The translations under genes were made by a program, and so were the position numbers. The notes below the pieces were generated by a model that was given only the letters and a program-made list of their open reading frames with translations, did not search any database and had not been told where the DNA came from. Positions 1-64,000 of a stretch of DNA of 64,000 bases are shown here, piece by piece (positions within the stretch are counted from its first letter, which is position 1; each line of letters starts with the position of its first letter). Source of the DNA: Stigmatella erecta (GTDB lineage: Bacteria; Myxococcota; Myxococcia; Myxococcales; Myxococcaceae); assembly GCF_900111745.1 (NCBI RefSeq), contig NZ_FOIJ01000003.1, positions 620,001 through 684,000 of the forward strand. The letters are read 5' to 3'.

Positions 1-968
1 TTCATCAGCTCGGCGCGCACCTCCGGGCCCGGCGCGAAGAGGATGCACCCATCTCCGCCCCCCGCCCCGGACTGCTTGCCCGCGCACCCGTAGGAGCCCA
101 CGATGGCCAGCACCCGGCGCATGCCCTCCGTCTCGGTGGGCCCCAGCTCCTGCAACAGCGCTTGCTGCGCCGTCACGGCCTCCGAGAACGCCCGGAAGTC
201 CCCGCCGCCCAGCCCCTCCTCGATCGCGTGCCCCAGCGCATCCGAGCGCTCCACGAAGGCCTGGCGCCCCGCCTCGGCCAGCCGGGCCTCGACCTGGTTG
301 ATGAGCACGCGCGTCGAGGCGCTCTCCCCCGTGAAGGCGTACGCCATCGCCAGCTTCGGCGTGGGCAACCGCCACAGGTCCACGGCAGGGGCCTCCAGCA
401 GCGTTGCCCGGAAGCCTCCCGCGCTGGAGGCCGCCATCAGCGCCGAGGTGTCATAGCGCCGGTAGCGCAGCAGGCCGCCCGCGAAGCTCGCCGCCACATC
501 TCCGCCGCTCCCCTTGCCGCCCTGGCCCAGCGCGTGCGCCACCAGCGACAGCTTCAGCGTGTCGAAGCGCTCCTCCAGGATGAAGCGCGCCGCGTCCGCC
601 GCCAGCACCGTCGCGCATGCGCTGCCGCCCATGCCCAGCTTCAGCCCACCCGGGCCCACCGCGGATGGGGCAATCGCCAGCTCGAAGCCCACGCTCTGCC
701 GGCCGTGCGCCCGCAGCGCCTCGTCCAGCGTGCGCGCCACGAAGGAGAACCCCGCGGGCACCTCGCGCTCCCACCGCACGCCCTTGGGCGTGGCACTGCC
801 CGCGAGCAGCCCCTCCTCCAGGCACACGTGGACCCGCGCATCCGCGCGCCGGCGCACGAGCGCCGCCGTGCGCGGCGCCACCGCCGCCACCCGGGACATG
901 CCGCCCCACAGCACGGCGTACTCCCCGGAGACGAACAGCTTCCCGGGCGCGGAGAGGGCGCGTTCCAT
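1..968 (-). CDS. mvaK2: Phosphomevalonate kinase (GHMP kinase), 3' end cut by window edge
   Basis: Reading leftwards from ATG 968 the frame stays open to base 1, giving about 322 residues of a GHMP kinase. It would phosphorylate 5-phosphomevalonate to the diphosphate, the step between mevalonate kinase and MvaD. The N-terminus reads SAPGKLFVSGEYAVLWGG, the usual GHMP start; the ATP-binding glycine/serine loop is GGLKLGMGGSACATV near residue 105; the C-terminal GHMP motif GAGGGDGCILFA is visible just before the edge. The start codon overlaps the mvaD stop as ATGA, so translation is probably coupled. Position after fni, hmgA, mvk and mvaD supports phosphomevalonate kinase over other GHMP kinases. 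Only a few C-terminal residues are likely to be missing, as bacterial homologues run about 330-370 residues. Confidence 0.88.
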   Translation of the reverse strand, partial: MERALSAPGKLFVSGEYAVLWGGMSRVAAVAPRTAALVRRRADARVHVCLEEGLLAGSATPKGVRWEREVPAGFSFVARTLDEALRAHGRQSVGFELAIAPSAVGPGGLKLGMGGSACATVLAADAARFILEERFDTLKLSLVAHALGQGGKGSGGDVAASFAGGLLRYRRYDTSALMAASSAGGFRATLLEAPAVDLWRLPTPKLAMAYAFTGESASTRVLINQVEARLAEAGRQAFVERSDALGHAIEEGLGGGDFRAFSEAVTAQQALLQELGPTETEGMRRVLAIVGSYGCAGKQSGAGGGDGCILFAPGPEVRAELM

Positions 969-1954
969 CAGAACAGGTGCTCGCTCTTGAGCACCGCGTC
1001 CCCGCCCGGCACGCACCGCACCACGTCCACCGCCCCGCAGGCGCGCGCCAGCGCCTCGGCCGCCACCTCGTGGGCCGCGTCCGTGAGCAGCACCGGGTTC
1101 GGCCCCGCGTCCAGCGTGAACCACACCGGCGTGCCCTTCTTGCGCTGCTCGCGCAGGTGCTCGATGAGCCCCAGCGTGGCCGGGTGCATGTAGCTGAGCG
1201 GCGGATCCGCCGCGAACGCCGTGGCGTGCATGCGCCAGGCGTTGCGCTCGCTCAGCGCCCCCAGCCCCTGCAAGTCCTTGCGCTGGATGAGCTCCACGGC
1301 CCGCGGCAGCTCCGCCTCCGCGTCCTTCGCCCACGCGGCGTAGTACGGGCTCGTCTCCACGGTGAGCTTCATCCCATCCCGCGACTTCACCTCTTTCTCG
1401 TCACGGTTGAGGATGGCCACCACCATGCGCAGCTCCGGCCAGTGCGCCTCGGAGAAGCGCTGCACCGCGAAGCTGTCCGCCCCGTCCGCGCGCTCCCCTT
1501 TGCGCCACTCGCAGAAGCCGCCCTGGATGCTGCGGCACGCCGAGCCGCTGCCCAGCCGCGCCAGCACGCTCGCCGCCCGGGGCTCGGGCGCCAGGCCCGC
1601 CGCCGCCCGGGCCGCCACCGCCAGCGCCGCGAAGCCCGCCGCGCTGCTGGCCAGGCCCGCCGCCGCCGGGAAGTCGCCGCGCGACACCATCCGCGCGGGC
1701 CCCAGCTTGCCGCCCGCCTCCGCCCGCACCGCCTCCAGCACGCGCAGGACGCGGTCCCGCTCGCTGCCCTTGGCGGTGTGGCCGTTGATCTCCACCTGGT
1801 CCGTGTCCGCGCCGAACTCCACCGTCGTGGTGACGGACATGGGCGAGAGCGTCAGGGACAGACTCGATTGATGGGGCAGGATGAGCGCGTCATCCCGCTT
1901 TCCCCAGTACTTCACCAAGGCGATGTTGGGATGCGCCAGGGCAGTCGCTTTCAT
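968..1954 (-). CDS. mvaD: Diphosphomevalonate decarboxylase
   Basis: A 328-residue GHMP-fold enzyme that converts mevalonate diphosphate to isopentenyl diphosphate, CO2 and phosphate using ATP. Family motifs are present: HPNIALVKYWGKRD near the N-terminus, the loop PAAAGLASSAAGFAAL, and SGSACRSIQGGF, where MvaD enzymes carry GSGSACRS. ATG 1954 is chosen because GAGGG lies five bases upstream on the minus strand and the next residues, MKATALAHPNIALVKYW, match the usual start; an upstream in-frame start at 2002 lies within mvk. The gap from the mvk stop is eight bases and the downstream pmk overlaps by ATGA, so this is the fourth gene of a tight operon. Confidence 0.93.
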   Translation of the reverse strand: MKATALAHPNIALVKYWGKRDDALILPHQSSLSLTLSPMSVTTTVEFGADTDQVEINGHTAKGSERDRVLRVLEAVRAEAGGKLGPARMVSRGDFPAAAGLASSAAGFAALAVAARAAAGLAPEPRAASVLARLGSGSACRSIQGGFCEWRKGERADGADSFAVQRFSEAHWPELRMVVAILNRDEKEVKSRDGMKLTVETSPYYAAWAKDAEAELPRAVELIQRKDLQGLGALSERNAWRMHATAFAADPPLSYMHPATLGLIEHLREQRKKGTPVWFTLDAGPNPVLLTDAAHEVAAEALARACGAVDVVRCVPGGDAVLKSEHLF

Positions 1955-1962
1955 GGAAGCCC

Positions 1963-2895
1963 TCACAGCGCCCGCGGTCCCGCGAGCTGGCTGCTGAAAC
2001 AACGGATCCCGTCATCCAGCAGCTTCTTCACCGCCGGCTCGGGCTCCAGGAAGAGGCCGATGACGGCCCCGCCGTCACCTCCAGCCCCCGTCAGCTTCGC
2101 GCCCAGGGCACCCAGGCCGCGCAGCCGGTACACCATGTCCTCCAGTTGCGGCGAGGACAGGCCCAGCGCCGCCAGCAGCCCCTGGTTGACGTTCATCGCG
2201 TCCCCCAGGGCCTCCAGGTCGCCGTCCTCCACCGCCTTCGCTCCCTCGGCGGCCAGCGTGCCGATCTGCTTGAACAGCCGCGTGTAGCGCTCGGGCCACC
2301 GCGCCTGACGCTCGCGCAGGGCGCCCACCGTGTGCTTCGTGGGGCTGCGGTCGCCCACCAGCGCCACCAGCACCTTGAGCGGACGCGGGCTCTTGAGCAC
2401 CTTCAGCCGCCCCGTGGACTGGCCCGGGGTTCGCTTGTAGAGCAGGAGCTTCTCCAGCGCGCTCGTGGTGTGGTCCACGCCCGAGGGCGTGCCGTGGAAC
2501 TCCTGTTCCATCTCCAGCGCCAGCCGCGCCACTTCCTGCGGCGAGCCGTCCCGGCCCGCGGCCTTGAGCAGCACGCGCGTGCTGGCCACCGCCAGCGCCC
2601 CGGAGCTGCCCAGCCCCATGGACAGCGGCAGCTCGGACTCCAGCGTCACCTTCACCCCGGGCTCCCCGCACAGCGTGGCGACACGCTGGAAGGCCCGGGT
2701 GAGCAGGGCCCGCTGGGGCCGGCTGAGCGTGCCCGGCAGCGACAGCTGGCACCGCTTCGCGGGCACCGCCCGCGCCGTCACGCCATACGACAGAGGACCC
2801 GCCAACGCCGGGTGCCCATACACCACACTGTGTTCGCCGAGCAGAATGACCTTGCCGGCGCCAAAGCCCTCCAACGGGGCCGCCCTTGCATTCAT
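1963..2895 (-). CDS. mvk: Mevalonate kinase
   Basis: A 310-residue GHMP kinase for ATP-dependent phosphorylation of mevalonate at C5. The N-terminal GAGKVILLGEHSVVYGHPAL is diagnostic of mevalonate kinase (GK-I-L-GEH-VVYG-PA), the glycine/serine ATP loop is PLSMGLGSSGALAVAS around residues 88-103, and the C-terminal GHMP motif is KLTGAGGDGGAVIGLF. It lies 23 bases after hmgA and 8 bases before mvaD on the same strand. No strong Shine-Dalgarno precedes ATG 2895, so it may rely on read-through translation from hmgA. The size fits bacterial mevalonate kinases. Confidence 0.92.
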   Translation of the reverse strand: MNARAAPLEGFGAGKVILLGEHSVVYGHPALAGPLSYGVTARAVPAKRCQLSLPGTLSRPQRALLTRAFQRVATLCGEPGVKVTLESELPLSMGLGSSGALAVASTRVLLKAAGRDGSPQEVARLALEMEQEFHGTPSGVDHTTSALEKLLLYKRTPGQSTGRLKVLKSPRPLKVLVALVGDRSPTKHTVGALRERQARWPERYTRLFKQIGTLAAEGAKAVEDGDLEALGDAMNVNQGLLAALGLSSPQLEDMVYRLRGLGALGAKLTGAGGDGGAVIGLFLEPEPAVKKLLDDGIRCFSSQLAGPRAL

Positions 2896-2918
2896 AGCGT
2901 GTCGAAAGAAAGGGGCCG

Positions 2919-4247
2919 CTAGCCCGCGGTCCCCGTCGCGGCGGCGGCCTCGTGAGGAGGCAGCGCGGCGATGATCTCCCGCGCCTTCTCTACCTTCACA
3001 TGGCCCACCTTCACCAGTTCATTGGCAATCTTCTCCACCCAGTCGCCGCGCGCGCCCGCCGTCACGGCCACGCACCGCGCGTGCATCGCCATGTGGCCCT
3101 TCTGGATGCCCACGCTGCCCAGCGCGCGCACCGCCGCGAAGTTCTGCGCCAGGCCCACCGACGCGAACACCATGGACATCTCGCGCACGGTGTGCGCCTG
3201 CATCAGCTTGAGCGCCACCTGCACGCCCGGGTGGACCTTGATGGGGCCGCCCACCAGCCCCAGCGCCATCGGCAGCTCGATGCGGCCCACCAGGTGGCCC
3301 TCTTCCAGGTGCCAGGTGGACAGCGGCCGGTACTGGCCGTCGCGGCACGCGAAGGCGTGCGCCCCCGCCTCGATGGCGCGCCAGTCCTGGCCGGTGGCGA
3401 TGGCCACCGCGTCGATGCCGTTCATCACGCCCTTGTTGTGCGTGGCCGCCCGGTACGGGTCCGCCTGGGCGAACCGGCTCGCCTGGGAGATGCCCTCGGC
3501 GATGAGCTCGCCGGGCAGGTCGAAGTCCGCCAGGGCCGACGTCGGGATGCGGCACGTGGCGCGCGCCAGCCGGCGGTCCGCCAGGTTCGAGAGGATGCGC
3601 AGGTACACCTTGCCGCCGGTGATCTGCTCCAGCAGCGGCGTGATGCCCTCGGCCATGGTGTTGATGAGGTTGGCGCCCATGGCCTCCTGCGTGTCGACGA
3701 GCAGGTGGACGATGAGCAGGGGCTCGCCGCGCGGGCCCTCGGGCGCCGGCAGCACGCGCACCTCCACGTCCTTGGCCCCGCCACCCCGGCGGATCATCGA
3801 CGGGTGGAAGCTGTTGGCCAGCGCGAGCAGCTGCTCCTTGTGGGCGAGGATCTTCTGCGTGGCCTCGGTCGGGTCGCCGTACCGGGTCAGCTGCACCTGG
3901 CCGATCATCATCGAGTCGTCGGCCTCGGCGGTGAAGCCGCCCGCCTCGCGGACGATCTTCGCGGCGAAGGAGACCGCGGCCACCACGGAGGGCTCCTCGA
4001 CGGCCATGGGCACGAGGTACTCGCGCCCGTTGACCATCATGTTCAGCCCCAGGCCGAGCGGCAGCGAGAACGTGCCCACCGCGTTCTCGATCATCTGGTT
4101 GGCCAGCGTGGTCTGCAGGCTGCCGTGGCCGCTGAGCAGATCCATCTCCTCGGGGGACAGGCGGAACATCTGGGCAATCTGTGCGCGGCGCTCCTCCATC
4201 GGCAGCTTGTGGAACCCTGCGAGCCTGGACGTCACGAAGTTAGACAT
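2919..4247 (-). CDS. hmgA: Hydroxymethylglutaryl-CoA reductase, class II, degradative-type fold
   Basis: A 442-residue class II HMG-CoA reductase producing mevalonate from HMG-CoA. Visible family blocks are ENAVGTFSLPLGLGLNM with the catalytic Glu, EAMGANLINTMAEG of the substrate/cofactor domain, the catalytic lysine in ATHNKGVMNGIDAVA, and the C-terminal RGHM-like block QKGHMAMHARCVAVTAGARGD with the His that protonates CoA. No membrane domain is present, as expected for a bacterial class II enzyme. ATG 4247 is preferred: GGAAGG sits seven bases upstream, whereas ATG 4253 has the same element immediately adjacent and the frame-opening start at 4301 overlaps fni. It is second in the mevalonate operon. 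HMG-CoA synthase, which supplies its substrate, is not in this window. Confidence 0.95.
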   Translation of the reverse strand: MSNFVTSRLAGFHKLPMEERRAQIAQMFRLSPEEMDLLSGHGSLQTTLANQMIENAVGTFSLPLGLGLNMMVNGREYLVPMAVEEPSVVAAVSFAAKIVREAGGFTAEADDSMMIGQVQLTRYGDPTEATQKILAHKEQLLALANSFHPSMIRRGGGAKDVEVRVLPAPEGPRGEPLLIVHLLVDTQEAMGANLINTMAEGITPLLEQITGGKVYLRILSNLADRRLARATCRIPTSALADFDLPGELIAEGISQASRFAQADPYRAATHNKGVMNGIDAVAIATGQDWRAIEAGAHAFACRDGQYRPLSTWHLEEGHLVGRIELPMALGLVGGPIKVHPGVQVALKLMQAHTVREMSMVFASVGLAQNFAAVRALGSVGIQKGHMAMHARCVAVTAGARGDWVEKIANELVKVGHVKVEKAREIIAALPPHEAAAATGTAG

Positions 4248-4282
4248 ACCCATTCCTTCCCGAGCCGTGGTGGCAGCATCCT

Positions 4283-5341
4283 CTACAGCGCTGCGAGCCA
4301 ATCTTTCAATTCACCCGTCTTGATGACCGGGCGGCGCCGCAGGTCGGCGCACACCTTGCTTCCCGTCAGCAGCATGGCCTGACGCAGTCCCGCCAGGATG
4401 ACCTGAAGGGCCTTCTCCGCCCCCTCCAGGCCCCCTTCCTGCTGAGCCTTGAACAGTGGCAGCGCCATGCCCGCGATATCCGCGCCCAGCGCCAGCACCT
4501 TGGCGGCCTCCAGCCCGGTGCGAATCCCGCCCGAGGCCACCAGCCGGACCTCGGGCCCCACCGCCTGCCGCACGGAGGCCGTGGCCGCCGCGGTCGGAAT
4601 GCCCCAGCTCGAGAACTCGGCGCCCAGCTGCGCCAGGAGGCCCGTGGCGCGGAGCTGCTCCACCCGCACCCATGAGGTGCCGCCCAGGCCCGAGACGTCG
4701 ATGTTGCGCACGCCCAGCTCCCTGAGCCGGCGCGCCACGTCCGGACCGATGCCGCAGCCGGTCTCCTTCACCAGCAGCCGCGCCCCGAAGGCCTTCACCA
4801 GGCCCTCCACCACCGCGTAGCCACCGCGGAAGTCGCGGTCGCCTTCGGGCTGGGTGAGCTCCTGGCCGGCATTGAGGTGCAGCGCCATGCCGTCGGCCCC
4901 GATGGCATCCATCAGCCGCCGCACCCCGTCCACGCCCAGCCGCGCCGCCTGGTAGAGGCCGATGTTGCCCAGCAGCGCCACGGTGGGCGCCACGTCCCGC
5001 ACCTGGAAGGAGGCCGCGCGCTCGGGCGCCTCGCTCATGGCGCGCTGGCTGCCCACGCCGAAGGCCAGCCCGTGCCGCTCCGCCAGCGTCGCCAGATCCT
5101 TGTTCACCTTCCCGGCGCGCTCCGTGCCCCCGGTCATCCCGGTGATGAGCAGCGGGCAGCGCAGGCGCTTGCCCAGGAACTCCGTGGACAGGTCCACGTC
5201 CGCCGCGTCCAGCTCTGGCATGGCGCAGTGCACCAGCTTGACGCACTCCAGCAAGGTGCTGTTCTGGCTGGGCTCGACATCTCCGGTCGCGCACAGATCC
5301 AAGTGGGCATCCTTGCGCTTTGCTGTCGTTTCATCGCCCAT
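4283..5341 (-). CDS. fni: Type 2 isopentenyl-diphosphate delta-isomerase (FMN-dependent)
   Basis: A 352-residue flavoenzyme that interconverts isopentenyl and dimethylallyl diphosphate; it is the first gene of the mevalonate operon although it acts last. Type 2 features seen: N-terminal KRKDAHLDLC, the FMN-binding PLLITGMTGGTERA, the AFGVGSQRAM block, HLNAGQE with the catalytic Gln region, the phosphate-binding VSGLGGTSW, and the C-terminal ASGGIRTGLEAAKVLALGAD. Unrelated to the metal-dependent type 1 enzyme. It is followed after 35 bases by hmgA. Upstream is a 306-base gap shared with a divergent membrane protein, the likely operon promoter site. Confidence 0.94.
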   Translation of the reverse strand: MGDETTAKRKDAHLDLCATGDVEPSQNSTLLECVKLVHCAMPELDAADVDLSTEFLGKRLRCPLLITGMTGGTERAGKVNKDLATLAERHGLAFGVGSQRAMSEAPERAASFQVRDVAPTVALLGNIGLYQAARLGVDGVRRLMDAIGADGMALHLNAGQELTQPEGDRDFRGGYAVVEGLVKAFGARLLVKETGCGIGPDVARRLRELGVRNIDVSGLGGTSWVRVEQLRATGLLAQLGAEFSSWGIPTAAATASVRQAVGPEVRLVASGGIRTGLEAAKVLALGADIAGMALPLFKAQQEGGLEGAEKALQVILAGLRQAMLLTGSKVCADLRRRPVIKTGELKDWLAAL

Positions 5342-5647
5342 GGAACGCTACCCCGAAGCCCTCTCGACCCGCTGCGTCGTAAAGGAATTGAATGCCGGAA
5401 GAATTTTCTACCAAGTGTTACTCCTCCAACGCAAGTCAAAGGTTGAAAAGTCGTAAGAACCGGCTTTGAAGGTCCAGAAACCTCGCCAGGGGTGGGACAA
5501 GGGAACACCTCTCCGGCGCCCAGCCGTTCCCCCGCCCTTTTAACGAATTCCGCCCGTGAGGCGAGGCCGGGCGCACCCCTATTGACGTGGCAAGGTGGGA
5601 CGTTAGGCTGCGGCGCTTTTTTTGCAGTCCCCTTGGAGGTCGTATCC
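5342..5647. other. Divergent intergenic region between fni and a membrane coiled-coil gene
   Basis: 306 bases without a gene, noticeably more AT-rich around 5375-5460 than its surroundings. On the plus strand TTGACG at 5582-5587 followed after 16 bases by TAGGCT is a passable -35/-10 pair, with GGAGGT at 5635-5640 as ribosome binding site for the gene at 5648. For the minus-strand mevalonate operon I see TTGACT (5439 down to 5434) but no well-spaced -10 partner. No strong hairpin or operator was recognised. Confidence 0.45.
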
Positions 5648-6745
5648 GTGCTGGTCGCACTTATCCTCGTATCCATCGGCTTTGCCATCACGCTTGGCAT
5701 GCTGCTGTTCGGCTCGAACCGGGCCGCTGTCCTACCGCCCCCCACCGCCGCCAACGCCAAGAAGGCGGAGCTGTCGGAGGACACGTCCAAGGCCCGCGCT
5801 CGCGCCAACGCCGAGCTGGAGCGCAAGCAGAAGGAGCTCGATGAGCAGCGCGCTCAGCTTCAGGACCTGAAGGAGCAGCTCAAGCAGGCCAAGCGCAAGC
5901 TGTTCGATCAGAAGGAGTCCGAGAAGGGCGACCGCGATCTGGCCAAGGCCCGCGCCGAGGTGGAGCGGCAGGCGACCGCGCAGCTGGAGCTGGTGCGAGG
6001 CGAGCTGTCCCAGGCGCTCTCGGAGATCGAGCGTCTGCGCGGTGAGCAGGGCGCGAACCGCCCCCGCCGGGGGCCCGCCCCGGCCCCCGTGGCCGCCCCG
6101 GCCGTTCCGGTGGCCGCCCCGGCCCCCGTGGCCGCGGAGCCCGCCGCGGCCGGACAGATCTCCGCCCCCGCCGCCGAGGGCGAGCGCGTGGTGGCCGCCG
6201 CCGTCCAGGTGACGCCCGCCACCGAGCCCGCCGCGGAGAAGGCGCCGCGCCGCTACCGCGAGCTCAATGACGCGGACCGGGAGAAGATGGAGCGGCTGGA
6301 GCACACCGCCAACAAGGAGCGCAACCGCGCGGCGGAGCTGGAGCGGGAGCTGCGCCGGATCAAGAGCCGTGCCGACACCCAGCAGCGCCTCTATACCGCC
6401 AGCAAGAGCGAGCTGGACCTGGCCAAGGACAAGTTCAAGGCGCTGGAGAAGCGCCTGAACCGCACGCTGCTCGAGCGGGACCTGCTGCGCCGGGCCATCA
6501 AGGACCTGGAGAAGAAGACCGGCATGCTGGCCGAGCGGACCGAGCTGACGCCGGAAGAGGTCGCCGCCAGCGATCAGAAGATCGAAGCGGAGGCCCGGGA
6601 GCGGGCCGCCGCCGAGGCCCAGCGCGCCGCGGCGCAGGCCCAGGCGGAGACCGAGGCCGCCAAGGCCTCCGAGGCCGCCGCGCCTGCCGCCGACGCCCCG
6701 GCCCCGGCGAGCGAGACGGACAAGGCGCCGGTTCCGAACGCCTGA
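5648..6745 (+). CDS. Membrane-anchored coiled-coil protein
   Basis: A 365-residue protein of unknown function. GTG 5648 is chosen because GGAGGT lies seven bases upstream, and because it puts a transmembrane helix (about residues 2-22, LVALILVSIGFAITLGMLL) right at the N-terminus. The rest is strongly charged coiled coil rich in Lys, Glu, Arg and Gln, split by an Ala-Pro-rich linker at about residues 140-200, with a second coiled coil and an Ala/Glu-rich tail. The layout suggests an inner-membrane tether facing the cytoplasm. It stands alone, divergent from the mevalonate operon and ended by a strong hairpin. No enzymatic motif was seen. Homologues in myxobacteria are likely but I cannot name them. 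Confidence 0.75.
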   Translation: MLVALILVSIGFAITLGMLLFGSNRAAVLPPPTAANAKKAELSEDTSKARARANAELERKQKELDEQRAQLQDLKEQLKQAKRKLFDQKESEKGDRDLAKARAEVERQATAQLELVRGELSQALSEIERLRGEQGANRPRRGPAPAPVAAPAVPVAAPAPVAAEPAAAGQISAPAAEGERVVAAAVQVTPATEPAAEKAPRRYRELNDADREKMERLEHTANKERNRAAELERELRRIKSRADTQQRLYTASKSELDLAKDKFKALEKRLNRTLLERDLLRRAIKDLEKKTGMLAERTELTPEEVAASDQKIEAEARERAAAEAQRAAAQAQAETEAAKASEAAAPAADAPAPASETDKAPVPNA

Positions 6746-6768
6746 GCGCCATGAAGGGCTGAAGTCAC

Positions 6769-6802
6769 GAAGCCCCTCTTCCCACCCGGGAGGAGGGGCT
6801 TC
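6769..6802. terminator. Long hairpin between convergent genes
   Basis: A 15-base stem with one T-G wobble: GAAGCCCCTCTTCCC, loop ACCC, then GGGAGGAGGGGCTTC. It sits in the 76-base gap between the converging genes ending at 6745 and 6822, so it can serve both. There is no T-tract on either strand, so termination is inferred from stem strength and position. Confidence 0.65.
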
Positions 6803-6821
6803 TGTGCCTCCAGGGCACGGC

Positions 6822-7919
6822 TCACCACCGCAGGCGGGGGCCGATACCGAGGGTGAGGACGTTCGGGTCGGGGTGCGCGGGCTCGCCTTCGAGGTTCACG
6901 TGGTACCGCACGTCGAGGGCCACCGGCGGCAGGGCCTCCCAGAGGGGCAGCTCCATCTCTCCGCCCACCGAGGCGCCCGCGTGGCCCGACTGGTTGTTGT
7001 AGAAGGCCAGCCCCGCCAGGAGGGAGACCCGGGTGGGGCCGAGCTCCGTGCCCAGGCGCATCAGGCCTCCCAGTTGGAGGAGGGAGTGCTTCACCCGGGA
7101 GGTCTGCCCGTTGGACACCGTGGTTCGTGAGCCGATGGTGCTGTACCAGGCCGCTTCGGGGCCGAGCGAGACATGGGAGCCGAGCAGGGCCAGCAGGTGG
7201 AGCCGCCCGCCCCAGCCCTGGTTGGACTGAGCACTCCCCCGCTCTTGCGCCAGGCCCAGCGCCACCCCCACCTCCCCCACGAAGTGCGGGCGGGGGCCCT
7301 CGGGCGCACGCGGCACCTGCCGGGGTTCTTCCCCCGAGCGGAGCGACAGCGGCCCCTGATCCCCCCGCTCATAGAGCGTGGACCAGTGGGGCACCAGCAG
7401 TCCGATCAACGCGCCGGCGCCCGCCCCCAGCAGCCCCCCGAGCAGCGACCCGATGCTCGCGCAGCCCCCCACGGAGTTCTGACCCTTCTCCTCGGCATCG
7501 CTGCAGAGGACCGCCAGGAAGATGCCTCCCGCCAATCCCCCCACCCCGAAGCCCACCACCGCGCCCTCCTCGGCCGATCGCTTCCTCACCTCCAACCGCT
7601 GCACGTCCCCGAGCAGGAGATTCAGGGCGGGCTCGGAGCCGGTCTGCAGCCAGAGCGAGTCCGGCAACAGGCTGACGACCTTGCCGGCGTGGCGCTGCCC
7701 TCCTTCCAGGCCGATGCGCACCTGCATCCCCGGCTTGAGCGCAACGCGCGAACCTGGGGGCGCCGCCGGAGGAAGGACGTCCGTGCTGGGAGCCCGCACC
7801 AGAGGAGGAGCGGAGCCCGTGAGCGGCTCCTCGTGCTGGGCGGGTTCCGCGGGAGTGCGCACCTCCTGTCCCCAGGAGGTGTGGAGCGGCAGGAGGCACA
7901 GGAGCCAGGAGAAGCGCAT
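6822..7919 (-). CDS. Secreted/outer-membrane hypothetical protein with glycine-zipper segment
   Basis: A 365-residue protein with a signal peptide (MRFSWLLCLLPLHTSWG, cleavage probably near residue 17). Residues about 45-110 form a small beta-rich domain (VALKPGMQVRIGLEGG...), followed by a hydrophobic glycine-rich stretch with two short helices (GFGVGGLAGGIFLAVL and GSLLGGLLGAGAGALIGLL) of the glycine-zipper kind. The C-terminal 150 residues alternate polar and hydrophobic residues and end in a YHVNLEGE...LGIGPRLRW pattern with terminal aromatic Trp, resembling a small outer-membrane beta-barrel. Function unknown. It is downstream of, and co-directional with, the PRC-barrel gene with a 65-base gap. 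Confidence 0.7.
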   Translation of the reverse strand: MRFSWLLCLLPLHTSWGQEVRTPAEPAQHEEPLTGSAPPLVRAPSTDVLPPAAPPGSRVALKPGMQVRIGLEGGQRHAGKVVSLLPDSLWLQTGSEPALNLLLGDVQRLEVRKRSAEEGAVVGFGVGGLAGGIFLAVLCSDAEEKGQNSVGGCASIGSLLGGLLGAGAGALIGLLVPHWSTLYERGDQGPLSLRSGEEPRQVPRAPEGPRPHFVGEVGVALGLAQERGSAQSNQGWGGRLHLLALLGSHVSLGPEAAWYSTIGSRTTVSNGQTSRVKHSLLQLGGLMRLGTELGPTRVSLLAGLAFYNNQSGHAGASVGGEMELPLWEALPPVALDVRYHVNLEGEPAHPDPNVLTLGIGPRLRW

Positions 7920-7984
7920 GGGACTTCTTTAGAGGAGTCCCCGCACGGGCTGAAGCCCCCCCCGGCGTCCTCGCGCGCCAACCT

Positions 7985-8287
7985 TCAGTGCGCGGGCGCT
8001 GACGCGGCTGCCGAAGGCAACACCTGGTGCAGCTCCGCGACGGAAACCGACAGCACCACGGCGTCGCCCACGGATTGAACGGCTTGGAGCGGGATTTCAA
8101 TCGTCCCGGCATGGAAGAGCGTTCGCGACGCGCCAAGCTGCTCGGCGGCTCCTCTGCGCAACTTCACCTGAAACGCTTCGACGTGCCAGGTCTGGCTATC
8201 AATGAAAAGGACGGACACTTCTCCGAGTGCCTGTCCATCGGCCGTGACGACCACCAGCCCCACGAGACTCTTGTCGGAAAGGCGCAT
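7985..8287 (-). CDS. PRC-barrel domain protein
   Basis: A 100-residue single-domain protein. The sequence MRLSDKSLVGLVVVTADGQALGEV followed by LFIDSQTWHVEAFQVKL matches the PRC-barrel fold known from RimM and photosynthetic reaction centre subunit H; small stand-alone versions are common and often stress-associated. ATG 8287 is chosen because GGAG lies six bases upstream and the protein then begins at the domain; the longer frame from 8347 only adds an unconserved leader. The C-terminus ends in an Ala/Ser/Pro tail. The partner is unknown. It is divergent from the YihY-family gene at 8457. Confidence 0.8.
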   Translation of the reverse strand: MRLSDKSLVGLVVVTADGQALGEVSVLFIDSQTWHVEAFQVKLRRGAAEQLGASRTLFHAGTIEIPLQAVQSVGDAVVLSVSVAELHQVLPSAAASAPAH

Positions 8288-8456
8288 CCTTGACTCCTTC
8301 TCTCCAGAAGATGGGGACAGCCCCCTCCTGGTGCACTGAGAAAGCATGGGGGCGCTGACGCACTCGATGGGAAAGCAGCTCTCAAGCGCTCGCTTGGAGC
8401 ATCGCGTGCGCGCCGGCGGGCAGTGGAGGGCACTACCTTTCCGTCAGGAGAAGACC

Positions 8457-9359
8457 ATGGACGGTGTGCCCCAGAGCCTTGTGAGCAAGGAAGCCCCCGG
8501 TCCAAGCAGCGCCGCGACCGGGAAGAGCCTTCTTGGGGATTTAAGGCAGGAGTGGAAGCGGAACAAGCTGAGTGACGCCGCGGCCGCCCTCACGTTCTAC
8601 GGCGTCCTCGCGTTCTTTCCCTTCCTGCTCCTCCTCGTTGCCCTGGCGGGCCTCGTCATCCCGCCCGGGCAGGTACAGGCGCTCCTCGGGGAGCTCGGCC
8701 GGGAGGTCCCTCCTGCCTTCCGTCAGATCCCCTCGGAGCAGCTCGCACAGCTCACCTCTGGACCCAGCACGGGGCTGCTCACCTTCAGCGCGCTGGCCGC
8801 GGTGTGGTCAGCGGCCGCCGGGGTGGCGAGCCTCATCACGGCCCTCAACACCGCCTACGGTGTGAAGGAAAGCCGTCCGCGTTGGAAGGTGTATGGGATT
8901 GCCCTCTGGATGATGCTGGCGGGCGCCCTGTTGGCGCTGCTCGCTGGGCTTGTCGCCGTGGCGGCCCCTGCCCTGGCCACCCGGCTTGGCCAGCCCTGGG
9001 TGGCGCTCGTGGGCTGGCTGAGGCTGCCCCTGGCGGCGATGCTGATGATGCTCCTCTGGACAGCCCTCTACTCCGTGCTCCCGGATGTCAAACACAAGTT
9101 CAAGTTCATCACGCCCGGCTCCGTGGTGGGGGTGCTCGTCTGGCTCGCCGCTTCACTGGGCTTCTCCTTCTATGTCTCCCACTTCAGCACTTTTGGCATC
9201 ACCTACGGCGCCCTGGGCGGCATCATCGTCCTGCTGCTGTGGATGTGGATCTCCGCGCTCGCCCTGATGCTGGGCGCCGAGCTCAACGCCGTCCTGGCCC
9301 GCCGTTCCATGCACCGGACCCGCTTGCCTGAAGAGGAGCCGGTTCCAGCTCCGCCCTGA
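8457..9359 (+). CDS. YihY/virulence factor BrkB family inner-membrane protein
   Basis: A 300-residue polytopic membrane protein. Family features: KLSDAAAALTFYGVLAFFPFLLLLVALAGLV at the first membrane helix, the GVASLITALNTAYGV block, the YSVLPDVKHKFKFITPGSVVG motif, and FGITYGALGGIIVLLLWMWISALALMLGAELNAVL near the C-terminus. About six helices are expected. These proteins were once annotated as ribonuclease BN, which is not supported; their role is probably transport or envelope integrity. ATG 8457 is preferred because AGGAG sits six bases upstream; an upstream in-frame ATG at 8346 lacks this. The last residues are a short charged, Pro-rich tail. Confidence 0.9.
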   Translation: MDGVPQSLVSKEAPGPSSAATGKSLLGDLRQEWKRNKLSDAAAALTFYGVLAFFPFLLLLVALAGLVIPPGQVQALLGELGREVPPAFRQIPSEQLAQLTSGPSTGLLTFSALAAVWSAAAGVASLITALNTAYGVKESRPRWKVYGIALWMMLAGALLALLAGLVAVAAPALATRLGQPWVALVGWLRLPLAAMLMMLLWTALYSVLPDVKHKFKFITPGSVVGVLVWLAASLGFSFYVSHFSTFGITYGALGGIIVLLLWMWISALALMLGAELNAVLARRSMHRTRLPEEEPVPAPP

Positions 9360-9425
9360 AACACGATTGTGCATCCACTCAACGTCCTTAAGTTTTGACG
9401 CGCTTGCCCATGAAAGGCGTGGTCC

Positions 9426-9845
9426 ATGTCGAAACAAGAAACCAAACCGCAGATTGCTCCCAGTGCCATTCGCGTGGAGACCGCCAGCACGGTCCAGGGA
9501 CGCGCGGCGACCACCATTTCCGTGGAAGTGGACGAGCCCCGGCTCGGGCAACAAGAGGCCAGCAACAACCGGGCGGATCGCGCGATCGCGATGGTTCCAC
9601 GCACCCATGACGGCAAGCAGGAGTGGAAAGAGGAGGAACTCATTCACTCGGGCCGCCGCATCACGGAGGACGACCGGGTCGTGAAGACGTTCAATGCGAC
9701 GGTGTCAGGCCCTGTCACGGCCCACGAGGCCGGGGTCACGGTGAAGGTGGAAACCCCGGCGGGAACCGTGTGGGCCAACGAGCAGAACGCGCCCCTGGCC
9801 ACCCGCGAAGCGGACAAGGAGCTTCCCGCGAGGCCGAAGCGCTGA
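9426..9845 (+). CDS. Small hydrophilic hypothetical protein
   Basis: A 139-residue, highly charged protein without signal peptide or membrane helix. It starts MSKQETKPQIAPSAIRVETAS; residues about 60-120 alternate polar and hydrophobic in a way that suggests a small beta domain (VVKTFNATVSGPVTAHEAGVTV). There is no recognisable catalytic motif and the ribosome binding site is poor. It follows the YihY-family gene by 66 bases on the same strand and converges on the histidine kinase gene with a three-base gap. I do not recognise it. Confidence 0.55.
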   Translation: MSKQETKPQIAPSAIRVETASTVQGRAATTISVEVDEPRLGQQEASNNRADRAIAMVPRTHDGKQEWKEEELIHSGRRITEDDRVVKTFNATVSGPVTAHEAGVTVKVETPAGTVWANEQNAPLATREADKELPARPKR

Positions 9846-9848
9846 CGT

Positions 9849-10946
9849 TCAGGTAGGCACGGAATGCGATCTGGGCAGGCAGACGCTGAAGCGGCTCCCC
9901 TTGCCCAGCTCGCTCTCGGCGAGGAGCGTCCCGCCCAGACAAGACACGATGGTTTTCACCACGGCCAGACCCACCCCCCGGCCCGGGGAGATGTGCTCAC
10001 TGCGCCTGTACATGTCGAAGATGGCGGAGAGCAAATCCGGTGCGATGCCCCGCCCGGTATCCTCGACCGTGATGCGCACGCCGCTGCCCGTCTCGCTAGC
10101 GCGGACCCAGACCGTCCCCACGGCAGTGTACTTGAGTGCATTGTCCACGAGGTTCTGCAGCACCTGCCCCAGCAAGAGGCGGTCTGTCCTGAGCAAAATC
10201 CCGCCGGGAACGTCCTCCTGCAAGCGAATCCCCTTCTCGTCCGCGCGAGGCTGCAGGATGGCCAGCACGTCCTCGGTCACCTGAGAGAGGCCCACCTCCT
10301 CCTCCTGGTACTGAAGATTGCCCGCAAGCGCCGCTTCGGTGGCCAGCTGCCCCTCGATGAGCAGGAGCAACCGGCGCGTGGCTCGCTCGATGCGATCCAG
10401 GTTCTTGGGGGCCCCCTTGGCAGAGGACTCTTCCCTCCGGATGAGCTCGGCGCTGGCCAGGATCGTGCTTAAGGGAGAGCGGAAGTCGTGGACGAGCCGG
10501 GCCAGGAAGTCCGACTGCCGATCCCGGAGCTGTTCTTCCCGGCGCTGAATGTAATGCTCCACCCCTGCCCGGTGAGCTTGATCAATGGCCCCGTGCAAGG
10601 TGCTCGCGGCCGCGTTGTTCAGGACGATGCCGGCCGAGTCCAGGACCCCCAGGAACGCAGCCCGGAGCGAGTTGTACTCTTCTCCCAGCTCTGTCAAGCC
10701 GTACCCCAGCCTGAGGCGGCTTTCGCCATGCTCTTCAGCGATCTTTCTCGGAATATCCAAAACGCCATGCCGCACCTGGACCCGGCCCAACGCGTCAATG
10801 ATCTGGTCTATCAACCCTGGCATGTTGTTCAGGATCGACTGGCGAGAGAGAGACCGTGCAACCGGGCGCTTGCTGACCCGCTGGAACCACTCCTCGATGA
10901 TGGCGTCTCGCTGCCGAAGACACTCTGCTGTGACGAAGGGGTCCAT
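9849..10946 (-). CDS. Soluble sensor histidine kinase with RsbRD-like N-terminal domain
   Basis: A 365-residue kinase with no membrane segment. Residues 1-140 are helical and resemble the RsbRD/RsbT co-antagonist sensor domain (FVTAECLRQRDAIIEEWFQRV opening; later LRLGYGLTELGEEYNSLRAAF), a haemoglobin-like fold often used as a cytoplasmic sensor. The phosphoacceptor H-box is LVHDFRSPLSTIL with His153. The ATPase has an N-box NLVDNALKYT, G1 DTGRGI, and G2 GRGVGLAVVKTIV, so it should be active. No response regulator lies next to it, so it is an orphan in this locus. A 340-base gap precedes it. Confidence 0.88.
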   Translation of the reverse strand: MDPFVTAECLRQRDAIIEEWFQRVSKRPVARSLSRQSILNNMPGLIDQIIDALGRVQVRHGVLDIPRKIAEEHGESRLRLGYGLTELGEEYNSLRAAFLGVLDSAGIVLNNAAASTLHGAIDQAHRAGVEHYIQRREEQLRDRQSDFLARLVHDFRSPLSTILASAELIRREESSAKGAPKNLDRIERATRRLLLLIEGQLATEAALAGNLQYQEEEVGLSQVTEDVLAILQPRADEKGIRLQEDVPGGILLRTDRLLLGQVLQNLVDNALKYTAVGTVWVRASETGSGVRITVEDTGRGIAPDLLSAIFDMYRRSEHISPGRGVGLAVVKTIVSCLGGTLLAESELGKGSRFSVCLPRSHSVPT

Positions 10947-11286
10947 AGCGCTCTGGGGCCAAGGTAATCATCCCGCGGAAGAGAAGAGGCCGCCCGAGCA
11001 TGGAGGAACTGGCCCGGCGGCCTGGCATCCGGGGCTTCCTGGAGGCTGAAGACCGGTTTCCGTGCTGGTGCAATGGGAGGCTACGCGGCTCCCCTTCCCG
11101 AGGCAGAAGACGCGTTGACGCCATGGCCCTTGCACACCCACGCTGGGTGAGGCTGACAGTTTGACAAAGCGCGCCGGGGGGACCTTCCGGACATCCAGGG
11201 CGTTTTCCCTCGTGGACACGCCGCTCCTCTCCCTTGGCCCCATCCTTGCTTAGAGAGGGCGCTCTTCACCTCCCGGAGGCCTCACC
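10947..11286. other. Intergenic region without a supported gene
   Basis: 340 bases between the divergent kinase gene and the GspC-like gene. Frames here are short and lack family resemblance or ribosome binding sites. TTGACA occurs at 11161-11166 but no -10-like hexamer lies at proper distance in the GC-rich sequence that follows. GGAGG at 11275-11279 is the ribosome binding site of the gene at 11287. Nothing else was recognised. Confidence 0.4.
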
Positions 11287-11838
11287 ATGGCCGCCTTCTC
11301 CCGTCTTTCCCTGCGTTCCCTTTGCCGGTTCGGCATGATTGCCTTCTGCGTTTTAGCCGCCGGGTACGCCCTTCACGGGGTCTTGGAACCCTGGGTCCCA
11401 AGCCCCCTTGCGGATGCGCACGTCTCCATCATGAAGACCTCGGCCTTGGAGCCCGCTGCTGAGGAGGAGTGTTTACCAACCTCCGGGTCATCCCCGCTCA
11501 AGGTCAGCCAAACAGGCCCCTTCCGCTACGAGATTGAGCTCCAAGGCATGGACATGCGCGGCGCAGCCTGCGGCCCGAGAGGATACCAGCTCGTCCCCGC
11601 CTTCAAGAATGGCCAGGTCAGCGGACTCCTGCTGATCTCCATTCGTCCAGGCTCCGTTTTACTTCAACTGGGCTTGCGCGAGCAGGATGTCCTCAGGAGC
11701 ATCAACAGCATTCCCCTGGACAGCCCAGAGGCCGCGCTTGAACTCTATGTCCAGGGCCTGGGTACAACCTCCCGCTTCGTGCTCGATCTGGAGCGCGGAG
11801 GGAAGCTGTTGCGCTACACCTACTTCCTCAAGAGGTGA
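11287..11838 (+). CDS. Orphan GspC-like PDZ protein
   Basis: A 183-residue protein with one N-terminal membrane anchor (about residues 15-33, FGMIAFCVLAAGYALHGVL) and a C-terminal PDZ-like domain. The block GYQLVPAFKNGQVSGLLLIS, then IRPGSVLLQLGLREQDVLRSINSIPL, closely follows the PDZ region of the type II secretion protein GspC (LVP-F-G--GF----IRPGSL---LGL--GDVI-SING--L). The GspC homology region between anchor and PDZ is very short. No other secretion genes are near, so it is either a detached GspC paralogue or another periplasmic PDZ adaptor anchored in the inner membrane. GGAGG seven bases upstream supports ATG 11287. Confidence 0.7.
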   Translation: MAAFSRLSLRSLCRFGMIAFCVLAAGYALHGVLEPWVPSPLADAHVSIMKTSALEPAAEEECLPTSGSSPLKVSQTGPFRYEIELQGMDMRGAACGPRGYQLVPAFKNGQVSGLLLISIRPGSVLLQLGLREQDVLRSINSIPLDSPEAALELYVQGLGTTSRFVLDLERGGKLLRYTYFLKR

Positions 11839-11862
11839 GGAAGCAGACTGTCCGGACCCGCC

Positions 11863-12450
11863 TCACCCAGAGGCGCGCCCGGACAAGCCCATGTCCTTGG
11901 CGCTCAAAAGCGGCCCACGCAGGGGCACCCACTCCCGGAAGCGCTCGGCCCAGCGGCGCGGCTCGACGAGGATGACTTCATCTCCCCATTCGAGGGCATC
12001 GAACGCCTCGGCGGTGTGGCCAGCGACGAGAGGTCCGTAGTCCAGGTGGGAGTTCAGCCACCACAGCCGTGACTCCCTCCAAGCACCGAGGCACACCCAG
12101 TGATCATTTCCTCCCTCTCCGATACACGCCAGCGCGAAAGCGCCTTCCTCCAACGCCCGGCCGAGGCGCTCGAAGAAGGCTGTGCTCGGCTCAGAAGGGC
12201 GGCGCACCCAGGGCGTGGCCCGGAAGGTGTTTTGCACGTGAAGGAAACGCTTGATGCGCAGGTGGTCCGTGCCCCAGGGAGTCACATCGAGCCAGCTTGC
12301 AAGCACCCGCTCCGCATACTGAATGCCCCCGAGCAGCAAGCCATGCCGCACCGCCGCCGCAGCGCACGAGTATTCCTTCTCTTGCCTGGCGAAACAGGCT
12401 CGCGCCATGCTCCACTCAGACACCGCGTGCAGTTGGGGCTCGCTCCACAT
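11863..12450 (-). CDS. Putative C39/papain-like cysteine protease family protein
   Basis: A 195-residue protein of uncertain function. Two blocks suggest a papain-fold cysteine peptidase of the C39-like type: EYSCAAAAVRHGLLLGG near residue 28 (Cys followed by Ala-rich helix, as at C39 active sites) and GGNDHWVCLGAWRESRLWWLN near residue 112 (the His block). No signal peptide is seen. A stop codon lies directly before ATG 12450, so the frame cannot start earlier; a later start (GTG or ATG about 10-15 codons in) is possible. A decayed second copy lies on the same strand at 14950-15225. The family call rests only on these motifs. Confidence 0.5.
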   Translation of the reverse strand: MWSEPQLHAVSEWSMARACFARQEKEYSCAAAAVRHGLLLGGIQYAERVLASWLDVTPWGTDHLRIKRFLHVQNTFRATPWVRRPSEPSTAFFERLGRALEEGAFALACIGEGGNDHWVCLGAWRESRLWWLNSHLDYGPLVAGHTAEAFDALEWGDEVILVEPRRWAERFREWVPLRGPLLSAKDMGLSGRASG

Positions 12451-12570
12451 TCAGGGCAGGACACATAACCCGCCCTCACCCCTGGCTCAGCCCACCAGGC
12501 GTACATCCTGGCGCCGGTTCGCACGGATGAGCCTGTCTCTCCCCGGGTGGCTTGCCGACTTCCGCCGGGG

Positions 12571-12609
12571 AAAAAAGATTTCTGGACCGGGTTTCCCCGT
12601 GGTTCAGAA
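12571..12609 (-). terminator. Minus-strand intrinsic terminator upstream of the protease-like gene
   Basis: Read on the minus strand, stem CTTCTGAACC with partner GGTCCAGAA (one wobble) encloses an inner CGGG-GAAA-CCCG hairpin with a GNRA loop, and is followed by ATCTTTTTT. This is a textbook intrinsic terminator. No minus-strand gene ends here; the protease-like gene starts 120 bases further on. It may insulate that gene, act as a leader attenuator, or be left from a lost gene. Confidence 0.65.
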
Positions 12610-12718
12610 GCAGGGCAGCCTCCCCCCCGCTGCATGATGAAGAAGAGGACAGGAACTTCATCGTCGTTGGGGCGGCCTTTCCGTAGAATGGAGTCCTCTT
12701 CGCTCCGGGAAGCGTCTC

Positions 12719-14014
12719 ATGGCAACTCGTCTGGGCGTCACGCTCCTACTCCTCGCCATTCTCAATGCGTGCGCCACGCCGCGTGCCGTCCGCCTCGACA
12801 CGGGGCAGGGCGCGCCCCTGGAGTACAGGCCGTCCTTCTCCACCAAGTCAGTGAAGGTGGACGCGGCAGCATTCGAGGAGGCGCTGGCGCAGATGGTGCT
12901 GGAGGTGCCCCTGACGCTCCGTGTTCCTCCGCAAGGCTGGCTGGTGCGAGCCTCCCACTCCGGCAAGGCGGTGGACACTCGCTGGCATCGCCTGATGCGC
13001 AAGAGCTTCGGCGGCCTCTGTGGGCCGGGCCAGCGCAGGGACCATTGCATCTCCCTACTCGACGACGGGATGGGCCTGGGCGAGTGGGATAAGCTGGGCG
13101 TTGCCTTGGGGCTGTCGCTGGAGCCTCTCAAGGAGAACATCACCCAGGCGGTGGAGAAGACTCTAGCACCCCAACTCTTCTACACCGTCATCGCCACGGG
13201 CCTCATCACCTGGGCCGTCCTGGCGGCCAATCCTGAGCCGGTGTTCACCAAGGCGGCGGCCATCGTCTCAGCGGTCCTGCTCATTTACCTGGGAGTGGAG
13301 ACCTTCCTGGAGGTGGTGGACGCGAGCCAGGAGTTGAAGGTGGCCACGGACCGGGCCACCACCTGGGTGGAGCTGGAACGGGCGGGCCATCGCTTCGCCA
13401 ACCGGGTAGGACCGGAGGTGGCGCGCGTCTTCGTCCTCGCGACCACCGTGGTGGTGAGTCACGGCATGGCCGGGGGTGCTGCGTGGCTGGCGTCGCGACT
13501 GTCGATGCTGCCCAGCTTCACGGAGGTCGCAGCGGAGGGGGCTCTACGGATAGGCCTCCACCTTGCAAACGTGGGACAAGTGAGTGCGGTAGCCGTTGAA
13601 GGGAGCACCGTCGTCGTCTCCCTGCCTGCCACGGCGGTCGCCATGACGGCCCGGGGCTCAAGAGGCGCCGCAGCGGGAGTCAATCCTGCCGGTTTCAGAT
13701 CCTGGGGTTCGTTCAGCGGCCTCAAGAGCGCCTTGGGCTCGGCGGGCCCCGGCAAGCAGTGGCACCACATCGTTGAGCAGACGCCCGGCAACGTTGAGCG
13801 GTTCGGTGCTCATGCGCTTCACAACACCGAGAACGTCCTCTCTTTGGAGCCAACACTCCACACCCGACTCAGCGCGCTCTACTCGTCCATTCGCTGGAAC
13901 ATCACCGGTTCGAGGAGCCTGACCGTGCGGCAGTGGTTGAGCACTCAGCCGTACGAAGCCCAACGCAAGTTTGGGGTTCTAGCGATTGAAAATGTTACGA
14001 AAGGGTTCTGGTAA
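12719..14014 (+). CDS. SitA-like lipoprotein toxin with C-terminal HNH/Endo VII-type nuclease domain
   Basis: A 431-residue polymorphic toxin. A type II signal peptide ends in lipobox LNAC with Cys18. The middle carries two hydrophobic stretches (FYTVIATGLITWAVLAANPEPVFTKAA region, then ARVFVLATTVVVSHGM). The C-terminal 85 residues hold QWHHIVEQ with His349-His350, followed by ALHNTENVLSLEPTLHTRLS, the arrangement of HNH/Endo VII-superfamily toxin nucleases. In Myxococcus xanthus, SitA lipoproteins are passed to kin by outer membrane exchange and kill cells lacking the cognate SitI; this gene has the same plan (lipobox, shared body, variable toxin tip, adjacent immunity gene). The stop overlaps the next start as TAATG. 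No SitB-like gene is next to it. The toxin role is inference from architecture. Confidence 0.8.
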   Translation: MATRLGVTLLLLAILNACATPRAVRLDTGQGAPLEYRPSFSTKSVKVDAAAFEEALAQMVLEVPLTLRVPPQGWLVRASHSGKAVDTRWHRLMRKSFGGLCGPGQRRDHCISLLDDGMGLGEWDKLGVALGLSLEPLKENITQAVEKTLAPQLFYTVIATGLITWAVLAANPEPVFTKAAAIVSAVLLIYLGVETFLEVVDASQELKVATDRATTWVELERAGHRFANRVGPEVARVFVLATTVVVSHGMAGGAAWLASRLSMLPSFTEVAAEGALRIGLHLANVGQVSAVAVEGSTVVVSLPATAVAMTARGSRGAAAGVNPAGFRSWGSFSGLKSALGSAGPGKQWHHIVEQTPGNVERFGAHALHNTENVLSLEPTLHTRLSALYSSIRWNITGSRSLTVRQWLSTQPYEAQRKFGVLAIENVTKGFW

Positions 14015-14364
14015 TGAAGTTGGAGGAACTCGTTGAGCAGTTCGCCGCGAACGTTGCTGCGCAGACCGATGCCATCTGGAAGGGAGACGCAAAAACAGGG
14101 AACAAGCATGCCAGAAGGTATAGCGCCGCATTCGACAAGCTACGAGCCCATGGAGATGCTGGGCGAGATGCACTTGCTGTTCTTTTGAAACACCCGCGCA
14201 TGGATATCCGGGTAACAGCAGCGGCCTGCCTGCTGCGCCATCGCACAGCGGAGGCCAAGGCGGTGTTGGAAGAGGCCTCGAAGGGCGAGGGACTGATCCC
14301 ATTCGAAGCGCAGCAAGCCTTGCAGCGGTGGGAGGAAGGTACCTGGGCTTTGGATCCGGCATGA
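14014..14364 (+). CDS. DUF2019 domain protein, probable immunity protein
   Basis: A 116-residue cytoplasmic helical protein of the DUF2019 type: MKLEELVEQFAANVAAQTDAI at the start, then ARRYSAAFDKLRAHG and a HEAT-like helical pair HPRMDIRVTAAACLLRHRTAEAKAVLEE. Such small proteins are often encoded directly after polymorphic toxins. Here the start codon shares its A with the toxin stop (TAATG), which would give coupled production of toxin and antidote. It is inferred to bind and neutralise the nuclease tip of the preceding protein, playing the part of SitI. Base composition is lower in GC than flanking housekeeping genes, in keeping with transfer. Confidence 0.72.
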   Translation: MKLEELVEQFAANVAAQTDAIWKGDAKTGNKHARRYSAAFDKLRAHGDAGRDALAVLLKHPRMDIRVTAAACLLRHRTAEAKAVLEEASKGEGLIPFEAQQALQRWEEGTWALDPA

Positions 14365-14417
14365 CCCTGCGCAAGCCCGAAGGAACGAGCATCGAGGAAC
14401 TCATCCAATGAGTCCGG

Positions 14418-14612
14418 GCGGTGAGCGTAAAACGGGCACGGGCGAACTGGTACACGTGTTGCCGAAAAGAAAGCAGATTGACTTCGTGGCCGAAGTGCTT
14501 GTCGTCGGAAGTCACGAAGCCGATGGCGGAGCGCCGGTGCTCGGCATTGCACCAGACCACGCAGCGCTTTACCAATGGACGCAGGCAGCGCTCTAACACA
14601 TTGTGGCGTATA
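14418..14612 (-). pseudogene. Remnant of an IS3-type transposase, C-terminal end
   Basis: On the minus strand about 60 codons translate to VLERCLRPLVKRCVVWCNAEHRRSAIGFVT..., followed by DDKHFGHEVNLLSFRQHVYQFARAR. This follows the end of the DDE integrase core of IS3-family transposases (F-RWYN-EHRHS-I-FVTP--RH-G---LL--R---Y--AR), including the region of the last acidic residue. The usual W-Y of RWYN has changed to VWCN. Neither the upstream catalytic core nor inverted repeats are visible, so only a fragment remains. It lies just after the toxin-immunity pair. Confidence 0.6.
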
Positions 14613-14622
14613 TGGACATTCT

Positions 14623-14949
14623 GTGAATCTTCCGCAAGAAGCAGTTCTTCGCGATGAGCAGTTGGAGATCAACGACAACTGGCTCGGAACAGCCAATCGA
14701 GAAGAGCCGTTGGACGCGATGCGCGCATGGTGGCACTGCCGCTATGAGTACCCAGCTCAGTCGACACCTTACAACGGTCGCGAAGGTGGTTATTCGTATG
14801 GGCACGGAGGTCCGTTTGATCCTGCCGATGAGTTGCCAGCTCGATTTTCCCATGTCGTAGACGATGACATCGTCCAGGAACTCGTCGACGAGTTACATGC
14901 CGAGATCGGCGACGAGTGGGCCCCCGTTTTGAATGCCACGTCGGTCTGA
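14623..14949 (+). pseudogene. Truncated conserved gene (N-terminal part only)
   Basis: The frame from GTG 14623 gives about 108 residues starting MNLPQEAVLRDEQLEINDNW. The core, MRAWWHCRYEYPAQSTPYNG then EGGYSYGHGGPFDPADEL and VDDDIVQELVDELHAEIGDEWAP, looks like a conserved domain I recall at the N-terminus of HEPN-associated proteins (pattern WF---YEDPAE-TPY-S-EGGY---WGGPYDA). It stops shortly after EWAP, exactly where similarity to the duplicated protease-like gene begins, so the C-terminal part was probably lost at that junction. Could be a shortened functional protein, but the junction argues for decay. Family recollection is from memory only. Confidence 0.5.
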
Positions 14950-15225
14950 GTGGAAGTTCAGCCACCACAGCTGCTCCTCCTTCCAGGCTCCGACGCACAG
15001 AGTGATCATTCCCTTCCTGGTCGATGCACGCCAACGCGAAAGCGCCCTGCGCCAATACCTTTCGGAGACGCTCGAAAAAGGGTGAACTCGGCTCTGAAGG
15101 GCGGTTCACCCATTGCGTGGCGGGAAGGTGTTTTGTGTGTAGAGGAAACGCTTGATGCGCAGAGCGAAACACGTTCGCGCCGTGCTCCACTCATACACAG
15201 CGCGCAATTGGGGTTCGCTCCACAC
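14950..15225 (-). pseudogene. Decayed second copy of the protease-like gene at 11863-12450
   Basis: Read leftwards from 15225: VWSEPQLRAVYEWSTARTCFA then jumps to LRIKRFLYTQNTF, matching the intact copy (MWSEPQLHAVSEWSMARACFA, and LRIKRFLHVQNTF) but lacking about 126 bases between them, which in the intact gene encode the Cys-containing block. A frameshift follows, then QWVNRPSEPSSPFFERLRKV and GAFALACIDQEGNDH align with the intact copy; a second shift of two bases follows NDH, after which CVGAWKEEQLWWLN resumes. Similarity also extends past the start codon upstream to about 15290. With a deleted catalytic block and two frameshifts it is a pseudogene. Confidence 0.82.
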
Positions 15226-15466
15226 TCAGGGGGCAACATGCAACCCAACTCTACACCTGGCTCAGCCCACTAGGCACGCATCCATGCGCCGAGCCAAGTG
15301 TACGTGGAGCCCGAAGCCGAAGACCCATCGGGTGCCGGATGGGTTACGCGAGGGAACCTTTTACCACCGCAAAACCTTGTATCGCCCTGACGGGTGATGG
15401 TCTCCCCATGGCAGGCGCTTCAATCTCGCGCCGATGCCGAGAGATGCTTACGGCAAGGAGTTTGCC

Positions 15467-18400
15467 TTGAAAGAACGATTGGCCCTGCTCGTATCGGGAT
15501 TGGCTCTCGCGGCATGTAAGGCTCCCGGAGCAGATGAGCCCCAGGAAGGGGAGCCCCTCCCAGCACAAGTCCAAGAACTGCCGGGAGATCCCCTCTGTCA
15601 ACTGAAGCCCAACGAGGCCACGGGGCTTCCCGCTCAGGCGGGAAGACGCTTCACGGGGCAGCCCGGCTCACGCGCGGGCATGGCGCTCGCCACGGGAAAA
15701 TTGCTCGACAATGTAGCCTCCTCACTCCTCATTGGGGCCCCGGGCACAGGTGCCGCGCTCAGGGGCTCCGCCTACGTCGTACCGGTAACCGTTCCTCTGG
15801 ACGACATCAATGCGCTGAGCGCCAACACCACCTTCACGGGGGAGGCCGACGGCAACCGTCTGGGCAGTGCCGTGGCCCTGGGCGATTTCCTCGCCAGCGC
15901 GGGCAAGGGGTTCGCACTGGGAGGGCCTGGGTTCTCCACCAACCAAGGCATCGTCTACCCTGTGGACAAAAGCCAGCTCTCGGGTGGCATCAAGCCCTTC
16001 GGAACGAGCAGTCCACGCTTCCGGGGCATGGCCGCGCAAGATCAGGCGGGCACAGCCATCACGGTGGGCGACATCACCGGGGATGGCGTGGATGATCTCA
16101 TTGTTGGGGTCCCTTTCTACGACACATCCACCACCACCACCGATACAGGAGCCGTCTACGCATTCCCGGGTCCCGTTCCGCTCTCGGCGGCGGGTATTGT
16201 CAACAGCGCCCCCATCAAGCTCCTCGGAAGCCCACCCCAGAGCGGCTATCAGGCCGGGTCCTCCTTGGCGGTGGTGGACATCAATGCGGACGGAAAGAAC
16301 GATTTGGTCGTGGGAGCTCCCCGCTACGATGTTGGCAACATGGCCGATGCCGGCGCCGTGTTTGTCTTCTTCGGGCCACTCTCGGGTGTCCAGAGCTTCT
16401 CCACCCCGGGCCTCACACTCACCGGAGGCACCGCGGGAGAATTGGCGGGCGCCACGGTGGTCAACGCGGGCGATCTCGACAAGGATGGCCGCCAGGACCT
16501 CCTCATTGGCGCACCGGCATCGGGGGGCACGGCAGGCAAGGCTTACCTCTTGTACGGAGGGGCCATCTCCTCCTCCTCCATCTCCCTGGGCACGCTGCCT
16601 CGCTTCATGGGCACTCCCTCGGATCAGGCCGGAGCGGCCCTTCTGGGCCCAGGTGACATCAACGCCGATGGCTTCAACGATGTCCTCATTGGCGCCCCTG
16701 GCCACACCACCAACACCGGTGCCGTGTACGTGGTGTATGGCACAGCGGCCCGCTTTCCAGCCAGCACAGCGCTGGGGGTTGGAGCCCGTTACACGGGACC
16801 AGCGAATGGCAGTGAGGCAGGCCGGGCGCTTGCCGCTCTGGGAGACGTGGACGGCGATGGCGCAGCGGACTTCGCCGTGGGCGCGCCTGGTTTCACGTCG
16901 AACTCGGGAGCCGTGTATCTCATTCTAGGCCATGGCCCTCGGTGGTGGTACCCGGACAATGACAATGACCGGTTCGGGAAGGACGTCGGCGCCACACGGC
17001 AGTGCGGAGAACCCGCGCCAAACAGCAAGCAAGCCTTGGTGGGTGGCGATTGCGATGACAGCGACAGCTCAATGAATCCTCATGCTCCCGAGGTCTGTGA
17101 CGAGGGAACAGAGAAGGACAACAATTGTGATGGACTGAAGGGGGACGAGCTTGGGTCTGGCGCAGGAGGTACCAAAACGTGGGCCCGGGATGGTGACGGC
17201 GACAAGTACATCTACTACAAAACCGTAACCAGCACTCCCACCTGCGCTCCTCCCGCCAGCACCGGGTGGATCAATTTCGCCGACACCAAAGGGGTCGAGT
17301 GTGATCCTCCCGAAGGGACTACCAATCCCAACTTCACCACTGACAACGACGCCACCATCCACCAGTTTGCCCCAGAAGTGTGTGACAACAAGGACAACGA
17401 CTGCAACGGCGCCGTGGATGATGACCCCGCCTTTTGGGCAAACTGGTATCCGGACGCCGACAAGGACACCTTCGGCGCCAAGGAGAACGCCAAGAAACAA
17501 TGCGCGGCTCCCGCAGGTCACGTCAGCAACGACACAGACTGCGACGACACGTCCAACATCAGCTACCCCGGAGCCCCCGAGATTTGCGACACCAAGGACA
17601 ACAACTGCAACAACACCGTGGATGAGGGGGTCCTTATCACCTACTACCGGGACGCGGATGGCGACGGACATGGAGTGCTCGCCCAAACGCTCCAGGCCTG
17701 CAGCAAACCCACGGGCTATGCGGCCATCAGTGATGACTGCAACGACTCGGCTACGAACGGCGCACAGATGTATCCAGGCAAGGCCGAGGTCTGCGACGGC
17801 CTGGACAACAACTGCAACTTCGACACGGACGAAGGGGTGAAGACCTCCTTCCACCTGGACGCGGACAAAGACGGACATGGCAACCCATACGTCTTCGTGC
17901 TCGCATGCACGGCGCCCAATGGATACGCCGCGAGCAATCAGGACTGCAACGACTCGAGCGCCACCACAAAACCAGGGGTTTCCGAGGTTTGCGACGGAAA
18001 GGACAACAACTGCAACGGCACGGTGGACGAGGGGGTTCTGCTCGAATGGTACCCGGATGCCGACAGCGATGGGGTGGGGACCACCCAGGTGTCCTTCCGC
18101 ATCCTCGCCTGCGCAGCCCCTGCCGGGTATGTGGCCAGCCATGCGGACTGCCACGACGGCAACGCCACCGTGAAGCCGGGGATTGCCGAGGTGTGCGACG
18201 CCTTGGACAACGACTGCGATGGCAGCATTGATGAAGGGTTACCGCCCATTTCCTGGTACTCCGACGCGGATGGTGACGGTTTCGGCAATGCTTCCGGAAC
18301 CGCCTTGGTGGCTTGCCGCTTGCCTGGCGCGGGATACGTGAGCAACAAGACCGATTGCAACGATGGCAACGCCCGCATCAACCCAGCGCAGGTGGAGGTA

Positions 18401-19036
18401 TGCGAACCCGCCGGTCAGCCGCAAACGGACAACAACTGCGATGGCAGCACCGAGAATGCTGTCAATGGCACCCCCTGGTACCGCGATGCCGACAGCGATG
18501 GCTTTGGCACAAGGGCGGAGACGTTGAAACGCTGCACTCAACCCGCCGGGTACGTGACTACCGACACTGACTGTGCTGACAATAATCCGCTCAGGAACCC
18601 AGGCAAGCAGGAGCTCTGCGAGCAAGATCCCGATGCGGGTCAAGTAGACAACGACTGTGACAATGACAGCAGTGATGTGGATCCCACCATCCCCGTGGAG
18701 GATGGAGGCACGCGCCTGTGGTACGGAGATGCGGACAAAGACGGCCACGCGGGCCCCGGCTTCAAGCTTCGCTGGTGCACCAACCCGTCCAATCTCACGG
18801 ATGGTGGCACGACCATCACCCAAGGAGCCTATCTGGCCACCGAGCCGGATGACTGTAACGACTCCAACAGCAGCGTCTTTCAGCGCCTCACCTGGTACGA
18901 AGATCAGGACCGCGACGGCTGTGGGAACGCCGATGCCGGGGTCGTGTCCTGCGGCTCACCTGCTGGCTGTGGGTTTCCCTTCGTGACCAACAACAAGGAT
19001 CTCGACGACAGGGATGCGGGCCCCTGTCCTCCCTGA
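15467..19036 (+). CDS. Large lipoprotein with FG-GAP repeats and MopE-type metal-binding repeats
   Basis: About 1,189 residues. TTG 15467 is preferred because AGGAG lies six bases upstream and it yields a compact lipoprotein signal peptide with lipobox LAAC, Cys17; the longer frame from 15434 adds a charged leader. Residues about 60-495 contain seven FG-GAP/integrin-alpha-like repeats (patterns such as GDITGDGVDDLIVGVPFYD, GAVYVVYG) forming a predicted beta-propeller with Ca-binding DxNxDG loops. From about 500 on, eight Cys-rich modules follow of the type EVCDGKDNNCNGTVDEG with WYPDADSDGVG spacers, the putative metal-binding motif first noted in MopE. Surface-exposed on the outer membrane is likely. 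Function unknown; adhesion or metal binding are options. Confidence 0.82.
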   Translation: MKERLALLVSGLALAACKAPGADEPQEGEPLPAQVQELPGDPLCQLKPNEATGLPAQAGRRFTGQPGSRAGMALATGKLLDNVASSLLIGAPGTGAALRGSAYVVPVTVPLDDINALSANTTFTGEADGNRLGSAVALGDFLASAGKGFALGGPGFSTNQGIVYPVDKSQLSGGIKPFGTSSPRFRGMAAQDQAGTAITVGDITGDGVDDLIVGVPFYDTSTTTTDTGAVYAFPGPVPLSAAGIVNSAPIKLLGSPPQSGYQAGSSLAVVDINADGKNDLVVGAPRYDVGNMADAGAVFVFFGPLSGVQSFSTPGLTLTGGTAGELAGATVVNAGDLDKDGRQDLLIGAPASGGTAGKAYLLYGGAISSSSISLGTLPRFMGTPSDQAGAALLGPGDINADGFNDVLIGAPGHTTNTGAVYVVYGTAARFPASTALGVGARYTGPANGSEAGRALAALGDVDGDGAADFAVGAPGFTSNSGAVYLILGHGPRWWYPDNDNDRFGKDVGATRQCGEPAPNSKQALVGGDCDDSDSSMNPHAPEVCDEGTEKDNNCDGLKGDELGSGAGGTKTWARDGDGDKYIYYKTVTSTPTCAPPASTGWINFADTKGVECDPPEGTTNPNFTTDNDATIHQFAPEVCDNKDNDCNGAVDDDPAFWANWYPDADKDTFGAKENAKKQCAAPAGHVSNDTDCDDTSNISYPGAPEICDTKDNNCNNTVDEGVLITYYRDADGDGHGVLAQTLQACSKPTGYAAISDDCNDSATNGAQMYPGKAEVCDGLDNNCNFDTDEGVKTSFHLDADKDGHGNPYVFVLACTAPNGYAASNQDCNDSSATTKPGVSEVCDGKDNNCNGTVDEGVLLEWYPDADSDGVGTTQVSFRILACAAPAGYVASHADCHDGNATVKPGIAEVCDALDNDCDGSIDEGLPPISWYSDADGDGFGNASGTALVACRLPGAGYVSNKTDCNDGNARINPAQVEVCEPAGQPQTDNNCDGSTENAVNGTPWYRDADSDGFGTRAETLKRCTQPAGYVTTDTDCADNNPLRNPGKQELCEQDPDAGQVDNDCDNDSSDVDPTIPVEDGGTRLWYGDADKDGHAGPGFKLRWCTNPSNLTDGGTTITQGAYLATEPDDCNDSNSSVFQRLTWYEDQDRDGCGNADAGVVSCGSPAGCGFPFVTNNKDLDDRDAGPCPP

Positions 19037-19058
19037 CCCACCACCCGCCCGGGGATTC

Positions 19059-20603
19059 TCAGTCCCTGGGCAGTGGCACGAAGAGGTAGGCGCCCCCGCT
19101 GACCTGGGGCTCGCCTTGGCTGTCGTCCAGTCCTCCCGTGACGAGCACCGCGCCATCCGGCAGCACCGTGCAGGTGTGCAGGTAGAACGCCGAGACGAGC
19201 GGCTCCTGGCCCAGCACCGCCGAGGTCTCGCTCACCGTGGGAATCACCTGCTCCACGAGCGCGGAGCTCACGAGCCGGAAGTTCACGGGCTCCTGCCGGC
19301 GGCCTCCCGCGACGAACACCCGGCCTCCCGGCAGGCTCTCGGCGCACGCGTCTCCCCGGGCCACCAGCGAAGGCCCTTCCGAGACGCGGGGTTCCGGCGA
19401 GCCCCAATCGATGACCTCCGAGACCGGCAGGGCATCCCCGGTGAACACCGGGTCCGCGGGGGAGCCGTAGCCGCCCACCACGAGCAGCCGCTGCCCTCCG
19501 AAGGGCGCCACGACCGCATTGCGCCGGGGATAGCGCAGCCGCGCCCCCGAGGAGGACGGCGCGAACGTGGCCCCGTCATAGGTGAAGGTCAGCACCTCGG
19601 GGGCCAGTTCCTGGCCATCCGAGCCTCCGATGACCGCCACGCGTTGGCCGTCTGGAAGGGCCCTCACACTCGCGCCCACCCTGGGCAGCAACGTCGGCAC
19701 GGCGAACGTCCGAAGCGCCTGAGGCTCCAGTCCCTCGGGCTCGGGCACCGGCACGCTGCCCTCCCCCACCCCTCCGGCCAGCAAGATGCGTCCGGCGCTG
19801 TCGCTCGCGGCACCGTGGCGGGACCGCGCCCACGCCAGCTCGAACCCGTAGAGCCCCAGGGCATCCGGGTCCCAGACCGCCGCGGTGCTCAAGGGCACCG
19901 TAACCCCAGCGATGGAGACTTCCCCTCCGGCCAGCACCACCTCGCCCTCCGGCGTCACCGTCGCCGTGTGAAACGCCCTCCGCGTGAGGCCCTCATCCTG
20001 GCTGGGCAGGTGGGTCAGCGTGCGCGCGACAGGGTCCAGGACTTCGAACGAGGACAGGGTCTCGGCGTTCCCCGCGCCGTCCATCCGGAAGCCTCCCGCC
20101 AGGAGCACCCGGCCGTCCTTCAGGAGCGTCGCGGTGTGCGCTGCCCGGGGCTCGGTGAGCCGCAGGCACTCGCCGGGCCGCTGCGCGTCCTCCACCGGTA
20201 CCCACGTCTCCACCCGGCGGAGCACCACGCGCACGGGCTCCGCGGGCCCTCCCTCCGCGGGCATGTCGAAGGGCGCCGAGCGCCCCACGGAGACCACCTG
20301 GCCCGCGGCGAAGGGCTCTCCCGTGTACGCCCTCACCTCCAGCACCCGTCCCCGCCCCGGGGGCACCACGGGCACGTCCTCGGGCCGCAGGTCCACGAAG
20401 GTAACGTGCTCGAGGGGTGGCTCGATGCCCTCGCCCGTCACCCGCAGGAGCAGCCGCGAGGCGTTCTCCAGGGGGGCCCCCCCGGCACACGTGGTGGTAA
20501 CGAGCTGAACCTGGGGCGCATGCCCCTCCTCCTGCTCCTGGCACGCAGGGGCAAGGGCCAGCAGGGCCCAGGGCAGGGCCTGACGAAAGGGGCGAAGCCG
20601 CAT
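19059..20603 (-). CDS. Kelch-type repeat lipoprotein
   Basis: A 514-residue lipoprotein. ATG 20603 gives a signal peptide MRLRPFRQALPWALLALAPAC with Cys21 in the lipobox; the longer frame to 20711 runs into the divergent kinase gene and is not needed. After an immunoglobulin-like region (about 30-150), at least six kelch-like blades follow, recognisable by HTATLLKDGRVLLAGG, HTATVTPEGEVVLAGG, LLPRVGASVRALPDGQRVAVIGG and, near the end, HTCTVLPDGAVLVTGG. This predicts a beta-propeller on the cell surface. Many such proteins exist per myxobacterial genome; none of the motifs gives a substrate. It converges on the FG-GAP lipoprotein with a 22-base gap. Confidence 0.82.
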   Translation of the reverse strand: MRLRPFRQALPWALLALAPACQEQEEGHAPQVQLVTTTCAGGAPLENASRLLLRVTGEGIEPPLEHVTFVDLRPEDVPVVPPGRGRVLEVRAYTGEPFAAGQVVSVGRSAPFDMPAEGGPAEPVRVVLRRVETWVPVEDAQRPGECLRLTEPRAAHTATLLKDGRVLLAGGFRMDGAGNAETLSSFEVLDPVARTLTHLPSQDEGLTRRAFHTATVTPEGEVVLAGGEVSIAGVTVPLSTAAVWDPDALGLYGFELAWARSRHGAASDSAGRILLAGGVGEGSVPVPEPEGLEPQALRTFAVPTLLPRVGASVRALPDGQRVAVIGGSDGQELAPEVLTFTYDGATFAPSSSGARLRYPRRNAVVAPFGGQRLLVVGGYGSPADPVFTGDALPVSEVIDWGSPEPRVSEGPSLVARGDACAESLPGGRVFVAGGRRQEPVNFRLVSSALVEQVIPTVSETSAVLGQEPLVSAFYLHTCTVLPDGAVLVTGGLDDSQGEPQVSGGAYLFVPLPRD

Positions 20604-20685
20604 GGCTCGCCACCGTATCAGCTTGCGCTCGGGCCAGCGCGCGCGTAGCGATGGGGCCTGGGCCGCGGGTCCACCCTTCCTCGTG

Positions 20686-22227
20686 ATGAAGCTCTCGCTC
20701 GCCACGCGCATCTTCCTGGGCTACGCCGTGGTGCTCGTCACCTTCGGGGCGGTGTCCCTGTTCAGCGTGGCGGAGCTGCACCGCAACCAGCAGGAAATCC
20801 GGCTCATCAGCCAGGGCTACCAGCAGCTCTCCCAGGACGCCGCCGCCCTGGAGACCTTCCACACCAACCAGAGCAAGGACACCGAGCGGCTCCTGGACGA
20901 GGAGAGCGTGGACACGCGGCGGGCCCTCATCCGGCTCGCCCGGGTGTACTACCCGCCGCTAATGGCGCAGCGCATGGCCTCCGCCCAGGCCAAGGCCCGC
21001 GAGGTGCTCACCTTCGCCCCCGCCGGAGAGATGCCCTTCGTGCGGGAGCTGGAGGCCCGCTTCGGCGAGCTGGAGGCCCAGCACGCCAGCCACGGCCGGA
21101 AGGCCGAGGCCGTCTTCACCGCGCTGAGCACCGAGGCGCCCAACCGGCAGCAGGTGGTCGAGCTCACCGCCGACCTGCGGCAGTTGGAGGCCACCATCGG
21201 CCGCGAACTGCGGGTGCTGCGCGCCGCCCTGGACCACCGCATCCGCGAGCGCGTGGACCGCGTCGAGGAGCGCGAGCGGGGCACGGGCCTGGCCATCATC
21301 ATGCTCTCCCTGGTGGCCATCATCGTGGGCCTGGGCGCCACCCTGCTCTCCGCGCGGACCCTGCGCCCCGTGCGCACCCTCATCGAGGGCGTCTCCCGCA
21401 TTGGCCGGGGCGACTACACCGCCCAGCTCGGCGTGCAGGGCGAGGACGAGGTGGCGGTGCTCGCGCGCGAGTTCGACGCCATGGCGCGCTCGCTCCAGGC
21501 GCGCGAGTCCCAGCTCAAGGCCCAGGCCGAGGCGCTCGCCCGCGCCGAGCAGCTCGCCGCCGTGGGCCGCATCTCCGCGCAAATCGCCCACGAGGTGCGC
21601 AACCCCCTGTCCTCCATCGGCCTCAACGTGGAGATGCTGGAGGATGCGCTGGCCCAGGCCTCCTTCAGCTCCCCGGAGGTGGCCCACGAGACGAAGGACC
21701 TGCTCACCGCGGTGACGCGCGAGGTGGACCGGCTCACCGAGGTGACGGAGCACTACCTGCGCATGGCCCGGCCTCCCCACCCCACCCTGGTGGCCGAGGA
21801 CGTGACGGAGATGCTCGGCAGCCTGCTCGACTTCTCCCGGGAGGAGCTGGAGCGGGCGGGCGTCCAGGTGGTGCGCGACTTCGCCCCGGACACCCCCCTG
21901 GTCCTCGCCGACGAGGCCCAGCTGCGCCAGGTGTTCCTCAACCTGGTGCGCAACAGCCGGGAGGCCATGCCCGGCGGGGGCCGCCTCACGGTGGCCACCC
22001 GGAGCTTCGACACAGAGGTGGAGGTGTCCGTCCAGGACACCGGCCGGGGAATGCCCGACAAGGTCCGGGAGCGCCTCTTCGAGCCCTTCTTCTCCACCAA
22101 GGAGGGGGGCACCGGGCTGGGCCTGTCCGTCAGCCAGCAGATTCTCCAAGCCCACGGCGGCTCGCTTTCCTGCCTGAGTTCACCCGGCCAAGGCACGACC
22201 TTCGTGTTAAGGCTTCCTCGCGCATGA
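20686..22227 (+). CDS. Membrane sensor histidine kinase with HAMP domain
   Basis: A 513-residue inner-membrane kinase. ATG 20686 begins directly at MKLSLATRIFLGYAVVLVTFGAVSLFSV, the first membrane helix; the longer frame from 20602 overlaps the divergent lipoprotein start. A periplasmic helical sensor of about 175 residues follows, second helix at about 203-223, HAMP 224-276, phosphoacceptor AQIAHEVRNPLSSI with His302, N-box NLVRNSREAMPGGG, G1 DTGRGMP, and FFSTKEGGTGLGLS. The NtrB-like H-box and C-terminal lid suggest a partner of the NtrC type, but no response regulator is adjacent. The stop overlaps the next gene start as ATGA, linking it to an M16 peptidase. Confidence 0.9.
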   Translation: MKLSLATRIFLGYAVVLVTFGAVSLFSVAELHRNQQEIRLISQGYQQLSQDAAALETFHTNQSKDTERLLDEESVDTRRALIRLARVYYPPLMAQRMASAQAKAREVLTFAPAGEMPFVRELEARFGELEAQHASHGRKAEAVFTALSTEAPNRQQVVELTADLRQLEATIGRELRVLRAALDHRIRERVDRVEERERGTGLAIIMLSLVAIIVGLGATLLSARTLRPVRTLIEGVSRIGRGDYTAQLGVQGEDEVAVLAREFDAMARSLQARESQLKAQAEALARAEQLAAVGRISAQIAHEVRNPLSSIGLNVEMLEDALAQASFSSPEVAHETKDLLTAVTREVDRLTEVTEHYLRMARPPHPTLVAEDVTEMLGSLLDFSREELERAGVQVVRDFAPDTPLVLADEAQLRQVFLNLVRNSREAMPGGGRLTVATRSFDTEVEVSVQDTGRGMPDKVRERLFEPFFSTKEGGTGLGLSVSQQILQAHGGSLSCLSSPGQGTTFVLRLPRA

Positions 22228-23546
22228 GCTTCACACCCCATCGGGACGTCCTGCCCTCCGGGCTTCGCGTCGTCACCATCGAGACGCCTCACCTGCACAC
22301 CGCCCTGCTGTCGGTGTATGTGCGCACGGGGAGCCGTCACGAGACGCCCCAGAACAACGGCGTCAGCCACTTCCTGGAGCACCTCTTCTTCCGGGGCAGC
22401 GCGGGCTGGCCCGACACCGTGAAGATGAACGCCGCGGTGGAGGAGGTGGGCGGCAACCTCAATGGCGTCACCACGAGGGATCACGGCTACTACTACACCC
22501 CCCTGCACCCGGACCATGTGGCCGTGGGCATGAACATCATCGGGGACATGCTCACCCGCCCGCGCCTCACGGACATGGAGGTGGAGCGGCAGATCATCCT
22601 CGAGGAGATGCTGGACGAGGTGGACGAGAAGGGCCGGGACATCGACATCGACAACCTGTCCAAGCGCCTGCTCTTCCCGGAGCACCCGCTGGCGCTGAAG
22701 ATCGCCGGCACGCGCGAGTCCGTCTCCGCGCTCACCCATGCCCAGGTGTTGGAGCACTTCGCCCGCCACTACGTCACCGGCAACATCGTGGTGACCGCCT
22801 CGGGCCGGGTGCGGCACGCCGAGGTGATGGCCCTGGCCGAGCAGGCCTTCGCGCGCCTTCCCCACGGCCCCGCCACCACCGAGGAGCCGCCGCCCCCCAC
22901 CCCGCCGGGCCCGCGCCTCCACTTCGTCACCCACGACGAGTCCCAGACCGAGTTCCGCCTCAACTTCCGCATCGTCCCGGAGCACCACGAGGACTTCCCC
23001 GCGCTGCAGATCCTCCGCCGGGTGCTGGATGACGGCCTGTCCTCGCGCCTGCCCTACGAAATCGTCGAGAAGCGGGGCCTGGCGTACTCGCTCAACGCCT
23101 CGCTGGATGCCTTCCATGACGCGGGGCTGTTCGAGATCGACGGGGCGTGCGCCCCGGAGAAGGCCTCGCTCGTGGTGGAAGAGGTGCTGCGCGTGCTGGG
23201 CACGCTGTGCACGGACCTCGTCTCGGACGAGGAGATGGCCCGCGCCAAGCGCCGGCACCGGATGTTGCTGGAGTTCGCCCAGGACTCGACCGGAGAGCTG
23301 ACCGGCTGGTTCGGCGGCACGGAGCTGTTCCGGCGCCCCGAGTCCTTCAACCGCCGGGCGGACATGGTGGATGCCCAGACCGCCGGGCACGTGCGCGACA
23401 TGGCCCGGCGCTACTTCGCCCGGGAGAACCTCACCGTGGTGGCGGTGGGCCAGCGCAAGGGCCTCCAGGCCCTCCAGCGCGTGGTGCAAGAGGCGGAGGC
23501 CCTGCCCAAGGCCCCCTCCGCGCTCACCGGCCGCCGCGCAGGATGA
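22224..23546 (+). CDS. M16 family zinc metallopeptidase
   Basis: A 440-residue processing-peptidase-like protein. The inverted zinc motif HFLEH (His49, Glu52, His53) is intact and the downstream acidic ligand region lies in the EEMLDEVDEKG stretch about 75 residues on. The second half contains the usual R-Y block (LSSRLPYEIVEKRGLAYSLNA). No signal peptide is seen, so it is either cytoplasmic or exported in another way. It overlaps the kinase gene by four bases, an uncommon pairing that suggests co-expression. Its last 23 bases overlap, tail to tail, the TPR lipoprotein gene on the other strand. Substrate unknown. Confidence 0.9.
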   Translation: MSFTPHRDVLPSGLRVVTIETPHLHTALLSVYVRTGSRHETPQNNGVSHFLEHLFFRGSAGWPDTVKMNAAVEEVGGNLNGVTTRDHGYYYTPLHPDHVAVGMNIIGDMLTRPRLTDMEVERQIILEEMLDEVDEKGRDIDIDNLSKRLLFPEHPLALKIAGTRESVSALTHAQVLEHFARHYVTGNIVVTASGRVRHAEVMALAEQAFARLPHGPATTEEPPPPTPPGPRLHFVTHDESQTEFRLNFRIVPEHHEDFPALQILRRVLDDGLSSRLPYEIVEKRGLAYSLNASLDAFHDAGLFEIDGACAPEKASLVVEEVLRVLGTLCTDLVSDEEMARAKRRHRMLLEFAQDSTGELTGWFGGTELFRRPESFNRRADMVDAQTAGHVRDMARRYFARENLTVVAVGQRKGLQALQRVVQEAEALPKAPSALTGRRAG

Positions 23547-24846
23547 TGGGGCCCTTGGGTTTCTTCTTCCTGGGCATCGCCTCGGTGAGGGCGGCCTTGA
23601 TGGCGACGTAGTCCGGGTTGCCCGGCTCCCGCGCGAGCGCCTCGTCGATGAGCTTGCGCCCCCGCTCCAGGTGAATCTTGCTCTCCGCGTACATCTGCGC
23701 GAGGGCCACCTTCTCCTCGAGCGAGGCCTCCCCGATGAAGAAGATCTTCTCCAGGGACGCCATCGCCTCCATCTTGTGGCCCGCGTCCCGGTGGATGCGC
23801 CACATGCGCGAGAGCGCCGGGGCGAAGCGGGGGTCCGAGCTCAGCGCGTAGCTGTAGTTCTCCACCGCCCCGTCCTTGTCCCCTTGCGCCTCCAGCGCCC
23901 GTGCCCGGACGTAGAGCGCCCGGGGAAAGCGCGACCGGAGGCGCAGCACCTTGTCCACCAGCCCCTGCGCTTCCTTGTTCTGGCCCAGCAGGAGCTTCGT
24001 CTCGGCCAGCATCGCCAGGGCCTCCACGCCGGTGGGCTCCGCCGCGACGAGCTTGGAGAGCAGCGTGTCGGCCTCCGCCGGGCGCTCCAGCCGGTTGAGG
24101 ATGCGCGCGTGGAGCAGGATGACCTCGGGCCGCGCCGCGTCCTCCTCCGCGAGCGTCAGCAGGTCCTGCTCCGCCTCCGCCGTGAAGCCGCTGTTGAGGA
24201 AGTAGCGCACGCGCAGCATGCGCGCCTCCATCAGGCCCGGGTTCTCCGTGATGAGCCGGTCCATCAGCCGGGCCGCCAGCAGCTCCTCGCCCTTGAGCAG
24301 GAGGATCTCCGCCTCCACCACCTTGGCATCCGCGTCATCCGGGCGCGCCTTCTGGATGGGCTCCAGGGACTTGAAGGCCTCGTCCAGGCTCCCCTGCCGC
24401 GCCTGAAGCCGGGCCAGGGAGAGCAGCTCGGGATCCGTGAGCTGCTGGGTGTCGCGCAGCACCACCAGCGTGGAGATGGCCTGCTCGGTGTGGCCCCCGC
24501 GCCGGTACAGGTCCGCCATCTGCTTCTGGATGGTGGGATCATTGCCCGGGGAGATGGCCTCGGCCTCCTTGAGGGCCAGGATGGCGGGGCCCTCGTTGCC
24601 CGCGATGCGGTAGGCCTCCGCCAGGAGCAGCAGGGGTTCGATCTCCTCGGTGCGCAGGTTGGCCGCCTCGCGGAAAGAGCGCGCGGCCCGCTCCGGCTGG
24701 AGCGCGGCGATGGCGGTCCGCCCTTCGGCGATCTTCGCCTCGTAGCTCTCCGAGCGGGCATGCACGGCGGCCATCTCCGGGTCCTTGCAAGCAAGCGGGA
24801 GGAGCAAAGACAGCACGGGGGTCAACTTCAGAATTCTCAAACGCAT
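23524..24846 (-). CDS. TPR-repeat lipoprotein
   Basis: A 440-residue lipoprotein with signal peptide and lipobox LPLAC (Cys20). The rest is almost entirely tetratricopeptide-like helical pairs, roughly nine to ten (examples AARSFREAANLRTEEIEPLL, AEADTLLSKLVAAEPTGVEA, DGAVENYSYALSSDPRFAPA), making a scaffold solenoid facing the periplasm or held at the outer membrane. The C-terminus is basic (PRKKKPKGPIILRGGR). It may serve in outer-membrane protein assembly or a secretion/motility complex; nothing in the sequence decides. Divergent from the small gene at 24887 and convergent, with overlap, on the M16 peptidase. Confidence 0.82.
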   Translation of the reverse strand: MRLRILKLTPVLSLLLPLACKDPEMAAVHARSESYEAKIAEGRTAIAALQPERAARSFREAANLRTEEIEPLLLLAEAYRIAGNEGPAILALKEAEAISPGNDPTIQKQMADLYRRGGHTEQAISTLVVLRDTQQLTDPELLSLARLQARQGSLDEAFKSLEPIQKARPDDADAKVVEAEILLLKGEELLAARLMDRLITENPGLMEARMLRVRYFLNSGFTAEAEQDLLTLAEEDAARPEVILLHARILNRLERPAEADTLLSKLVAAEPTGVEALAMLAETKLLLGQNKEAQGLVDKVLRLRSRFPRALYVRARALEAQGDKDGAVENYSYALSSDPRFAPALSRMWRIHRDAGHKMEAMASLEKIFFIGEASLEEKVALAQMYAESKIHLERGRKLIDEALAREPGNPDYVAIKAALTEAMPRKKKPKGPIILRGGR

Positions 24847-24886
24847 CGCTGAGCGGGAGGGTACCGGATGTTATCCTCTTCCGTCG

Positions 24887-25234
24887 ATGGACCCCTTTGT
24901 CCGGCGCCTCGTCGAGAGGCTCCACGATCCCACCCGGCCGCTTTCGCGCAACCGCCACTTCCACACCTTCGATACGCCCGAAGGGCGGTCGGCGCTGAAG
25001 GTCTCCCGCCGCCTCAAGAGCCTGCAGCGGGACATTCTGTCCTGCTCCCACGAGGGCCACCGCCCCCGGTTCTTCCGCCATGTGGGCCCCGAAGGGGAGA
25101 CCCGCATCGAGCTGCTCATGGAGCGCATCCAGGGCCGGCGCGTCTCCCATCTACAGGACGCCGAATTCGAGTTGCTTGCCCAGCTGCCGGGCGTGCGAGA
25201 GGCTTTGGAAGAGATTCTCGAGCCCGCTGCCTGA
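24887..25234 (+). CDS. Small conserved hypothetical protein
   Basis: A 115-residue protein beginning MDPFVRRLVERLHDPTRPLSRN at ATG 24887. It is rich in Arg and His, with SRRLKSLQRDILSCSHEGHRP in the middle and a helical C-terminus (DAEFELLAQLPGVREALEEIL). No membrane segment, signal or known motif was seen; the basic half suggests nucleic-acid or protein contact, but this is guesswork. It is followed after three bases by the TrpF-like gene, so the two form an operon. Probably restricted to myxobacteria. Confidence 0.65.
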   Translation: MDPFVRRLVERLHDPTRPLSRNRHFHTFDTPEGRSALKVSRRLKSLQRDILSCSHEGHRPRFFRHVGPEGETRIELLMERIQGRRVSHLQDAEFELLAQLPGVREALEEILEPAA

Positions 25235-25237
25235 GAG

Positions 25238-25927
25238 GTGTGTGTGGAGCCGGTGGCCCGCGTCCGCGTGAAGGTGTGCTGCATCATGTCCGAAGAGGAG
25301 GCCCTCCTCGCCGTGCGCCATGGGGCCGCCGCGCTGGGGCTCGTGTCACACATGCCGAGTGGGCCCGGCGTCATCTCCGAGGAGCGCATCGCGCAGATCG
25401 CCTCGAAGGTGCCGCCGCCCGTGGGCACGTTCCTGCTCTCCTCCTCCACGGACGTGGACGCGCTGGTGGCGCAGCACCAGCGCACGCGGACGAACACCCT
25501 GCAGCTCGTGGACAGCCTCCCCGCCGGGCGCCTCCAGGCCCTGCGCGAGCGCTTGCCGGGCGTGCGGCTCGTCCAGGTCATCCACGTCACGGGCCCGGCC
25601 TCGCTCGATGAGGCGCTGTCGGTGGCGCCGTGGGTGGATGCGCTGCTGCTCGACAGCGGCAACCCCACCCTCGCGGTGAAGGAGCTGGGCGGCACGGGGC
25701 GGATCCACGACTGGGAGGTCAGCCGGCGCATCCGCGAGCAGGCCCCCATCCCCGTCTTCCTCGCCGGGGGCTTGCGCCCCGAGAACGTGCTGGAGGCGGT
25801 GCGCCAGGTGGGCCCTTACGGCCTGGACATCTGCTCCGGGCTGCGGACGGACGGACGGCTCGACGCGGACAAGGTCTTCCGCTTCTTCAGCGCCCTGGAC
25901 TCGCTCGCGCCCCGCGCGCGGCCCTGA
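25238..25927 (+). CDS. Phosphoribosylanthranilate isomerase-like protein (TrpF paralogue)
   Basis: A 229-residue TIM-barrel of the TrpF family. It retains VKVCCIMSEEEALLAVRHGA (TrpF: VKICGLT--EDA--A---GA), with the Cys that acts as general base, LLLDSGNP with the acidic residue, the phosphate loop GGTG-IHDW, AGGLRPENVLEAV, and GLDICSGLRTDGRLD. The normally invariant Gly after the first Cys is replaced by Cys, and the PRSPR segment by MPSGPG. It is not beside other trp genes but three bases after a small hypothetical gene. It may be the tryptophan enzyme, but the changes favour a paralogue acting on a different aminoaldose. GTG 25244 is an equally good start. Confidence 0.75.
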   Translation: MCVEPVARVRVKVCCIMSEEEALLAVRHGAAALGLVSHMPSGPGVISEERIAQIASKVPPPVGTFLLSSSTDVDALVAQHQRTRTNTLQLVDSLPAGRLQALRERLPGVRLVQVIHVTGPASLDEALSVAPWVDALLLDSGNPTLAVKELGGTGRIHDWEVSRRIREQAPIPVFLAGGLRPENVLEAVRQVGPYGLDICSGLRTDGRLDADKVFRFFSALDSLAPRARP

Positions 25928-27427
25928 TCAGCCGAACGAGGCGGACACGCGCGGCTCAGGCTCGGAGCCCGGCAGGATGGGCGTGGGGCTCAGGGCCTGG
26001 ATGAGCAGCGTGCGCAAGGCCTCGGTCAGGTCATCGCCCTGCGCGAGGACCCCCGCGGGGGCGCCCTGGAGCTTCTCCGGCACCACCTCGCCCACCACCA
26101 CCACCGGGACGCGGATCTCCCACGCCAGGTAGCTGGCCAGCCGGACCGCCCCTTCCGAGGCGTCCATCAGCAGCGCCCCCACCGCCCCCGCGCTGAACGG
26201 GCGCCAGAGGGGCCGGGCCGCCTCGGCGGGCGGCAGCACACAGAAGTCCAGGTGGAGCACCTCGCTCAGCTCCAGGTGCCCCAGCGTCCCGAAGCCGCTC
26301 TTCACCGCCGAGGGCTCCGCCGAGACGGCCGCCAGCCCAGGCAGGCGCGCGAACAGGCGGCGCGCCACGGCCGGGCCGTTGCCGCAGACGAACACCTTGG
26401 CCGTCACCACCTTCAAGGGCGCCCTGCCGCGGAGCACCCGGCTGCGCAGCGAGTGCATCTCCGCGGGCCCGAGCAGCGGCCCGCTGCCCTCGCTCCCGTC
26501 CTCCTCGGCCACCCGCGCCACGCCCTTCTGCATCAGCGTGGTGAGCACGCCCAGCACTTCCAGGTCCGTGGCCGGCGCCAGGTCCAGCACCTCGCCCAGG
26601 GCGCGCGGCTGGCGCAGCAGGTCCACCACCTGCGCCGTCACCGGGTGCTGATCCTGCGGCAGGTCCGCGTCCGGGGCAATCATCAGCCGCGTGGTGCGCG
26701 AGGGCAGCGCCGGCATCAGCCGGTTCACCTCGTCCGCCTGCCGCATGCCCTCCAGCAGCGCGTCGTCCATGCCGCGGGTGATGCGCGCCCGCGCGGTGCT
26801 CGAGCCCGGCGCGAAGGTGAACGTGCCTTCCGTCCAGGACAGGAGCCGGAACAGCGCCTTCTCGCCCTCGACCCGCCCCAGCCGCGCGTTCGCGGGCCGG
26901 CCGTCCGCGACGGTGATCTCTCCGCGCTCGCTGCCGCGCTCCAGGTTCAGCTTCCCGCTGCGCTTGTTCATCCCGAGGATCTGCATCAGGTCCGGGATGC
27001 CCAGCTGGCTCAGCGAGCCTTCGATTTCCTGCGTGTCGCTCTTGAGGTCCTTGGCGGCCTCGGAGCGGCGGAAGATGTGCTCGATGCGGCTGAGCACCTC
27101 GTCCAGGTTGAAGGGCTTCTTGAGGTGGGCCGCCAGCCGCATGCCGCGCAGCCGGTCCACATCCAGGCTGGTGGTGGTAAGCACCACCGGGATGTCCTCC
27201 GTGCGCGGGTTGGTGCGGAGAATCTGGATGAAGGTGCGCGCCTCCAGCAGCTTGCACCCCTCGTCGAACAGCGCCAGGTCCGGGTGGCGCAGCACGCAGA
27301 TCTCCAGCGCCCGCGCGCCATCCGGCGCGTAGTGCACCTGGTAGCCCTTCTGGCGCAGGGCCCGGGAGAGCATCCGGACCGCGTCGAGGTCAGGGTCTGC
27401 GATGAGGATTTTCCGGACCGGGGCCAC
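25928..27427 (-). CDS. Response regulator with DUF4388 and a degenerate GTPase-like domain
   Basis: A 499-residue protein. Residues 1-120 are a receiver with acid pair ADPD, phosphoacceptor Asp55, Thr85 region and Lys104 (HLKKPFN), so phosphorylation should be possible. Residues about 135-240 are DUF4388/PATAN-like (GSLSQLGIPDLMQILGMNKRSGKLNL...GEKALFRLLSWTEGTFTF), common in myxobacterial and cyanobacterial regulators. The C-terminus from about 338 resembles the small Ras-like GTPase domains fused to DUF4388 elsewhere, but the P-loop position reads VCGNGPAVARRLF with no GK[ST], so it probably does not bind nucleotide. It lies 12 bases after the receiver/GGDEF-like gene, in one operon. GTG start. 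Confidence 0.8.
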   Translation of the reverse strand: MAPVRKILIADPDLDAVRMLSRALRQKGYQVHYAPDGARALEICVLRHPDLALFDEGCKLLEARTFIQILRTNPRTEDIPVVLTTTSLDVDRLRGMRLAAHLKKPFNLDEVLSRIEHIFRRSEAAKDLKSDTQEIEGSLSQLGIPDLMQILGMNKRSGKLNLERGSERGEITVADGRPANARLGRVEGEKALFRLLSWTEGTFTFAPGSSTARARITRGMDDALLEGMRQADEVNRLMPALPSRTTRLMIAPDADLPQDQHPVTAQVVDLLRQPRALGEVLDLAPATDLEVLGVLTTLMQKGVARVAEEDGSEGSGPLLGPAEMHSLRSRVLRGRAPLKVVTAKVFVCGNGPAVARRLFARLPGLAAVSAEPSAVKSGFGTLGHLELSEVLHLDFCVLPPAEAARPLWRPFSAGAVGALLMDASEGAVRLASYLAWEIRVPVVVVGEVVPEKLQGAPAGVLAQGDDLTEALRTLLIQALSPTPILPGSEPEPRVSASFG

Positions 27428-27439
27428 GGTGCGCGCTCG

Positions 27440-29290
27440 CTAGTAGGGCTGCAGGTCGTACTCCGCCTGCAGCTTGGAGATGAGCCCGTCCACCACCGCG
27501 GTGTCCGAGGAATGGAAGCCCCACGTCGCCCCCTTCCCACGCCGCTGGATGAGCGCGTAGGAGGCGTGTTCGGAGAGCCAGAAGAGAAACTCGTGCCGGG
27601 CCACCCGCTCGTCCCCTTCCAGGAACACGGGCATGAGCGCCGGGTGCGACTCCAGGTCCACCCGGCGGCCCAGCAGGTAGATGCGCGAGGCCAGCTCCGG
27701 CGGCGCCGACTCCAGCCCCGCGGCGATGGGCAAGTCCGCGCGGATCTCCGGCCCGCCCACGTAGAGCAGGCCGCGCGAGCCAGGGTCCCTCATCAGCTCC
27801 CGGGCGATCTCCGCCTGGAGCTCATCGAAGAGGACATCGGCCACCTTGCCCCGGCGCGAGGGCTCCGCGCGCTCGTCCACCGGCAGCTTGGGGCTCGTGG
27901 GGCTGCCCAGCAGCAGCTCCACCTCGTCCCAGAAGGGCAGCCCCTCCAGGAGCAGCCGCCGCTGGAGCGAGGCCCGGCGCTCGTCCATGCGCCGCCGGCA
28001 CCGGTGCACCAGCTCGTCGAAGTCCTCCCCGTCCTTGGGGAAGGTGCCCGCCCCGCCCACCAGCGCCAGCGGCAGCTTCGCGTCCACCTCCTGCACGTCC
28101 GGCTCGTTGCGCACCGCCGCCGTCGCCCGGCGCACGAACATGAGCGCGCCGAAGAAGTCCGTCTCCGGCAGGAGCAGGTAGAACTCCTGGTCGCTCGCCT
28201 TGGCGATGACGTCCGAGTCCCGGATGATGCGCGAGAGGGCGCGGATGATGCCGCGCACCGCCTTCTTCGCCTCCGCCGCGCCCAGCCGCGCCCGCACGAG
28301 CGGCAGGTTGTCGATGCTGAAGGTGAGCAGCGAGAACGTGCGCCCGTAGCGCCGCGCCTTGTAGATCTCCTTGGAGGCGTAGTCGGTGAAGTAGCTGAGG
28401 TTGTAGGCCGCGGTGTCCCGGTCCCGCAGCCCCAGGCGCTGGAGCGCCAGCATGCGCCGGCCGTTCTTCACCCCCACCGCCGCGAAGTCGCCAATCACCC
28501 GCGCTTGGCGCACGTGCTCGTGCTGGAACTCGCCGCTGAGCGGATCCGACAGCTGCGCCAGCCCCATCAGCTCGCCCGCGGCGAACAGCGGCACGTACAG
28601 CACCGGGGAGCGCTCCTCGCGCACGCGCCACGGGGCGGCATCGCGCAGGCGCGCGGCGAGCGGCCCCTCCGGGCGCAGCTTCTCCACCAGGAACTGCCGG
28701 TCGAGCAGCCCCCGGTACGCGCGCAGCGTCAGGTCTCCCCGGTCATCCACCACCCACAGGGCCGCGCTCTGCGCGTCGCACACGGCGGCCAGGTCCGCGA
28801 TGACGCGCTCCTGCAACCCCTCCAGGTCCGGGTACGACAGGAACTCCAGGCAGCGCCGGTGCAGGTTGTGGTCGCGGGCGAACTCGAAGTTCTCGTCGCG
28901 CAGCTGGCTGCGCTCCTGGCGCAGCGCCACGCGCTGCAGCGCCCGCTCCACCGCCAGGAACAGGTCCGCCTCCTCGATGGGCTTGGTGAGGCAGTCGGCG
29001 GCGCCCGCCCGCAGCGCCATCTCCGAGCCCTTCACGTCCGGCCGGTGGCTGACGAGGAGCACCTCCTGCTCCGGATCCAGCTCGCGCAGCCGCGCCGTGA
29101 GCGCAAAGCCATCCAGCCCCGGCATCACCACGTCGGTGATGATGAGATCGAACCGCGTGAGCGCCACCTCCTCCAGGGCCCGCGCGCCGTCCTCCACCGC
29201 CAGGACGCGGTAGTCCCGGCGTGACAGCAGGTCCGTCACGAACTCGCGGAAGAAGAGATCGTCATCGACGACGAGGATGGGGGCAGCCAC
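27440..29290 (-). CDS. Receiver-GAF-degenerate GGDEF regulator
   Basis: A 616-residue cytoplasmic regulator. A complete receiver occupies residues 1-120 (DDD, phosphoacceptor Asp53 in TDVVMPGLDG, Ser81, Lys103). A GAF-like domain follows (about 145-280). Residues about 295-430 follow the diguanylate cyclase fold (NLSYFTDYASKEIYKARRYGRTFSLL, then IIRALSRIIRDSDVIAK), but the active-site signature is SDQEF at 366-370 instead of GGDEF/GGEEF, so cyclase activity is unlikely; it could bind c-di-GMP or GTP or act only as a scaffold. A further 170-residue C-terminal domain is unrecognised. GTG start at 29290. It is upstream partner of the DUF4388 regulator. Confidence 0.82.
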   Translation of the reverse strand: MAAPILVVDDDLFFREFVTDLLSRRDYRVLAVEDGARALEEVALTRFDLIITDVVMPGLDGFALTARLRELDPEQEVLLVSHRPDVKGSEMALRAGAADCLTKPIEEADLFLAVERALQRVALRQERSQLRDENFEFARDHNLHRRCLEFLSYPDLEGLQERVIADLAAVCDAQSAALWVVDDRGDLTLRAYRGLLDRQFLVEKLRPEGPLAARLRDAAPWRVREERSPVLYVPLFAAGELMGLAQLSDPLSGEFQHEHVRQARVIGDFAAVGVKNGRRMLALQRLGLRDRDTAAYNLSYFTDYASKEIYKARRYGRTFSLLTFSIDNLPLVRARLGAAEAKKAVRGIIRALSRIIRDSDVIAKASDQEFYLLLPETDFFGALMFVRRATAAVRNEPDVQEVDAKLPLALVGGAGTFPKDGEDFDELVHRCRRRMDERRASLQRRLLLEGLPFWDEVELLLGSPTSPKLPVDERAEPSRRGKVADVLFDELQAEIARELMRDPGSRGLLYVGGPEIRADLPIAAGLESAPPELASRIYLLGRRVDLESHPALMPVFLEGDERVARHEFLFWLSEHASYALIQRRGKGATWGFHSSDTAVVDGLISKLQAEYDLQPY

Positions 29291-29326
29291 GGTGGAGGCG
29301 GACTCCGATACGAGGAAGCCGGAAGG

Positions 29327-30178
29327 TTACCGGGCGGGTGGAATCGCCACAACGCCCTCGAAGACGGCGGCGACCGGTCCCCGGAGGCGGATGTCCGACA
29401 AATCCGAGGGAACCCGAATTTGGAGGTCCCCTCCGGGCAGGGTGACGCGCAGCCAGGTGTCCGCGGGGAGGCGCCGGGCGAGCACGGCCGCCGCGGCCGA
29501 GGCACAGGCCCCGGTGCCGCACGCCTGGGTCAGCCCGCAGCCGCGCTCCCACACCACGACGGTGAGGCCATCCGGGTCCACCCGGACGAACTCGACGTTG
29601 GTCCGGTCCGGGAAGGACGGGTGGTGCTCCAGGACGGAGCCCAGGCGTTCCGCCTCATATAAAGGATGGTCCAGCAGGACGAGGTGGGGGTTGCCCATGC
29701 TCACCGCCGTGCCGCGCAGGCCGAGGTGGTCCGGAATCGGCGCCTCGACGAAGGGCGTGCCCGTGGCGCCCGAGGGGAGGTTCGGGGCCACCAGGCGGGC
29801 AGGCCCCATGGAGATGTCCACCTCCGTCACGCCCGTGGCGTCGTAGCCCGGCACACAGGCGAGGAGGCCCGCCCCCGTCTCGACCTGGATGCGCTCGGGG
29901 CGGCCGCCCAGGTGGTCCACCAGGTACTTCACGGCGCAGCGCAGGCCGTTGCCGCACATCTCCGCGATGCTGCCGTCGGCGTTGTGCACCACCATGCGCG
30001 CCAGGCCCTCCTGGGAGGGCAGGAGCGAGAGGACCCCGTCCGCGCCGATGCCCCGCCGCCGGTCGCACATCCACCGGGACAGCTCCGCGTCGATGTCCAC
30101 GCCGGTCTGGCGCCGATCGAGCACGACGAAGTCATTGCCGAGCCCGTGGTACTTGAAGATGCGTTCGCGTTCCAACAC
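29327..30178 (-). CDS. dapF: Diaminopimelate epimerase
   Basis: A 283-residue pyridoxal-independent epimerase that converts LL- to meso-diaminopimelate for lysine and peptidoglycan synthesis. Both catalytic cysteines are present: Cys75 in NADGSIAEMCGNGLRC and Cys220 in QACGTGACASAAAA. The N-terminal FKYHGLGNDFVVLD and VSMGNPHLV blocks are typical. The start is GTG 30178. The gene follows, on the same strand, a 69-base gap after the large coiled-coil gene, and is followed after 36 bases by the receiver/GGDEF-like gene. Length is normal for the family. Confidence 0.96.
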   Translation of the reverse strand: MLERERIFKYHGLGNDFVVLDRRQTGVDIDAELSRWMCDRRRGIGADGVLSLLPSQEGLARMVVHNADGSIAEMCGNGLRCAVKYLVDHLGGRPERIQVETGAGLLACVPGYDATGVTEVDISMGPARLVAPNLPSGATGTPFVEAPIPDHLGLRGTAVSMGNPHLVLLDHPLYEAERLGSVLEHHPSFPDRTNVEFVRVDPDGLTVVVWERGCGLTQACGTGACASAAAAVLARRLPADTWLRVTLPGGDLQIRVPSDLSDIRLRGPVAAVFEGVVAIPPAR

Positions 30179-30247
30179 GGCCCTATCCTAATTCGCGGCC
30201 CTGGCCGTGGCAGCGGGATTACGGGTGTGCCGCTCGCACGGCCCCCC

Positions 30248-33200
30248 TCACTCCTTGCCCTCTCCCTTGGAGGGAACGGGCGCCGGGGTGACGGCGGTGC
30301 CAGGCCGGGGGGCGGGTTTGGGGGTGAGCACGGGCGGCGCTCCGGGGCCCCCGGCGGGCGTCAGGACCGGAGGCTTGGACACGCCGCTCGACGTGGGCCG
30401 CCGGACCGGGGCCGCCGGCACCGGCACGGGCGTGCGCACCGGGGGCTGGGAGACCGCGAGCGGGGTGGGCCGCTGCCCCACCGGCTCGGCCCGCGGCGGG
30501 TCCGGGAAAGGGGCCGCCGGACGGCGCAGGGCGGCCAGCTCCGCGTCGGAAGCGCTCAGCCGTCTCTGGAGCGCCTCGAGCTGCTCGGCACGCTCGGCCA
30601 GGCCGCGCTGGAGGTCCTCCTCCTGGGCGATCTTCCGGGCCAGCTCCTCCCGCAGCGCCTTGGACTCGGAGGTGGCGGCTTCGCTCTGTTCGCGCAGCAG
30701 CGCCAGCTCCGCGGTGAGGGCCGGGTCCACGGCGGGGGTCTCGAGCCGGGCCGTGAGCTCCTGAACGCGGCCCTCCAGCCGGGATTGGTCCTCCAGGAGG
30801 ACCGTCTTCTCGGCGCCCAGGCTCTCCACCTGCTCCTTGAGCAGGGCGTGCTCGGCTTGAAGGGCCGCGAGGCGCTCGGCGAGCTCCTGGCCCTCCTTCT
30901 CGCGCTGCCGGGAGGACTCCTCCGCTTCCTGTCGCTCGCGGGTGCGCTCGGCGTCCTGGGCGCGCGCGGACTCCGCGGACGAGGACTCCAGCGTCATCAC
31001 CCGGCTCTCCAGCCGGACCCGGGCGGCCTTGGCCACGGTCAGCTCGGACTGAACGCGCTCGAGGGTGGAACCGGCTTGGCGGGCCCGGTCCTGCTCCGTG
31101 CTCAGCGCCTCCTGTGCCTGCCGTGCCTCCGCGCGGAGCTGCTCGCGCTCGGCGTCCCAGGCGGTGCGCTCCGCCTCCATGCGCTGGATGCGCGCCTGCT
31201 CCGCCTGGAGGGACTCCTGAAGCGAGGTGAGCTCGGCGCGCAAGGTCTCCAAGGCGGCGCGCTCCGCTTCGAGCGAGGCCTCCGCCGCGGAGGCGCGGCC
31301 CGCGAAGCGCCTCGCCGATTGGAGCTGGACGCCGAGCAGCTCCAGTTGCTCGTGCTCGGACATGAGCCGGGCCTGGGTCTCGCCCAGCTGGGCCTCCATC
31401 TGCGCGAGCCGCATGTCCCGCTCGCCCAGGGCCCGCTGCATCCCCTGGAGCGCCATGCCCTGCCGGGCCACTTCGGCCCGCAGGGCCTCGCGCTCGGCCA
31501 GGACCGCCGCCTGCTCTTCCTGAGCCTGGGCCAGGGCCTGCTCGCGCGAGGCCAACACCCCCGTGAACTGGGCCCCCTGGGCCTCGGCCTCGCGCGCCCG
31601 GGCCTCCACCCGCTCTACCTGCGCACTGAGGTCCTTGAGCGCGGCCTCGCGCTCGGCGAGCTGAGCCGCCGCGGCCTGGCGCGAGGTCTCGAACGCCTCC
31701 ACCTGGGCAGCGAGCCGCTGCGCACGGGCCTCCGCTTCCGCCAGGGACTGCTGCACGGCGGAGAGCCGGGCCTGCTCCGCCTCGTGCGCGGCACGGGCCT
31801 CGGCCTCGGCCGTCCGGGCCTGGGAGAGCCGCGCCTCCAGGGCGGCCTGCTGCTCCCGCGCCGCCGTCTCCACCGAGGCTTTGTCCGCTTCCAGGCGATC
31901 CACCGCCGCCTGGAGCTCCGCCTCGCGCGCCTCCTCCTGCGCCAGACGCTGGGTGTTCCAGCCCTGCTCCTGCGCGAGGAGGGCCTTCGATTGCGTGGCC
32001 GCAATCTGCTGCTCCTCCAGCCGCGCCTTCAGCGCCTCTTCCTCTTCCCGCGCGGCGTCCAGCTCGGTGCCCAGCAGCGTCCGTGCTTCGCGCTCGGCAT
32101 CCCAGCCCCGCCGGGCGTCGGCGAGGAGCGCGGCGATCTGCTCGCGAGCGCCCTGCTCGGTATCCAGCGACTCCTGCGCGTGGCCGAGCTCCGTCTCGAT
32201 CGTCTCGCGCTGCGTGCGCTCGGCCTCCAGCTCCGCGCGAAGCTGGGAGAGCCCTGCCTCGCCTTCGGTCCGCCCTTGCCGCTCGGCCGCCAGCGCCGCC
32301 TGGGAGTGCGCCAGCGCCGTCTCGACCTGAGCGTGCCGCGCCTGCGCCAGGGTCAGCTCCGCCCGGACCCGGGCCAGCGTCTCCTCCACCTGGGAGCGCC
32401 CTTCCCGCTCGGCGTTCAGCGCCTCCCGCACTTCGGCCAGGGCCGCGTCCAGCGCCCGCCGCGCTTGGAGTTCCTCGCCCGACTCCGCCTCGGCCTGGGC
32501 GCGCTGGGCTTTCTCCGCGTCCAGGGCCGCCTGAAGCTGGGCTCCCTTGTCTTCTGCCTGGGCGCGCGCTTGTGTCTCCGCGCCCAGCGCTTCACGCGCC
32601 TCTTCCAGGGAGACACGGACCTGGGCCAGGGTCTCTTCGGCCAGAGAGCGCGCTTGCGTCTCGGTGCTCAGCGCCTCACGCGCTTCGGCCAGCACCGCTT
32701 CCAGCCCCCGCCGCGCTTCCAGCCCCTCGCCGGACTCCGCTCGCGCCAGCGCCAGTGCCTCCTCGCCCCGGGTGCGCGCCCCCTGCGCCTCGGCCAGTTC
32801 CTCCTGAAGCCGGGCTTGGGCCGCCTCCACCTCCCGGCGCTGCTGCTGCTCCAGGGCCAGCGCGGCCTGGACCGACGCGAGCACCCCCGCCTCCTCGGCA
32901 CGCCCGGTCCGCTCCGAGGCCAGCGCGGCCTGGAGCTGTTCGGCCGCCAGGACCGTCTGGGCGCGAAGCTCCTGCTCGGAGGCCCAGGCGGCCCGGAGCT
33001 GGGCCAGCTCCGCCTGCGCCTGCGCCCAGGCCGCGTCCCCTTGGAGGCGAAGCTGCTGCTCCGTCTCCAGTGTCTCCCGCGCTCCCGCGAGCAACGCTTC
33101 GCCCTGGAGCCGCTGCTGGCGCTCGGCCTCGAACGCTTCCCGCTGCCGGGCCAGGGCCTCCTCGGACCGGGTGCGCTCCGCACGCTCGGACTCCACGGTC

Positions 33201-35383
33201 TCCCGGAGCGCCGCCAGCGCCTCCTCCAGCAGGAGCCGCTCTTGCCGCTCCCGCTCGAACGCCTCCCCCATCTGGGAAGTCGCGGCCTCCGCGCGGGACC
33301 GCCCCTGGCGCTCCTCCTCGAACGCATCCTTATATGCGGCGAGTTCCCGCGTCAGCGCCTCCGCGCGCTGCTGCCCGGCCTCGGCGTTCTTGCCCAGGGT
33401 ATGGAGCGCCGCCTCTGACTCGGCCAGCTGCCGCAGGAGCGCATCATGCGCCTCCTTCAGCGCTTCGGCCTGCTCCTCGGCCTGGGCCAGCGCGAGGACG
33501 CCTTCTGTCCGCGCCGAGGACTCGGTCTGGAGCTGGGCGGCGAGAGCCTTCACCTGCTGTTCGAGCGCCTCGCGCCCCAACGTCTCCCCGGCGAGCTGGG
33601 CCACCAGCGCCTCGGTCCGCTCCTGCGCCTCGGTCACCACCTGCTCGAGCCGCTGCGTTCCCAGCTCGCGCTCCGCGTCGAGCGCCTGCGCGAACGTCGC
33701 CGAGGCCTTCTCGCGGTCCTCCTCCAGGTCCACCATGCGCTCACGCGCCGCCTGGAGGGCCTCCTCGAGCTTCTCCGCCGCCTCGCGGGCCTGCGCCTCC
33801 TCGCGCTGGAGGGCCTCCAGCTGTGCCTTCCCGCGGGCCGCGTCCGACCGCGCCGCCTCCAGCTCGGTCTCCAGCCCGCGCTGGGCCGACTCATGCATGA
33901 GCCGCTGCTGCTCGGCCTCATGGCGCTTGGACTCGGCGGCGGCGGCGCGTTGCCGGTTCTCCTCCAGCCCCCGCGCCAGCTGGGCCAGCTCCGCGTCCTT
34001 CATCAGCAGGGCGTCGGCGGAAGCGCGGGCCTCCTGCTGGGCCTGGGCCAGCTCCTCCTTGAGGTGCTCCACCGCGGCGAGCGCCGAGGAATACTGTCCG
34101 GCGATGCGCAGCTCGCGCTCCCGCGCCGCCTCGGCGTAGCGCCGGCGATCCTCGGCCTGCTCCTGCGCCCGGTCCGCGGCGATCCGGTCCTTCTCCCGGT
34201 CGATGCGCAGGTTGGAGAGCTCATCCTGCAAATCCCTCACCTGGGCGTACGCCTGGGTCAGCCGCTCCCGCGTCTCCTCCAGGGAGGCCCCTGCCTCCTC
34301 GCGGCGGGCCCGCTCCAGCCGGTGGGCCTCCTGCGCGGCCAGGACCTGGACGCTGGCCTCGGTCTGGGCGCGCTGGGCCTGCTCCATCTCCAGGCGCTGC
34401 TGCGTCAGGCGCCGCTCGGCATCGGTGAGCCGCTCCTGGAGCACCTGCATCTCCAGCTCCCGGCGGCGCAGCTTCGCGGCCAGCTCGTCCCGGTCCCGGG
34501 CCGCTTGGGGCGTCTGCCGCGCCTGCTCGAGCTGCGCGGCCAGCCGGGCCCCCTCCTCGCGCGCCACCTCCAGCGAGGGCTTGAGGGAGGCCACCTCCGC
34601 CTCGCGGTCGGACAGCTCCGCGCGCAGCTTGGAGACCACCTCCTTCAGCTTCCCGGTGCGCTCCTCCCAGCCCTTGGCGCGCTGGGCCACCTCATCCAAC
34701 CGGCCCCGGGTGAACGCGAGCGGCTCCGGGGGAAGCTGCACCCAGGTGGGGTCCACGCTGCGCGCCGGCTCCTGGCCGGCCACCACGACGAAGTAGGCGG
34801 CCTCGCCCCCGCGGATGAGCGAGCCATCCACCTGGAGCCCCTCTCCCCGCTCGAAGGCGAGCTGGTAGCCGAGCAAGGGGCTCTGGGTGGCCACCTCCAC
34901 GTGGGGAAAGTGGGGCGAGAGCACATCCAGAAGCTGCCCGTAGGTCGGCGGGGCGCCCTCCTCGACTTCCATGAGCTGCCACAGCGCCAGCCCGCCCGGG
35001 TTGCGCAGCCCGCCGATCAGGTGGCCCTGCTTGGCCACCAGCCGCGCCAGCTCCTCCAGCAGCGCCGGGGCCCGCACGTAGGGTGCGAGGTCCGCCACCA
35101 GCACCACGTCGAAGCTGCCCGGCTCCAGGTCGTCGAACACGTTGGCGCGGAAGCGCAGCGAGGGGCCCCCGTACGCCTTCTGCGCGGCCTCCACCGCGGC
35201 CAGGTCCGCATCGCAGGCCACCACCACGCGCGCGCCCCGCTCCAGGAGGAACCGGGCACTCTCGCCCCCCGTGGAGGCCACGGCGCCCACCTCGAGCACG
35301 CGGCGGCGGGCGCACAGACTCTCCGCGAAAATGTACCGGGGCAGCAGTTCACTGGGCCCCATGCGGCGAAAGGTTGGGTGCAT
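30248..35383 (-). CDS. Giant coiled-coil protein with N-terminal methyltransferase-like domain
   Basis: About 1,711 residues if started at ATG 35383 (MHPTFRRMGPSELLPRYIFAE); the longer frame to 35503 overlaps the divergent gene. Residues about 15-215 resemble a class I SAM methyltransferase: motif I VLEVGAVASTGGESARFLLE, acidic end of strand 2 (VVACDAD), and SFDVVLVADLAPYV. Motif I lacks the usual GxGxG, so SAM binding is uncertain. Residues about 240-1600 are unbroken heptads rich in Ala, Glu, Gln and Arg with many near-repeats of about 28-60 residues (EEALAxxREALEAERQxR). The last 100 residues are Pro-rich and disordered. It may be a long cytoplasmic scaffold, reminiscent of polarity and motility coiled-coil proteins, but I cannot assign a homologue. 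Confidence 0.75.
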   Translation of the reverse strand: MHPTFRRMGPSELLPRYIFAESLCARRRVLEVGAVASTGGESARFLLERGARVVVACDADLAAVEAAQKAYGGPSLRFRANVFDDLEPGSFDVVLVADLAPYVRAPALLEELARLVAKQGHLIGGLRNPGGLALWQLMEVEEGAPPTYGQLLDVLSPHFPHVEVATQSPLLGYQLAFERGEGLQVDGSLIRGGEAAYFVVVAGQEPARSVDPTWVQLPPEPLAFTRGRLDEVAQRAKGWEERTGKLKEVVSKLRAELSDREAEVASLKPSLEVAREEGARLAAQLEQARQTPQAARDRDELAAKLRRRELEMQVLQERLTDAERRLTQQRLEMEQAQRAQTEASVQVLAAQEAHRLERARREEAGASLEETRERLTQAYAQVRDLQDELSNLRIDREKDRIAADRAQEQAEDRRRYAEAARERELRIAGQYSSALAAVEHLKEELAQAQQEARASADALLMKDAELAQLARGLEENRQRAAAAESKRHEAEQQRLMHESAQRGLETELEAARSDAARGKAQLEALQREEAQAREAAEKLEEALQAARERMVDLEEDREKASATFAQALDAERELGTQRLEQVVTEAQERTEALVAQLAGETLGREALEQQVKALAAQLQTESSARTEGVLALAQAEEQAEALKEAHDALLRQLAESEAALHTLGKNAEAGQQRAEALTRELAAYKDAFEEERQGRSRAEAATSQMGEAFERERQERLLLEEALAALRETVESERAERTRSEEALARQREAFEAERQQRLQGEALLAGARETLETEQQLRLQGDAAWAQAQAELAQLRAAWASEQELRAQTVLAAEQLQAALASERTGRAEEAGVLASVQAALALEQQQRREVEAAQARLQEELAEAQGARTRGEEALALARAESGEGLEARRGLEAVLAEAREALSTETQARSLAEETLAQVRVSLEEAREALGAETQARAQAEDKGAQLQAALDAEKAQRAQAEAESGEELQARRALDAALAEVREALNAEREGRSQVEETLARVRAELTLAQARHAQVETALAHSQAALAAERQGRTEGEAGLSQLRAELEAERTQRETIETELGHAQESLDTEQGAREQIAALLADARRGWDAEREARTLLGTELDAAREEEEALKARLEEQQIAATQSKALLAQEQGWNTQRLAQEEAREAELQAAVDRLEADKASVETAAREQQAALEARLSQARTAEAEARAAHEAEQARLSAVQQSLAEAEARAQRLAAQVEAFETSRQAAAAQLAEREAALKDLSAQVERVEARAREAEAQGAQFTGVLASREQALAQAQEEQAAVLAEREALRAEVARQGMALQGMQRALGERDMRLAQMEAQLGETQARLMSEHEQLELLGVQLQSARRFAGRASAAEASLEAERAALETLRAELTSLQESLQAEQARIQRMEAERTAWDAEREQLRAEARQAQEALSTEQDRARQAGSTLERVQSELTVAKAARVRLESRVMTLESSSAESARAQDAERTRERQEAEESSRQREKEGQELAERLAALQAEHALLKEQVESLGAEKTVLLEDQSRLEGRVQELTARLETPAVDPALTAELALLREQSEAATSESKALREELARKIAQEEDLQRGLAERAEQLEALQRRLSASDAELAALRRPAAPFPDPPRAEPVGQRPTPLAVSQPPVRTPVPVPAAPVRRPTSSGVSKPPVLTPAGGPGAPPVLTPKPAPRPGTAVTPAPVPSKGEGKE

Positions 35384-35492
35384 GGGTGTGTTCGCGAGGT
35401 AGGAGTATATCCGTGGGGCTTCAGGTCCCAAGGAAAGCGCCGCGGCCCGGAGCCTTCGGGAGGGCGGCCGAACGAATGGAGGGCAGGAGATC

Positions 35493-36296
35493 ATGAACGG
35501 CACACCCCCGCAGGGCTTCGGCTACCGCGCGAAGAAGACGTTCACCCGGTTGATGGTGGTGGCGCTGATCCTCGCCATGGGCGGGGCGGTGCTGTTCCTG
35601 CTCTCCCAGCTCAACGCCCGCACCTTCACGCTGGACCTGTCCAACGGCCAGCTCGTGGTGATGAAGGGCCGGATGCTGCCCGCGGGCGCGGTGCCCTACC
35701 GCCCCGGCGACGCGGCCCTGGCGGACACGTACGCGCCCATTCCCGTGGAGGGCCACGACGTCACCCCGCTCATCACCCAGCGCTTCAGCGAGCGCGAGGA
35801 GCTGGACCGGGCCCTGTTCCAGTTCCTGGAGGCCCTGGCGCGGCCGCGCATCGCCTCGGACGAGCCGGAGCGCATCGAGCGCGGCGTCTACTACCTGCGG
35901 CGGGCCGAGCGCTTCTCCGGGCTGAGCCAGGAGCAGCGCACCACCCTCAAGGGGCTCCAGGCGGAGGTGGCCTACTACCAGGCCCGGCAGAAGCTGGAGG
36001 ACGCGCGCAAGCTCATCGCCGAGGCCCTGGGGCAGCTGCGGCTGGCGGCCGAGAGCAACAACCGGCACTCGCGCAACGCCCACCAGATGCTCACCGTGGT
36101 CAGCCCCCCCACCACGGCCCTGGAGGACGCGCTCCGGGAGGCCGTCCACACGCTGAGCGCGCCCCGGTCCAAGGACGAGCCCCCCGCCCCCGCCCCGGCG
36201 GCCCCTCCCACCGCCCCGGCCCCGCAGCCTGCGGGCGAGGAGCCCCTCCTGCCCGGCCAGCCCCTGGCCCCGGATGCGGGCAGTGGGGAACCGTGA
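35493..36296 (+). CDS. Single-pass membrane protein, hypothetical
   Basis: A 267-residue protein with a short cytoplasmic N-terminus, one helix (about 19-38, LMVVALILAMGGAVLFLLSQL), a beta-like segment (ARTFTLDLSNGQLVVMKGRM), then helices with TPR-like spacing (about residues 110-205) and a Pro/Ala-rich tail of 45 residues. GGAGGG and AGGAG precede ATG 35493. The periplasmic domain is not one I recognise. It is divergent from the giant coiled-coil gene, from which it is separated by about 110 bases, so a shared control region and a related role are possible. Confidence 0.72.
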   Translation: MNGTPPQGFGYRAKKTFTRLMVVALILAMGGAVLFLLSQLNARTFTLDLSNGQLVVMKGRMLPAGAVPYRPGDAALADTYAPIPVEGHDVTPLITQRFSEREELDRALFQFLEALARPRIASDEPERIERGVYYLRRAERFSGLSQEQRTTLKGLQAEVAYYQARQKLEDARKLIAEALGQLRLAAESNNRHSRNAHQMLTVVSPPTTALEDALREAVHTLSAPRSKDEPPAPAPAAPPTAPAPQPAGEEPLLPGQPLAPDAGSGEP

Positions 36297-36311
36297 CGTG
36301 TCCTACATCAT

Positions 36312-36336
36312 CCGACTGTTTTCTACCAACAGTCGG
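36312..36336. repeat. Perfect 9-base inverted repeat upstream of nrdA
   Basis: CCGACTGTT, seven-base spacer TTCTACC, AACAGTCGG. It follows the stop of the membrane-protein gene by about 15 bases. There is no T-tract after it, so it is either a factor-assisted terminator or a protein-binding site. Confidence 0.55.
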
Positions 36337-36339
36337 GGA

Positions 36340-36359
36340 CTGATCATAATGTGATCATA
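36340..36359. promoter_or_regulatory. AT-rich twin TGATCA site, operator candidate
   Basis: Two TGATCA palindromes (36341-36346 and 36352-36357) separated by five bases, 11 bases centre to centre, i.e. about one helical turn. This is AT-rich in a very GC-rich region and lies about 65 bases upstream of the nrdA -35 element. A regulator site is plausible; no family is assigned. Confidence 0.35.
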
Positions 36360-36421
36360 GATTGCAAACGCCGATCCCACGCCCGGTGGGGTCGTTGGGC
36401 TGACAAACACTAGCTGTCGCG

Positions 36422-36450
36422 TTGACAGGTCAAGCCCCCCCCCATACCTT
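36422..36450 (+). promoter_or_regulatory. Probable housekeeping promoter of nrdAB
   Basis: Consensus -35 TTGACA at 36422-36427, 17-base spacer, -10 TACCTT at 36445-36450. Transcription would start near 36457, leaving a leader of about 140 bases. The -35 is part of a small inverted repeat CTGTC-GCGTT-GACAG (36414-36428), which could let a repressor cover it. Confidence 0.6.
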
Positions 36451-36594
36451 GTGCCTGTCCGAGGGGGCGCCCGGAACCCCGGCAGCCCTCCCAGGACCCC
36501 CCCAAAACGCACGACGAGGTGCGTCAAGCCACCTTCCGGTCCCCGGACGGGAGGGGTGCGTCTTGCCGTGTCCTTTCTTTGGAGTGAGCCGACC

Positions 36595-39084
36595 GTGACC
36601 ATCGAAACCCCCATGAAGTCGCCTGCCGTGCCCCCCCTGGCCCCGTCTTCGCCGGCCGCCAGCGAGCAGGGCCCGACGATGATGCGGGTGCGCAAGCGCA
36701 ATGGCTCCTCGGAGCCGGTGGACCTCAACAAGATTGTCCGCGCGGTGGGGCGCTGCTGCTCCGGGCTGACACGGGTGGACGCGCTCCGGGTGTCCACGAA
36801 GACCATCAGCGGCCTGTATGACGGGGCCACCACGCGCGAGCTGGACAGCCTGTCCATCCAGACGGCCGCGGCGCTCATCGTCGAGGAGCCCGAGTACGCG
36901 CGCCTGTCGGCCCGCCTGCTGGCCACCTTCATCCAGAAGGAGGTCTCCAACCAGGAGATCCACTCCTTCTCGCAGTCGGTGGCCGCCGGCCACAAGCACG
37001 GGCTCATCGCGGACCGGCTGCTGCAGTTCGTCCAGACGAACGCGCGCAAGCTGAACGCGGCGGTGGAGGGCTCGCGCAACGACTTGTTCGAGTACTTCGG
37101 CCTGCGGACCGTGTACGACCGCTACCTGCTGAAGAACCCGCAGACGCGGGAGGTCATCGAGACGCCGCAGGACTTCTTCCTGCGCGTGGCGTGCGCCCTG
37201 ACGGACACGGCCAAGGACGCCATCGAGCTGTACCGGCTGTTCAGCTCGCTGGAGTACCTGCCCAGCTCCCCCACCCTGTTCAACGCGGGCACGCGGCACG
37301 AGCAGCTCTCCAGCTGCTTCCTGCTGGACTCGCCCTTGGACGAGCTGGACTCCATCTACCGGAAGTACACGGACATCGCGATGCTGTCGAAGTTCTCCGG
37401 CGGCATCGGCGTGGCGTACCACCGGGTGCGCGCGCGCGGCTCGCTCATCCGCTCCACCAACGGGCACTCCAACGGCATCGTCCCCTGGCTGAAGACGCTG
37501 GATGCGTCCGTGGCGGCGGTAAACCAGGGCGGCAAGCGCAAGGGCGCCTGCTGCGTGTACCTGGAGACGTGGCACGCGGACATCGAGGACTTCCTCGAGC
37601 TGCGGGACAACACCGGTGACGACGCGCGGCGCACGCACAACCTGAACCTGGCCAACTGGGTGTCGGACCTCTTCATGCGCCGGGTGGAGGCGGACCAAGA
37701 GTGGTCGCTGTTCGACCCGAAGGGGGTGCCCCACCTGACGGACCTGTACGGCGAGGCCTTCGAGCGCGCCTACGCCGAGGCCGAGGCCCAGGGGCTGGCC
37801 GCGCGCAAGGTGAAGGCCCGCGACCTGTACGCCCGGATGATGAAGACGCTGGCGCAGACGGGCAACGGCTGGATGACCTTCAAGGACATCAGCAACCGCA
37901 AGAGCAACCAGACGGGCCAGGACGGCAACGTCATCCACCTGTCCAACCTGTGCACCGAGATTCTCGAGGTGACGAACGCCTCGGAGACGGCGGTGTGCAA
38001 CCTGGGCTCGCTGAACCTGGGCCGGATGATCTCCAACGGCGCGTTCGACTTCGAGCGCCTGCGGGCCAACGTGCAGCTGGCCATCCGGCAGCTCGACCGG
38101 GTCATCGACCTCAACTACTACCCCATCGCCACGGCGGCGGCCTCGAACAGCCGCTGGCGCCCGGTGGGGCTGGGGCTGATGGGGCTCCAGGACGTGTTCT
38201 TCCAGCTGCGCATGCCCTTCGACGCCCCCGAGGCCCGGGCGCTCTCGAAGAAGATCTCCGAGGAGATCTACTTCTCGGCGCTGACCACCTCGGCGGACCT
38301 GGCCGAGCAGCACGGCCCGCACCAGGCCTTCCAGGAGACGCGCGCGGCGCGCGGCGAGCTGCAGTTCGACGCCTGGGGCGTGGTGCCCGAGGACACGGCG
38401 CGCTGGAGCGCGCTGCGCGAGCGCATCCAGAAGGTGGGCCTGCGCAACTCGCTGATGATCGCCATCGCGCCCACGGCCACCATCGCCTCCATCGCCGGCT
38501 GCTACGAGTGCATCGAGCCGCAGGTCTCCAACCTCTTCAAGCGCGAGACGCTCTCGGGTGACTTCCTCCAGGTGAACAAGTACCTGGTGAGGGACCTGCA
38601 GGCGCTGGGGCAGTGGAACGACGCCATGCGCTCGAAGCTGAAGCTGGCCGAGGGCAGCGTGCAGGACCTGACCGAGCTGCCCTCGGACCTGAAGGCCATC
38701 TACCGGACGGCGTGGGAGGTGCCCATGCGCTCGCTCATCGACATGGCCGCCGACCGCGGGGCCTTCATCGACCAGAGCCAGTCGCTGAACCTCTTCGTGG
38801 AGGCGCCGAACATCGGGAAGATGTCCTCGATGTACTTCTACGCGTGGCAGAAGGGGCTGAAGACCACCTATTACATGCGCTCGCGCCCCGCGACGCGCAT
38901 CGCCAAGACGACGGTGGGCACCCCCCAGGCCCAGGGCACCTCGGCCGCGCCGAACATGCCCATGGCGAGCGCCGCCCCGGCCCAGGCCCAGGCGCCTGCC
39001 CCGGAGGCCGCGCCCAAGTACACCGAGTCCGAGGCGGTGGCGTGCTCGCTGGAGAACCCGGAGATGTGCGAGGCGTGCCAGTAG
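36595..39084 (+). CDS. nrdA: Ribonucleoside-diphosphate reductase class Ia alpha subunit
   Basis: An 829-residue catalytic subunit reducing ribonucleoside diphosphates to deoxy forms. An ATP-cone (RVRKRNGSSEPVDLNKIVRA..., about residues 35-120) provides allosteric control. Active-site cysteines are Cys241 in SSCFLLDSP, the thiyl Cys453 in NLCTEILEV, and Cys468 in VCNLGSLNL. The C-terminal shuttle pair is Cys825/Cys828 in MCEACQ, after an Ala/Pro/Gln linker of about 60 residues. GTG 36595 is chosen because GGAG lies ten bases upstream and the frame-opening ATG at 36451 would fall on the promoter -10; ATG 36613 is possible. It is 52 bases ahead of nrdB. Confidence 0.95.
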   Translation: MTIETPMKSPAVPPLAPSSPAASEQGPTMMRVRKRNGSSEPVDLNKIVRAVGRCCSGLTRVDALRVSTKTISGLYDGATTRELDSLSIQTAAALIVEEPEYARLSARLLATFIQKEVSNQEIHSFSQSVAAGHKHGLIADRLLQFVQTNARKLNAAVEGSRNDLFEYFGLRTVYDRYLLKNPQTREVIETPQDFFLRVACALTDTAKDAIELYRLFSSLEYLPSSPTLFNAGTRHEQLSSCFLLDSPLDELDSIYRKYTDIAMLSKFSGGIGVAYHRVRARGSLIRSTNGHSNGIVPWLKTLDASVAAVNQGGKRKGACCVYLETWHADIEDFLELRDNTGDDARRTHNLNLANWVSDLFMRRVEADQEWSLFDPKGVPHLTDLYGEAFERAYAEAEAQGLAARKVKARDLYARMMKTLAQTGNGWMTFKDISNRKSNQTGQDGNVIHLSNLCTEILEVTNASETAVCNLGSLNLGRMISNGAFDFERLRANVQLAIRQLDRVIDLNYYPIATAAASNSRWRPVGLGLMGLQDVFFQLRMPFDAPEARALSKKISEEIYFSALTTSADLAEQHGPHQAFQETRAARGELQFDAWGVVPEDTARWSALRERIQKVGLRNSLMIAIAPTATIASIAGCYECIEPQVSNLFKRETLSGDFLQVNKYLVRDLQALGQWNDAMRSKLKLAEGSVQDLTELPSDLKAIYRTAWEVPMRSLIDMAADRGAFIDQSQSLNLFVEAPNIGKMSSMYFYAWQKGLKTTYYMRSRPATRIAKTTVGTPQAQGTSAAPNMPMASAAPAQAQAPAPEAAPKYTESEAVACSLENPEMCEACQ

Positions 39085-39136
39085 GCCGCCCCCGCCCGTC
39101 CCCACCCCTTTTCACGCTGTACCGAGGTCGCCGCCG

Positions 39137-40147
39137 ATGCTGCTGAACGCTGGAATGAACCTGACGCTGCGCCCGATGGCGTACCCGGTCTTCTTCGAGA
39201 TGTACCGCAACGCCATCAAGAACACCTGGACGGTGGAGGAGGTGGACTTCTCCACGGACCTGGTGGACCTGCGCGGCAAGATGACGGACGCGGAGCGCCA
39301 CCTGATTCACCGGCTGGTGGCGTTCTTCGCCACGGGTGACTCCATCGTGGGCAACAACCTGGTGCTCAACCTCTACAAGCACCTGAACGCCCCCGAGGCG
39401 CGCATGTACCTGTCGCGCCAGCTCTACGAGGAGGCGCTGCACGTCCAGTTCTACCTGACGCTGCTGGACACGTACGTGCCGGACCCGGCGGACCGGGCCA
39501 AGGCGTTCGCCGCCATCGACAACATCCCCTCCATCCAGCGCAAGGCGCGCTTCTGCCTCAAGTGGATGGACTCCATCAACGACTTGGCGGAGCTGAAGAC
39601 GCGCGAGGACCGGCGGCGGTTCCTGCTGAACCTCATCTGCTTCGCCGGCTGCATCGAGGGGCTCTTCTTCTTCGCGGCGTTCGCGTACGTGTACTTCCTG
39701 CGCAGCAAGGGCCTGCTGCACGGGCTGGCGGCGGGCACCAACTGGGTCTTCCGGGACGAGAGCGCGCACATGACGTTCGCGTTCGAGGCCATCCGGGTGG
39801 CGCGCCAGGAGGAGCCGGACCTGTTCGACGCGCGGATGCAGGAGGACGTGGTGGCGATGATGCGCGAGGCGGTCGAGTGCGAGACGCTCTTCGCGCAGGA
39901 CCTGCTGAGCGGCGGCGTGGCGGGCCTGTCCGTGCAGGAGATGCGGCAGTACCTGGAGTACGTGGCCGACCAGCGCCTGATGATGCTGGGCATGGCGCCG
40001 GTGTTCCGGGTGAAGAACTCCCTGCCCTTCATGGACCTGCAGGACGTGCAGGAGCTCACCAACTTCTTCGAGCGCCGGGTGAGCGCCTACCAGGTGGGCC
40101 TGGGCGTGGGCGCGGCGAACGACGTCATCCTCGACGCCGCGTTCTGA
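39137..40147 (+). CDS. nrdB: Ribonucleoside-diphosphate reductase beta subunit
   Basis: A 336-residue ferritin-fold radical subunit. Metal ligands and the radical site are visible: Asp68 in FFATGDSIV, Glu99 and His102 in EEALHVQFY, radical Tyr106 (matching Escherichia coli Tyr122 spacing E-x2-H-x3-Y), Glu in CFAGCIEGLFF, and Glu/His in RDESAHMTF. It therefore should form a tyrosyl radical rather than a Mn/Fe Phe-type centre. GAGGT eight bases upstream supports ATG 39137. The C-terminal tail GVGAANDVILDAAF would bind NrdA. Followed by a strong hairpin. Confidence 0.95.
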   Translation: MLLNAGMNLTLRPMAYPVFFEMYRNAIKNTWTVEEVDFSTDLVDLRGKMTDAERHLIHRLVAFFATGDSIVGNNLVLNLYKHLNAPEARMYLSRQLYEEALHVQFYLTLLDTYVPDPADRAKAFAAIDNIPSIQRKARFCLKWMDSINDLAELKTREDRRRFLLNLICFAGCIEGLFFFAAFAYVYFLRSKGLLHGLAAGTNWVFRDESAHMTFAFEAIRVARQEEPDLFDARMQEDVVAMMREAVECETLFAQDLLSGGVAGLSVQEMRQYLEYVADQRLMMLGMAPVFRVKNSLPFMDLQDVQELTNFFERRVSAYQVGLGVGAANDVILDAAF

Positions 40148-40157
40148 AGCCGCGGCG

Positions 40158-40180
40158 GGGGCCCCCTGGCGGGGGGCCCC
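40158..40180. terminator. Strong GC hairpin between nrdB and hpt
   Basis: Stem GGGGCCCCC with partner GGGGGCCCC and a five-base loop, in the 39-base gap between the converging nrdB and hpt genes. It lacks a T-tract on either side; terminator function for both genes is inferred from stem strength and location. Confidence 0.6.
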
Positions 40181-40186
40181 ACCGGC

Positions 40187-40720
40187 CTACTTGCCCTTCA
40201 TGACGCCGATGAAGGGCACGTTGCGGTACTTCTCGGCGTAGTCCAGGCCGTAGCCCACGACGAACACGTCATCGATGACGAAGCCCTTGTAGTCGATGTC
40301 CACCTTCGTCCGGGCGCGCGAGGGCTTCTCCAGGAGCGAGGCCACCTTCACGGACGCGGGGTGCCGCGCCCGGAGGTTCTCCAGCAGGAAGCCCATGGTG
40401 AGCCCCGTGTCGATGATGTCCTCGATGACGAGCAGGTGCTTGCCCGCCATGGGCTTGCTCACGTCCGTGGTGATGCGCACCTCGCCCGTCGTCTCCGTGC
40501 CGCCCTGGTAGGACGACACGCCCAGGAACTCGAGCGTCAGCGGCAGGTCGATGCTCCGGGCCAGGTCCATGGCGAAGAACGTCGAGCCCTTGAGCACGCA
40601 GACGAGCGTCAGCTCCTTGCCCTGATAGTCCCGGGTAATCTCCGCGCCCATCTCGCGGATGCGCGCCTGGAGCTTCGCCTCGTCAATCAGCGTACCCACA
40701 TCTTTTTCGTAGAAAGCCAC
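40187..40720 (-). CDS. hpt: Hypoxanthine phosphoribosyltransferase
   Basis: A 177-residue purine salvage enzyme joining hypoxanthine (or guanine) to PRPP. The PRPP-binding motif is VIEDIIDTGLTM; the substrate-side LVCVLKGSTFFAMDLARSI with the cis-peptide LKG and the C-terminal VVGYGLDYAEKYRNVPFIGV are typical. GTG 40720 is preferred: GGAG lies five bases upstream and the protein then starts VAFYEKDVGTLID like homologues; the longer frame to 40801 overlaps the tdk end. It faces nrdAB and lies 81 bases downstream of tdk on the same strand, a salvage pair. Confidence 0.93.
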   Translation of the reverse strand: MAFYEKDVGTLIDEAKLQARIREMGAEITRDYQGKELTLVCVLKGSTFFAMDLARSIDLPLTLEFLGVSSYQGGTETTGEVRITTDVSKPMAGKHLLVIEDIIDTGLTMGFLLENLRARHPASVKVASLLEKPSRARTKVDIDYKGFVIDDVFVVGYGLDYAEKYRNVPFIGVMKGK

Positions 40721-40801
40721 GGCGTCTCCACTGCGCGGTGTTGAGGAAAAAAGTTCCCCCCGGGGGCACCTGCCTGCCCACCGGGAGTGCCCCCCGTCCA
40801 C

Positions 40802-41401
40802 TCAGTCGAACAGCTCCATCGTCTGCGGCGGCGTGGCCTCGGTGGGCTCGCCCAGGTGGCAGCGGCGGCACCGGGCCTCGTAGGCCCCCGCGGCCCCCAC
40901 CACCACCCGCGCTTCGCTGGACACCAGGCGCTGGGAGCGGTTGGCGGGATTGCCGCACACCACACAGATGGCGAGCTGCTTCGTCACGTACTCGGCCACG
41001 GCCAGCAGCTGCGGCATCGGCTCGAAGGGCCGGCCCTGGTAGTCCTGATCCAGCCCCGCGCAGATGACGCGGACGCCCCGGTAGGCCAGCGCCTCACACA
41101 CCTGGACGACTTCGGGCCCGAAAAATTGGACCTCATCAATACCGACCACCTGTGTGTCAGACGACAGATGGTAGAAAATTTCTTCAGCCCGTTCGATGGG
41201 GGTGGAGGTGAGCTTGAGCTGTGAGTGGCTCACCACCTGCGTCTCGTCATAGCGGTCATCGACCTTCGGTTTGAAGACCTGGACCCGCTGTTTGCCGTAG
41301 ACGGCGCGCTTCACGCGGCGAATCAGTTCCTCCGTTTTTCCGGAGAACATCGAGCCGCAGATGACTTCTATCCACCCGATATCTTTGGGGAATTGGTGCA
41401 C
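40802..41401 (-). CDS. tdk: Thymidine kinase
   Basis: A 199-residue type II thymidine kinase. The P-loop is CGSMFSGKTEELIRR (residues 15-29), the DEVQFF motif (Walker B) follows at about 98, the lasso Cys pairs for zinc are CVVCG and CRRCH, and GLDQDYQGRPF is the usual nucleoside loop lead-in. Start is GTG 41401 with GGGAG six bases upstream. It is followed by hpt on the same strand, and both lie next to nrdAB, forming a deoxynucleotide supply neighbourhood. Confidence 0.95.
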   Translation of the reverse strand: MHQFPKDIGWIEVICGSMFSGKTEELIRRVKRAVYGKQRVQVFKPKVDDRYDETQVVSHSQLKLTSTPIERAEEIFYHLSSDTQVVGIDEVQFFGPEVVQVCEALAYRGVRVICAGLDQDYQGRPFEPMPQLLAVAEYVTKQLAICVVCGNPANRSQRLVSSEARVVVGAAGAYEARCRRCHLGEPTEATPPQTMELFD

Positions 41402-41609
41402 GAGAGGCTCCCCCGTCCGCTCTGGCGGAGGGCGCGGGGATACTCCGTCACGGCCCCCATGGAGTCAATCTTCCCGCCGCGGCCCCCGCCCCCGGGCGGC
41501 GGCGGCCATCCCTGGAAAGCCCGCCTCCCCGCCTGCTCTTCCGGGTGACTCCAGCGGTTGGCAAGGCTCTTGAAGGAAGGTCCTCCCAGGTTCACACGGG
41601 AGGCGACAG

Positions 41610-41978
41610 GTGGCGGCGACAATCGAGCAGGGATTGACCAGGTTTCGGGCAGGACTGGGGACCTTCTACATCTCACCCGCCTCCGTGGCGCTGCTCCTGC
41701 TGAACCTGCTGGACGGGCTCTTCACGCTCACCTTCCTGCAGCTCGACGTGGCCGAGGAGCTCAACCCCCTGATGCGGCTGGCCTACGAGCACTCGCCGCT
41801 CGTCTTCATGAGCTCCAAGCTCGTCATCGTGAACGCGGGCCTGACGCTGCTGTGCCTGCACCGGGCCCTGCGCGCCAGCCGCCTGGCCATCCGCGCCGGG
41901 GCGCTCATCTACGCCATCATCAACGTCTATCACCTGGCATTCTTGACGCACCTCATCAGGCACTGGCCGTTCTACTGA
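41610..41978 (+). CDS. DUF5658-like small membrane protein
   Basis: A 122-residue integral membrane protein with three predicted helices (about 21-42, 64-84 and 93-112). The pattern LLLLNLLDGLFTLTFLQLDVAEELNPLM followed by FMSSKLVIVNAGLTLLCL matches the small DUF5658 family (D--T-------ANP-M----F---K). GTG 41610 is supported by GGAGG six bases upstream. Function unknown. It precedes spoVG by about 100 bases on the same strand and is divergent from tdk. Confidence 0.75.
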   Translation: MAATIEQGLTRFRAGLGTFYISPASVALLLLNLLDGLFTLTFLQLDVAEELNPLMRLAYEHSPLVFMSSKLVIVNAGLTLLCLHRALRASRLAIRAGALIYAIINVYHLAFLTHLIRHWPFY

Positions 41979-42079
41979 CCGGCGGCGAACGGCGGCGCGC
42001 AGGAACACTTGCATTTACGGGCCGCTCTGTTCGAGTCTTCCCGCCAGCACCGATCTTTCGGGTTCTGGTGGGGGGCAGC

Positions 42080-42379
42080 ATGAACATCACCGACGTCAGG
42101 GTCTTTCCAGTCACTGAAGATAAACTCAAGGCTTACGTGACCATCACCCTGGATCATTGTTTTGTCATCCGCGATCTCAAGGTCATTCACGGCGCATCGG
42201 GGTTGTTCATCGCGATGCCAGCCAAGAAACGCAAGGACGGGACTTACAAGGATATCGCGCATCCTCTCAACGCGGACACGCGCACGGAGATGGAACGGGT
42301 CATCCTCTCGGAGTACGAGCGGCAGACCCAGCAAGGGCATCTGGGCATGAGCGCCCTGCTGGCCGCGGAAGCCGACTAG
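42080..42379 (+). CDS. spoVG: SpoVG family nucleic-acid-binding regulator
   Basis: A 99-residue protein very close to SpoVG: MNITDVRVFPVTEDKLKAYVTITLDHCFVIRDLKVIHG and AMPAKKRKDGTYKDIAHPLN are near-diagnostic. SpoVG proteins bind DNA and RNA and affect septation and sporulation in Firmicutes, and virulence genes elsewhere; in a spore-forming myxobacterium a developmental role is possible but not shown. GGGGG precedes ATG 42080. It is followed after 40 bases by prs, an arrangement also common in other phyla (spoVG near prs). Confidence 0.94.
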   Translation: MNITDVRVFPVTEDKLKAYVTITLDHCFVIRDLKVIHGASGLFIAMPAKKRKDGTYKDIAHPLNADTRTEMERVILSEYERQTQQGHLGMSALLAAEAD

Positions 42380-42419
42380 ATGCTTCCCTTGCGGGCGTGG
42401 GCAGGTTAGGAGCGCCCCC

Positions 42420-43373
42420 ATGCAGCCCTCGCGTGACTTCAAGGTCTTCACGGGCAGCTCCAATCCGGGGCTCGCCCACCGCATCTGCGAATACCTCAAG
42501 CGCCCCTTGGGCAAGGCCCAGGTGGGGCGCTTCTCGGATGGAGAGATCCAGGTCGAGATCGACGAGAACGTGCGCGGGCAGGACATCTTCATCATTCAGT
42601 CCACGTGCCCGCCCTCGAATGATCACCTGATGGAGCTGCTCATCTACTGCGACGCGCTGAAGCGCGCGAGCGCGGGCTCCATCAACGCCGTCATTCCCTA
42701 TTACGGCTACGCGCGGCAGGACCGGAAGGTGGCCCCGCGCACGCCCATCACCGCCAAGCTGGTGGCGGACCTCCTGGAGACGGCCGGCGCCACGCGCGTG
42801 GTGTCCATGGACATGCACGCCGGGCAGATCCAGGGCTTCTTCAACATCCCGTCGGATCACCTCTACGGCTCGCCGGTGTTCCTGGAGGATTTGCGCAAGC
42901 GCTTTCCGGACAACCAGGACACGGTCATCGTGTCGCCGGACGCGGGCGGCGTGGAGCGGGCGCGCGCCTACTCCAAGCGGCTCAACTGCCCCCTGGCCAT
43001 CATCGACAAGCGGCGCCCCCGGGCCAACGCCTCCGAGGTGATGAACCTCATCGGCGACGTGAAGGGCAAGGACGCCATCCTCGTGGACGACATGGTGGAC
43101 ACCGCGGGCACGCTGACCCAGGCGGCCGCGGCCCTCATGGACAAGGGCGCCCGGCGGGTGGTGGCCTATGCGGTCCACCCCATCCTCTCGGGGCCCGCGC
43201 TCCAGCGCATCCAGGACTCGGTGCTCGAGGAGGTCGTCTTCACCGACACGGTGCCCCTGTCGCCCGCGGCCCAGGCCTGCACGAAGCTCCGGGTGCTCAC
43301 CACCGACCGGCTCTTCGGCGAGGCCATCGCCCGGATTCACCGGGCCGACTCGCTCAGCTCCCTGTTCGTCTAG
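42420..43373 (+). CDS. prs: Ribose-phosphate pyrophosphokinase
   Basis: A 317-residue PRPP synthetase. It has the flexible-loop and ATP motifs GYARQDRKVAPRTPI, the VVSMDMHAGQIQGFFNIPSDHLYG block, VIVSPDAGGVERARAYSKRL, and the ribose-5-phosphate loop ILVDDMVDTAGTL. AGGAG lies upstream of ATG 42420. PRPP feeds purine, pyrimidine, His and Trp synthesis and the Hpt reaction encoded nearby. In many bacteria prs is linked to rplY and pth, as here. Confidence 0.97.
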   Translation: MQPSRDFKVFTGSSNPGLAHRICEYLKRPLGKAQVGRFSDGEIQVEIDENVRGQDIFIIQSTCPPSNDHLMELLIYCDALKRASAGSINAVIPYYGYARQDRKVAPRTPITAKLVADLLETAGATRVVSMDMHAGQIQGFFNIPSDHLYGSPVFLEDLRKRFPDNQDTVIVSPDAGGVERARAYSKRLNCPLAIIDKRRPRANASEVMNLIGDVKGKDAILVDDMVDTAGTLTQAAAALMDKGARRVVAYAVHPILSGPALQRIQDSVLEEVVFTDTVPLSPAAQACTKLRVLTTDRLFGEAIARIHRADSLSSLFV

Positions 43374-43545
43374 GCAGGCGCCCGGCGGCGGGCCCGCTTG
43401 ACTCCCGGCCCGTCCGCTGGCATGTGCCACCCCCACTCCACCGGCTCCTCCCAGGGGCGCTGTCTTCGGGGCCCGCCATGGGGGCGGGATGCCGAGAGCG
43501 CCAGGCGGCCGGGTGGACCCACGCAGTCCCGAAAAGAGACAGTCC

Positions 43546-44244
43546 ATGTCCGTCGACAAGAGCTCCCTCGAAGCGAAGTCCCGTGAAGGTTCCGGCAAGG
43601 GCGCGGCCCGCAAGCTGCGCGCGTCGGGCCTGGTGCCCGCGGTCGTCTACGGCAAGCACCTGGAGAAGCCGGTGCACGTGGCGGTGAACCCCAAGGCCGT
43701 GAAGCAGGCCATCAACACCCCGCACAAGTTCAACACCCTCATCCAGCTGAAGCTGGACAGCGCCTCCCACCAGGTGCTGCTGAAGGACTACCAGACGGAT
43801 CCGCTCACCCGTGAAATCCTCCACGTGGACTTCATCGACGTGCGCGACAACGAGCAGGTGAAGGTGAACGTGCCGCTCGTGCTCGTCGGCAAGGCCGTGG
43901 GCACCGCCGACGGCGGTCTGCTCACCCAGGCCCGCCGCGAGCTCGAGGTGTGGGCGCTGCCCCAGGCCATCCCGGAGAAGATCGAGGTGGACGTCACCCC
44001 GCTGAAGATCGCCCAGGCGCTCCACATCAACGACATCAAGCTCCCCGAGGGCGTGTCGGTGAAGTCGAACGTCAACTACACGCTCGCGGTGGTCAGCGCG
44101 CCTGACCGCGAGGAGGCGGGTCCGGCGGCGGCGGCGGCGGCGGCCCCGGCGGCGGCGGCCCCGGCGGCGGGCGCCAAGGCGGGCGATGCCAAGGCGGGCG
44201 ATGCCAAGGCGGCGGCCCCGGCCAAGGCCCCGGCCAAGAAGTAG
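43546..44244 (+). CDS. rplY: 50S ribosomal protein L25 (CTC/TL5 family)
   Basis: A 232-residue long-form L25 that binds 5S rRNA. N-terminal L25 domain ([28 protein letters not shown]), then [15 protein letters not shown] and the C-terminal TL5 beta domain ([18 protein letters not shown]...[19 protein letters not shown]). The last 50 residues are an Ala/Lys/Gly tail with the tandem [10 protein letters not shown] encoded by a duplicated 15-base unit near 44180-44212. Its tail is of low complexity and probably disordered. It ends in an intrinsic terminator, then pth. A TTGACT at 43398 has no convincing -10 partner. Confidence 0.94.
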
Positions 44245-44270
44245 TCTTCTTCCCGGTTTTGCACCGGAGC

Positions 44271-44306
44271 GGGGCTGGCCTTCCGGGGCTGGCCCCTTTT
44301 TCTTTT
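44271..44306 (+). terminator. Intrinsic terminator between rplY and pth
   Basis: Ten-base stem with two G-T wobbles, GGGGCTGGCC and GGCTGGCCCC around a six-base loop (44271-44296), followed by TTTTTCTTTT (44297-44306). It ends 27 bases after the rplY stop, with the pth ribosome binding site GGGAG directly behind. It could partially uncouple pth from rplY. Confidence 0.8.
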
Positions 44307-44317
44307 GGGAGCCTCTC

Positions 44318-44893
44318 ATGAAGCTCATCTGCGGACTGGGCAACCCCGGGCGCGAGTACGAGCGGCACCGGCACAACATCGGGTTCATGGCCGTGGAGGC
44401 GCTGCTGTCCCGGGCGCGGGCCGAGCTGAACCAGGAGAAGTTCCAGGCGCGCGTGGGCCAGGGCTCCCTGGGCGGCGAGCGCATCCTCTTCCTGGAGCCG
44501 CAGACCTACATGAACCTGTCGGGCCGCTCCCTGGCCGACGCCGCGCGCTTCTACAAGATCGCGGTGGAGGACATCCTCGTCATTCACGACGAGCTGGACC
44601 TGCCCTTCGGGCGGCTGCAGCTCAAGGCCGGCGGCGGCACGGGCGGGCACAACGGGCTGAAGAGCTCCGTGCAGTGCCTGGGGGCCGACGGCTTCATCCG
44701 CCTGCGCTTCGGCATCGGCAAGCCGGAGGGGCCCAACGCCAAGGAGCGCGTGGCGGGCTACGTGCTCTCCGCGTTCGACGACGGCGAGCGCCGCCAGTTG
44801 GAGGAGCACATCGGCCGGGCCGCGGACATGGCGGAGGTGTGGGCCCGCGAGGGGCTCGCGGTGGCCATGAACCGCTTCAACCGCCGCGCCTGA
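44318..44893 (+). CDS. pth: Peptidyl-tRNA hydrolase
   Basis: A 191-residue enzyme that recycles peptidyl-tRNAs lost from ribosomes. Signature blocks: [25 protein letters not shown] with the catalytic His, [42 protein letters not shown], and [14 protein letters not shown] seven bases before ATG 44318 fixes the start; the longer frame to 44186 lies in rplY. It follows rplY after a terminator and precedes the ribosomal protein operon. Confidence 0.96.
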
Positions 44894-44948
44894 GCCGCCT
44901 CCGGCCAGGGAACCGGCCCCGGGAGCCCTTTCCCGGTGTGTGTGCGCC

Positions 44949-44977
44949 TTGACTTGGGGGGATACCCCCCGTAGAAG
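44949..44977 (+). promoter_or_regulatory. Probable rpsF operon promoter with palindromic spacer
   Basis: TTGACT (44949-44954), a 17-base spacer, TAGAAG (44972-44977). The spacer is nearly filled by the perfect palindrome GGGGGG-ATA-CCCCCC (44956-44970). Transcription would begin near 44984, leaving a leader of about 185 bases before rpsF. Confidence 0.6.
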
Positions 44978-45123
44978 GCCCCCCTCCCTTCCGCCCACGG
45001 TGGAAGGGGATGTTCTTTGTCACCTTCCCGTGTTCGTGCACGGGACGAACGCGAAGGCAACGGGCGTGAGACGTTCCCGTTCCCGGCGGTGGGCCTCCCA
45101 GGCCAGCTGACCGTTTCCCCGCT

Positions 45124-45140
45124 CCCCGGATTGGCCGGGG
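45124..45140 (+). promoter_or_regulatory. Leader hairpin just before rpsF
   Basis: CCCCGG-ATTGG-CCGGGG lies about 29 bases upstream of the rpsF start. Many bacteria carry an S6:S18-binding RNA motif in this leader for autoregulation; this hairpin is in the right place but I could not match the conserved CCG bulge with certainty. Confidence 0.3.
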
Positions 45141-45168
45141 GGCACTCGACCCCAAGGGGAGAGAACAC

Positions 45169-45636
45169 ATGGCTGAAACGACGGCCGCGCAGCGGCTTCG
45201 TGAGTACGAGACCATCTTCCTGGTCAAGCCCGACCTGACCGATGACAACGTGGACCGCCTCAAGGAGCGCGTCCGCGGCATCGTCAACCGCGAGGGCGGC
45301 AAGCTCATCCGCTTCACGGTGTGGGGCAAGAAGAAGACCCTGTACCCCGTGGCCAAGCAGCCCCGCGCCATCTACGTGCACACCCACTTCCTGGGTGACT
45401 CGAAGCTGGTGGCCGAGGTGGAGCGCAACCTCCGCAACATCGATGAGGTCACCCGCTACCTGTCCGTGAAGCTGGCGGACGAGGTGGACCCTGAGTCCCG
45501 TCCGGTGCTCGAGGACGTGAAGATGGCCGGAGACGTGGAGGAGACCCGTCCGGGCGCTCCCGAGCGTGAGTCCTTCCGCGCCGAGCCGGCCGAAGAGGCC
45601 GTGGACACCGAGGAGGAGGCCCCCGAGGAGGCTTAA
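45169..45636 (+). CDS. rpsF: 30S ribosomal protein S6
   Basis: A 155-residue S6. The core (YETIFLVKPDLTDDNVDRLKERV, then GGKLIRFTVWGKKKTLYPVAKQ and YVHTHFLGDSKLVAEVERNLR) is normal; about 55 acidic residues follow beyond the usual end (EETRPGAPERESFRAEPAEE...), a tail longer than in most S6 proteins. S6 pairs with S18 on the 30S platform, and the two genes are adjacent here. First gene of the rpsF-rpsR-rplI operon. Confidence 0.96.
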   Translation: MAETTAAQRLREYETIFLVKPDLTDDNVDRLKERVRGIVNREGGKLIRFTVWGKKKTLYPVAKQPRAIYVHTHFLGDSKLVAEVERNLRNIDEVTRYLSVKLADEVDPESRPVLEDVKMAGDVEETRPGAPERESFRAEPAEEAVDTEEEAPEEA

Positions 45637-45681
45637 TCGCCCCTTGGCCTTCCACGGACCTTTTCGAGAACGAGAACATTC

Positions 45682-46107
45682 ATGAACGGTACGGATAACA
45701 AGACGTCTTCTGGAGCGGGCGCGCGCGGCGGTTCGGGCGGCGGCGGACGCGGTGGCGGCTTCGGTGGTGGTGACCGCGGCGGCTTTGGCGGTGGTGACCG
45801 GGGTGGTGACCGCGGCGGCTTCGGCGGTGGTGACCGGGGTGACCGCGGCGGCGATCGCGGCATGGACGATGACAAGCGCGGCGGGCGCGGCTTTGGCCGC
45901 AAGAAGGTCTGCCGCTTCTGCGCCGAGAAGAACGCCAAGGTGGACTTCAAGGATCAGGCCACGCTGAAGTACTTCGTCACCGAGCGCGGCAAGATCATCC
46001 CCCGCCGCATCTCCGGCAACTGCGCCAAGCACCAGCGCGAGGTGGCGGTGGCCATCAAGCGCGCCCGCGGCCTGGCGCTCCTCCCCTACAACGCGATGGT
46101 CGGCTAA
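45682..46107 (+). CDS. rpsR: 30S ribosomal protein S18 with long Gly-Arg-Asp repeat extension
   Basis: A 141-residue protein. The S18 core starts near residue 74 ([40 protein letters not shown] and the [24 protein letters not shown] block) and is of normal length, with CRFC and a third Cys as in Cys-containing S18. In front is a low-complexity region of about 70 residues with repeats [15 protein letters not shown], an RGG-box style sequence rarely seen on S18. Such sequences often bind RNA and can phase-separate. DNA repeats at 45731-45860 make this stretch prone to length change. Downstream of rpsF by 45 bases. Confidence 0.94.
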
Positions 46108-46134
46108 CCCCGTCCGGGACTTCGGAGACAACAC

Positions 46135-46578
46135 ATGAAGGTCATTCTTCGTGAGGACATCGACGGCCTCGGCAAGTCCGGTGAGCTGGTCACGGTCAAG
46201 GACGGCTTCGGCCGCAACTTCCTGCTGCCCCGCAAGAAGGCGGTGCTCGCCAACGAGCAGAACATCCGCCAGCTGGAGCACGAGCAGGGCGTCATCACCG
46301 CGCGCAACGCCAAGCTGAAGGGCGCCGCCGAGGAGAGCGCCAAGAAGCTCGGCTCCGTGCAGGTCGTCATCAAGCGCAAGGTGGGCGAGCAGGACAAGCT
46401 GTTCGGCTCCGTCACCGCGCTGGACATCGCCGAGGCGCTCGCCGCCCAGGGCCAGCAGGTGGACCGCCGCGGGCTGCACCTGCCCGAGCCCATCAAGACG
46501 GTGGGCAAGCACGAGGTGGAGCTGCGCCTGCACCGGGACGTCGTCGCCAAGATCAAGGTCGACGTGCAGCCCGAGTAG
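46135..46578 (+). CDS. rplI: 50S ribosomal protein L9
   Basis: A 147-residue L9. The N-terminal domain MKVILREDIDGLGKSGELVTVKDGFGRNFLLPRKKA is diagnostic, followed by the long connecting helix and the C-terminal rRNA-binding domain (VDRRGLHLPEPIKTVGKHEVELRLHRDV). GGAG seven bases upstream supports ATG 46135. Third gene of the operon, 27 bases after rpsR, ended by a strong intrinsic terminator before dnaB. Confidence 0.97.
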   Translation: MKVILREDIDGLGKSGELVTVKDGFGRNFLLPRKKAVLANEQNIRQLEHEQGVITARNAKLKGAAEESAKKLGSVQVVIKRKVGEQDKLFGSVTALDIAEALAAQGQQVDRRGLHLPEPIKTVGKHEVELRLHRDVVAKIKVDVQPE

Positions 46579-46602
46579 CAAGCGTCCTACCTTTCGCACA
46601 CC

Positions 46603-46640
46603 GAGGGCCGTCCGGGTTCACCGGGCGGCCCTCTTCTTTT
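46603..46640 (+). terminator. Intrinsic terminator after rplI
   Basis: Stem GAGGGCCGTCCGG with partner CCGGGCGGCCCTC (one T-G pair) and loop GTTCA, followed by a T-rich run TTCTTTT (46634-46640). It lies 24 bases after the rplI stop. Confidence 0.88.
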
Positions 46641-46674
46641 GTCAGGACCCCCTGTAGACTGGTGCGCAGCAGCC

Positions 46675-48057
46675 ATGTCCAACGTCCTTGATGGTCGGGA
46701 AGGTCGGCGGGTCCACGAGGACCTCGCCGCAGAGCGCGCGGTGCTGGGTGCCGTGCTGGCGGACAACAGCCTCATCGCGAGCGTGGCGGAGGTCGTCGCC
46801 TCGGACGACTTCTCCAGCCCGGCCCACTCGGCCATCTTCGCGGCGATGCTCAAGCTGGACGGCTCCCAGCGGTCGGTGGACCACCTGACCCTGGCCGAGG
46901 AGCTGAAGGTGCTGGGGCACCTGGCCGCGGTGGGCGGCCCCGCCTACCTCATGACGCTGGACCAGGTGGTGCCGCTGGCCAGCAACGCCGTCCAGTACGC
47001 GAAGATCGTCAGCGACCAGGCCATCCGTCGGCGCCTGGCGCTGGTGGGCCGCGAAATCATGGAGATGGCCAGCCAGGAGACGGGCGACGTCGAGGTCGTC
47101 GTCGACGAGGCGGCCCGGAAGATGTTCCTCCTGGCCGAGAAGCGGCGCGAAGGCGACCTGCTGCCGGTCAGCGACCTGATGGAGCAGACGCTCAACCTGC
47201 TCGACAAGATGAAGGCGTCCGCCTCGGGCGTGACGGGCCTGTCCACGGGCTACGTGGACCTGGACATGCAGCTGACCGGCCTGCACGGCGGCGAGCTCAT
47301 CATCCTCGCGGCCCGCCCCGGCATCGGCAAGACGTCGCTGGCGATGAACATCGCCATGCACGCGGCGCTGGAGGAGGAACCCAAGGCGGTGGCCATCTTC
47401 AGCCTGGAAATGCCCTCGGATCAGCTGCTCATGCGTCTGCTGGCCTCCAGCGCGCGCGTGGACATGAAGAAGCTGCGCGGCGGCCGGCTCACGCAGCACG
47501 ACGAGGAGAAGTTCCAGGAGATGGCGGGCAAGCTCTACAACGCCCCCATCTACATCGACGACTCGGGCGGTCTGTCCCCGTTCGACTTGCGCGCCAAGGC
47601 GCGGCGGCTCAAGCAGAAGGACTCGCGGCTGTCGCTCATCGTCATCGACTACCTCCAGCTCATGCACCAGAAGGGCAAGGTGGAGAGCCGCCAGCTGGAG
47701 GTGTCCGAAATCTCCCGTGGCCTCAAGCAGCTCGCCAAGGAGCTGGAGGTGCCCATCATCGCCCTCAGCCAGCTCAATCGAAAAGTCGAAGAGCGCAAGG
47801 GCGGCAAGCCCATGCTCAGCGACCTGCGCGAGTCCGGCTCCATCGAGCAGGACGCCGACGTGGTGATGTTCATCCACCGCGAGGAGCCGGAGGAAGGCGC
47901 GGAAGGCGGAGGCGACGGGGGCCGCTCGAGCACCGTCATCCCCGTGGAGCTGATCATCGCCAAGCAGCGCAACGGCCCGGTGGGCTCGATCGATCTCGTC
48001 TTCCTCTCGGAGTTCACCCGCTTCGAGAGCCGCGCCCGGGGCGACTTCCAGCAGTAG
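46675..48057 (+). CDS. dnaB: Replicative DNA helicase DnaB
   Basis: A 460-residue hexameric replicative helicase. The N-terminal DnaB domain (AAERAVLGAVLADNSLIASVAEVV) and RecA-like C-terminal motor are complete: Walker A AARPGIGKTSLAMNIA, H1a/Walker B LIVIDYLQLM, and ALSQLNRKVEERKGGKPMLSDLRESGSIEQDADVVMFIHR. No intein is present. ATG 46675 is used; an in-frame TTG at 46639 lies inside the preceding terminator tail. The rplI-dnaB order is widespread in bacteria. Converges on thiD with a 12-base gap. Confidence 0.95.
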   Translation: MSNVLDGREGRRVHEDLAAERAVLGAVLADNSLIASVAEVVASDDFSSPAHSAIFAAMLKLDGSQRSVDHLTLAEELKVLGHLAAVGGPAYLMTLDQVVPLASNAVQYAKIVSDQAIRRRLALVGREIMEMASQETGDVEVVVDEAARKMFLLAEKRREGDLLPVSDLMEQTLNLLDKMKASASGVTGLSTGYVDLDMQLTGLHGGELIILAARPGIGKTSLAMNIAMHAALEEEPKAVAIFSLEMPSDQLLMRLLASSARVDMKKLRGGRLTQHDEEKFQEMAGKLYNAPIYIDDSGGLSPFDLRAKARRLKQKDSRLSLIVIDYLQLMHQKGKVESRQLEVSEISRGLKQLAKELEVPIIALSQLNRKVEERKGGKPMLSDLRESGSIEQDADVVMFIHREEPEEGAEGGGDGGRSSTVIPVELIIAKQRNGPVGSIDLVFLSEFTRFESRARGDFQQ

Positions 48058-48069
48058 CCCCCGCGCGCC

Positions 48070-48810
48070 CTACTCCGCCCCGGTGCGCACGTACCGGGAC
48101 ACGAAGGCCTTGGCCCGGCGCGCGGCGGCCTCCACCGGCCGCCCCCGCCCCAGCTCCACCGCGAAGGCCGAGGCCAGCCGGCACCCCGTCCCCCGCAGCC
48201 CGGCAGGCCGCGCGAAGCGGGTGCCCACCAAGAGCCGCGTCTGGCCGGGCACGCACAGCACGTCCACGGCCCCGCGCGCCCGGTGCCCGCCCTTCACGAG
48301 CACCGCGCCGAAGCCCAGGGAGACCAGGCGCTCGCCGGCCTCGGCCGCCTCCTCCACGGTGCGCACCGCGGGCTGCCCCAGCAGCCACGCCGCCTCCTCC
48401 AGGTTCGGGGTGAGCGCGACGCGCGGCCCCGCCAGCGCCAGGTAGTGCCGCGCGCTCAAGCGCGAGAGGCGCTGCCCCCGGGAACTTCGCACCACCGGGT
48501 CCACCACCCACCAGGCCTCCACGCCCCGCAGGGCCTCGCGCAGGGCCTTCAGGCGGAGGGCATCCGGTACCACGCCCAGCTTCACCGCGTGCAGGGGGCC
48601 CAGCTCGCGCGCCGCGGCCACCTGGGCGCGCAGCACCCGCTGCGGGGTGGCCTCGGTCTGGAAGGTGGTGAGCCCCTGCGCCGTCTGCACGGTGGGCACG
48701 GCCACCGGGGCGGCGCCCAGGGCCCGCGCCGTGGCGAGATCCGCCAGCAGCCCGGCCCGGCCCGTGGGTTCATGGCCCGCGAGCAACAACACGCGAGGCA
48801 TCGCTCTCAC
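48070..48810 (-). CDS. thiD: Hydroxymethylpyrimidine/phosphomethylpyrimidine kinase
   Basis: A 246-residue ribokinase-fold kinase of thiamine synthesis. Motifs: GHEPTGRAGLLADLATARALG (usual G-DPSGGAGI-AD), WWVVDPVVRSSRG, LTPNLEEAAWLLG, VLVKGGHRA, and the anion hole RGTGCRLASAFAVELGRG. The DPSGGAG motif is altered to EPTGRAG, so substrate preference could differ. GTG 48810 overlaps the stop of the upstream hydrolase gene as GTGA; ATG 48801 (MPRVLLLAGHEP) is an alternative. No other thi genes are adjacent. Confidence 0.82.
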   Translation of the reverse strand: MRAMPRVLLLAGHEPTGRAGLLADLATARALGAAPVAVPTVQTAQGLTTFQTEATPQRVLRAQVAAARELGPLHAVKLGVVPDALRLKALREALRGVEAWWVVDPVVRSSRGQRLSRLSARHYLALAGPRVALTPNLEEAAWLLGQPAVRTVEEAAEAGERLVSLGFGAVLVKGGHRARGAVDVLCVPGQTRLLVGTRFARPAGLRGTGCRLASAFAVELGRGRPVEAAARRAKAFVSRYVRTGAE

Positions 48811-49574
48811 CGCCGGTGGTCACGCGCTTTCTGGATGAAGACCTTGTAGAGGCCGCCGTGCACCGGGAGGTTGTGGATCATGTACTCGGGGTGCCACTGC
48901 ACGCCCACCGCGAACAGGTGGGCGGTGGACTCGATGGCCTCGATGACGCCATCCGAGGAGACGGCGCTCACGTTCACCTGCGGCCCCGGCTTCTTCACGG
49001 CCTGGTGGTGCGTGGAGTTCACCATGAGCTGGCCCCGGCCCACGGCCTCCGCGAGCAGCGAGCCCTCGCGCACATCCACCGGGTGCTGGGGCTGGGTGCG
49101 GTCATGTTTCTGCTGGTGCTCGCGGGCCTCGGGCAGCTCGCGGGCGATGTCCTGGTGGAGCGTTCCGCCCAGCACCACGTTGAGCAGCTGCATGCCGCCA
49201 CAGATGCCCAGCACGGGCATGTTGCGCTTGAGCGCCGAGCGCATCAGCGCGGTCTCGAAGGTGGTCCGCCCCTCCTTCAGGGGACCCATCCCCTCCCCGG
49301 ACGTCTCCCCGTAAGCCTCGGCGGGAATGTCGAACGCCCCGCCGGTGACGAGCACGCCCGAGACGCGGTCCAGGTACGCCTCCACGCACAGCGGGTCGTC
49401 CGTGTAGGGCAGCACGAAGGGCAGCCCGCCCGCTCGCAGCACTGCCTCCGCATAGGGCACTTTCAGCTCGTAGCGGGCGAAGGGCGAGTCCGGGGCCGCA
49501 TCGGACCAGTCGGGGGTGATGCCGATGTTGGGGCGGCGCGGCGGCAGCCCGTGGTGTCTCAGGGGAGGCGTCAT
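48807..49574 (-). CDS. Peptidase C26 / gamma-glutamyl-GABA hydrolase family protein
   Basis: A 255-residue class I glutamine amidotransferase-like hydrolase. The nucleophile elbow is PVLGICGGMQLLNVVLGGTL, and the His-Glu pair sits in FAVGVQWHPEYM near the C-terminus; VNSTHHQAVKKPG and SSDGVIEAIE are typical of PuuD-type enzymes. It could cleave gamma-glutamyl amides such as gamma-glutamyl-GABA in polyamine breakdown, but no puu genes are near. It overlaps thiD by four bases. Confidence 0.88.
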   Translation of the reverse strand: MTPPLRHHGLPPRRPNIGITPDWSDAAPDSPFARYELKVPYAEAVLRAGGLPFVLPYTDDPLCVEAYLDRVSGVLVTGGAFDIPAEAYGETSGEGMGPLKEGRTTFETALMRSALKRNMPVLGICGGMQLLNVVLGGTLHQDIARELPEAREHQQKHDRTQPQHPVDVREGSLLAEAVGRGQLMVNSTHHQAVKKPGPQVNVSAVSSDGVIEAIESTAHLFAVGVQWHPEYMIHNLPVHGGLYKVFIQKARDHRR

Positions 49575-49696
49575 GGAGCGTACCGGAGGCTATTGCGCCA
49601 CCGGCGCGTGTCAAACGGGGCCCCCGGGGCGAGGGCGTGGGGAAGCGAAAGACAATCCGAGACGTTCATCGGCTCCCAGGAGAAGGACGGGCGGCG

Positions 49697-49722
49697 TTGA
49701 CAGGCGGGCCCTCTGCTATAAG
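49697..49722 (+). promoter_or_regulatory. Possible promoter of the DUF1844 operon
   Basis: TTGACA at 49697-49702 and TATAAG at 49717-49722, both good hexamers, but only 14 bases apart. About 35 bases further on the ribosome binding site AGGA precedes the gene at 49762. Short spacing keeps confidence low. Confidence 0.4.
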
Positions 49723-49761
49723 GTGGCGCGCCCTTTTCCAAGAGATTCCGAGGATTTGAAC

Positions 49762-50064
49762 ATGGCGGACACCCTGGACCCGAAGTACCTCGATAAGCGC
49801 ACCGCGGAGCGCTACCTGCGCAGCGGCCAGCTGGACGAGGGGACCTACGAGCGCCACATCAAGGAACTGCCGGACGTGGCCGAGAAGTCCGCCCCCGTGG
49901 AGACGGCGATGGATGGCGAGGAGTTCTTCGACGACGAGGACGACGAGGCCGGTGACGAGGGCGACGAGGGCGAGGAGGCCGCCGCGGACGACACCGAGGA
50001 CGGTGACGACGAGGACGAGGACGAGGCGGCTGGCGGCGCTGCGGAGGACACGGAAAACCCATGA
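49762..50064 (+). CDS. Small acidic-tailed hypothetical protein
   Basis: A 100-residue protein. The first 45 residues (MADTLDPKYLDKRTAERYLRSG, then EGTYERHIKELPDVAEKSAP) form a short helical, conserved-looking unit; the other half is almost only Asp, Glu, Gly and Ala and is surely disordered. AGGA eight bases before ATG 49762. It overlaps the DUF1844 gene by four bases (ATGA). Similar small proteins precede DUF1844 genes in myxobacteria as I recall; role unknown. Confidence 0.75.
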   Translation: MADTLDPKYLDKRTAERYLRSGQLDEGTYERHIKELPDVAEKSAPVETAMDGEEFFDDEDDEAGDEGDEGEEAAADDTEDGDDEDEDEAAGGAAEDTENP

Positions 50065-50372
50065 CCGACGAGAAGCGGGGCGAGACGTTCGTGATGCGGG
50101 GCGAGACGCAGCCCACGGGCAGTGAGGCACCGATTGCCTTCACGACCTTCATCATCGGGCTGGCCTCCTCCGCTCTCATCCATCTGGGAGACACGCCCAA
50201 TCCGGAGACGGGCCTCACCGAGCGCAACGTGGGGCTGGCCCGTCAGAGCTTGGATCTGCTGGCGATGCTGCACGTGAAGACGCGCGGCAACCTCACCGAG
50301 GAGGAGGACAAGCTGTTCAACACCCTCCTCACGGACCTGCGCCTGCGGTTCGTGGAGGCAAGCAAGCGGTGA
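50061..50372 (+). CDS. DUF1844 protein
   Basis: A 103-residue protein of the DUF1844 family: FTTFIIGLASSALIHLGDTP, then NVGLARQSLDLLAMLHVKTRGNLTEEEDKLFNTLLTDLRLRFVE, matching the family pattern (F--F---L--qA---LG, L-lAk--IDlL-mL--KT-GNLt--E---L---L-dLr--yv). Function of the family is unknown. It overlaps both neighbours by four bases (ATGA and GTGA), so all three genes are surely translated together. Confidence 0.88.
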   Translation: MTDEKRGETFVMRGETQPTGSEAPIAFTTFIIGLASSALIHLGDTPNPETGLTERNVGLARQSLDLLAMLHVKTRGNLTEEEDKLFNTLLTDLRLRFVEASKR

Positions 50373-51010
50373 ACCCCACGCCCCCCGCCCCGCGCAAGAG
50401 CCTGCCCCGCGGCGTCCACGTCGCGGCGGTGCTGTGCCTCATCCTCTCCGGATTGACGGGGATGTTCGCGGCGGTGGAGGCCACCAACCTCACCCACCTG
50501 TCCGACCTCCGGGAAGAGGCCCCGCCGCGCATGAGCGCCCTCGGCGATCCGGTGGTCATCGAGAAGGTGGTGCAGGCGCAGATCTCCGCCCTGGAGCCCA
50601 TGCGCGAGCCCCGCTCCCTGATCCTGGGGGCCCTGGCGGTGGCGTGTGCGTTCACCTTCGTGGCCGCGGGGCGAATCCTCCGGCCCGCGGGACTGCCCCT
50701 GGAGGGCATGCGCCGGTTGCTGGGAGGCGCCGCCATCGCCGCCGCCGTGCTGCGCACCATCGACGGCGCGCAGTGGATGGTGGTCGTCAAGCGCGTGGGC
50801 ATCGTCATGGCCGAGGCCCTGGGCACGCTGCCCGAGTTCCAGCACCCCTCCACCGCCGAGCAGGTGAAGAGCACGGTGCCCGTGCTGATGTCCGCCGGCA
50901 CCCTGGCCCAGACCATCTTCGTCGCCGGGGCCTTCGTGCTGATCGGCCAGTACTTCCGCAGCGACCGGGTCCGCGAGGCGGTGACGGCCCAGGACGGCCT
51001 CCGGGAGTAG
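50369..51010 (+). CDS. Polytopic membrane protein, third gene of the DUF1844 operon
   Basis: A 213-residue protein with four predicted membrane helices (about 17-36, 84-102, 113-130, 171-192). The loop between the first two is rich in charged residues (LTHLSDLREEAPPRMSALGD). GTG 50369 overlaps the DUF1844 stop as GTGA. No recognised family. The tight coupling suggests it works with the DUF1844 protein at the inner membrane. It converges on the acyltransferase gene. Confidence 0.75.
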   Translation: MNPTPPAPRKSLPRGVHVAAVLCLILSGLTGMFAAVEATNLTHLSDLREEAPPRMSALGDPVVIEKVVQAQISALEPMREPRSLILGALAVACAFTFVAAGRILRPAGLPLEGMRRLLGGAAIAAAVLRTIDGAQWMVVVKRVGIVMAEALGTLPEFQHPSTAEQVKSTVPVLMSAGTLAQTIFVAGAFVLIGQYFRSDRVREAVTAQDGLRE

Positions 51011-51023
51011 CCCCCCGGGGCGC

Positions 51024-51644
51024 TCAGCGCTTCTCGCGCCGGTCCCCCACCACCCGGGCTGGTACCCCGGCCACGATGGCCCACGCGGGCACATCCCGCG
51101 TCACCACGGCCCCCATGCCCACCACCGCGTGGTCCCCCACCGTCACCCCGTCGGTGATGCCCGCGTTCGCGCCGATCCACACGTCCGCGCCCACGCGAAT
51201 GCCCCGGGACGTCACCGGCTGCTCCCGGAGGGGCCGGTCCGGCGCCAGGCCATGGTTGAAGGCATAGAGGGCCGCCCCGGTGGCGATGCGCGTGCCATCC
51301 CCGATGTGAATGCCCCCTGCCCCCCCGTCGAGGCTGGCGCGGGCGTTGATGCTCACGCCCCGCCCCAGCACCGCGGGGCCATGGAGGAAGGTGTCGGCCG
51401 CGATGCTCGAACCGGGGCCAATGACGAGCGTGCGCCCGGGCTCGGCGAACAGCCGGGCCTCGGGGGCCACGAAGCAACCCTCGGCGATCTGGATCGTCTC
51501 CAGGGCCATGAAGCGGGCTTGGACTTCCTGCTGCCAGGCCTCCGCCCACGCCCGGTGCCGGGGCTTCAGCGAGAAGTAGAGCCAGGGCATCCACGAGAGC
51601 CGGAGCTTGTGCTGCTCGCGCCGGAGGGCCTTCAGGTCATCCAC
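51024..51644 (-). CDS. Left-handed beta-helix acyltransferase (hexapeptide repeat)
   Basis: A 206-residue hexapeptide transferase resembling maltose/galactoside O-acetyltransferases. Coils with I/V-G-x4 spacing are visible (LVIGPGSSIAADTFLHGPAVLGRGVSIN), then IHIGDGTRIATGAALYAFNHG with the catalytic His, and IRVGADVWIGANAGITDGVTVGDHAVVGMGAVVTRDVP. The acceptor could be a sugar or glycan; it is unknown. GTG 51644 start lies six bases after the FHA gene stop, so the two are an operon. Confidence 0.85.
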   Translation of the reverse strand: MDDLKALRREQHKLRLSWMPWLYFSLKPRHRAWAEAWQQEVQARFMALETIQIAEGCFVAPEARLFAEPGRTLVIGPGSSIAADTFLHGPAVLGRGVSINARASLDGGAGGIHIGDGTRIATGAALYAFNHGLAPDRPLREQPVTSRGIRVGADVWIGANAGITDGVTVGDHAVVGMGAVVTRDVPAWAIVAGVPARVVGDRREKR

Positions 51645-51650
51645 GGCGCC

Positions 51651-52253
51651 TCAGCGGTTGAGCTTCCCGCCGGGCGGGGCGCCCGGAAAGGACCGGACCA
51701 TGCGGGTGAACACCCAGTCCACGAAGGACTCGGGGAGCAGGAACAGCACGCGGACATCCCCGAAGCCCAGGCTAGAGCCACTCGTCAGCGGGGCGGGCAA
51801 CCGGGGGCTGACACGGGCCCCATCCACGAAGGAGCCGTTCTGGCTCTCCGCATCGTTCAGGTACCACACGCCCGTGCGCTCCTCCTGCTGGAAGGAGGCG
51901 TGGAAGCGGCTCACCGTGGAGTCATCCAACATGATGTCGTTGTTGGCCGCGCGTCCCAGGGTGATGCCGAACGCCAGGCCCGAGGGCCGGGCATGTTCGA
52001 CCTTGCGCACCTCGAAGATGAGCGGATCCGACGACGTGGGGCGCTGCGAGCAGACGCCCGAGTGCGTCACCCACTGCAGCTCGTGCGACTGGGCCGGAGG
52101 CGTCTCCCACACCAGCAAGGGCGAGCGCACCTGCGTGAGAAAACCGGCCCGGTCATTCAAAACGCTTCGAGCCGCGGCGGAAAAATTGAGTGGCAAAGGC
52201 GCCGTCCCCTTGGCCCCCGAAAGAGACGGGAGCCTTTGATCACACGGGTCCAA
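51651..52253 (-). CDS. FHA-domain protein
   Basis: Up to 200 residues. The FHA phosphothreonine-binding domain lies in the middle: FGITLGRAANNDIMLDDSTVSRFHASF, then WYLNDAESQNGSFVDGARV, with the conserved GR, SRFHA and N-G-x2-V-G-like residues. It should read Ser/Thr kinase output, abundant in myxobacteria. The start is uncertain: the frame opens at TTG 52253, but GTG 52130 (MRSPLLVWETPP) would give about 159 residues and a more compact protein. Co-transcribed with the acyltransferase. Confidence 0.85.
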   Translation of the reverse strand: MDPCDQRLPSLSGAKGTAPLPLNFSAAARSVLNDRAGFLTQVRSPLLVWETPPAQSHELQWVTHSGVCSQRPTSSDPLIFEVRKVEHARPSGLAFGITLGRAANNDIMLDDSTVSRFHASFQQEERTGVWYLNDAESQNGSFVDGARVSPRLPAPLTSGSSLGFGDVRVLFLLPESFVDWVFTRMVRSFPGAPPGGKLNR

Positions 52254-52297
52254 CTATAGAGAAAACATTGGACCCAGGGCCAGTCACCGGCGCCGGC

Positions 52298-53149
52298 TCA
52301 CGCATTCAGCGCGGCGGCGTGGTGGCGCAGGTGATCCTCCATGAAGGTAGAGACGAAAAAGTAACTGTGGTCGTAGCCCTCCTGCATGCGCAGGGTGAGG
52401 GGTTGTCCCACGGCGGCACAGGCCTCGCGGAGCTGCTCGGGGAGGAGCTGCTCGGCGAGGAACTTGTCCCGCGTGCCCTGGTCCACGAGCAGCGTGGGCA
52501 AGGGCTGGCGCACCCCGCGCACCAGCTCGCTGGCATCCCACGCCTTCCACGCCTCGGTGTCCGGCCCGAGGTAGCCCCCAAAGGCCTTCTGTCCCCAGGG
52601 GCAGCGCATGGGCGCGGCGATGGGGGCGAACGCGGAGACGGAGCGGTACCGGCCCGGCTGGCGCAGCGCGCAGACGAGCGCCCCATGGCCGCCCATGGAG
52701 TGGCCGAAGATGCCCTCGCGGTCCGGGCGGGCAGGCAGGTGCCCGGCCACCAGCGCGGGCAGCTCCTGCGTGACGTACGTGTACATGCGGTAGCGCGAGG
52801 ACCAGGGGGCCTGGGTGGCATCCACGTAGAAGCCCGCCCCGGTGCCAAAGTCCCACGCGTCGTCCTCACCGGGGAGGCCCGCGCCGCGCGGGCTGGTGTC
52901 GGGGGCCACGAGCATCACCCCCAGCTCCGCGGCGAGCCGCGGGGCGCCCCCCTTGGCCAGGAAGGTCTCCTCCGTGCAGGTGAGCCCCGCCAGGTAGTAG
53001 AGCACCGGCACCTTGCGGGAGGCGGCCTGGGGCGGCGTGAAGACGCCGAAGCGCATCTCCCCGCCACAGGCCTGCGAGGCATGCCGGTAGAAGGCCACGC
53101 TGCCACCAAAGCAGCGGTGTTCCGAGGCGAGCGTCAGGGGCGAGCTCAT
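52298..53149 (-). CDS. fghA: S-formylglutathione hydrolase
   Basis: A 283-residue esterase-D-type hydrolase that releases formate and glutathione from S-formylglutathione. The nucleophile elbow is FGHSMGGHGALVCAL, with YYLAGLTCTEETF, APDTSPRGAGLPGEDDAWDFGTGAGFYVDAT and the C-terminal GYDHSYFFVSTFMEDHLRHH (catalytic His) all characteristic. ATG 53149 lies two bases after the adhC stop; longer upstream frame is inside adhC. Acts after AdhC in formaldehyde detoxification. Confidence 0.96.
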   Translation of the reverse strand: MSSPLTLASEHRCFGGSVAFYRHASQACGGEMRFGVFTPPQAASRKVPVLYYLAGLTCTEETFLAKGGAPRLAAELGVMLVAPDTSPRGAGLPGEDDAWDFGTGAGFYVDATQAPWSSRYRMYTYVTQELPALVAGHLPARPDREGIFGHSMGGHGALVCALRQPGRYRSVSAFAPIAAPMRCPWGQKAFGGYLGPDTEAWKAWDASELVRGVRQPLPTLLVDQGTRDKFLAEQLLPEQLREACAAVGQPLTLRMQEGYDHSYFFVSTFMEDHLRHHAAALNA

Positions 53150-53151
53150 GC

Positions 53152-54261
53152 TCAGTACCTCACCACGCTGCGGATGGACTCCCCGCGGTGCATCATGTCG
53201 AAGGCCTGGGAGATGTTCTCCAGCGGCACCGTGTAGGTGATGAGCGGATCGATCTGGATCTTCCCCTCCATGTACCAGTCCACGATGCGGGGCACGTCCG
53301 TGCGGCCGCGCGCGCCGCCGAAGGCCGAGCCCTTCCACACGCGCCCGGTGACGAGCTGGAACGGCCGGGTGCTGATCTCCTGCCCCGCGGCCGCCACGCC
53401 GATGATGATGCTCTCGCCCCAGCCCTTGTGGCAGCACTCCAGGGCCTGGCGCATCGTCTGCACGTTGCCGATGCACTCGAAGCTGTAGTCCGCCCCCCCC
53501 TTGGTGAGGTCCACCAGGTACTTCACGAGATCGCTCCCCACCTCCTTGGGGTTCACGAAGTGCGTCATGCCGAGCTTCGTGGCGAGCTCGCGCCGCGCGG
53601 GGTTGATGTCCACCCCGATGATCATGTTCGCGCCCACCATGCGCGCGCCCTGAATCACGTTGAGCCCGATGCCGCCCAGGCCGAAGACGACCACGTTGCT
53701 GCCGGGCTTCACCTGGGCGGTGTAAACGACGGCGCCGATGCCGGTCGTCACCCCGCAGCCGATGTAGCAGACCTTCTCGAAGGGCGCGTCCTCGCGGATC
53801 TTCGCCACGGCGATCTCCGGCAGCACCGTGTACTGGGCGAAGGTGGAGGTGCCCATGTAGTGGTGGAGGGGCGTCTTGCCGAGCTTGAAGCGGCTGGTGC
53901 CGTCCGGCATCAGCCCCTGGCCCTGCGTCTGGCGGATGGCCTGACAGAGGTTCGTCCGGCGCGACAGGCAGTACTCACACTGCCGGCACTCCGGGGTGTA
54001 GAGGGGAATGACGTGGTCCCCCCGCTTCACCGACGTCACCCCGGGCCCCACGTCCACCACCACCCCGGCCCCCTCGTGGCCCAGGATGGCCGGGAAGAGC
54101 CCCTCGGGATCCTTGCCCGACAGGGTGTAGTCATCGGTGTGGCAGACCCCGGTGGCCTTCAGCTCCACGAGCACTTCGCCCGCCTTGGGCCCCTCGAGCT
54201 GCACCGTCTCGATGCTCAGGGGCTTGCCCGCCTCGAACGCGACCGCCGCGCGAACGTCCAT
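53152..54261 (-). CDS. adhC: S-(hydroxymethyl)glutathione dehydrogenase / class III alcohol dehydrogenase
   Basis: A 369-residue zinc dehydrogenase oxidising S-hydroxymethylglutathione to S-formylglutathione with NAD. Catalytic zinc ligands: Cys in [20 protein letters not shown], and Cys in [14 protein letters not shown]; structural zinc cysteines in [17 protein letters not shown]; Rossmann motif [23 protein letters not shown] five bases before ATG 54261. It is 53 bases after the sirtuin gene and directly followed by fghA. Confidence 0.97.
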
Positions 54262-54314
54262 GGTCTCTCCCGCTGCCGTTGGCCCTCCGGAAGTGAAGGG
54301 CAATGGAGCAGCAA

Positions 54315-55160
54315 CTATCGAAGTTGCCGCCCCGGATCCAATTCCTCTGCGATGGCGCGCAGGCCCGCCAGGGCCGTCACCGGCAGGCCGATGCCCTGGG
54401 GGGGGACCTGGGGCTCGCGCACGTTGAGGCGGATCAGCGTCCCCCGCCCCGCCGAGGCCACCTGCTCGCAGAAGCGCCGCACCGAGGGAATGGCCGTGCC
54501 CGCCCCGCACTCGATGACCGCCAGCGTTCCGGGCTTCACCGTCTCCAGCCACGCCACGAGCCGCTGCTCCTGTTCCTCGGTGCGCGAGGAATCCCAGCCT
54601 CCATCCCCGAACATGAGGATGTTGGGCCGCAAGAGCGCGCCGCAGGAAGGGCACGTGGGCAGGGGCGCCTCGGCCCGGAACGTCTCGGGATCCACCTGCA
54701 CCGCGTACGGGTCCGCGGGGAAGAGTCCCCCGCATCCGCCCAGGCACTGCATGGCGTGGATGGAGCCGTGGATCTCCAGGATCCGGTCCTCGGCAAAGCC
54801 CGCCTTCTGGAACTGCCCATCCACGTTGGAGGTGAAGACGAAGGCGCCCCGCGGCATGCGCTCCGCCCAGGCGCGCAGCAGCGCGAACCCGGGGTGCGGC
54901 TGTGTCGCGCGATACAGCCCGAGCCGGTGGCCATAGAACCCCCAGGCGAAGGAGGGGTTCTTCTGGAACCACCGGGGATGGGCCATGGCGGCGAAGTCGA
55001 GGCCGAGCTTCGCGTAGGCGGGATAGGCCCGCCAGAAGCCTTCACTTCCACGGAAGTCTGGCAGGCCCGAGTCCACCCCCATCCCCGCCCCGGCTCCGAT
55101 GAGGAGCGCTTCGGCGGAGCGGAGGACATCGGCGGCACGGTGGAGGTCGTCGGGGCTCAT
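54315..55160 (-). CDS. Sir2-family NAD-dependent protein deacylase
   Basis: A 281-residue sirtuin. NAD-binding [17 protein letters not shown], the [13 protein letters not shown] loop (TQNVDGL in most sirtuins), catalytic His in EIHGSIH, zinc cysteines CLGGC and CPSCG, and [12 protein letters not shown]. The TQN to TSN change and an unusually long [14 protein letters not shown] insertion mark it as a distinct bacterial subgroup. ATG 55160 ([13 protein letters not shown]) is used; the longer frame to 55205 adds an unlikely leader. It may form an operon with adhC and fghA, which would link deacylation to formaldehyde stress; this is inference. Confidence 0.88.
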
Positions 55161-55254
55161 GAGACGGGACCGAGCGTAACAAATTGACTTGCAGTCCCGG
55201 GCCACCCGGAGCAGTCATCACGCGCTTTTCGACACCTGTGAGAAGGAGAAGCAC

Positions 55255-56034
55255 ATGACGCGAGTACTGGGAGTGCTGGTGGGCCTGATGGCCCTGACGG
55301 CGGCGGCCAAGCCCGTGCAGAAGCCGGTGAAGTACGAGCTGGACGGGACGAAGTTCGAGGGCGTGCTGGTCTACGACGACTCGGTGAAGAAGCCGCGGCC
55401 GGGGCTCGTCATGGTCCCCAACTGGCTGGGCATCAACGAGCCCACCCTGAAGATGGCGGCCAACGTGGCCGGCAAGCAGTACATCGTCTTCGTCACCGAC
55501 ATGTACGGCGAGGCCGTGCGCCCCAAGAATCAGCAGGAGGCGGGCCAGGCGGCCGGCGCGGTGAAGGGCGACCGCAAGCTCATGCGCGCGCGCGTGAACA
55601 AGGGACTGGAGCTGCTGCGCGCCGAGGGCAAGGCGGCGAAGCTCGACGACAAGAAGGTGGGCGCCATCGGGTTCTGCTTCGGCGGCACCAGCGTGCTGGA
55701 GCTGGCGCGCAGCGGCGCCAGCGTGGCCGGCGTGGTGTCCTTCCACGGCGGCCTGGATGCGCCAGTGCCCGCGGCCGAGAACGCCCTCACCGCCAAGGTG
55801 CTGGCGCTGCACGGCGCGGATGATCCGTTCGTCCCCGCCACCGAGGTGAAAGGCTTCGAGGACGAGATGCGCAAGGCCAAGGCGGACTGGGAGCTGGTGT
55901 CCTACGGCGGCGCGGTGCACAGCTTCACCGAGCCGGAGGCCAACGCGCCGGGCCAGGCCCAGTACAACGCCAAGGTGGCCAAGCGGGCCTTCCAGGCGAT
56001 GAACAACTTCTTCGCCGAGGCGTTCGGGGGCTAA
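55255..56034 (+). CDS. Secreted dienelactone hydrolase family protein
   Basis: A 259-residue alpha/beta hydrolase with an N-terminal signal peptide (MTRVLGVLVGLMALTAAAKP). The nucleophile elbow is GFCFGG with Cys, the acid lies in LHGADDPFVP and the base in GGAVHSFTEPEA, the Cys-Asp-His triad typical of dienelactone hydrolases. The leader means it acts in the periplasm or outside, unlike classical chlorocatechol enzymes, so the substrate is probably different. AAGGAG six bases before ATG 55255. Divergent from the sirtuin gene by 94 bases. Confidence 0.9.
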   Translation: MTRVLGVLVGLMALTAAAKPVQKPVKYELDGTKFEGVLVYDDSVKKPRPGLVMVPNWLGINEPTLKMAANVAGKQYIVFVTDMYGEAVRPKNQQEAGQAAGAVKGDRKLMRARVNKGLELLRAEGKAAKLDDKKVGAIGFCFGGTSVLELARSGASVAGVVSFHGGLDAPVPAAENALTAKVLALHGADDPFVPATEVKGFEDEMRKAKADWELVSYGGAVHSFTEPEANAPGQAQYNAKVAKRAFQAMNNFFAEAFGG

Positions 56035-56056
56035 GCGCCCTCCGGGCCACGGGCCC

Positions 56057-56692
56057 TCAGGCCGCGTCGGACGCGAGCAGCTTCGCCTGAGGGCTCGGCA
56101 GCAGGACCTCCAGCCGCTCCTCCGCGTCCGGCGCATCCAGCGCCAGCACCGCGCTGGAGGACACCCAGGGCAGCCCCACCAGCTCCTCCCGCTTGAGCCC
56201 AAACACGTACGCCAGGTGTCCCAGGGGCCAGCGCGAGCGCATGTAGGCGAAGGCCGCCTCGTCCATCTCCTCCATGGGCGTGGACAGCTCCACGTCGTCG
56301 TACACCACCCGGTCGCCCCCCACGCGGCGGCCATTGCCGTAGGCGATGACCTCCTCCTGGGTGGTGGGCTCGTAGACGTAGGCGTGCACGGTGGCATTGG
56401 CCACGCGCGACAGGAGCTGGGCCAGCTTTCCGTGCGTGGCGTACCAGGAGGCGCCCGGCGCGCGAGGCCCCGTGAAGGCCAGCCGCACCACCTTGCGCCG
56501 CCGGATCACCGAGACGTGCAGGGAGGGCAAGCCACCGGAGAAGCCTTCGCTTGCCAGCGCCTCGCGCACCAGCCGGACGAGCTCCAGCCGCCTGAACGAT
56601 TCGATCCGGATGAGGTAACCGCCATGTGCTTCCAGTGTGTGCCCCCCAGCGAAAGGCGCGCGGCCTATAACCTCTGAACCGCCCCGGAGCAA
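56057..56692 (-). CDS. Conserved hypothetical protein
   Basis: About 211 residues from TTG 56692, the only start that keeps the N-terminal part ([23 protein letters not shown]). The rest alternates strands and helices ([45 protein letters not shown]) with no membrane segment or known catalytic motif. [23 protein letters not shown] looks conserved. It is divergent from clpB by about 105 bases and converges on the hydrolase gene. I do not recognise the family. Confidence 0.65.
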
Positions 56693-56797
56693 TCCCTCGA
56701 ACGGGAATCTCCCGGGTTTCCTATCAGCTCAAAATATTCCAGCCTCTCCATCCAGATTCGAACTTGCCAAGGGGTCTTCGACCCTTACGGTAAGGGC

Positions 56798-59428
56798 ATG
56801 CGACTCGACAAATACACGGTGAAGGCGCAGGAGGCGATCCAGGCGGGTCAGACCCTGGCCCGTCGTGCGGACAACCCCAGCTACGAGCCCGAGCACCTGG
56901 CGGCCGCGCTTCTGGAACAGAAGGACGGCATCGTGGAGCCCGTGCTGCGGAAGATCGGCGCGGACTCGAAGCTGTTCGCGGCGCGGTTGGGTGAGGCGCT
57001 CGAGAAGATTCCCCGCATGCAGGGCGGCGAGAGCGCGCTGCTCAGCCAGCGTCTGCTGAAGACGTTCGACAAGGCCGAGGACGAGGCCAAGGGGCTCAAG
57101 GACGAGTTCATCTCGTCCGAGCACCTGCTGCTGGCGCTGACGCACGACAAGGGCACGGTGGGCGAGGTGCTCAAGTCCTCCGGCGTCACGCGGGAGCGCG
57201 TGATGTCCGGCCTGAAGGACGTGCGCGGCTCGGCCCGGGTGACCAGCCAGGACGCGGAGTCCACCTACCAGGCGCTGGAGAAGTACGGGCGGGACCTGAC
57301 GGCCTCCGCGCGGGCGGGCAAGCTCGATCCGGTCATCGGCCGGGACGAGGAGATCCGCCGCTGCATCCAGGTGCTCAGCCGCCGCACGAAGAACAACCCG
57401 GTGCTCATCGGTGAGCCGGGCGTGGGCAAGACGGCCATCGCCGAGGGCATGGCGCGGCGCATCGTCGATGGGGACGTGCCCGAGAGCCTGAAGAACAAGC
57501 GGCTCATCACCCTGGACCTGGGCTCCATGGTGGCCGGCGCGAAGTACCGCGGCGAGTTCGAGGAGCGCCTCAAGGCGGTCCTCAAGGAAGTGTCCGACGC
57601 GGCCGGTGAAATCATCCTGTTCATCGACGAGATGCACACCCTGGTGGGCGCCGGCAAGGCCGAGGGCGCGATGGACGCGGGTAACATGCTCAAGCCGGCG
57701 CTGGCGCGCGGCGAGCTGCACTGCATCGGCGCCACCACGCTGGATGAGTACCGCAAGCACATCGAGAAGGACGCGGCCCTGGAGCGGCGCTTCCAGCCGG
57801 TCATGGTGGGCGAGCCCTCCGTACATGACACCATCAGCATCCTGCGCGGCCTGAAGGAGCGCTACGAGGTACACCACGGCGTGCGCATCCAGGACCAGGC
57901 CCTGGTGGCCGCCGCCAACCTCTCGCACCGCTACATCGCCGACCGGTTCCTGCCCGACAAGGCGATCGACCTGGTGGACGAGGCCTCCAGCCGGCTGCGC
58001 ATCGAGATCGACTCGATGCCCACGGAGATCGACGACATCCGCCGGAAGATGACCCAGCTGGAAATCGAGCGGCAGGGCCTGAAGAAGGAGACGGATCCGC
58101 ACTCCCAGGAGCGGCTGGGCCAGATCGAGAAGGAGCTGGCCAACCTCAGCGAGCGCTTCACCTCGCTCAAGGCGCACTGGGACGCGGAGAAGGCGGCCAT
58201 CACGGGCATCCGCGCGCTGAAGGAGAAGCTGGAGAAGGCCAAGAACGACCAGGCGGCAGCCGAGCGTCAGGGCGACCTGAACCGCGCCGCGGAGCTGAAG
58301 TTCGGCGTGCTGCCCTCGCTGGAGAAGGAGGTGGCGGCGCAGAACGCGAAGCTGGCCGAGCTCCAGAAGAGCCAGAAGTTCCTCAAGGAGGAGGTGGACG
58401 CGGAGGACATCGCCGAGGTGGTGGCCAAGTGGACGCACATCCCGGTGTCCAAGCTCCTGGAGGGCGAGGTCCAGAAGCTGGTGAAGATGGAGGACCGGCT
58501 GGCGGACCGGGTGATTGGGCAGCGCAGCGCCATCGAGGCGGTGTCCAACGCGGTGCGCCGCGCGCGCAGCGGGTTGCAGGATCCGAACCGGCCCATCGGC
58601 TCGTTCATCTTCCTGGGCCCCACGGGCGTGGGAAAGACCGAGACGGCCAAGGCGCTGGCGGAGTTCCTCTTCGATGACGACACCTCGATGATCCGCATCG
58701 ACATGTCCGAGTACATGGAGAAGCACTCCGTGGCCCGGCTCGTCGGCGCGCCTCCGGGCTACGTGGGCTACGACGAGGGCGGCCAGCTCACCGAGGCCGT
58801 GCGGCGGCGGCCCTACTCCGTCATCCTGTTCGACGAAATCGAGAAGGCGCACCACGATGTCTTCAACATCCTGCTGCAGATCCTCGACGAGGGCCGGCTG
58901 ACGGACAGCCAGGGGCGCACGGTGGACTTCAAGAACACGGTGCTCATCCTCACCTCCAACATCGGCTCACAGGCGCTCCAGGAGGGCATGGCGGGCAAGG
59001 AGACGCTGGACGAGCGGACGCGGGGCGAGGTGATGGAGGCGCTGCGAGGGCATTTCCGGCCCGAGTTCCTCAACCGCGTGGACGAGATCGTCCTCTTCGA
59101 GCCGCTCAAGCGCTCGGAGATCCACCGCATCGTCGACCTGCAGCTGGCGCGGCTTCAGAAGCTGATGGCGGACAAGCGGCTGACGCTGGAGCTGACGGAC
59201 GCGGCGCGCAACCTCCTGGGCGAGCGGGGGTATGACCCGACGTACGGGGCGCGGCCCCTGAAGCGCGTCATCCAGAAGCACCTGATGGACCCGCTGGCGC
59301 TCAAGGTGCTGGGGGGCGAGTTCCTGCCGGGAGACCACATCCAGGCGGATGTGGCCGGCGATGGGCTCACCTTCGGCAAGGTGCTCGTGGACACCACCCG
59401 CGAGGGCAAGTCCGCCCGGACCGCCTGA
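56798..59428 (+). CDS. clpB: ATP-dependent disaggregase ClpB
   Basis: An 876-residue Hsp100 chaperone that, with DnaK, dissolves protein aggregates. Clp_N domain at 1-145 ([23 protein letters not shown]), first AAA+ Walker [16 protein letters not shown] with Walker [15 protein letters not shown], the middle coiled-coil domain (about 400-520, propeller [20 protein letters not shown]) that defines ClpB over ClpA/C, second AAA+ Walker [20 protein letters not shown], and the C-terminal small domain [16 protein letters not shown]. No clear heat-shock promoter or CIRCE element was seen in the 105-base upstream gap. Confidence 0.97.
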
Positions 59429-59454
59429 GCGGCGAAGTCCGTGGCAGCAAGAGG

Positions 59455-59486
59455 GGGGATGTGGCCAGCACCCTGGCTACGTCCCC
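59455..59486. terminator. Hairpin between clpB and the sigma factor gene
   Basis: Stem GGGGATGTGGCCAG with partner CTGGCTACGTCCCC (12 of 14 Watson-Crick pairs, two wobbles), loop CACC. One arm includes the stop codon of the sigma gene. No T-tract on the plus strand. Its place between two converging genes suggests termination of both. Confidence 0.6.
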
Positions 59487-60409
59487 TCATCGTCATCGTC
59501 ATCGTCATCGTCGTCCAGGACCTGGCTGAAGCCCTCGGCGAAGTGGCTCTCGATGGCGGCCAGGAGGCTGTCGAACTCGCCGGAGGACAACCGGAGCCGC
59601 TCTTTCAAGCGGCTCTTGGTGCCCTCGAACACGGTGTGCCGGGCGCTCTTGATCCAGCGGGAGATCGTCGACTGGTTGACCCGGAAGAGCGGCCCCATCT
59701 CGGTGGTCGACAGCCGGTCGATGAAGTGCAGCCGCAGCAGGTGCCGCTGGTCCTGGGTGAGCGAGATGACGGCCTCGCGCACCGCCTGCCGGAACTCCCG
59801 GTGGTAGCGGCGCTTGATCAGATCCAGCTCCGCGTTCGTGCCTGGCTCCGACAGGGCCTCGACGATCGTCAGCACGTTCTCCTCGGGTACCTCGCGGGCC
59901 ACGCCCCCCTGCTTGAGGGCCATGCGGACCGCGATGACCCGGAGCCAGCTCAGCAACGCCCCCCGGCCCGTGTATTCCATGAGCCGGGGGCGCGATTGGG
60001 CCGTCCCCACCAGCAGATGGATGCGCACGAGCTGGCAGACCTCATCCAGGCTGGGCTCCGTCAGCCGGAGGTACCCCAGCAACTGGGGCAATTTGCTCAG
60101 GTAGTGCTGCTCCAGCTCTTGCAGGGCGCCCGGCACCTCCTGGCCACAGGCACAGGCGAGATAGAGGTCTGGCAGCACCAGTTGCTCGAGCAGCCCCGCG
60201 ACCGGTCCCACCAGCTCGGCGCTGGAGAGCTTCAGCGAGAGGTGCCGGACAAAAACTTCCGGGGACAGCACCACGCGCTTCCACGGCGCCCGCGCGGTGT
60301 CCCACGCGCGGCGCAGCAAGGTCTCCAGTGCAGCCACATCGTCGGCACCGGTGACACGGGAAGGGGCGTTGTTCAGAAATGTTGTGGCGAGGGTGAACGG
60401 CTCCACCAT
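59477..60409 (-). CDS. Sigma-70 family factor, Myxococcales-type, with poly-Asp tail
   Basis: About 310 residues from ATG 60409 (MVEPFTLATTFLNNAP). An N-terminal helical region of some 130 residues precedes sigma region 2 (RPRLMEYTGRGALLSWLRVIAVRMA) and region 4 (LTQDQRHLLRLHFIDRLSTTEMGPLFRVNQSTISRWIKSAR, helix-turn-helix). It matches the group of myxobacterial sigma factors I know as Myxococcales family 1, often found near a Ser/Thr kinase gene. The extreme C-terminus is nine Asp in a row, encoded by GTC/ATC repeats near 59490-59518, which can vary in number. It is divergent from a kinase with an anti-sigma zinc finger, its likely partner. Confidence 0.85.
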   Translation of the reverse strand: MVEPFTLATTFLNNAPSRVTGADDVAALETLLRRAWDTARAPWKRVVLSPEVFVRHLSLKLSSAELVGPVAGLLEQLVLPDLYLACACGQEVPGALQELEQHYLSKLPQLLGYLRLTEPSLDEVCQLVRIHLLVGTAQSRPRLMEYTGRGALLSWLRVIAVRMALKQGGVAREVPEENVLTIVEALSEPGTNAELDLIKRRYHREFRQAVREAVISLTQDQRHLLRLHFIDRLSTTEMGPLFRVNQSTISRWIKSARHTVFEGTKSRLKERLRLSSGEFDSLLAAIESHFAEGFSQVLDDDDDDDDDEGT

Positions 60410-60512
60410 GTTTTCCCATCCTACCCATCTCGTCCCCAGGTACCCACTGCCTTGACGGGTGGACATGGGATGGTGTCGTCTTCGTGCATTAGATTGACAC
60501 CTTGGGTCACTC

Positions 60513-63500
60513 ATGCCGCGTACTGCTGGCTCGCCCGAGCCACAATGTTTGACCGACGAGCTTCTCGCGGAATTGATTGATGGCCGCCTCCCCCCGGAGG
60601 AGCTTTCCCGCGTGCACCACCATGCGGCGGCCTGCGCCGACTGCCGGGCGTTGCTGGTCACGGTGGTCCGCGGAGGCGTGCAGCCTCGGGAGCCAGACGA
60701 GCCCCCGCCCGAGGGGCCCAAGACCCTGGAGCCGGTCCCCTCCTCTGAACTCCCGGAAAAAGCCTGGGTCCCCCCGGACACGTTCGATGAATTCCGCCTC
60801 GTGCAGTTGCTCGGCCGGGGGGCGATGGGCGTCGTTTACCTCGCGCACGACACCTCCCTGGACCGGCAAGTCGCGGTCAAGTTCATCGCCTCACCTCAGC
60901 CCCATGCCCGGGCCCTCGAACACTTTCGAATCGAGGTGCGCGCCATCGCGAGGGTGCAGCATCCCAACGTTGTCACCGCCTTCCGGGTGGGAGAGGTAGC
61001 GGGACGTCCCTACCTCGTCTCCGAATACCTGGCCGGCCAGAGCCTGGCGGACATGCCGGTGCCCATGCCCTGGCGCCGGGCACGGGTGATGGGATTGGGC
61101 ATGGCCCGGGGGCTCGCGGCGGCCCACCGCCAGGGCGTGCTCCACCGCGACCTCAAGCCCGCCAACGCCTTTCTCACCGCCGAAGGCGAGGTGAAGCTGC
61201 TCGACTTCGGCTTGGCCGAGCTCTTCGACGGGAAAACAGGGACTGGCGCGCCAGGCACCCGCACCCTCGCGGGCACCCCCCGGTACATGGCGCCCGAGCT
61301 CTTCCGGGGCCAGCTCGCGACCCCCCAGAGCGATCTCTATTCGTTGGGGGTCGTCCTCTACGAACTCTGCACGGGAACGCTCCCCTCCCCGCCTCGCACG
61401 CTTCCCCCCAAGCGCAACGGCCCGCCCGAGGCCCTTCCCACGAACGAGCAGGCCCCGGGGAAAACGCCCTCCCTTCCGGAGCAGGTGCCAGGCATTGATC
61501 TCGACTTCGCAGCGCTCATCGAGCGCTGTCTCCGCCTCGAGCCTTCCGAGCGCTTCGCTTCCGCGGAAGCGCTCCGTGTCGAGTTGGAGCGGCTCGGGCC
61601 ATTCCAGGAAACGGACAGCATCCCGGACGCCAGCCCTTACCAGGGCTTGGCCTCGTTCGAAGCGGAGCACCGCGCGCTCTTCTTTGGCCGTGACGCCGAT
61701 ATTCGCGCCGTGCTCGACCGGCTGCGCCGGCACCCGGTGGTCCTCATCGCGGGCGACTCGGGGGTGGGCAAATCCTCCCTGTGCCGTGCCGGCATCCTGC
61801 CCCGCGTCGCCCAGGGGGCGCTCGATGACTACCTGGACTTTCGTCCGCTGACGTTGACGCCGGGCCGTCTGCCTCTCGCGGTGCTCGCCGCCACGCTGGC
61901 CCCTGTTCTTCACCGGACCGAGGCCGAGCTCATGGACCGGTTCACCGGAGCACCGGGATGGTTGGGCGCTGCCCTCCGGGCCCTCCACCCAGACGGCCAC
62001 GGGGTGCTGGTGTTCGTCGATCAGGCCGAAGAACTGGTGACCTTGAGCGAGCCCGCCCAGGCCGTTCGCTTCGCGGAGCTTCTCGACGAATTGGCCCTGC
62101 CCGCGCCCGGCGTCCGGGTGCTGCTCACGGTCCGCGGCGACTTTCTCACCCGGCTGAGTGCCCTGCCCGGCATGGATTCGGCCATCGAGCGCTCGCTCTA
62201 TCTGCTTCAGCACCTCAAGCCCGGAGGAATCCGCGAGGCCATCGTTGGCCCCGCGCGAAGCCGGGGCGTGAGCTTCGAATCCGAAGCGCTCTTGCAGACC
62301 CTGATTGACCAGACCTCTCAGGGCGCGGGCAGCCTGCCCCTGCTCCAGTTCACGCTGACCGAGCTGTGGGAGCGCCGCGATACCGCGCGCGCCCTCATTA
62401 CCCGAGACACACTGGAGGCCATGGGAGGAGTGGAAGGCGCGCTCTCCCGGCATGCCGACACCGTGCTGGAACGGCTCACCCGCTTGGAGCAACAAGCAGC
62501 CCGTCACCTCTTGGGCCGGCTCATCACCCCGGAAGGCACACGCGGCGAGCAAAGCGAAGCGGAACTCACTGCGGAGTCGCCCGAGGCGCGCGCCGCGCTC
62601 CAAGTTCTCATCGAAGGGCGCCTGCTGCATACCCGCACCACGGGCCGTGACACACATTATGAGATCGCTCATGAGGCGCTGATCTCGAACTGGGGGACCT
62701 TGCGCCGCTGGCTCAACGAGGATGCCGGGCAGCGGGTCATCCGGCAACGCCTTGCGATGGCGAGCACCGAGTGGGAGCGGCTGAATCAAGCCGAGGAACT
62801 GCTGTGGCGCGAGCGCCAGCTTGCCGAGGCCAGTGCCATCGAGCCGCTTAGCCTGAAGAGCCGGGAGCAGGCCTTCCTCCGGGCCTCACGGCGAGCCCTG
62901 CGCCGCCAGCGCAGACGCGTCTGGCTGAGCATGCTGCTGGTGGGACTCGTGGCGGGAAGTGCCTATGCGGGCCCGCGCCTGCAAGAGCACCTCAATACCC
63001 AGCAGACCCTCAGGGGAATGCTGGAAGAGGCCCGGGCTTCGCTCCACGCCGGGCGGACGTTCGCGCAGCAGGCCACCATCAACCGCGAGAAGGCCGTCGT
63101 GCTGTTCGATGGCCAGACTCCCGGCTGCGCCCCCTCCGTCCACGCGTTTGTCGACGAATTGGTTCAGGCCGCGCTTCCATTGCCCGTGCAGTCCGAGGGA
63201 AAGCCTGGGCTCCCGTGCGCGCACCAAACCCTGCTCCTGCGTGACCGGGAATCCCGGGCGGAGCATGAATGGAGACAGGCACTCGGCGCGTTCGAGCAGG
63301 CGGAGCTGCGCTTTGCCGCCTCGGAGCGAAAGCTCGAAGATGTCCTCGAGCTGTCCTACAGGAACCCGGACGCACGCCAACTCCTCACCGAGACCACCTA
63401 CGAGCGCTTCTTGCTGGCCGAGCGCTTTCACCGCCAGGAGGAACGCAACCGGTTCGAGGAGCGGTTCAGACGGCTCACGGGCAGCGATGCAGCGTCCAGA

Positions 63501-64000
63501 GACCTGCTCGATGTACCCGCCACGGTGGAGATCGAAACCGTTCCCTCGGGCGCACGGGTCGAACTGGTCGCCAGCGGTGAAGCGCTGCGAGCGCCTCGGG
63601 GCCTTTCGGGCCGCGCGCATGGGATGCTGGGCCTGACGCCCGTCGCCGGGCTGCCGCTCCGCGCGGGCTCGCACCAGCTACGCATCACACACGGTGACTC
63701 GCCTCCGGTCGATCTGCCCCTGCGCCTGGAGCGAGGAGAACACATGCGCCTCCGGGTGGTGATTCCCGCCTTCGTGCCCGAGGGCTACACCTATATTCCC
63801 CCCGGCTGTTTCCTCATGGGCAGTGCCGACATCGAACCCATGCGGCAATTCGAGGAGAGTCCTCCGATGTACCGGAAGTGCCTCCCAAAGGGGTTCTTCA
63901 TCGGACGGACCGAGGTGACGCTCCAGGATTGGATGGACTATCTCGATGCTTTGGGTCCCAAGGCCGCAGCGCATAACCTGCTCGCGAAACTCGATACCAG
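60513..64000 (+). CDS. Multidomain Ser/Thr kinase with anti-sigma zinc finger, STAND NTPase, PEGA and FGE-sulfatase domains (cut by window edge)
   Basis: At least 1,162 residues, open to the edge. In order: anti-sigma-type zinc finger with His37-x3-Cys41-x2-Cys44; a Pro-rich linker; Hanks kinase about 94-370 (GRGAMGVVYLAH, Lys123 in VAVKF, HRDLKPAN with Asp213, DFG Asp231, APELF), all catalytic residues present; a STAND-type NTPase from about 385 (FFGRDADIRAVLDRL, Walker A GDSGVGKS at 414-421, VLVFVDQAEELV); a helical region; one membrane helix near 804-824; helical periplasmic part; a PEGA-like domain about 1003-1085; and the start of an FGE-sulfatase/SUMF1 domain (YTYIPPGCFLMGS, GRTEVTLQDWMDYL). 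It likely senses outside the membrane and controls the divergent sigma factor. Confidence 0.9.
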   Translation, partial: MPRTAGSPEPQCLTDELLAELIDGRLPPEELSRVHHHAAACADCRALLVTVVRGGVQPREPDEPPPEGPKTLEPVPSSELPEKAWVPPDTFDEFRLVQLLGRGAMGVVYLAHDTSLDRQVAVKFIASPQPHARALEHFRIEVRAIARVQHPNVVTAFRVGEVAGRPYLVSEYLAGQSLADMPVPMPWRRARVMGLGMARGLAAAHRQGVLHRDLKPANAFLTAEGEVKLLDFGLAELFDGKTGTGAPGTRTLAGTPRYMAPELFRGQLATPQSDLYSLGVVLYELCTGTLPSPPRTLPPKRNGPPEALPTNEQAPGKTPSLPEQVPGIDLDFAALIERCLRLEPSERFASAEALRVELERLGPFQETDSIPDASPYQGLASFEAEHRALFFGRDADIRAVLDRLRRHPVVLIAGDSGVGKSSLCRAGILPRVAQGALDDYLDFRPLTLTPGRLPLAVLAATLAPVLHRTEAELMDRFTGAPGWLGAALRALHPDGHGVLVFVDQAEELVTLSEPAQAVRFAELLDELALPAPGVRVLLTVRGDFLTRLSALPGMDSAIERSLYLLQHLKPGGIREAIVGPARSRGVSFESEALLQTLIDQTSQGAGSLPLLQFTLTELWERRDTARALITRDTLEAMGGVEGALSRHADTVLERLTRLEQQAARHLLGRLITPEGTRGEQSEAELTAESPEARAALQVLIEGRLLHTRTTGRDTHYEIAHEALISNWGTLRRWLNEDAGQRVIRQRLAMASTEWERLNQAEELLWRERQLAEASAIEPLSLKSREQAFLRASRRALRRQRRRVWLSMLLVGLVAGSAYAGPRLQEHLNTQQTLRGMLEEARASLHAGRTFAQQATINREKAVVLFDGQTPGCAPSVHAFVDELVQAALPLPVQSEGKPGLPCAHQTLLLRDRESRAEHEWRQALGAFEQAELRFAASERKLEDVLELSYRNPDARQLLTETTYERFLLAERFHRQEERNRFEERFRRLTGSDAASRDLLDVPATVEIETVPSGARVELVASGEALRAPRGLSGRAHGMLGLTPVAGLPLRAGSHQLRITHGDSPPVDLPLRLERGEHMRLRVVIPAFVPEGYTYIPPGCFLMGSADIEPMRQFEESPPMYRKCLPKGFFIGRTEVTLQDWMDYLDALGPKAAAHNLLAKLDT

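Follow-up and report, generated by a model that had tools for sequence, protein, structure and literature searches.

The window (the whole 64,000 nt stretch of DNA analysed here) corresponds to positions 620001 – 684000 of the third contig (C3) of the 9.2 Mb Stigmatella erecta genome, and two divergent genes lie at its far end. The first (nt 59477 – 60409, minus strand) encodes a sigma factor of 310 aa, while the second, a kinase gene, starts at nt 60513 on the plus strand, so that the two starts are separated by 103 bp (nt 60410 – 60512), just as the original prediction had described. The kinase ORF is open to the end of the window, and the genome sequence completes it at window-equivalent nt 64604, giving a protein of 1363 aa. 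A search for the same domain order beside this type of sigma factor had been proposed; the divergent layout recurs in 25 sampled loci, the window's included, and so is not a chance arrangement, while being divergent it provides no evidence for co-transcription of the two genes.

The sigma factor is a full member of the NCBIfam family TIGR03001 (Sig-70_gmx1, Myxococcales family 1), which it matches over the complete model (1 – 244 of 244) with 292.5 bits, well above the curated cut-off (154.6). The family name is silent on regulation, and the partnership with a kinase described below comes from the present analysis. An N-terminal extension of about 80 aa precedes the sigma2 (residues ~82 – 168) and sigma4 (~193 – 258) regions, and the protein ends with a C-terminal helix (276 – 303). 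Profile matches to AlgU/SigH and SigE mark it as an ECF-type (group 4) sigma factor, and in a structure comparison its first fold match is to E. coli sigmaE (E 5e-3). In all 25 loci with the divergent layout, residue 122 (alignment position 109) is D and the residue after it is D or E, the latter position being acidic in 86/86 TIGR03001 sigma factors. As this acidic sigma2.2 pair, a core polymerase contact, has been kept, the sigma factor should be active when free, and should need a holder.

Several smaller features of the sigma gene and its upstream region may be recorded here. An ACAC motif (residues 85 – 88, ~nt 60146 – 60157, minus strand) stands at the start of sigma2; its Cys88 is invariant in 86/86 TIGR03001 sigma factors and Cys86 is found in 80 of the 86. 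The gene ends with a run of Asp codons (a simple repeat, nt 59483 – 59518), possibly a tail of variable length. Upstream of the sigma gene, a (G/A)TTG...GCGCATGGTAC-like block, possibly a promoter, is common to 11 divergent loci of one subgroup (L010, L035, L036, L073, L074, L089, L090, L096, L098, L125 and L129); this GTTG/ATTG form is found neither in the window's own intergenic region nor upstream of the ADYC genes described below.

The kinase gene encodes a protein of many parts. A zinc finger of the anti-sigma type (nt 60546 – 60668, residues 12 – 52, ligands C12, H37, C41 and C44) is matched by Pfam zf-HC2 at residues 15 – 45 (26.4 bits, cut-off 22.2), and is followed by a Ser/Thr protein kinase domain (Pkinase, nt 60795 – 61577, residues 95 – 355, 163 bits) in which the catalytic Lys, HRD and DFG are invariant in 86/86 relatives, placing it among the Hanks-type kinases. 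The next domain is an nSTAND1 NTPase (nt 61635 – 62795, residues 375 – 761, 336 bits, model 1 – 378 of 379) whose Walker A reads GDSGVGKS, and then comes a single transmembrane helix (nt 62919 – 62972, residues ~803 – 820), preceded by an Arg-rich stretch and kept in 28/28 relatives. The finger, intact kinase, STAND-type Walker A and single helix had all been recognized in the original prediction. From the position of the helix after the Arg-rich stretch, the finger, kinase and STAND parts are predicted to be cytoplasmic, with the PEGA and FGE parts outside.

The two outer domains fared less evenly. The PEGA-like segment (approximately nt 63523 – 63766) scores below the Pfam cut-off in the window protein (14.2 bits against 20.8, E 0.041), but above it in three relatives (L034, L075 and L013). 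The FGE-sulfatase-type domain, of which the window has only the start (nt 63792 – 64000), proves to be complete beyond it, ending at window-equivalent nt 64580 (residues 1094 – 1356, 5.8e-21 in the completed protein), but appears to be non-catalytic. Catalytic formylglycine-generating enzymes carry a Cys pair close to the C-terminus; inspection of the corresponding GG[AS]W-type segment found no such pair in any of 28 relatives. Enzymatic activity is therefore disfavoured, the resemblance being that of a Pfam domain match alone, and a binding domain is more likely.

The identity of the finger was examined with a profile built from 60 finger regions and searched against all PDB sequences. The matches are mainly to anti-sigma factors, namely RslA (7.6e-4), DdvA (1.3e-3), ChrR (two entries, 5e-3) and RsiW (0.014), after which come the CHAT-domain protein 8rot (0.028) and one ferritin (0.35), and relationship to anti-sigma domains is thus supported. 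The predicted structure has three helices (core pLDDT 84 – 89), and three of its four Foldseek matches are to DdvA, RsiW and RslA, with non-significant E-values and a likewise weak second alignment. In solved complexes of class I anti-sigma domains, sigma4 is contacted by helices 1 – 3 and sigma2 by a fourth helix (PMC7406223). No fourth helix is predicted between residue 52 and the kinase, a region modelled with low confidence. The N-terminal C-x24-H-x3-C-x2-C finger is best read as an anti-sigma domain of the short zinc type, comprising the three-helix, sigma4-gripping part. Like class I members, to which it is related by profile, it has the Hx3Cx2C motif in an N-terminal domain of three helices.

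The missing helix could also be read differently, the finger serving purely as a docking site and the kinase as the activator of a sigma factor that stays inactive until phosphorylated, for example on Ser281 or Ser288. Both residues lie in the C-terminal helix and are conserved (Ser in 85/86 and 75/86 relatives, respectively), so that direct phosphorylation of the sigma factor may occur, and directly phosphorylated sigma factors do exist, EcfP and EcfK being examples (PMC8999054, PMC13147305). The same serines, however, may be mere helix-packing residues, and the nearest solved relatives of the finger are anti-sigma domains. Furthermore, the ECF43 sigma factors that need phosphorylation lack the acidic sigma2.2 motif (PMC8999054), their mark being a replaced DAED motif, with Ser/Thr, while the window family keeps the acidic motif, and activation of the ECF43 type is accordingly disfavoured. 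Overall the docking explanation is considered rather unlikely, and an anti-sigma function of the finger is preferred.

If the finger acts on the sigma factor, the two should occur together. TIGR03001 was found in 88/120 genomes at class level and 104/179 at phylum level, while the 14 control genomes gave no match above cut-off. A set of 88 TIGR03001 loci (80 sampled at the high-scoring end of the list rather than at random, 5 from the window's genome and 3 named loci) was inspected for the nearest kinase within 2.5 kb, allowing a spacing of 15 – 34 in the finger search. The nearest kinase bears the finger in 86 of the 88, always spaced C-x24-H-x3-C-x2-C, the exceptions being L111, which has the sigma factor without a finger-kinase, and L033; within the same loci none of 18 other kinases has it. 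Two checks among relatives that the original prediction had named as able to refute it, on the sigma neighbour and on the Cys/His ligands, came out in its favour. In 20 more distant Myxococcota loci an intact finger-kinase lies beside the sigma gene in 16, and L209 adds one in broken frames; L211 is without a finger-kinase, and L213 and L217 are close to contig ends. At one of the sampled loci (L210:8432 – 14624) two finger-kinases are found in tandem beside a single sigma gene.

The window's own genome gives the same picture. At least 150 kinase domains were found in it. Of its 16 zf-HC2 matches, four fall inside kinase frames, all beside intact TIGR03001 genes, and among the 32 kinase frames in its 30 best kinase loci the finger occurs only in the window's kinase and in that of its C17 paralogue. 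The fifth TIGR03001 gene (L033) is followed by a finger that is still in frame and by what is left of a kinase, representing a decayed pair; an apparent sigma-finger fusion at this place (contig C29, L033:712 – 1840) was rejected because the join is out of frame and the remnant of the kinase is still present. Two further zf-HC2 matches lie in long frames (1182 and 1048 aa) that have no kinase match (G000:C8:222508 and C13:106814, loci L155 and L161), the former directly after another ECF-like sigma gene. These are possibly other large anti-sigma fusions, and may be compared with the match to the CHAT protein 8rot.

The invariance of the finger residues is partly circular, as the motif had been used to select the rows, and the non-circular tests are that of the nearest kinase and one based on nSTAND1. 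For the latter, 20 loci from six genomes were picked by nSTAND1 score and open-frame length, blind to finger and sigma factor. They hold 18 kinase-nSTAND1-FGE proteins, and a TIGR03001 gene accompanies all four that have the finger and none of the 14 that do not (one-sided Fisher test, 1/3060, ~3e-4, treating loci as independent and ignoring kinship). The claim that the finger is of the anti-sigma kind and tied to this sigma type is borne out by the PDB profile matches and by both counts, and the finger-sigma partnership is well supported by these comparisons.

Just past the window, at L009:6801 – 7862 (window-equivalent nt 64801 – 65862), lies a gene for an ADYC-domain protein (PF20032, 3.9e-55) with a signal-peptide-like start. 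A second explanation is that the kinase controls the sigma factor through some other partner (the ADYC protein, a phosphatase or a separate anti-sigma factor) while the finger binds something else, and the presence of ADYC in 24 of the 25 divergent fingered loci speaks for this. It is, however, also found at all three fingerless loci of the window's genome and at 16 of the 18 kinase-nSTAND1-FGE loci of the nSTAND1 sample, including 12 of the 14 that lack finger and sigma factor, and is absent from all 61 finger-kinase loci of other layouts. The distribution indicates that ADYC goes with the STAND/FGE sensor half and the finger with the sigma factor; control through another partner is improbable, and the secreted ADYC protein is a probable partner of the sensor half. 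STAND/PEGA/FGE kinases also occur without the finger, so that this sensor half does not belong to sigma control specifically. On other finger-kinases the tail is made of TPRs or of WD40 propellers, or is short and has a pilus-type N domain. As a correction to the original prediction, the architecture in the window is not unique: finger-kinase heads occur in much of the Myxococcota with several kinds of sensor tail, of which the window's is one.

In a tree of the kinase domains the fingered kinases form two well-supported clades, one of the nSTAND-FGE type, adjoining fingerless nSTAND-FGE kinases, and one of the TPR/short type. A single clade for all fingered kinases was rejected (p-AU 0.003, or 0.0002 with more rows), in tests that share the risks of the model in a tree with long branches. 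One kinase, L233 (L233:5671 – 9681), is nested among the fingered nSTAND-FGE kinases (support 88/85 at its fork, 100/100 for the enclosing clade) and retains the matching linker segment, and has neither finger nor sigma factor. Judged by this placement it is a natural joint loss of the two. Joint gain and joint absence are what a functional pair predicts, and they bear on a third explanation, that the finger senses zinc or redox state within the kinase and the sigma factor is a neighbour by ancestry only. Some zinc anti-sigma domains are indeed redox-responsive (RshA and RseA; PMC8999054), but finger and sigma factor covary in at least two lineages, with one joint absence, and their tie spans several gene orders and tails, making this explanation very improbable.

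The comparative data, that is the domain order, finger homology, joint gain and loss, the intact residues of both kinase and Walker A, the membrane helix and the sigma2.2 pair, are best accommodated by a transmembrane receptor kinase with its own anti-sigma domain and a sigma factor under its control, the finger tethering the sigma factor and a signal releasing it. This reading is a fairly probable one, and a single protein would then probably sense an outside signal and directly hold and release its sigma factor. The original interpretation, which gave all these tasks to one polypeptide, is in part supported. From these data we infer sigma binding, the direction of control, a phosphorylation trigger, STAND gating, a ligand and a role for ADYC. 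The finger, the obvious candidate for the holder, would tether the neighbouring TIGR03001 sigma factor beneath the inner membrane. Ligand sensing would fall to PEGA/FGE in the periplasm, probably together with the secreted ADYC protein; the signal would cross the membrane helix, the nSTAND1 domain would oligomerise and the kinase would be switched on. The active kinase would phosphorylate the finger/linker or the sigma factor, in cis or within the oligomer, and so set the sigma factor free. There is precedent for the last step in mycobacteria and their relatives, where phosphorylation of a zinc anti-sigma factor by PknB frees the sigma factor, the two being separate proteins (PMC8999054). Counterpoints are the weak fold scores, the exceptions (L111, L211, L213 and L217), and the lack of a predicted helix 4, so that docking, and not inhibition, might be what the finger does.

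A wider proposal, which is put forward tentatively, is that these proteins form a distinct myxobacterial class of sigma control. A portable finger-kinase head would be combined with swappable STAND/PEGA/FGE, TPR, WD40 or short-membrane tails, and the kinase domain would replace the sigma2-blocking helix. Its activation would free the sigma factor within the same chain, and in the window protein the gate would be STAND oligomerisation. The component families are all known, and domain databases will show combinations of this kind; in the literature searched, fusion of an anti-sigma finger to a Ser/Thr kinase is not described, and a prior mention in the 2021 ECF re-classification is possible. A zinc anti-sigma factor and a Ser/Thr kinase are as a rule different proteins, and the fusion would be a cis version of kinase-to-sigma signalling. 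Its many copies across Myxococcota would connect part of the great number of myxobacterial kinases with definite outputs in transcription, which for finger-kinases can be found from sequence alone, and gene control by a kinase without an obvious substrate becomes directly testable.

Among known systems, the class I (ASDI) zinc anti-sigma factors RslA, ChrR, RsiW and DdvA share with the window protein a profile-related CHCC three-helix N-terminal domain and a gene beside that of an ECF-type sigma factor, and in them too a membrane helix and sensor domain often follow. In the window protein, by contrast, the finger is separated from the membrane helix by a Ser/Thr kinase and nSTAND1, and the sigma2-binding helix 4 is not predicted. 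PknB with RshA or RseA, of mycobacteria and corynebacteria, likewise joins a kinase and a zinc anti-sigma factor in one pathway (PMC8999054), but as separate proteins rather than a single polypeptide. The ECF43 pairs EcfP/PknT and EcfK/PknS resemble the window in that an ECF-type sigma factor is encoded beside a Ser/Thr kinase, whereas the portions of the sources available describe no anti-sigma domain on PknT or PknS, and the sigma factors, unlike that of the window, are without the acidic sigma2.2 motif. The fingerless kinase-nSTAND1-PEGA-FGE proteins of the same genomes (L011 – L013 and 14 others) belong to the kinase lineage of the window protein, have its tail and its membrane helix and mostly an ADYC gene as neighbour, and differ from it in having neither the finger nor a TIGR03001 sigma factor.
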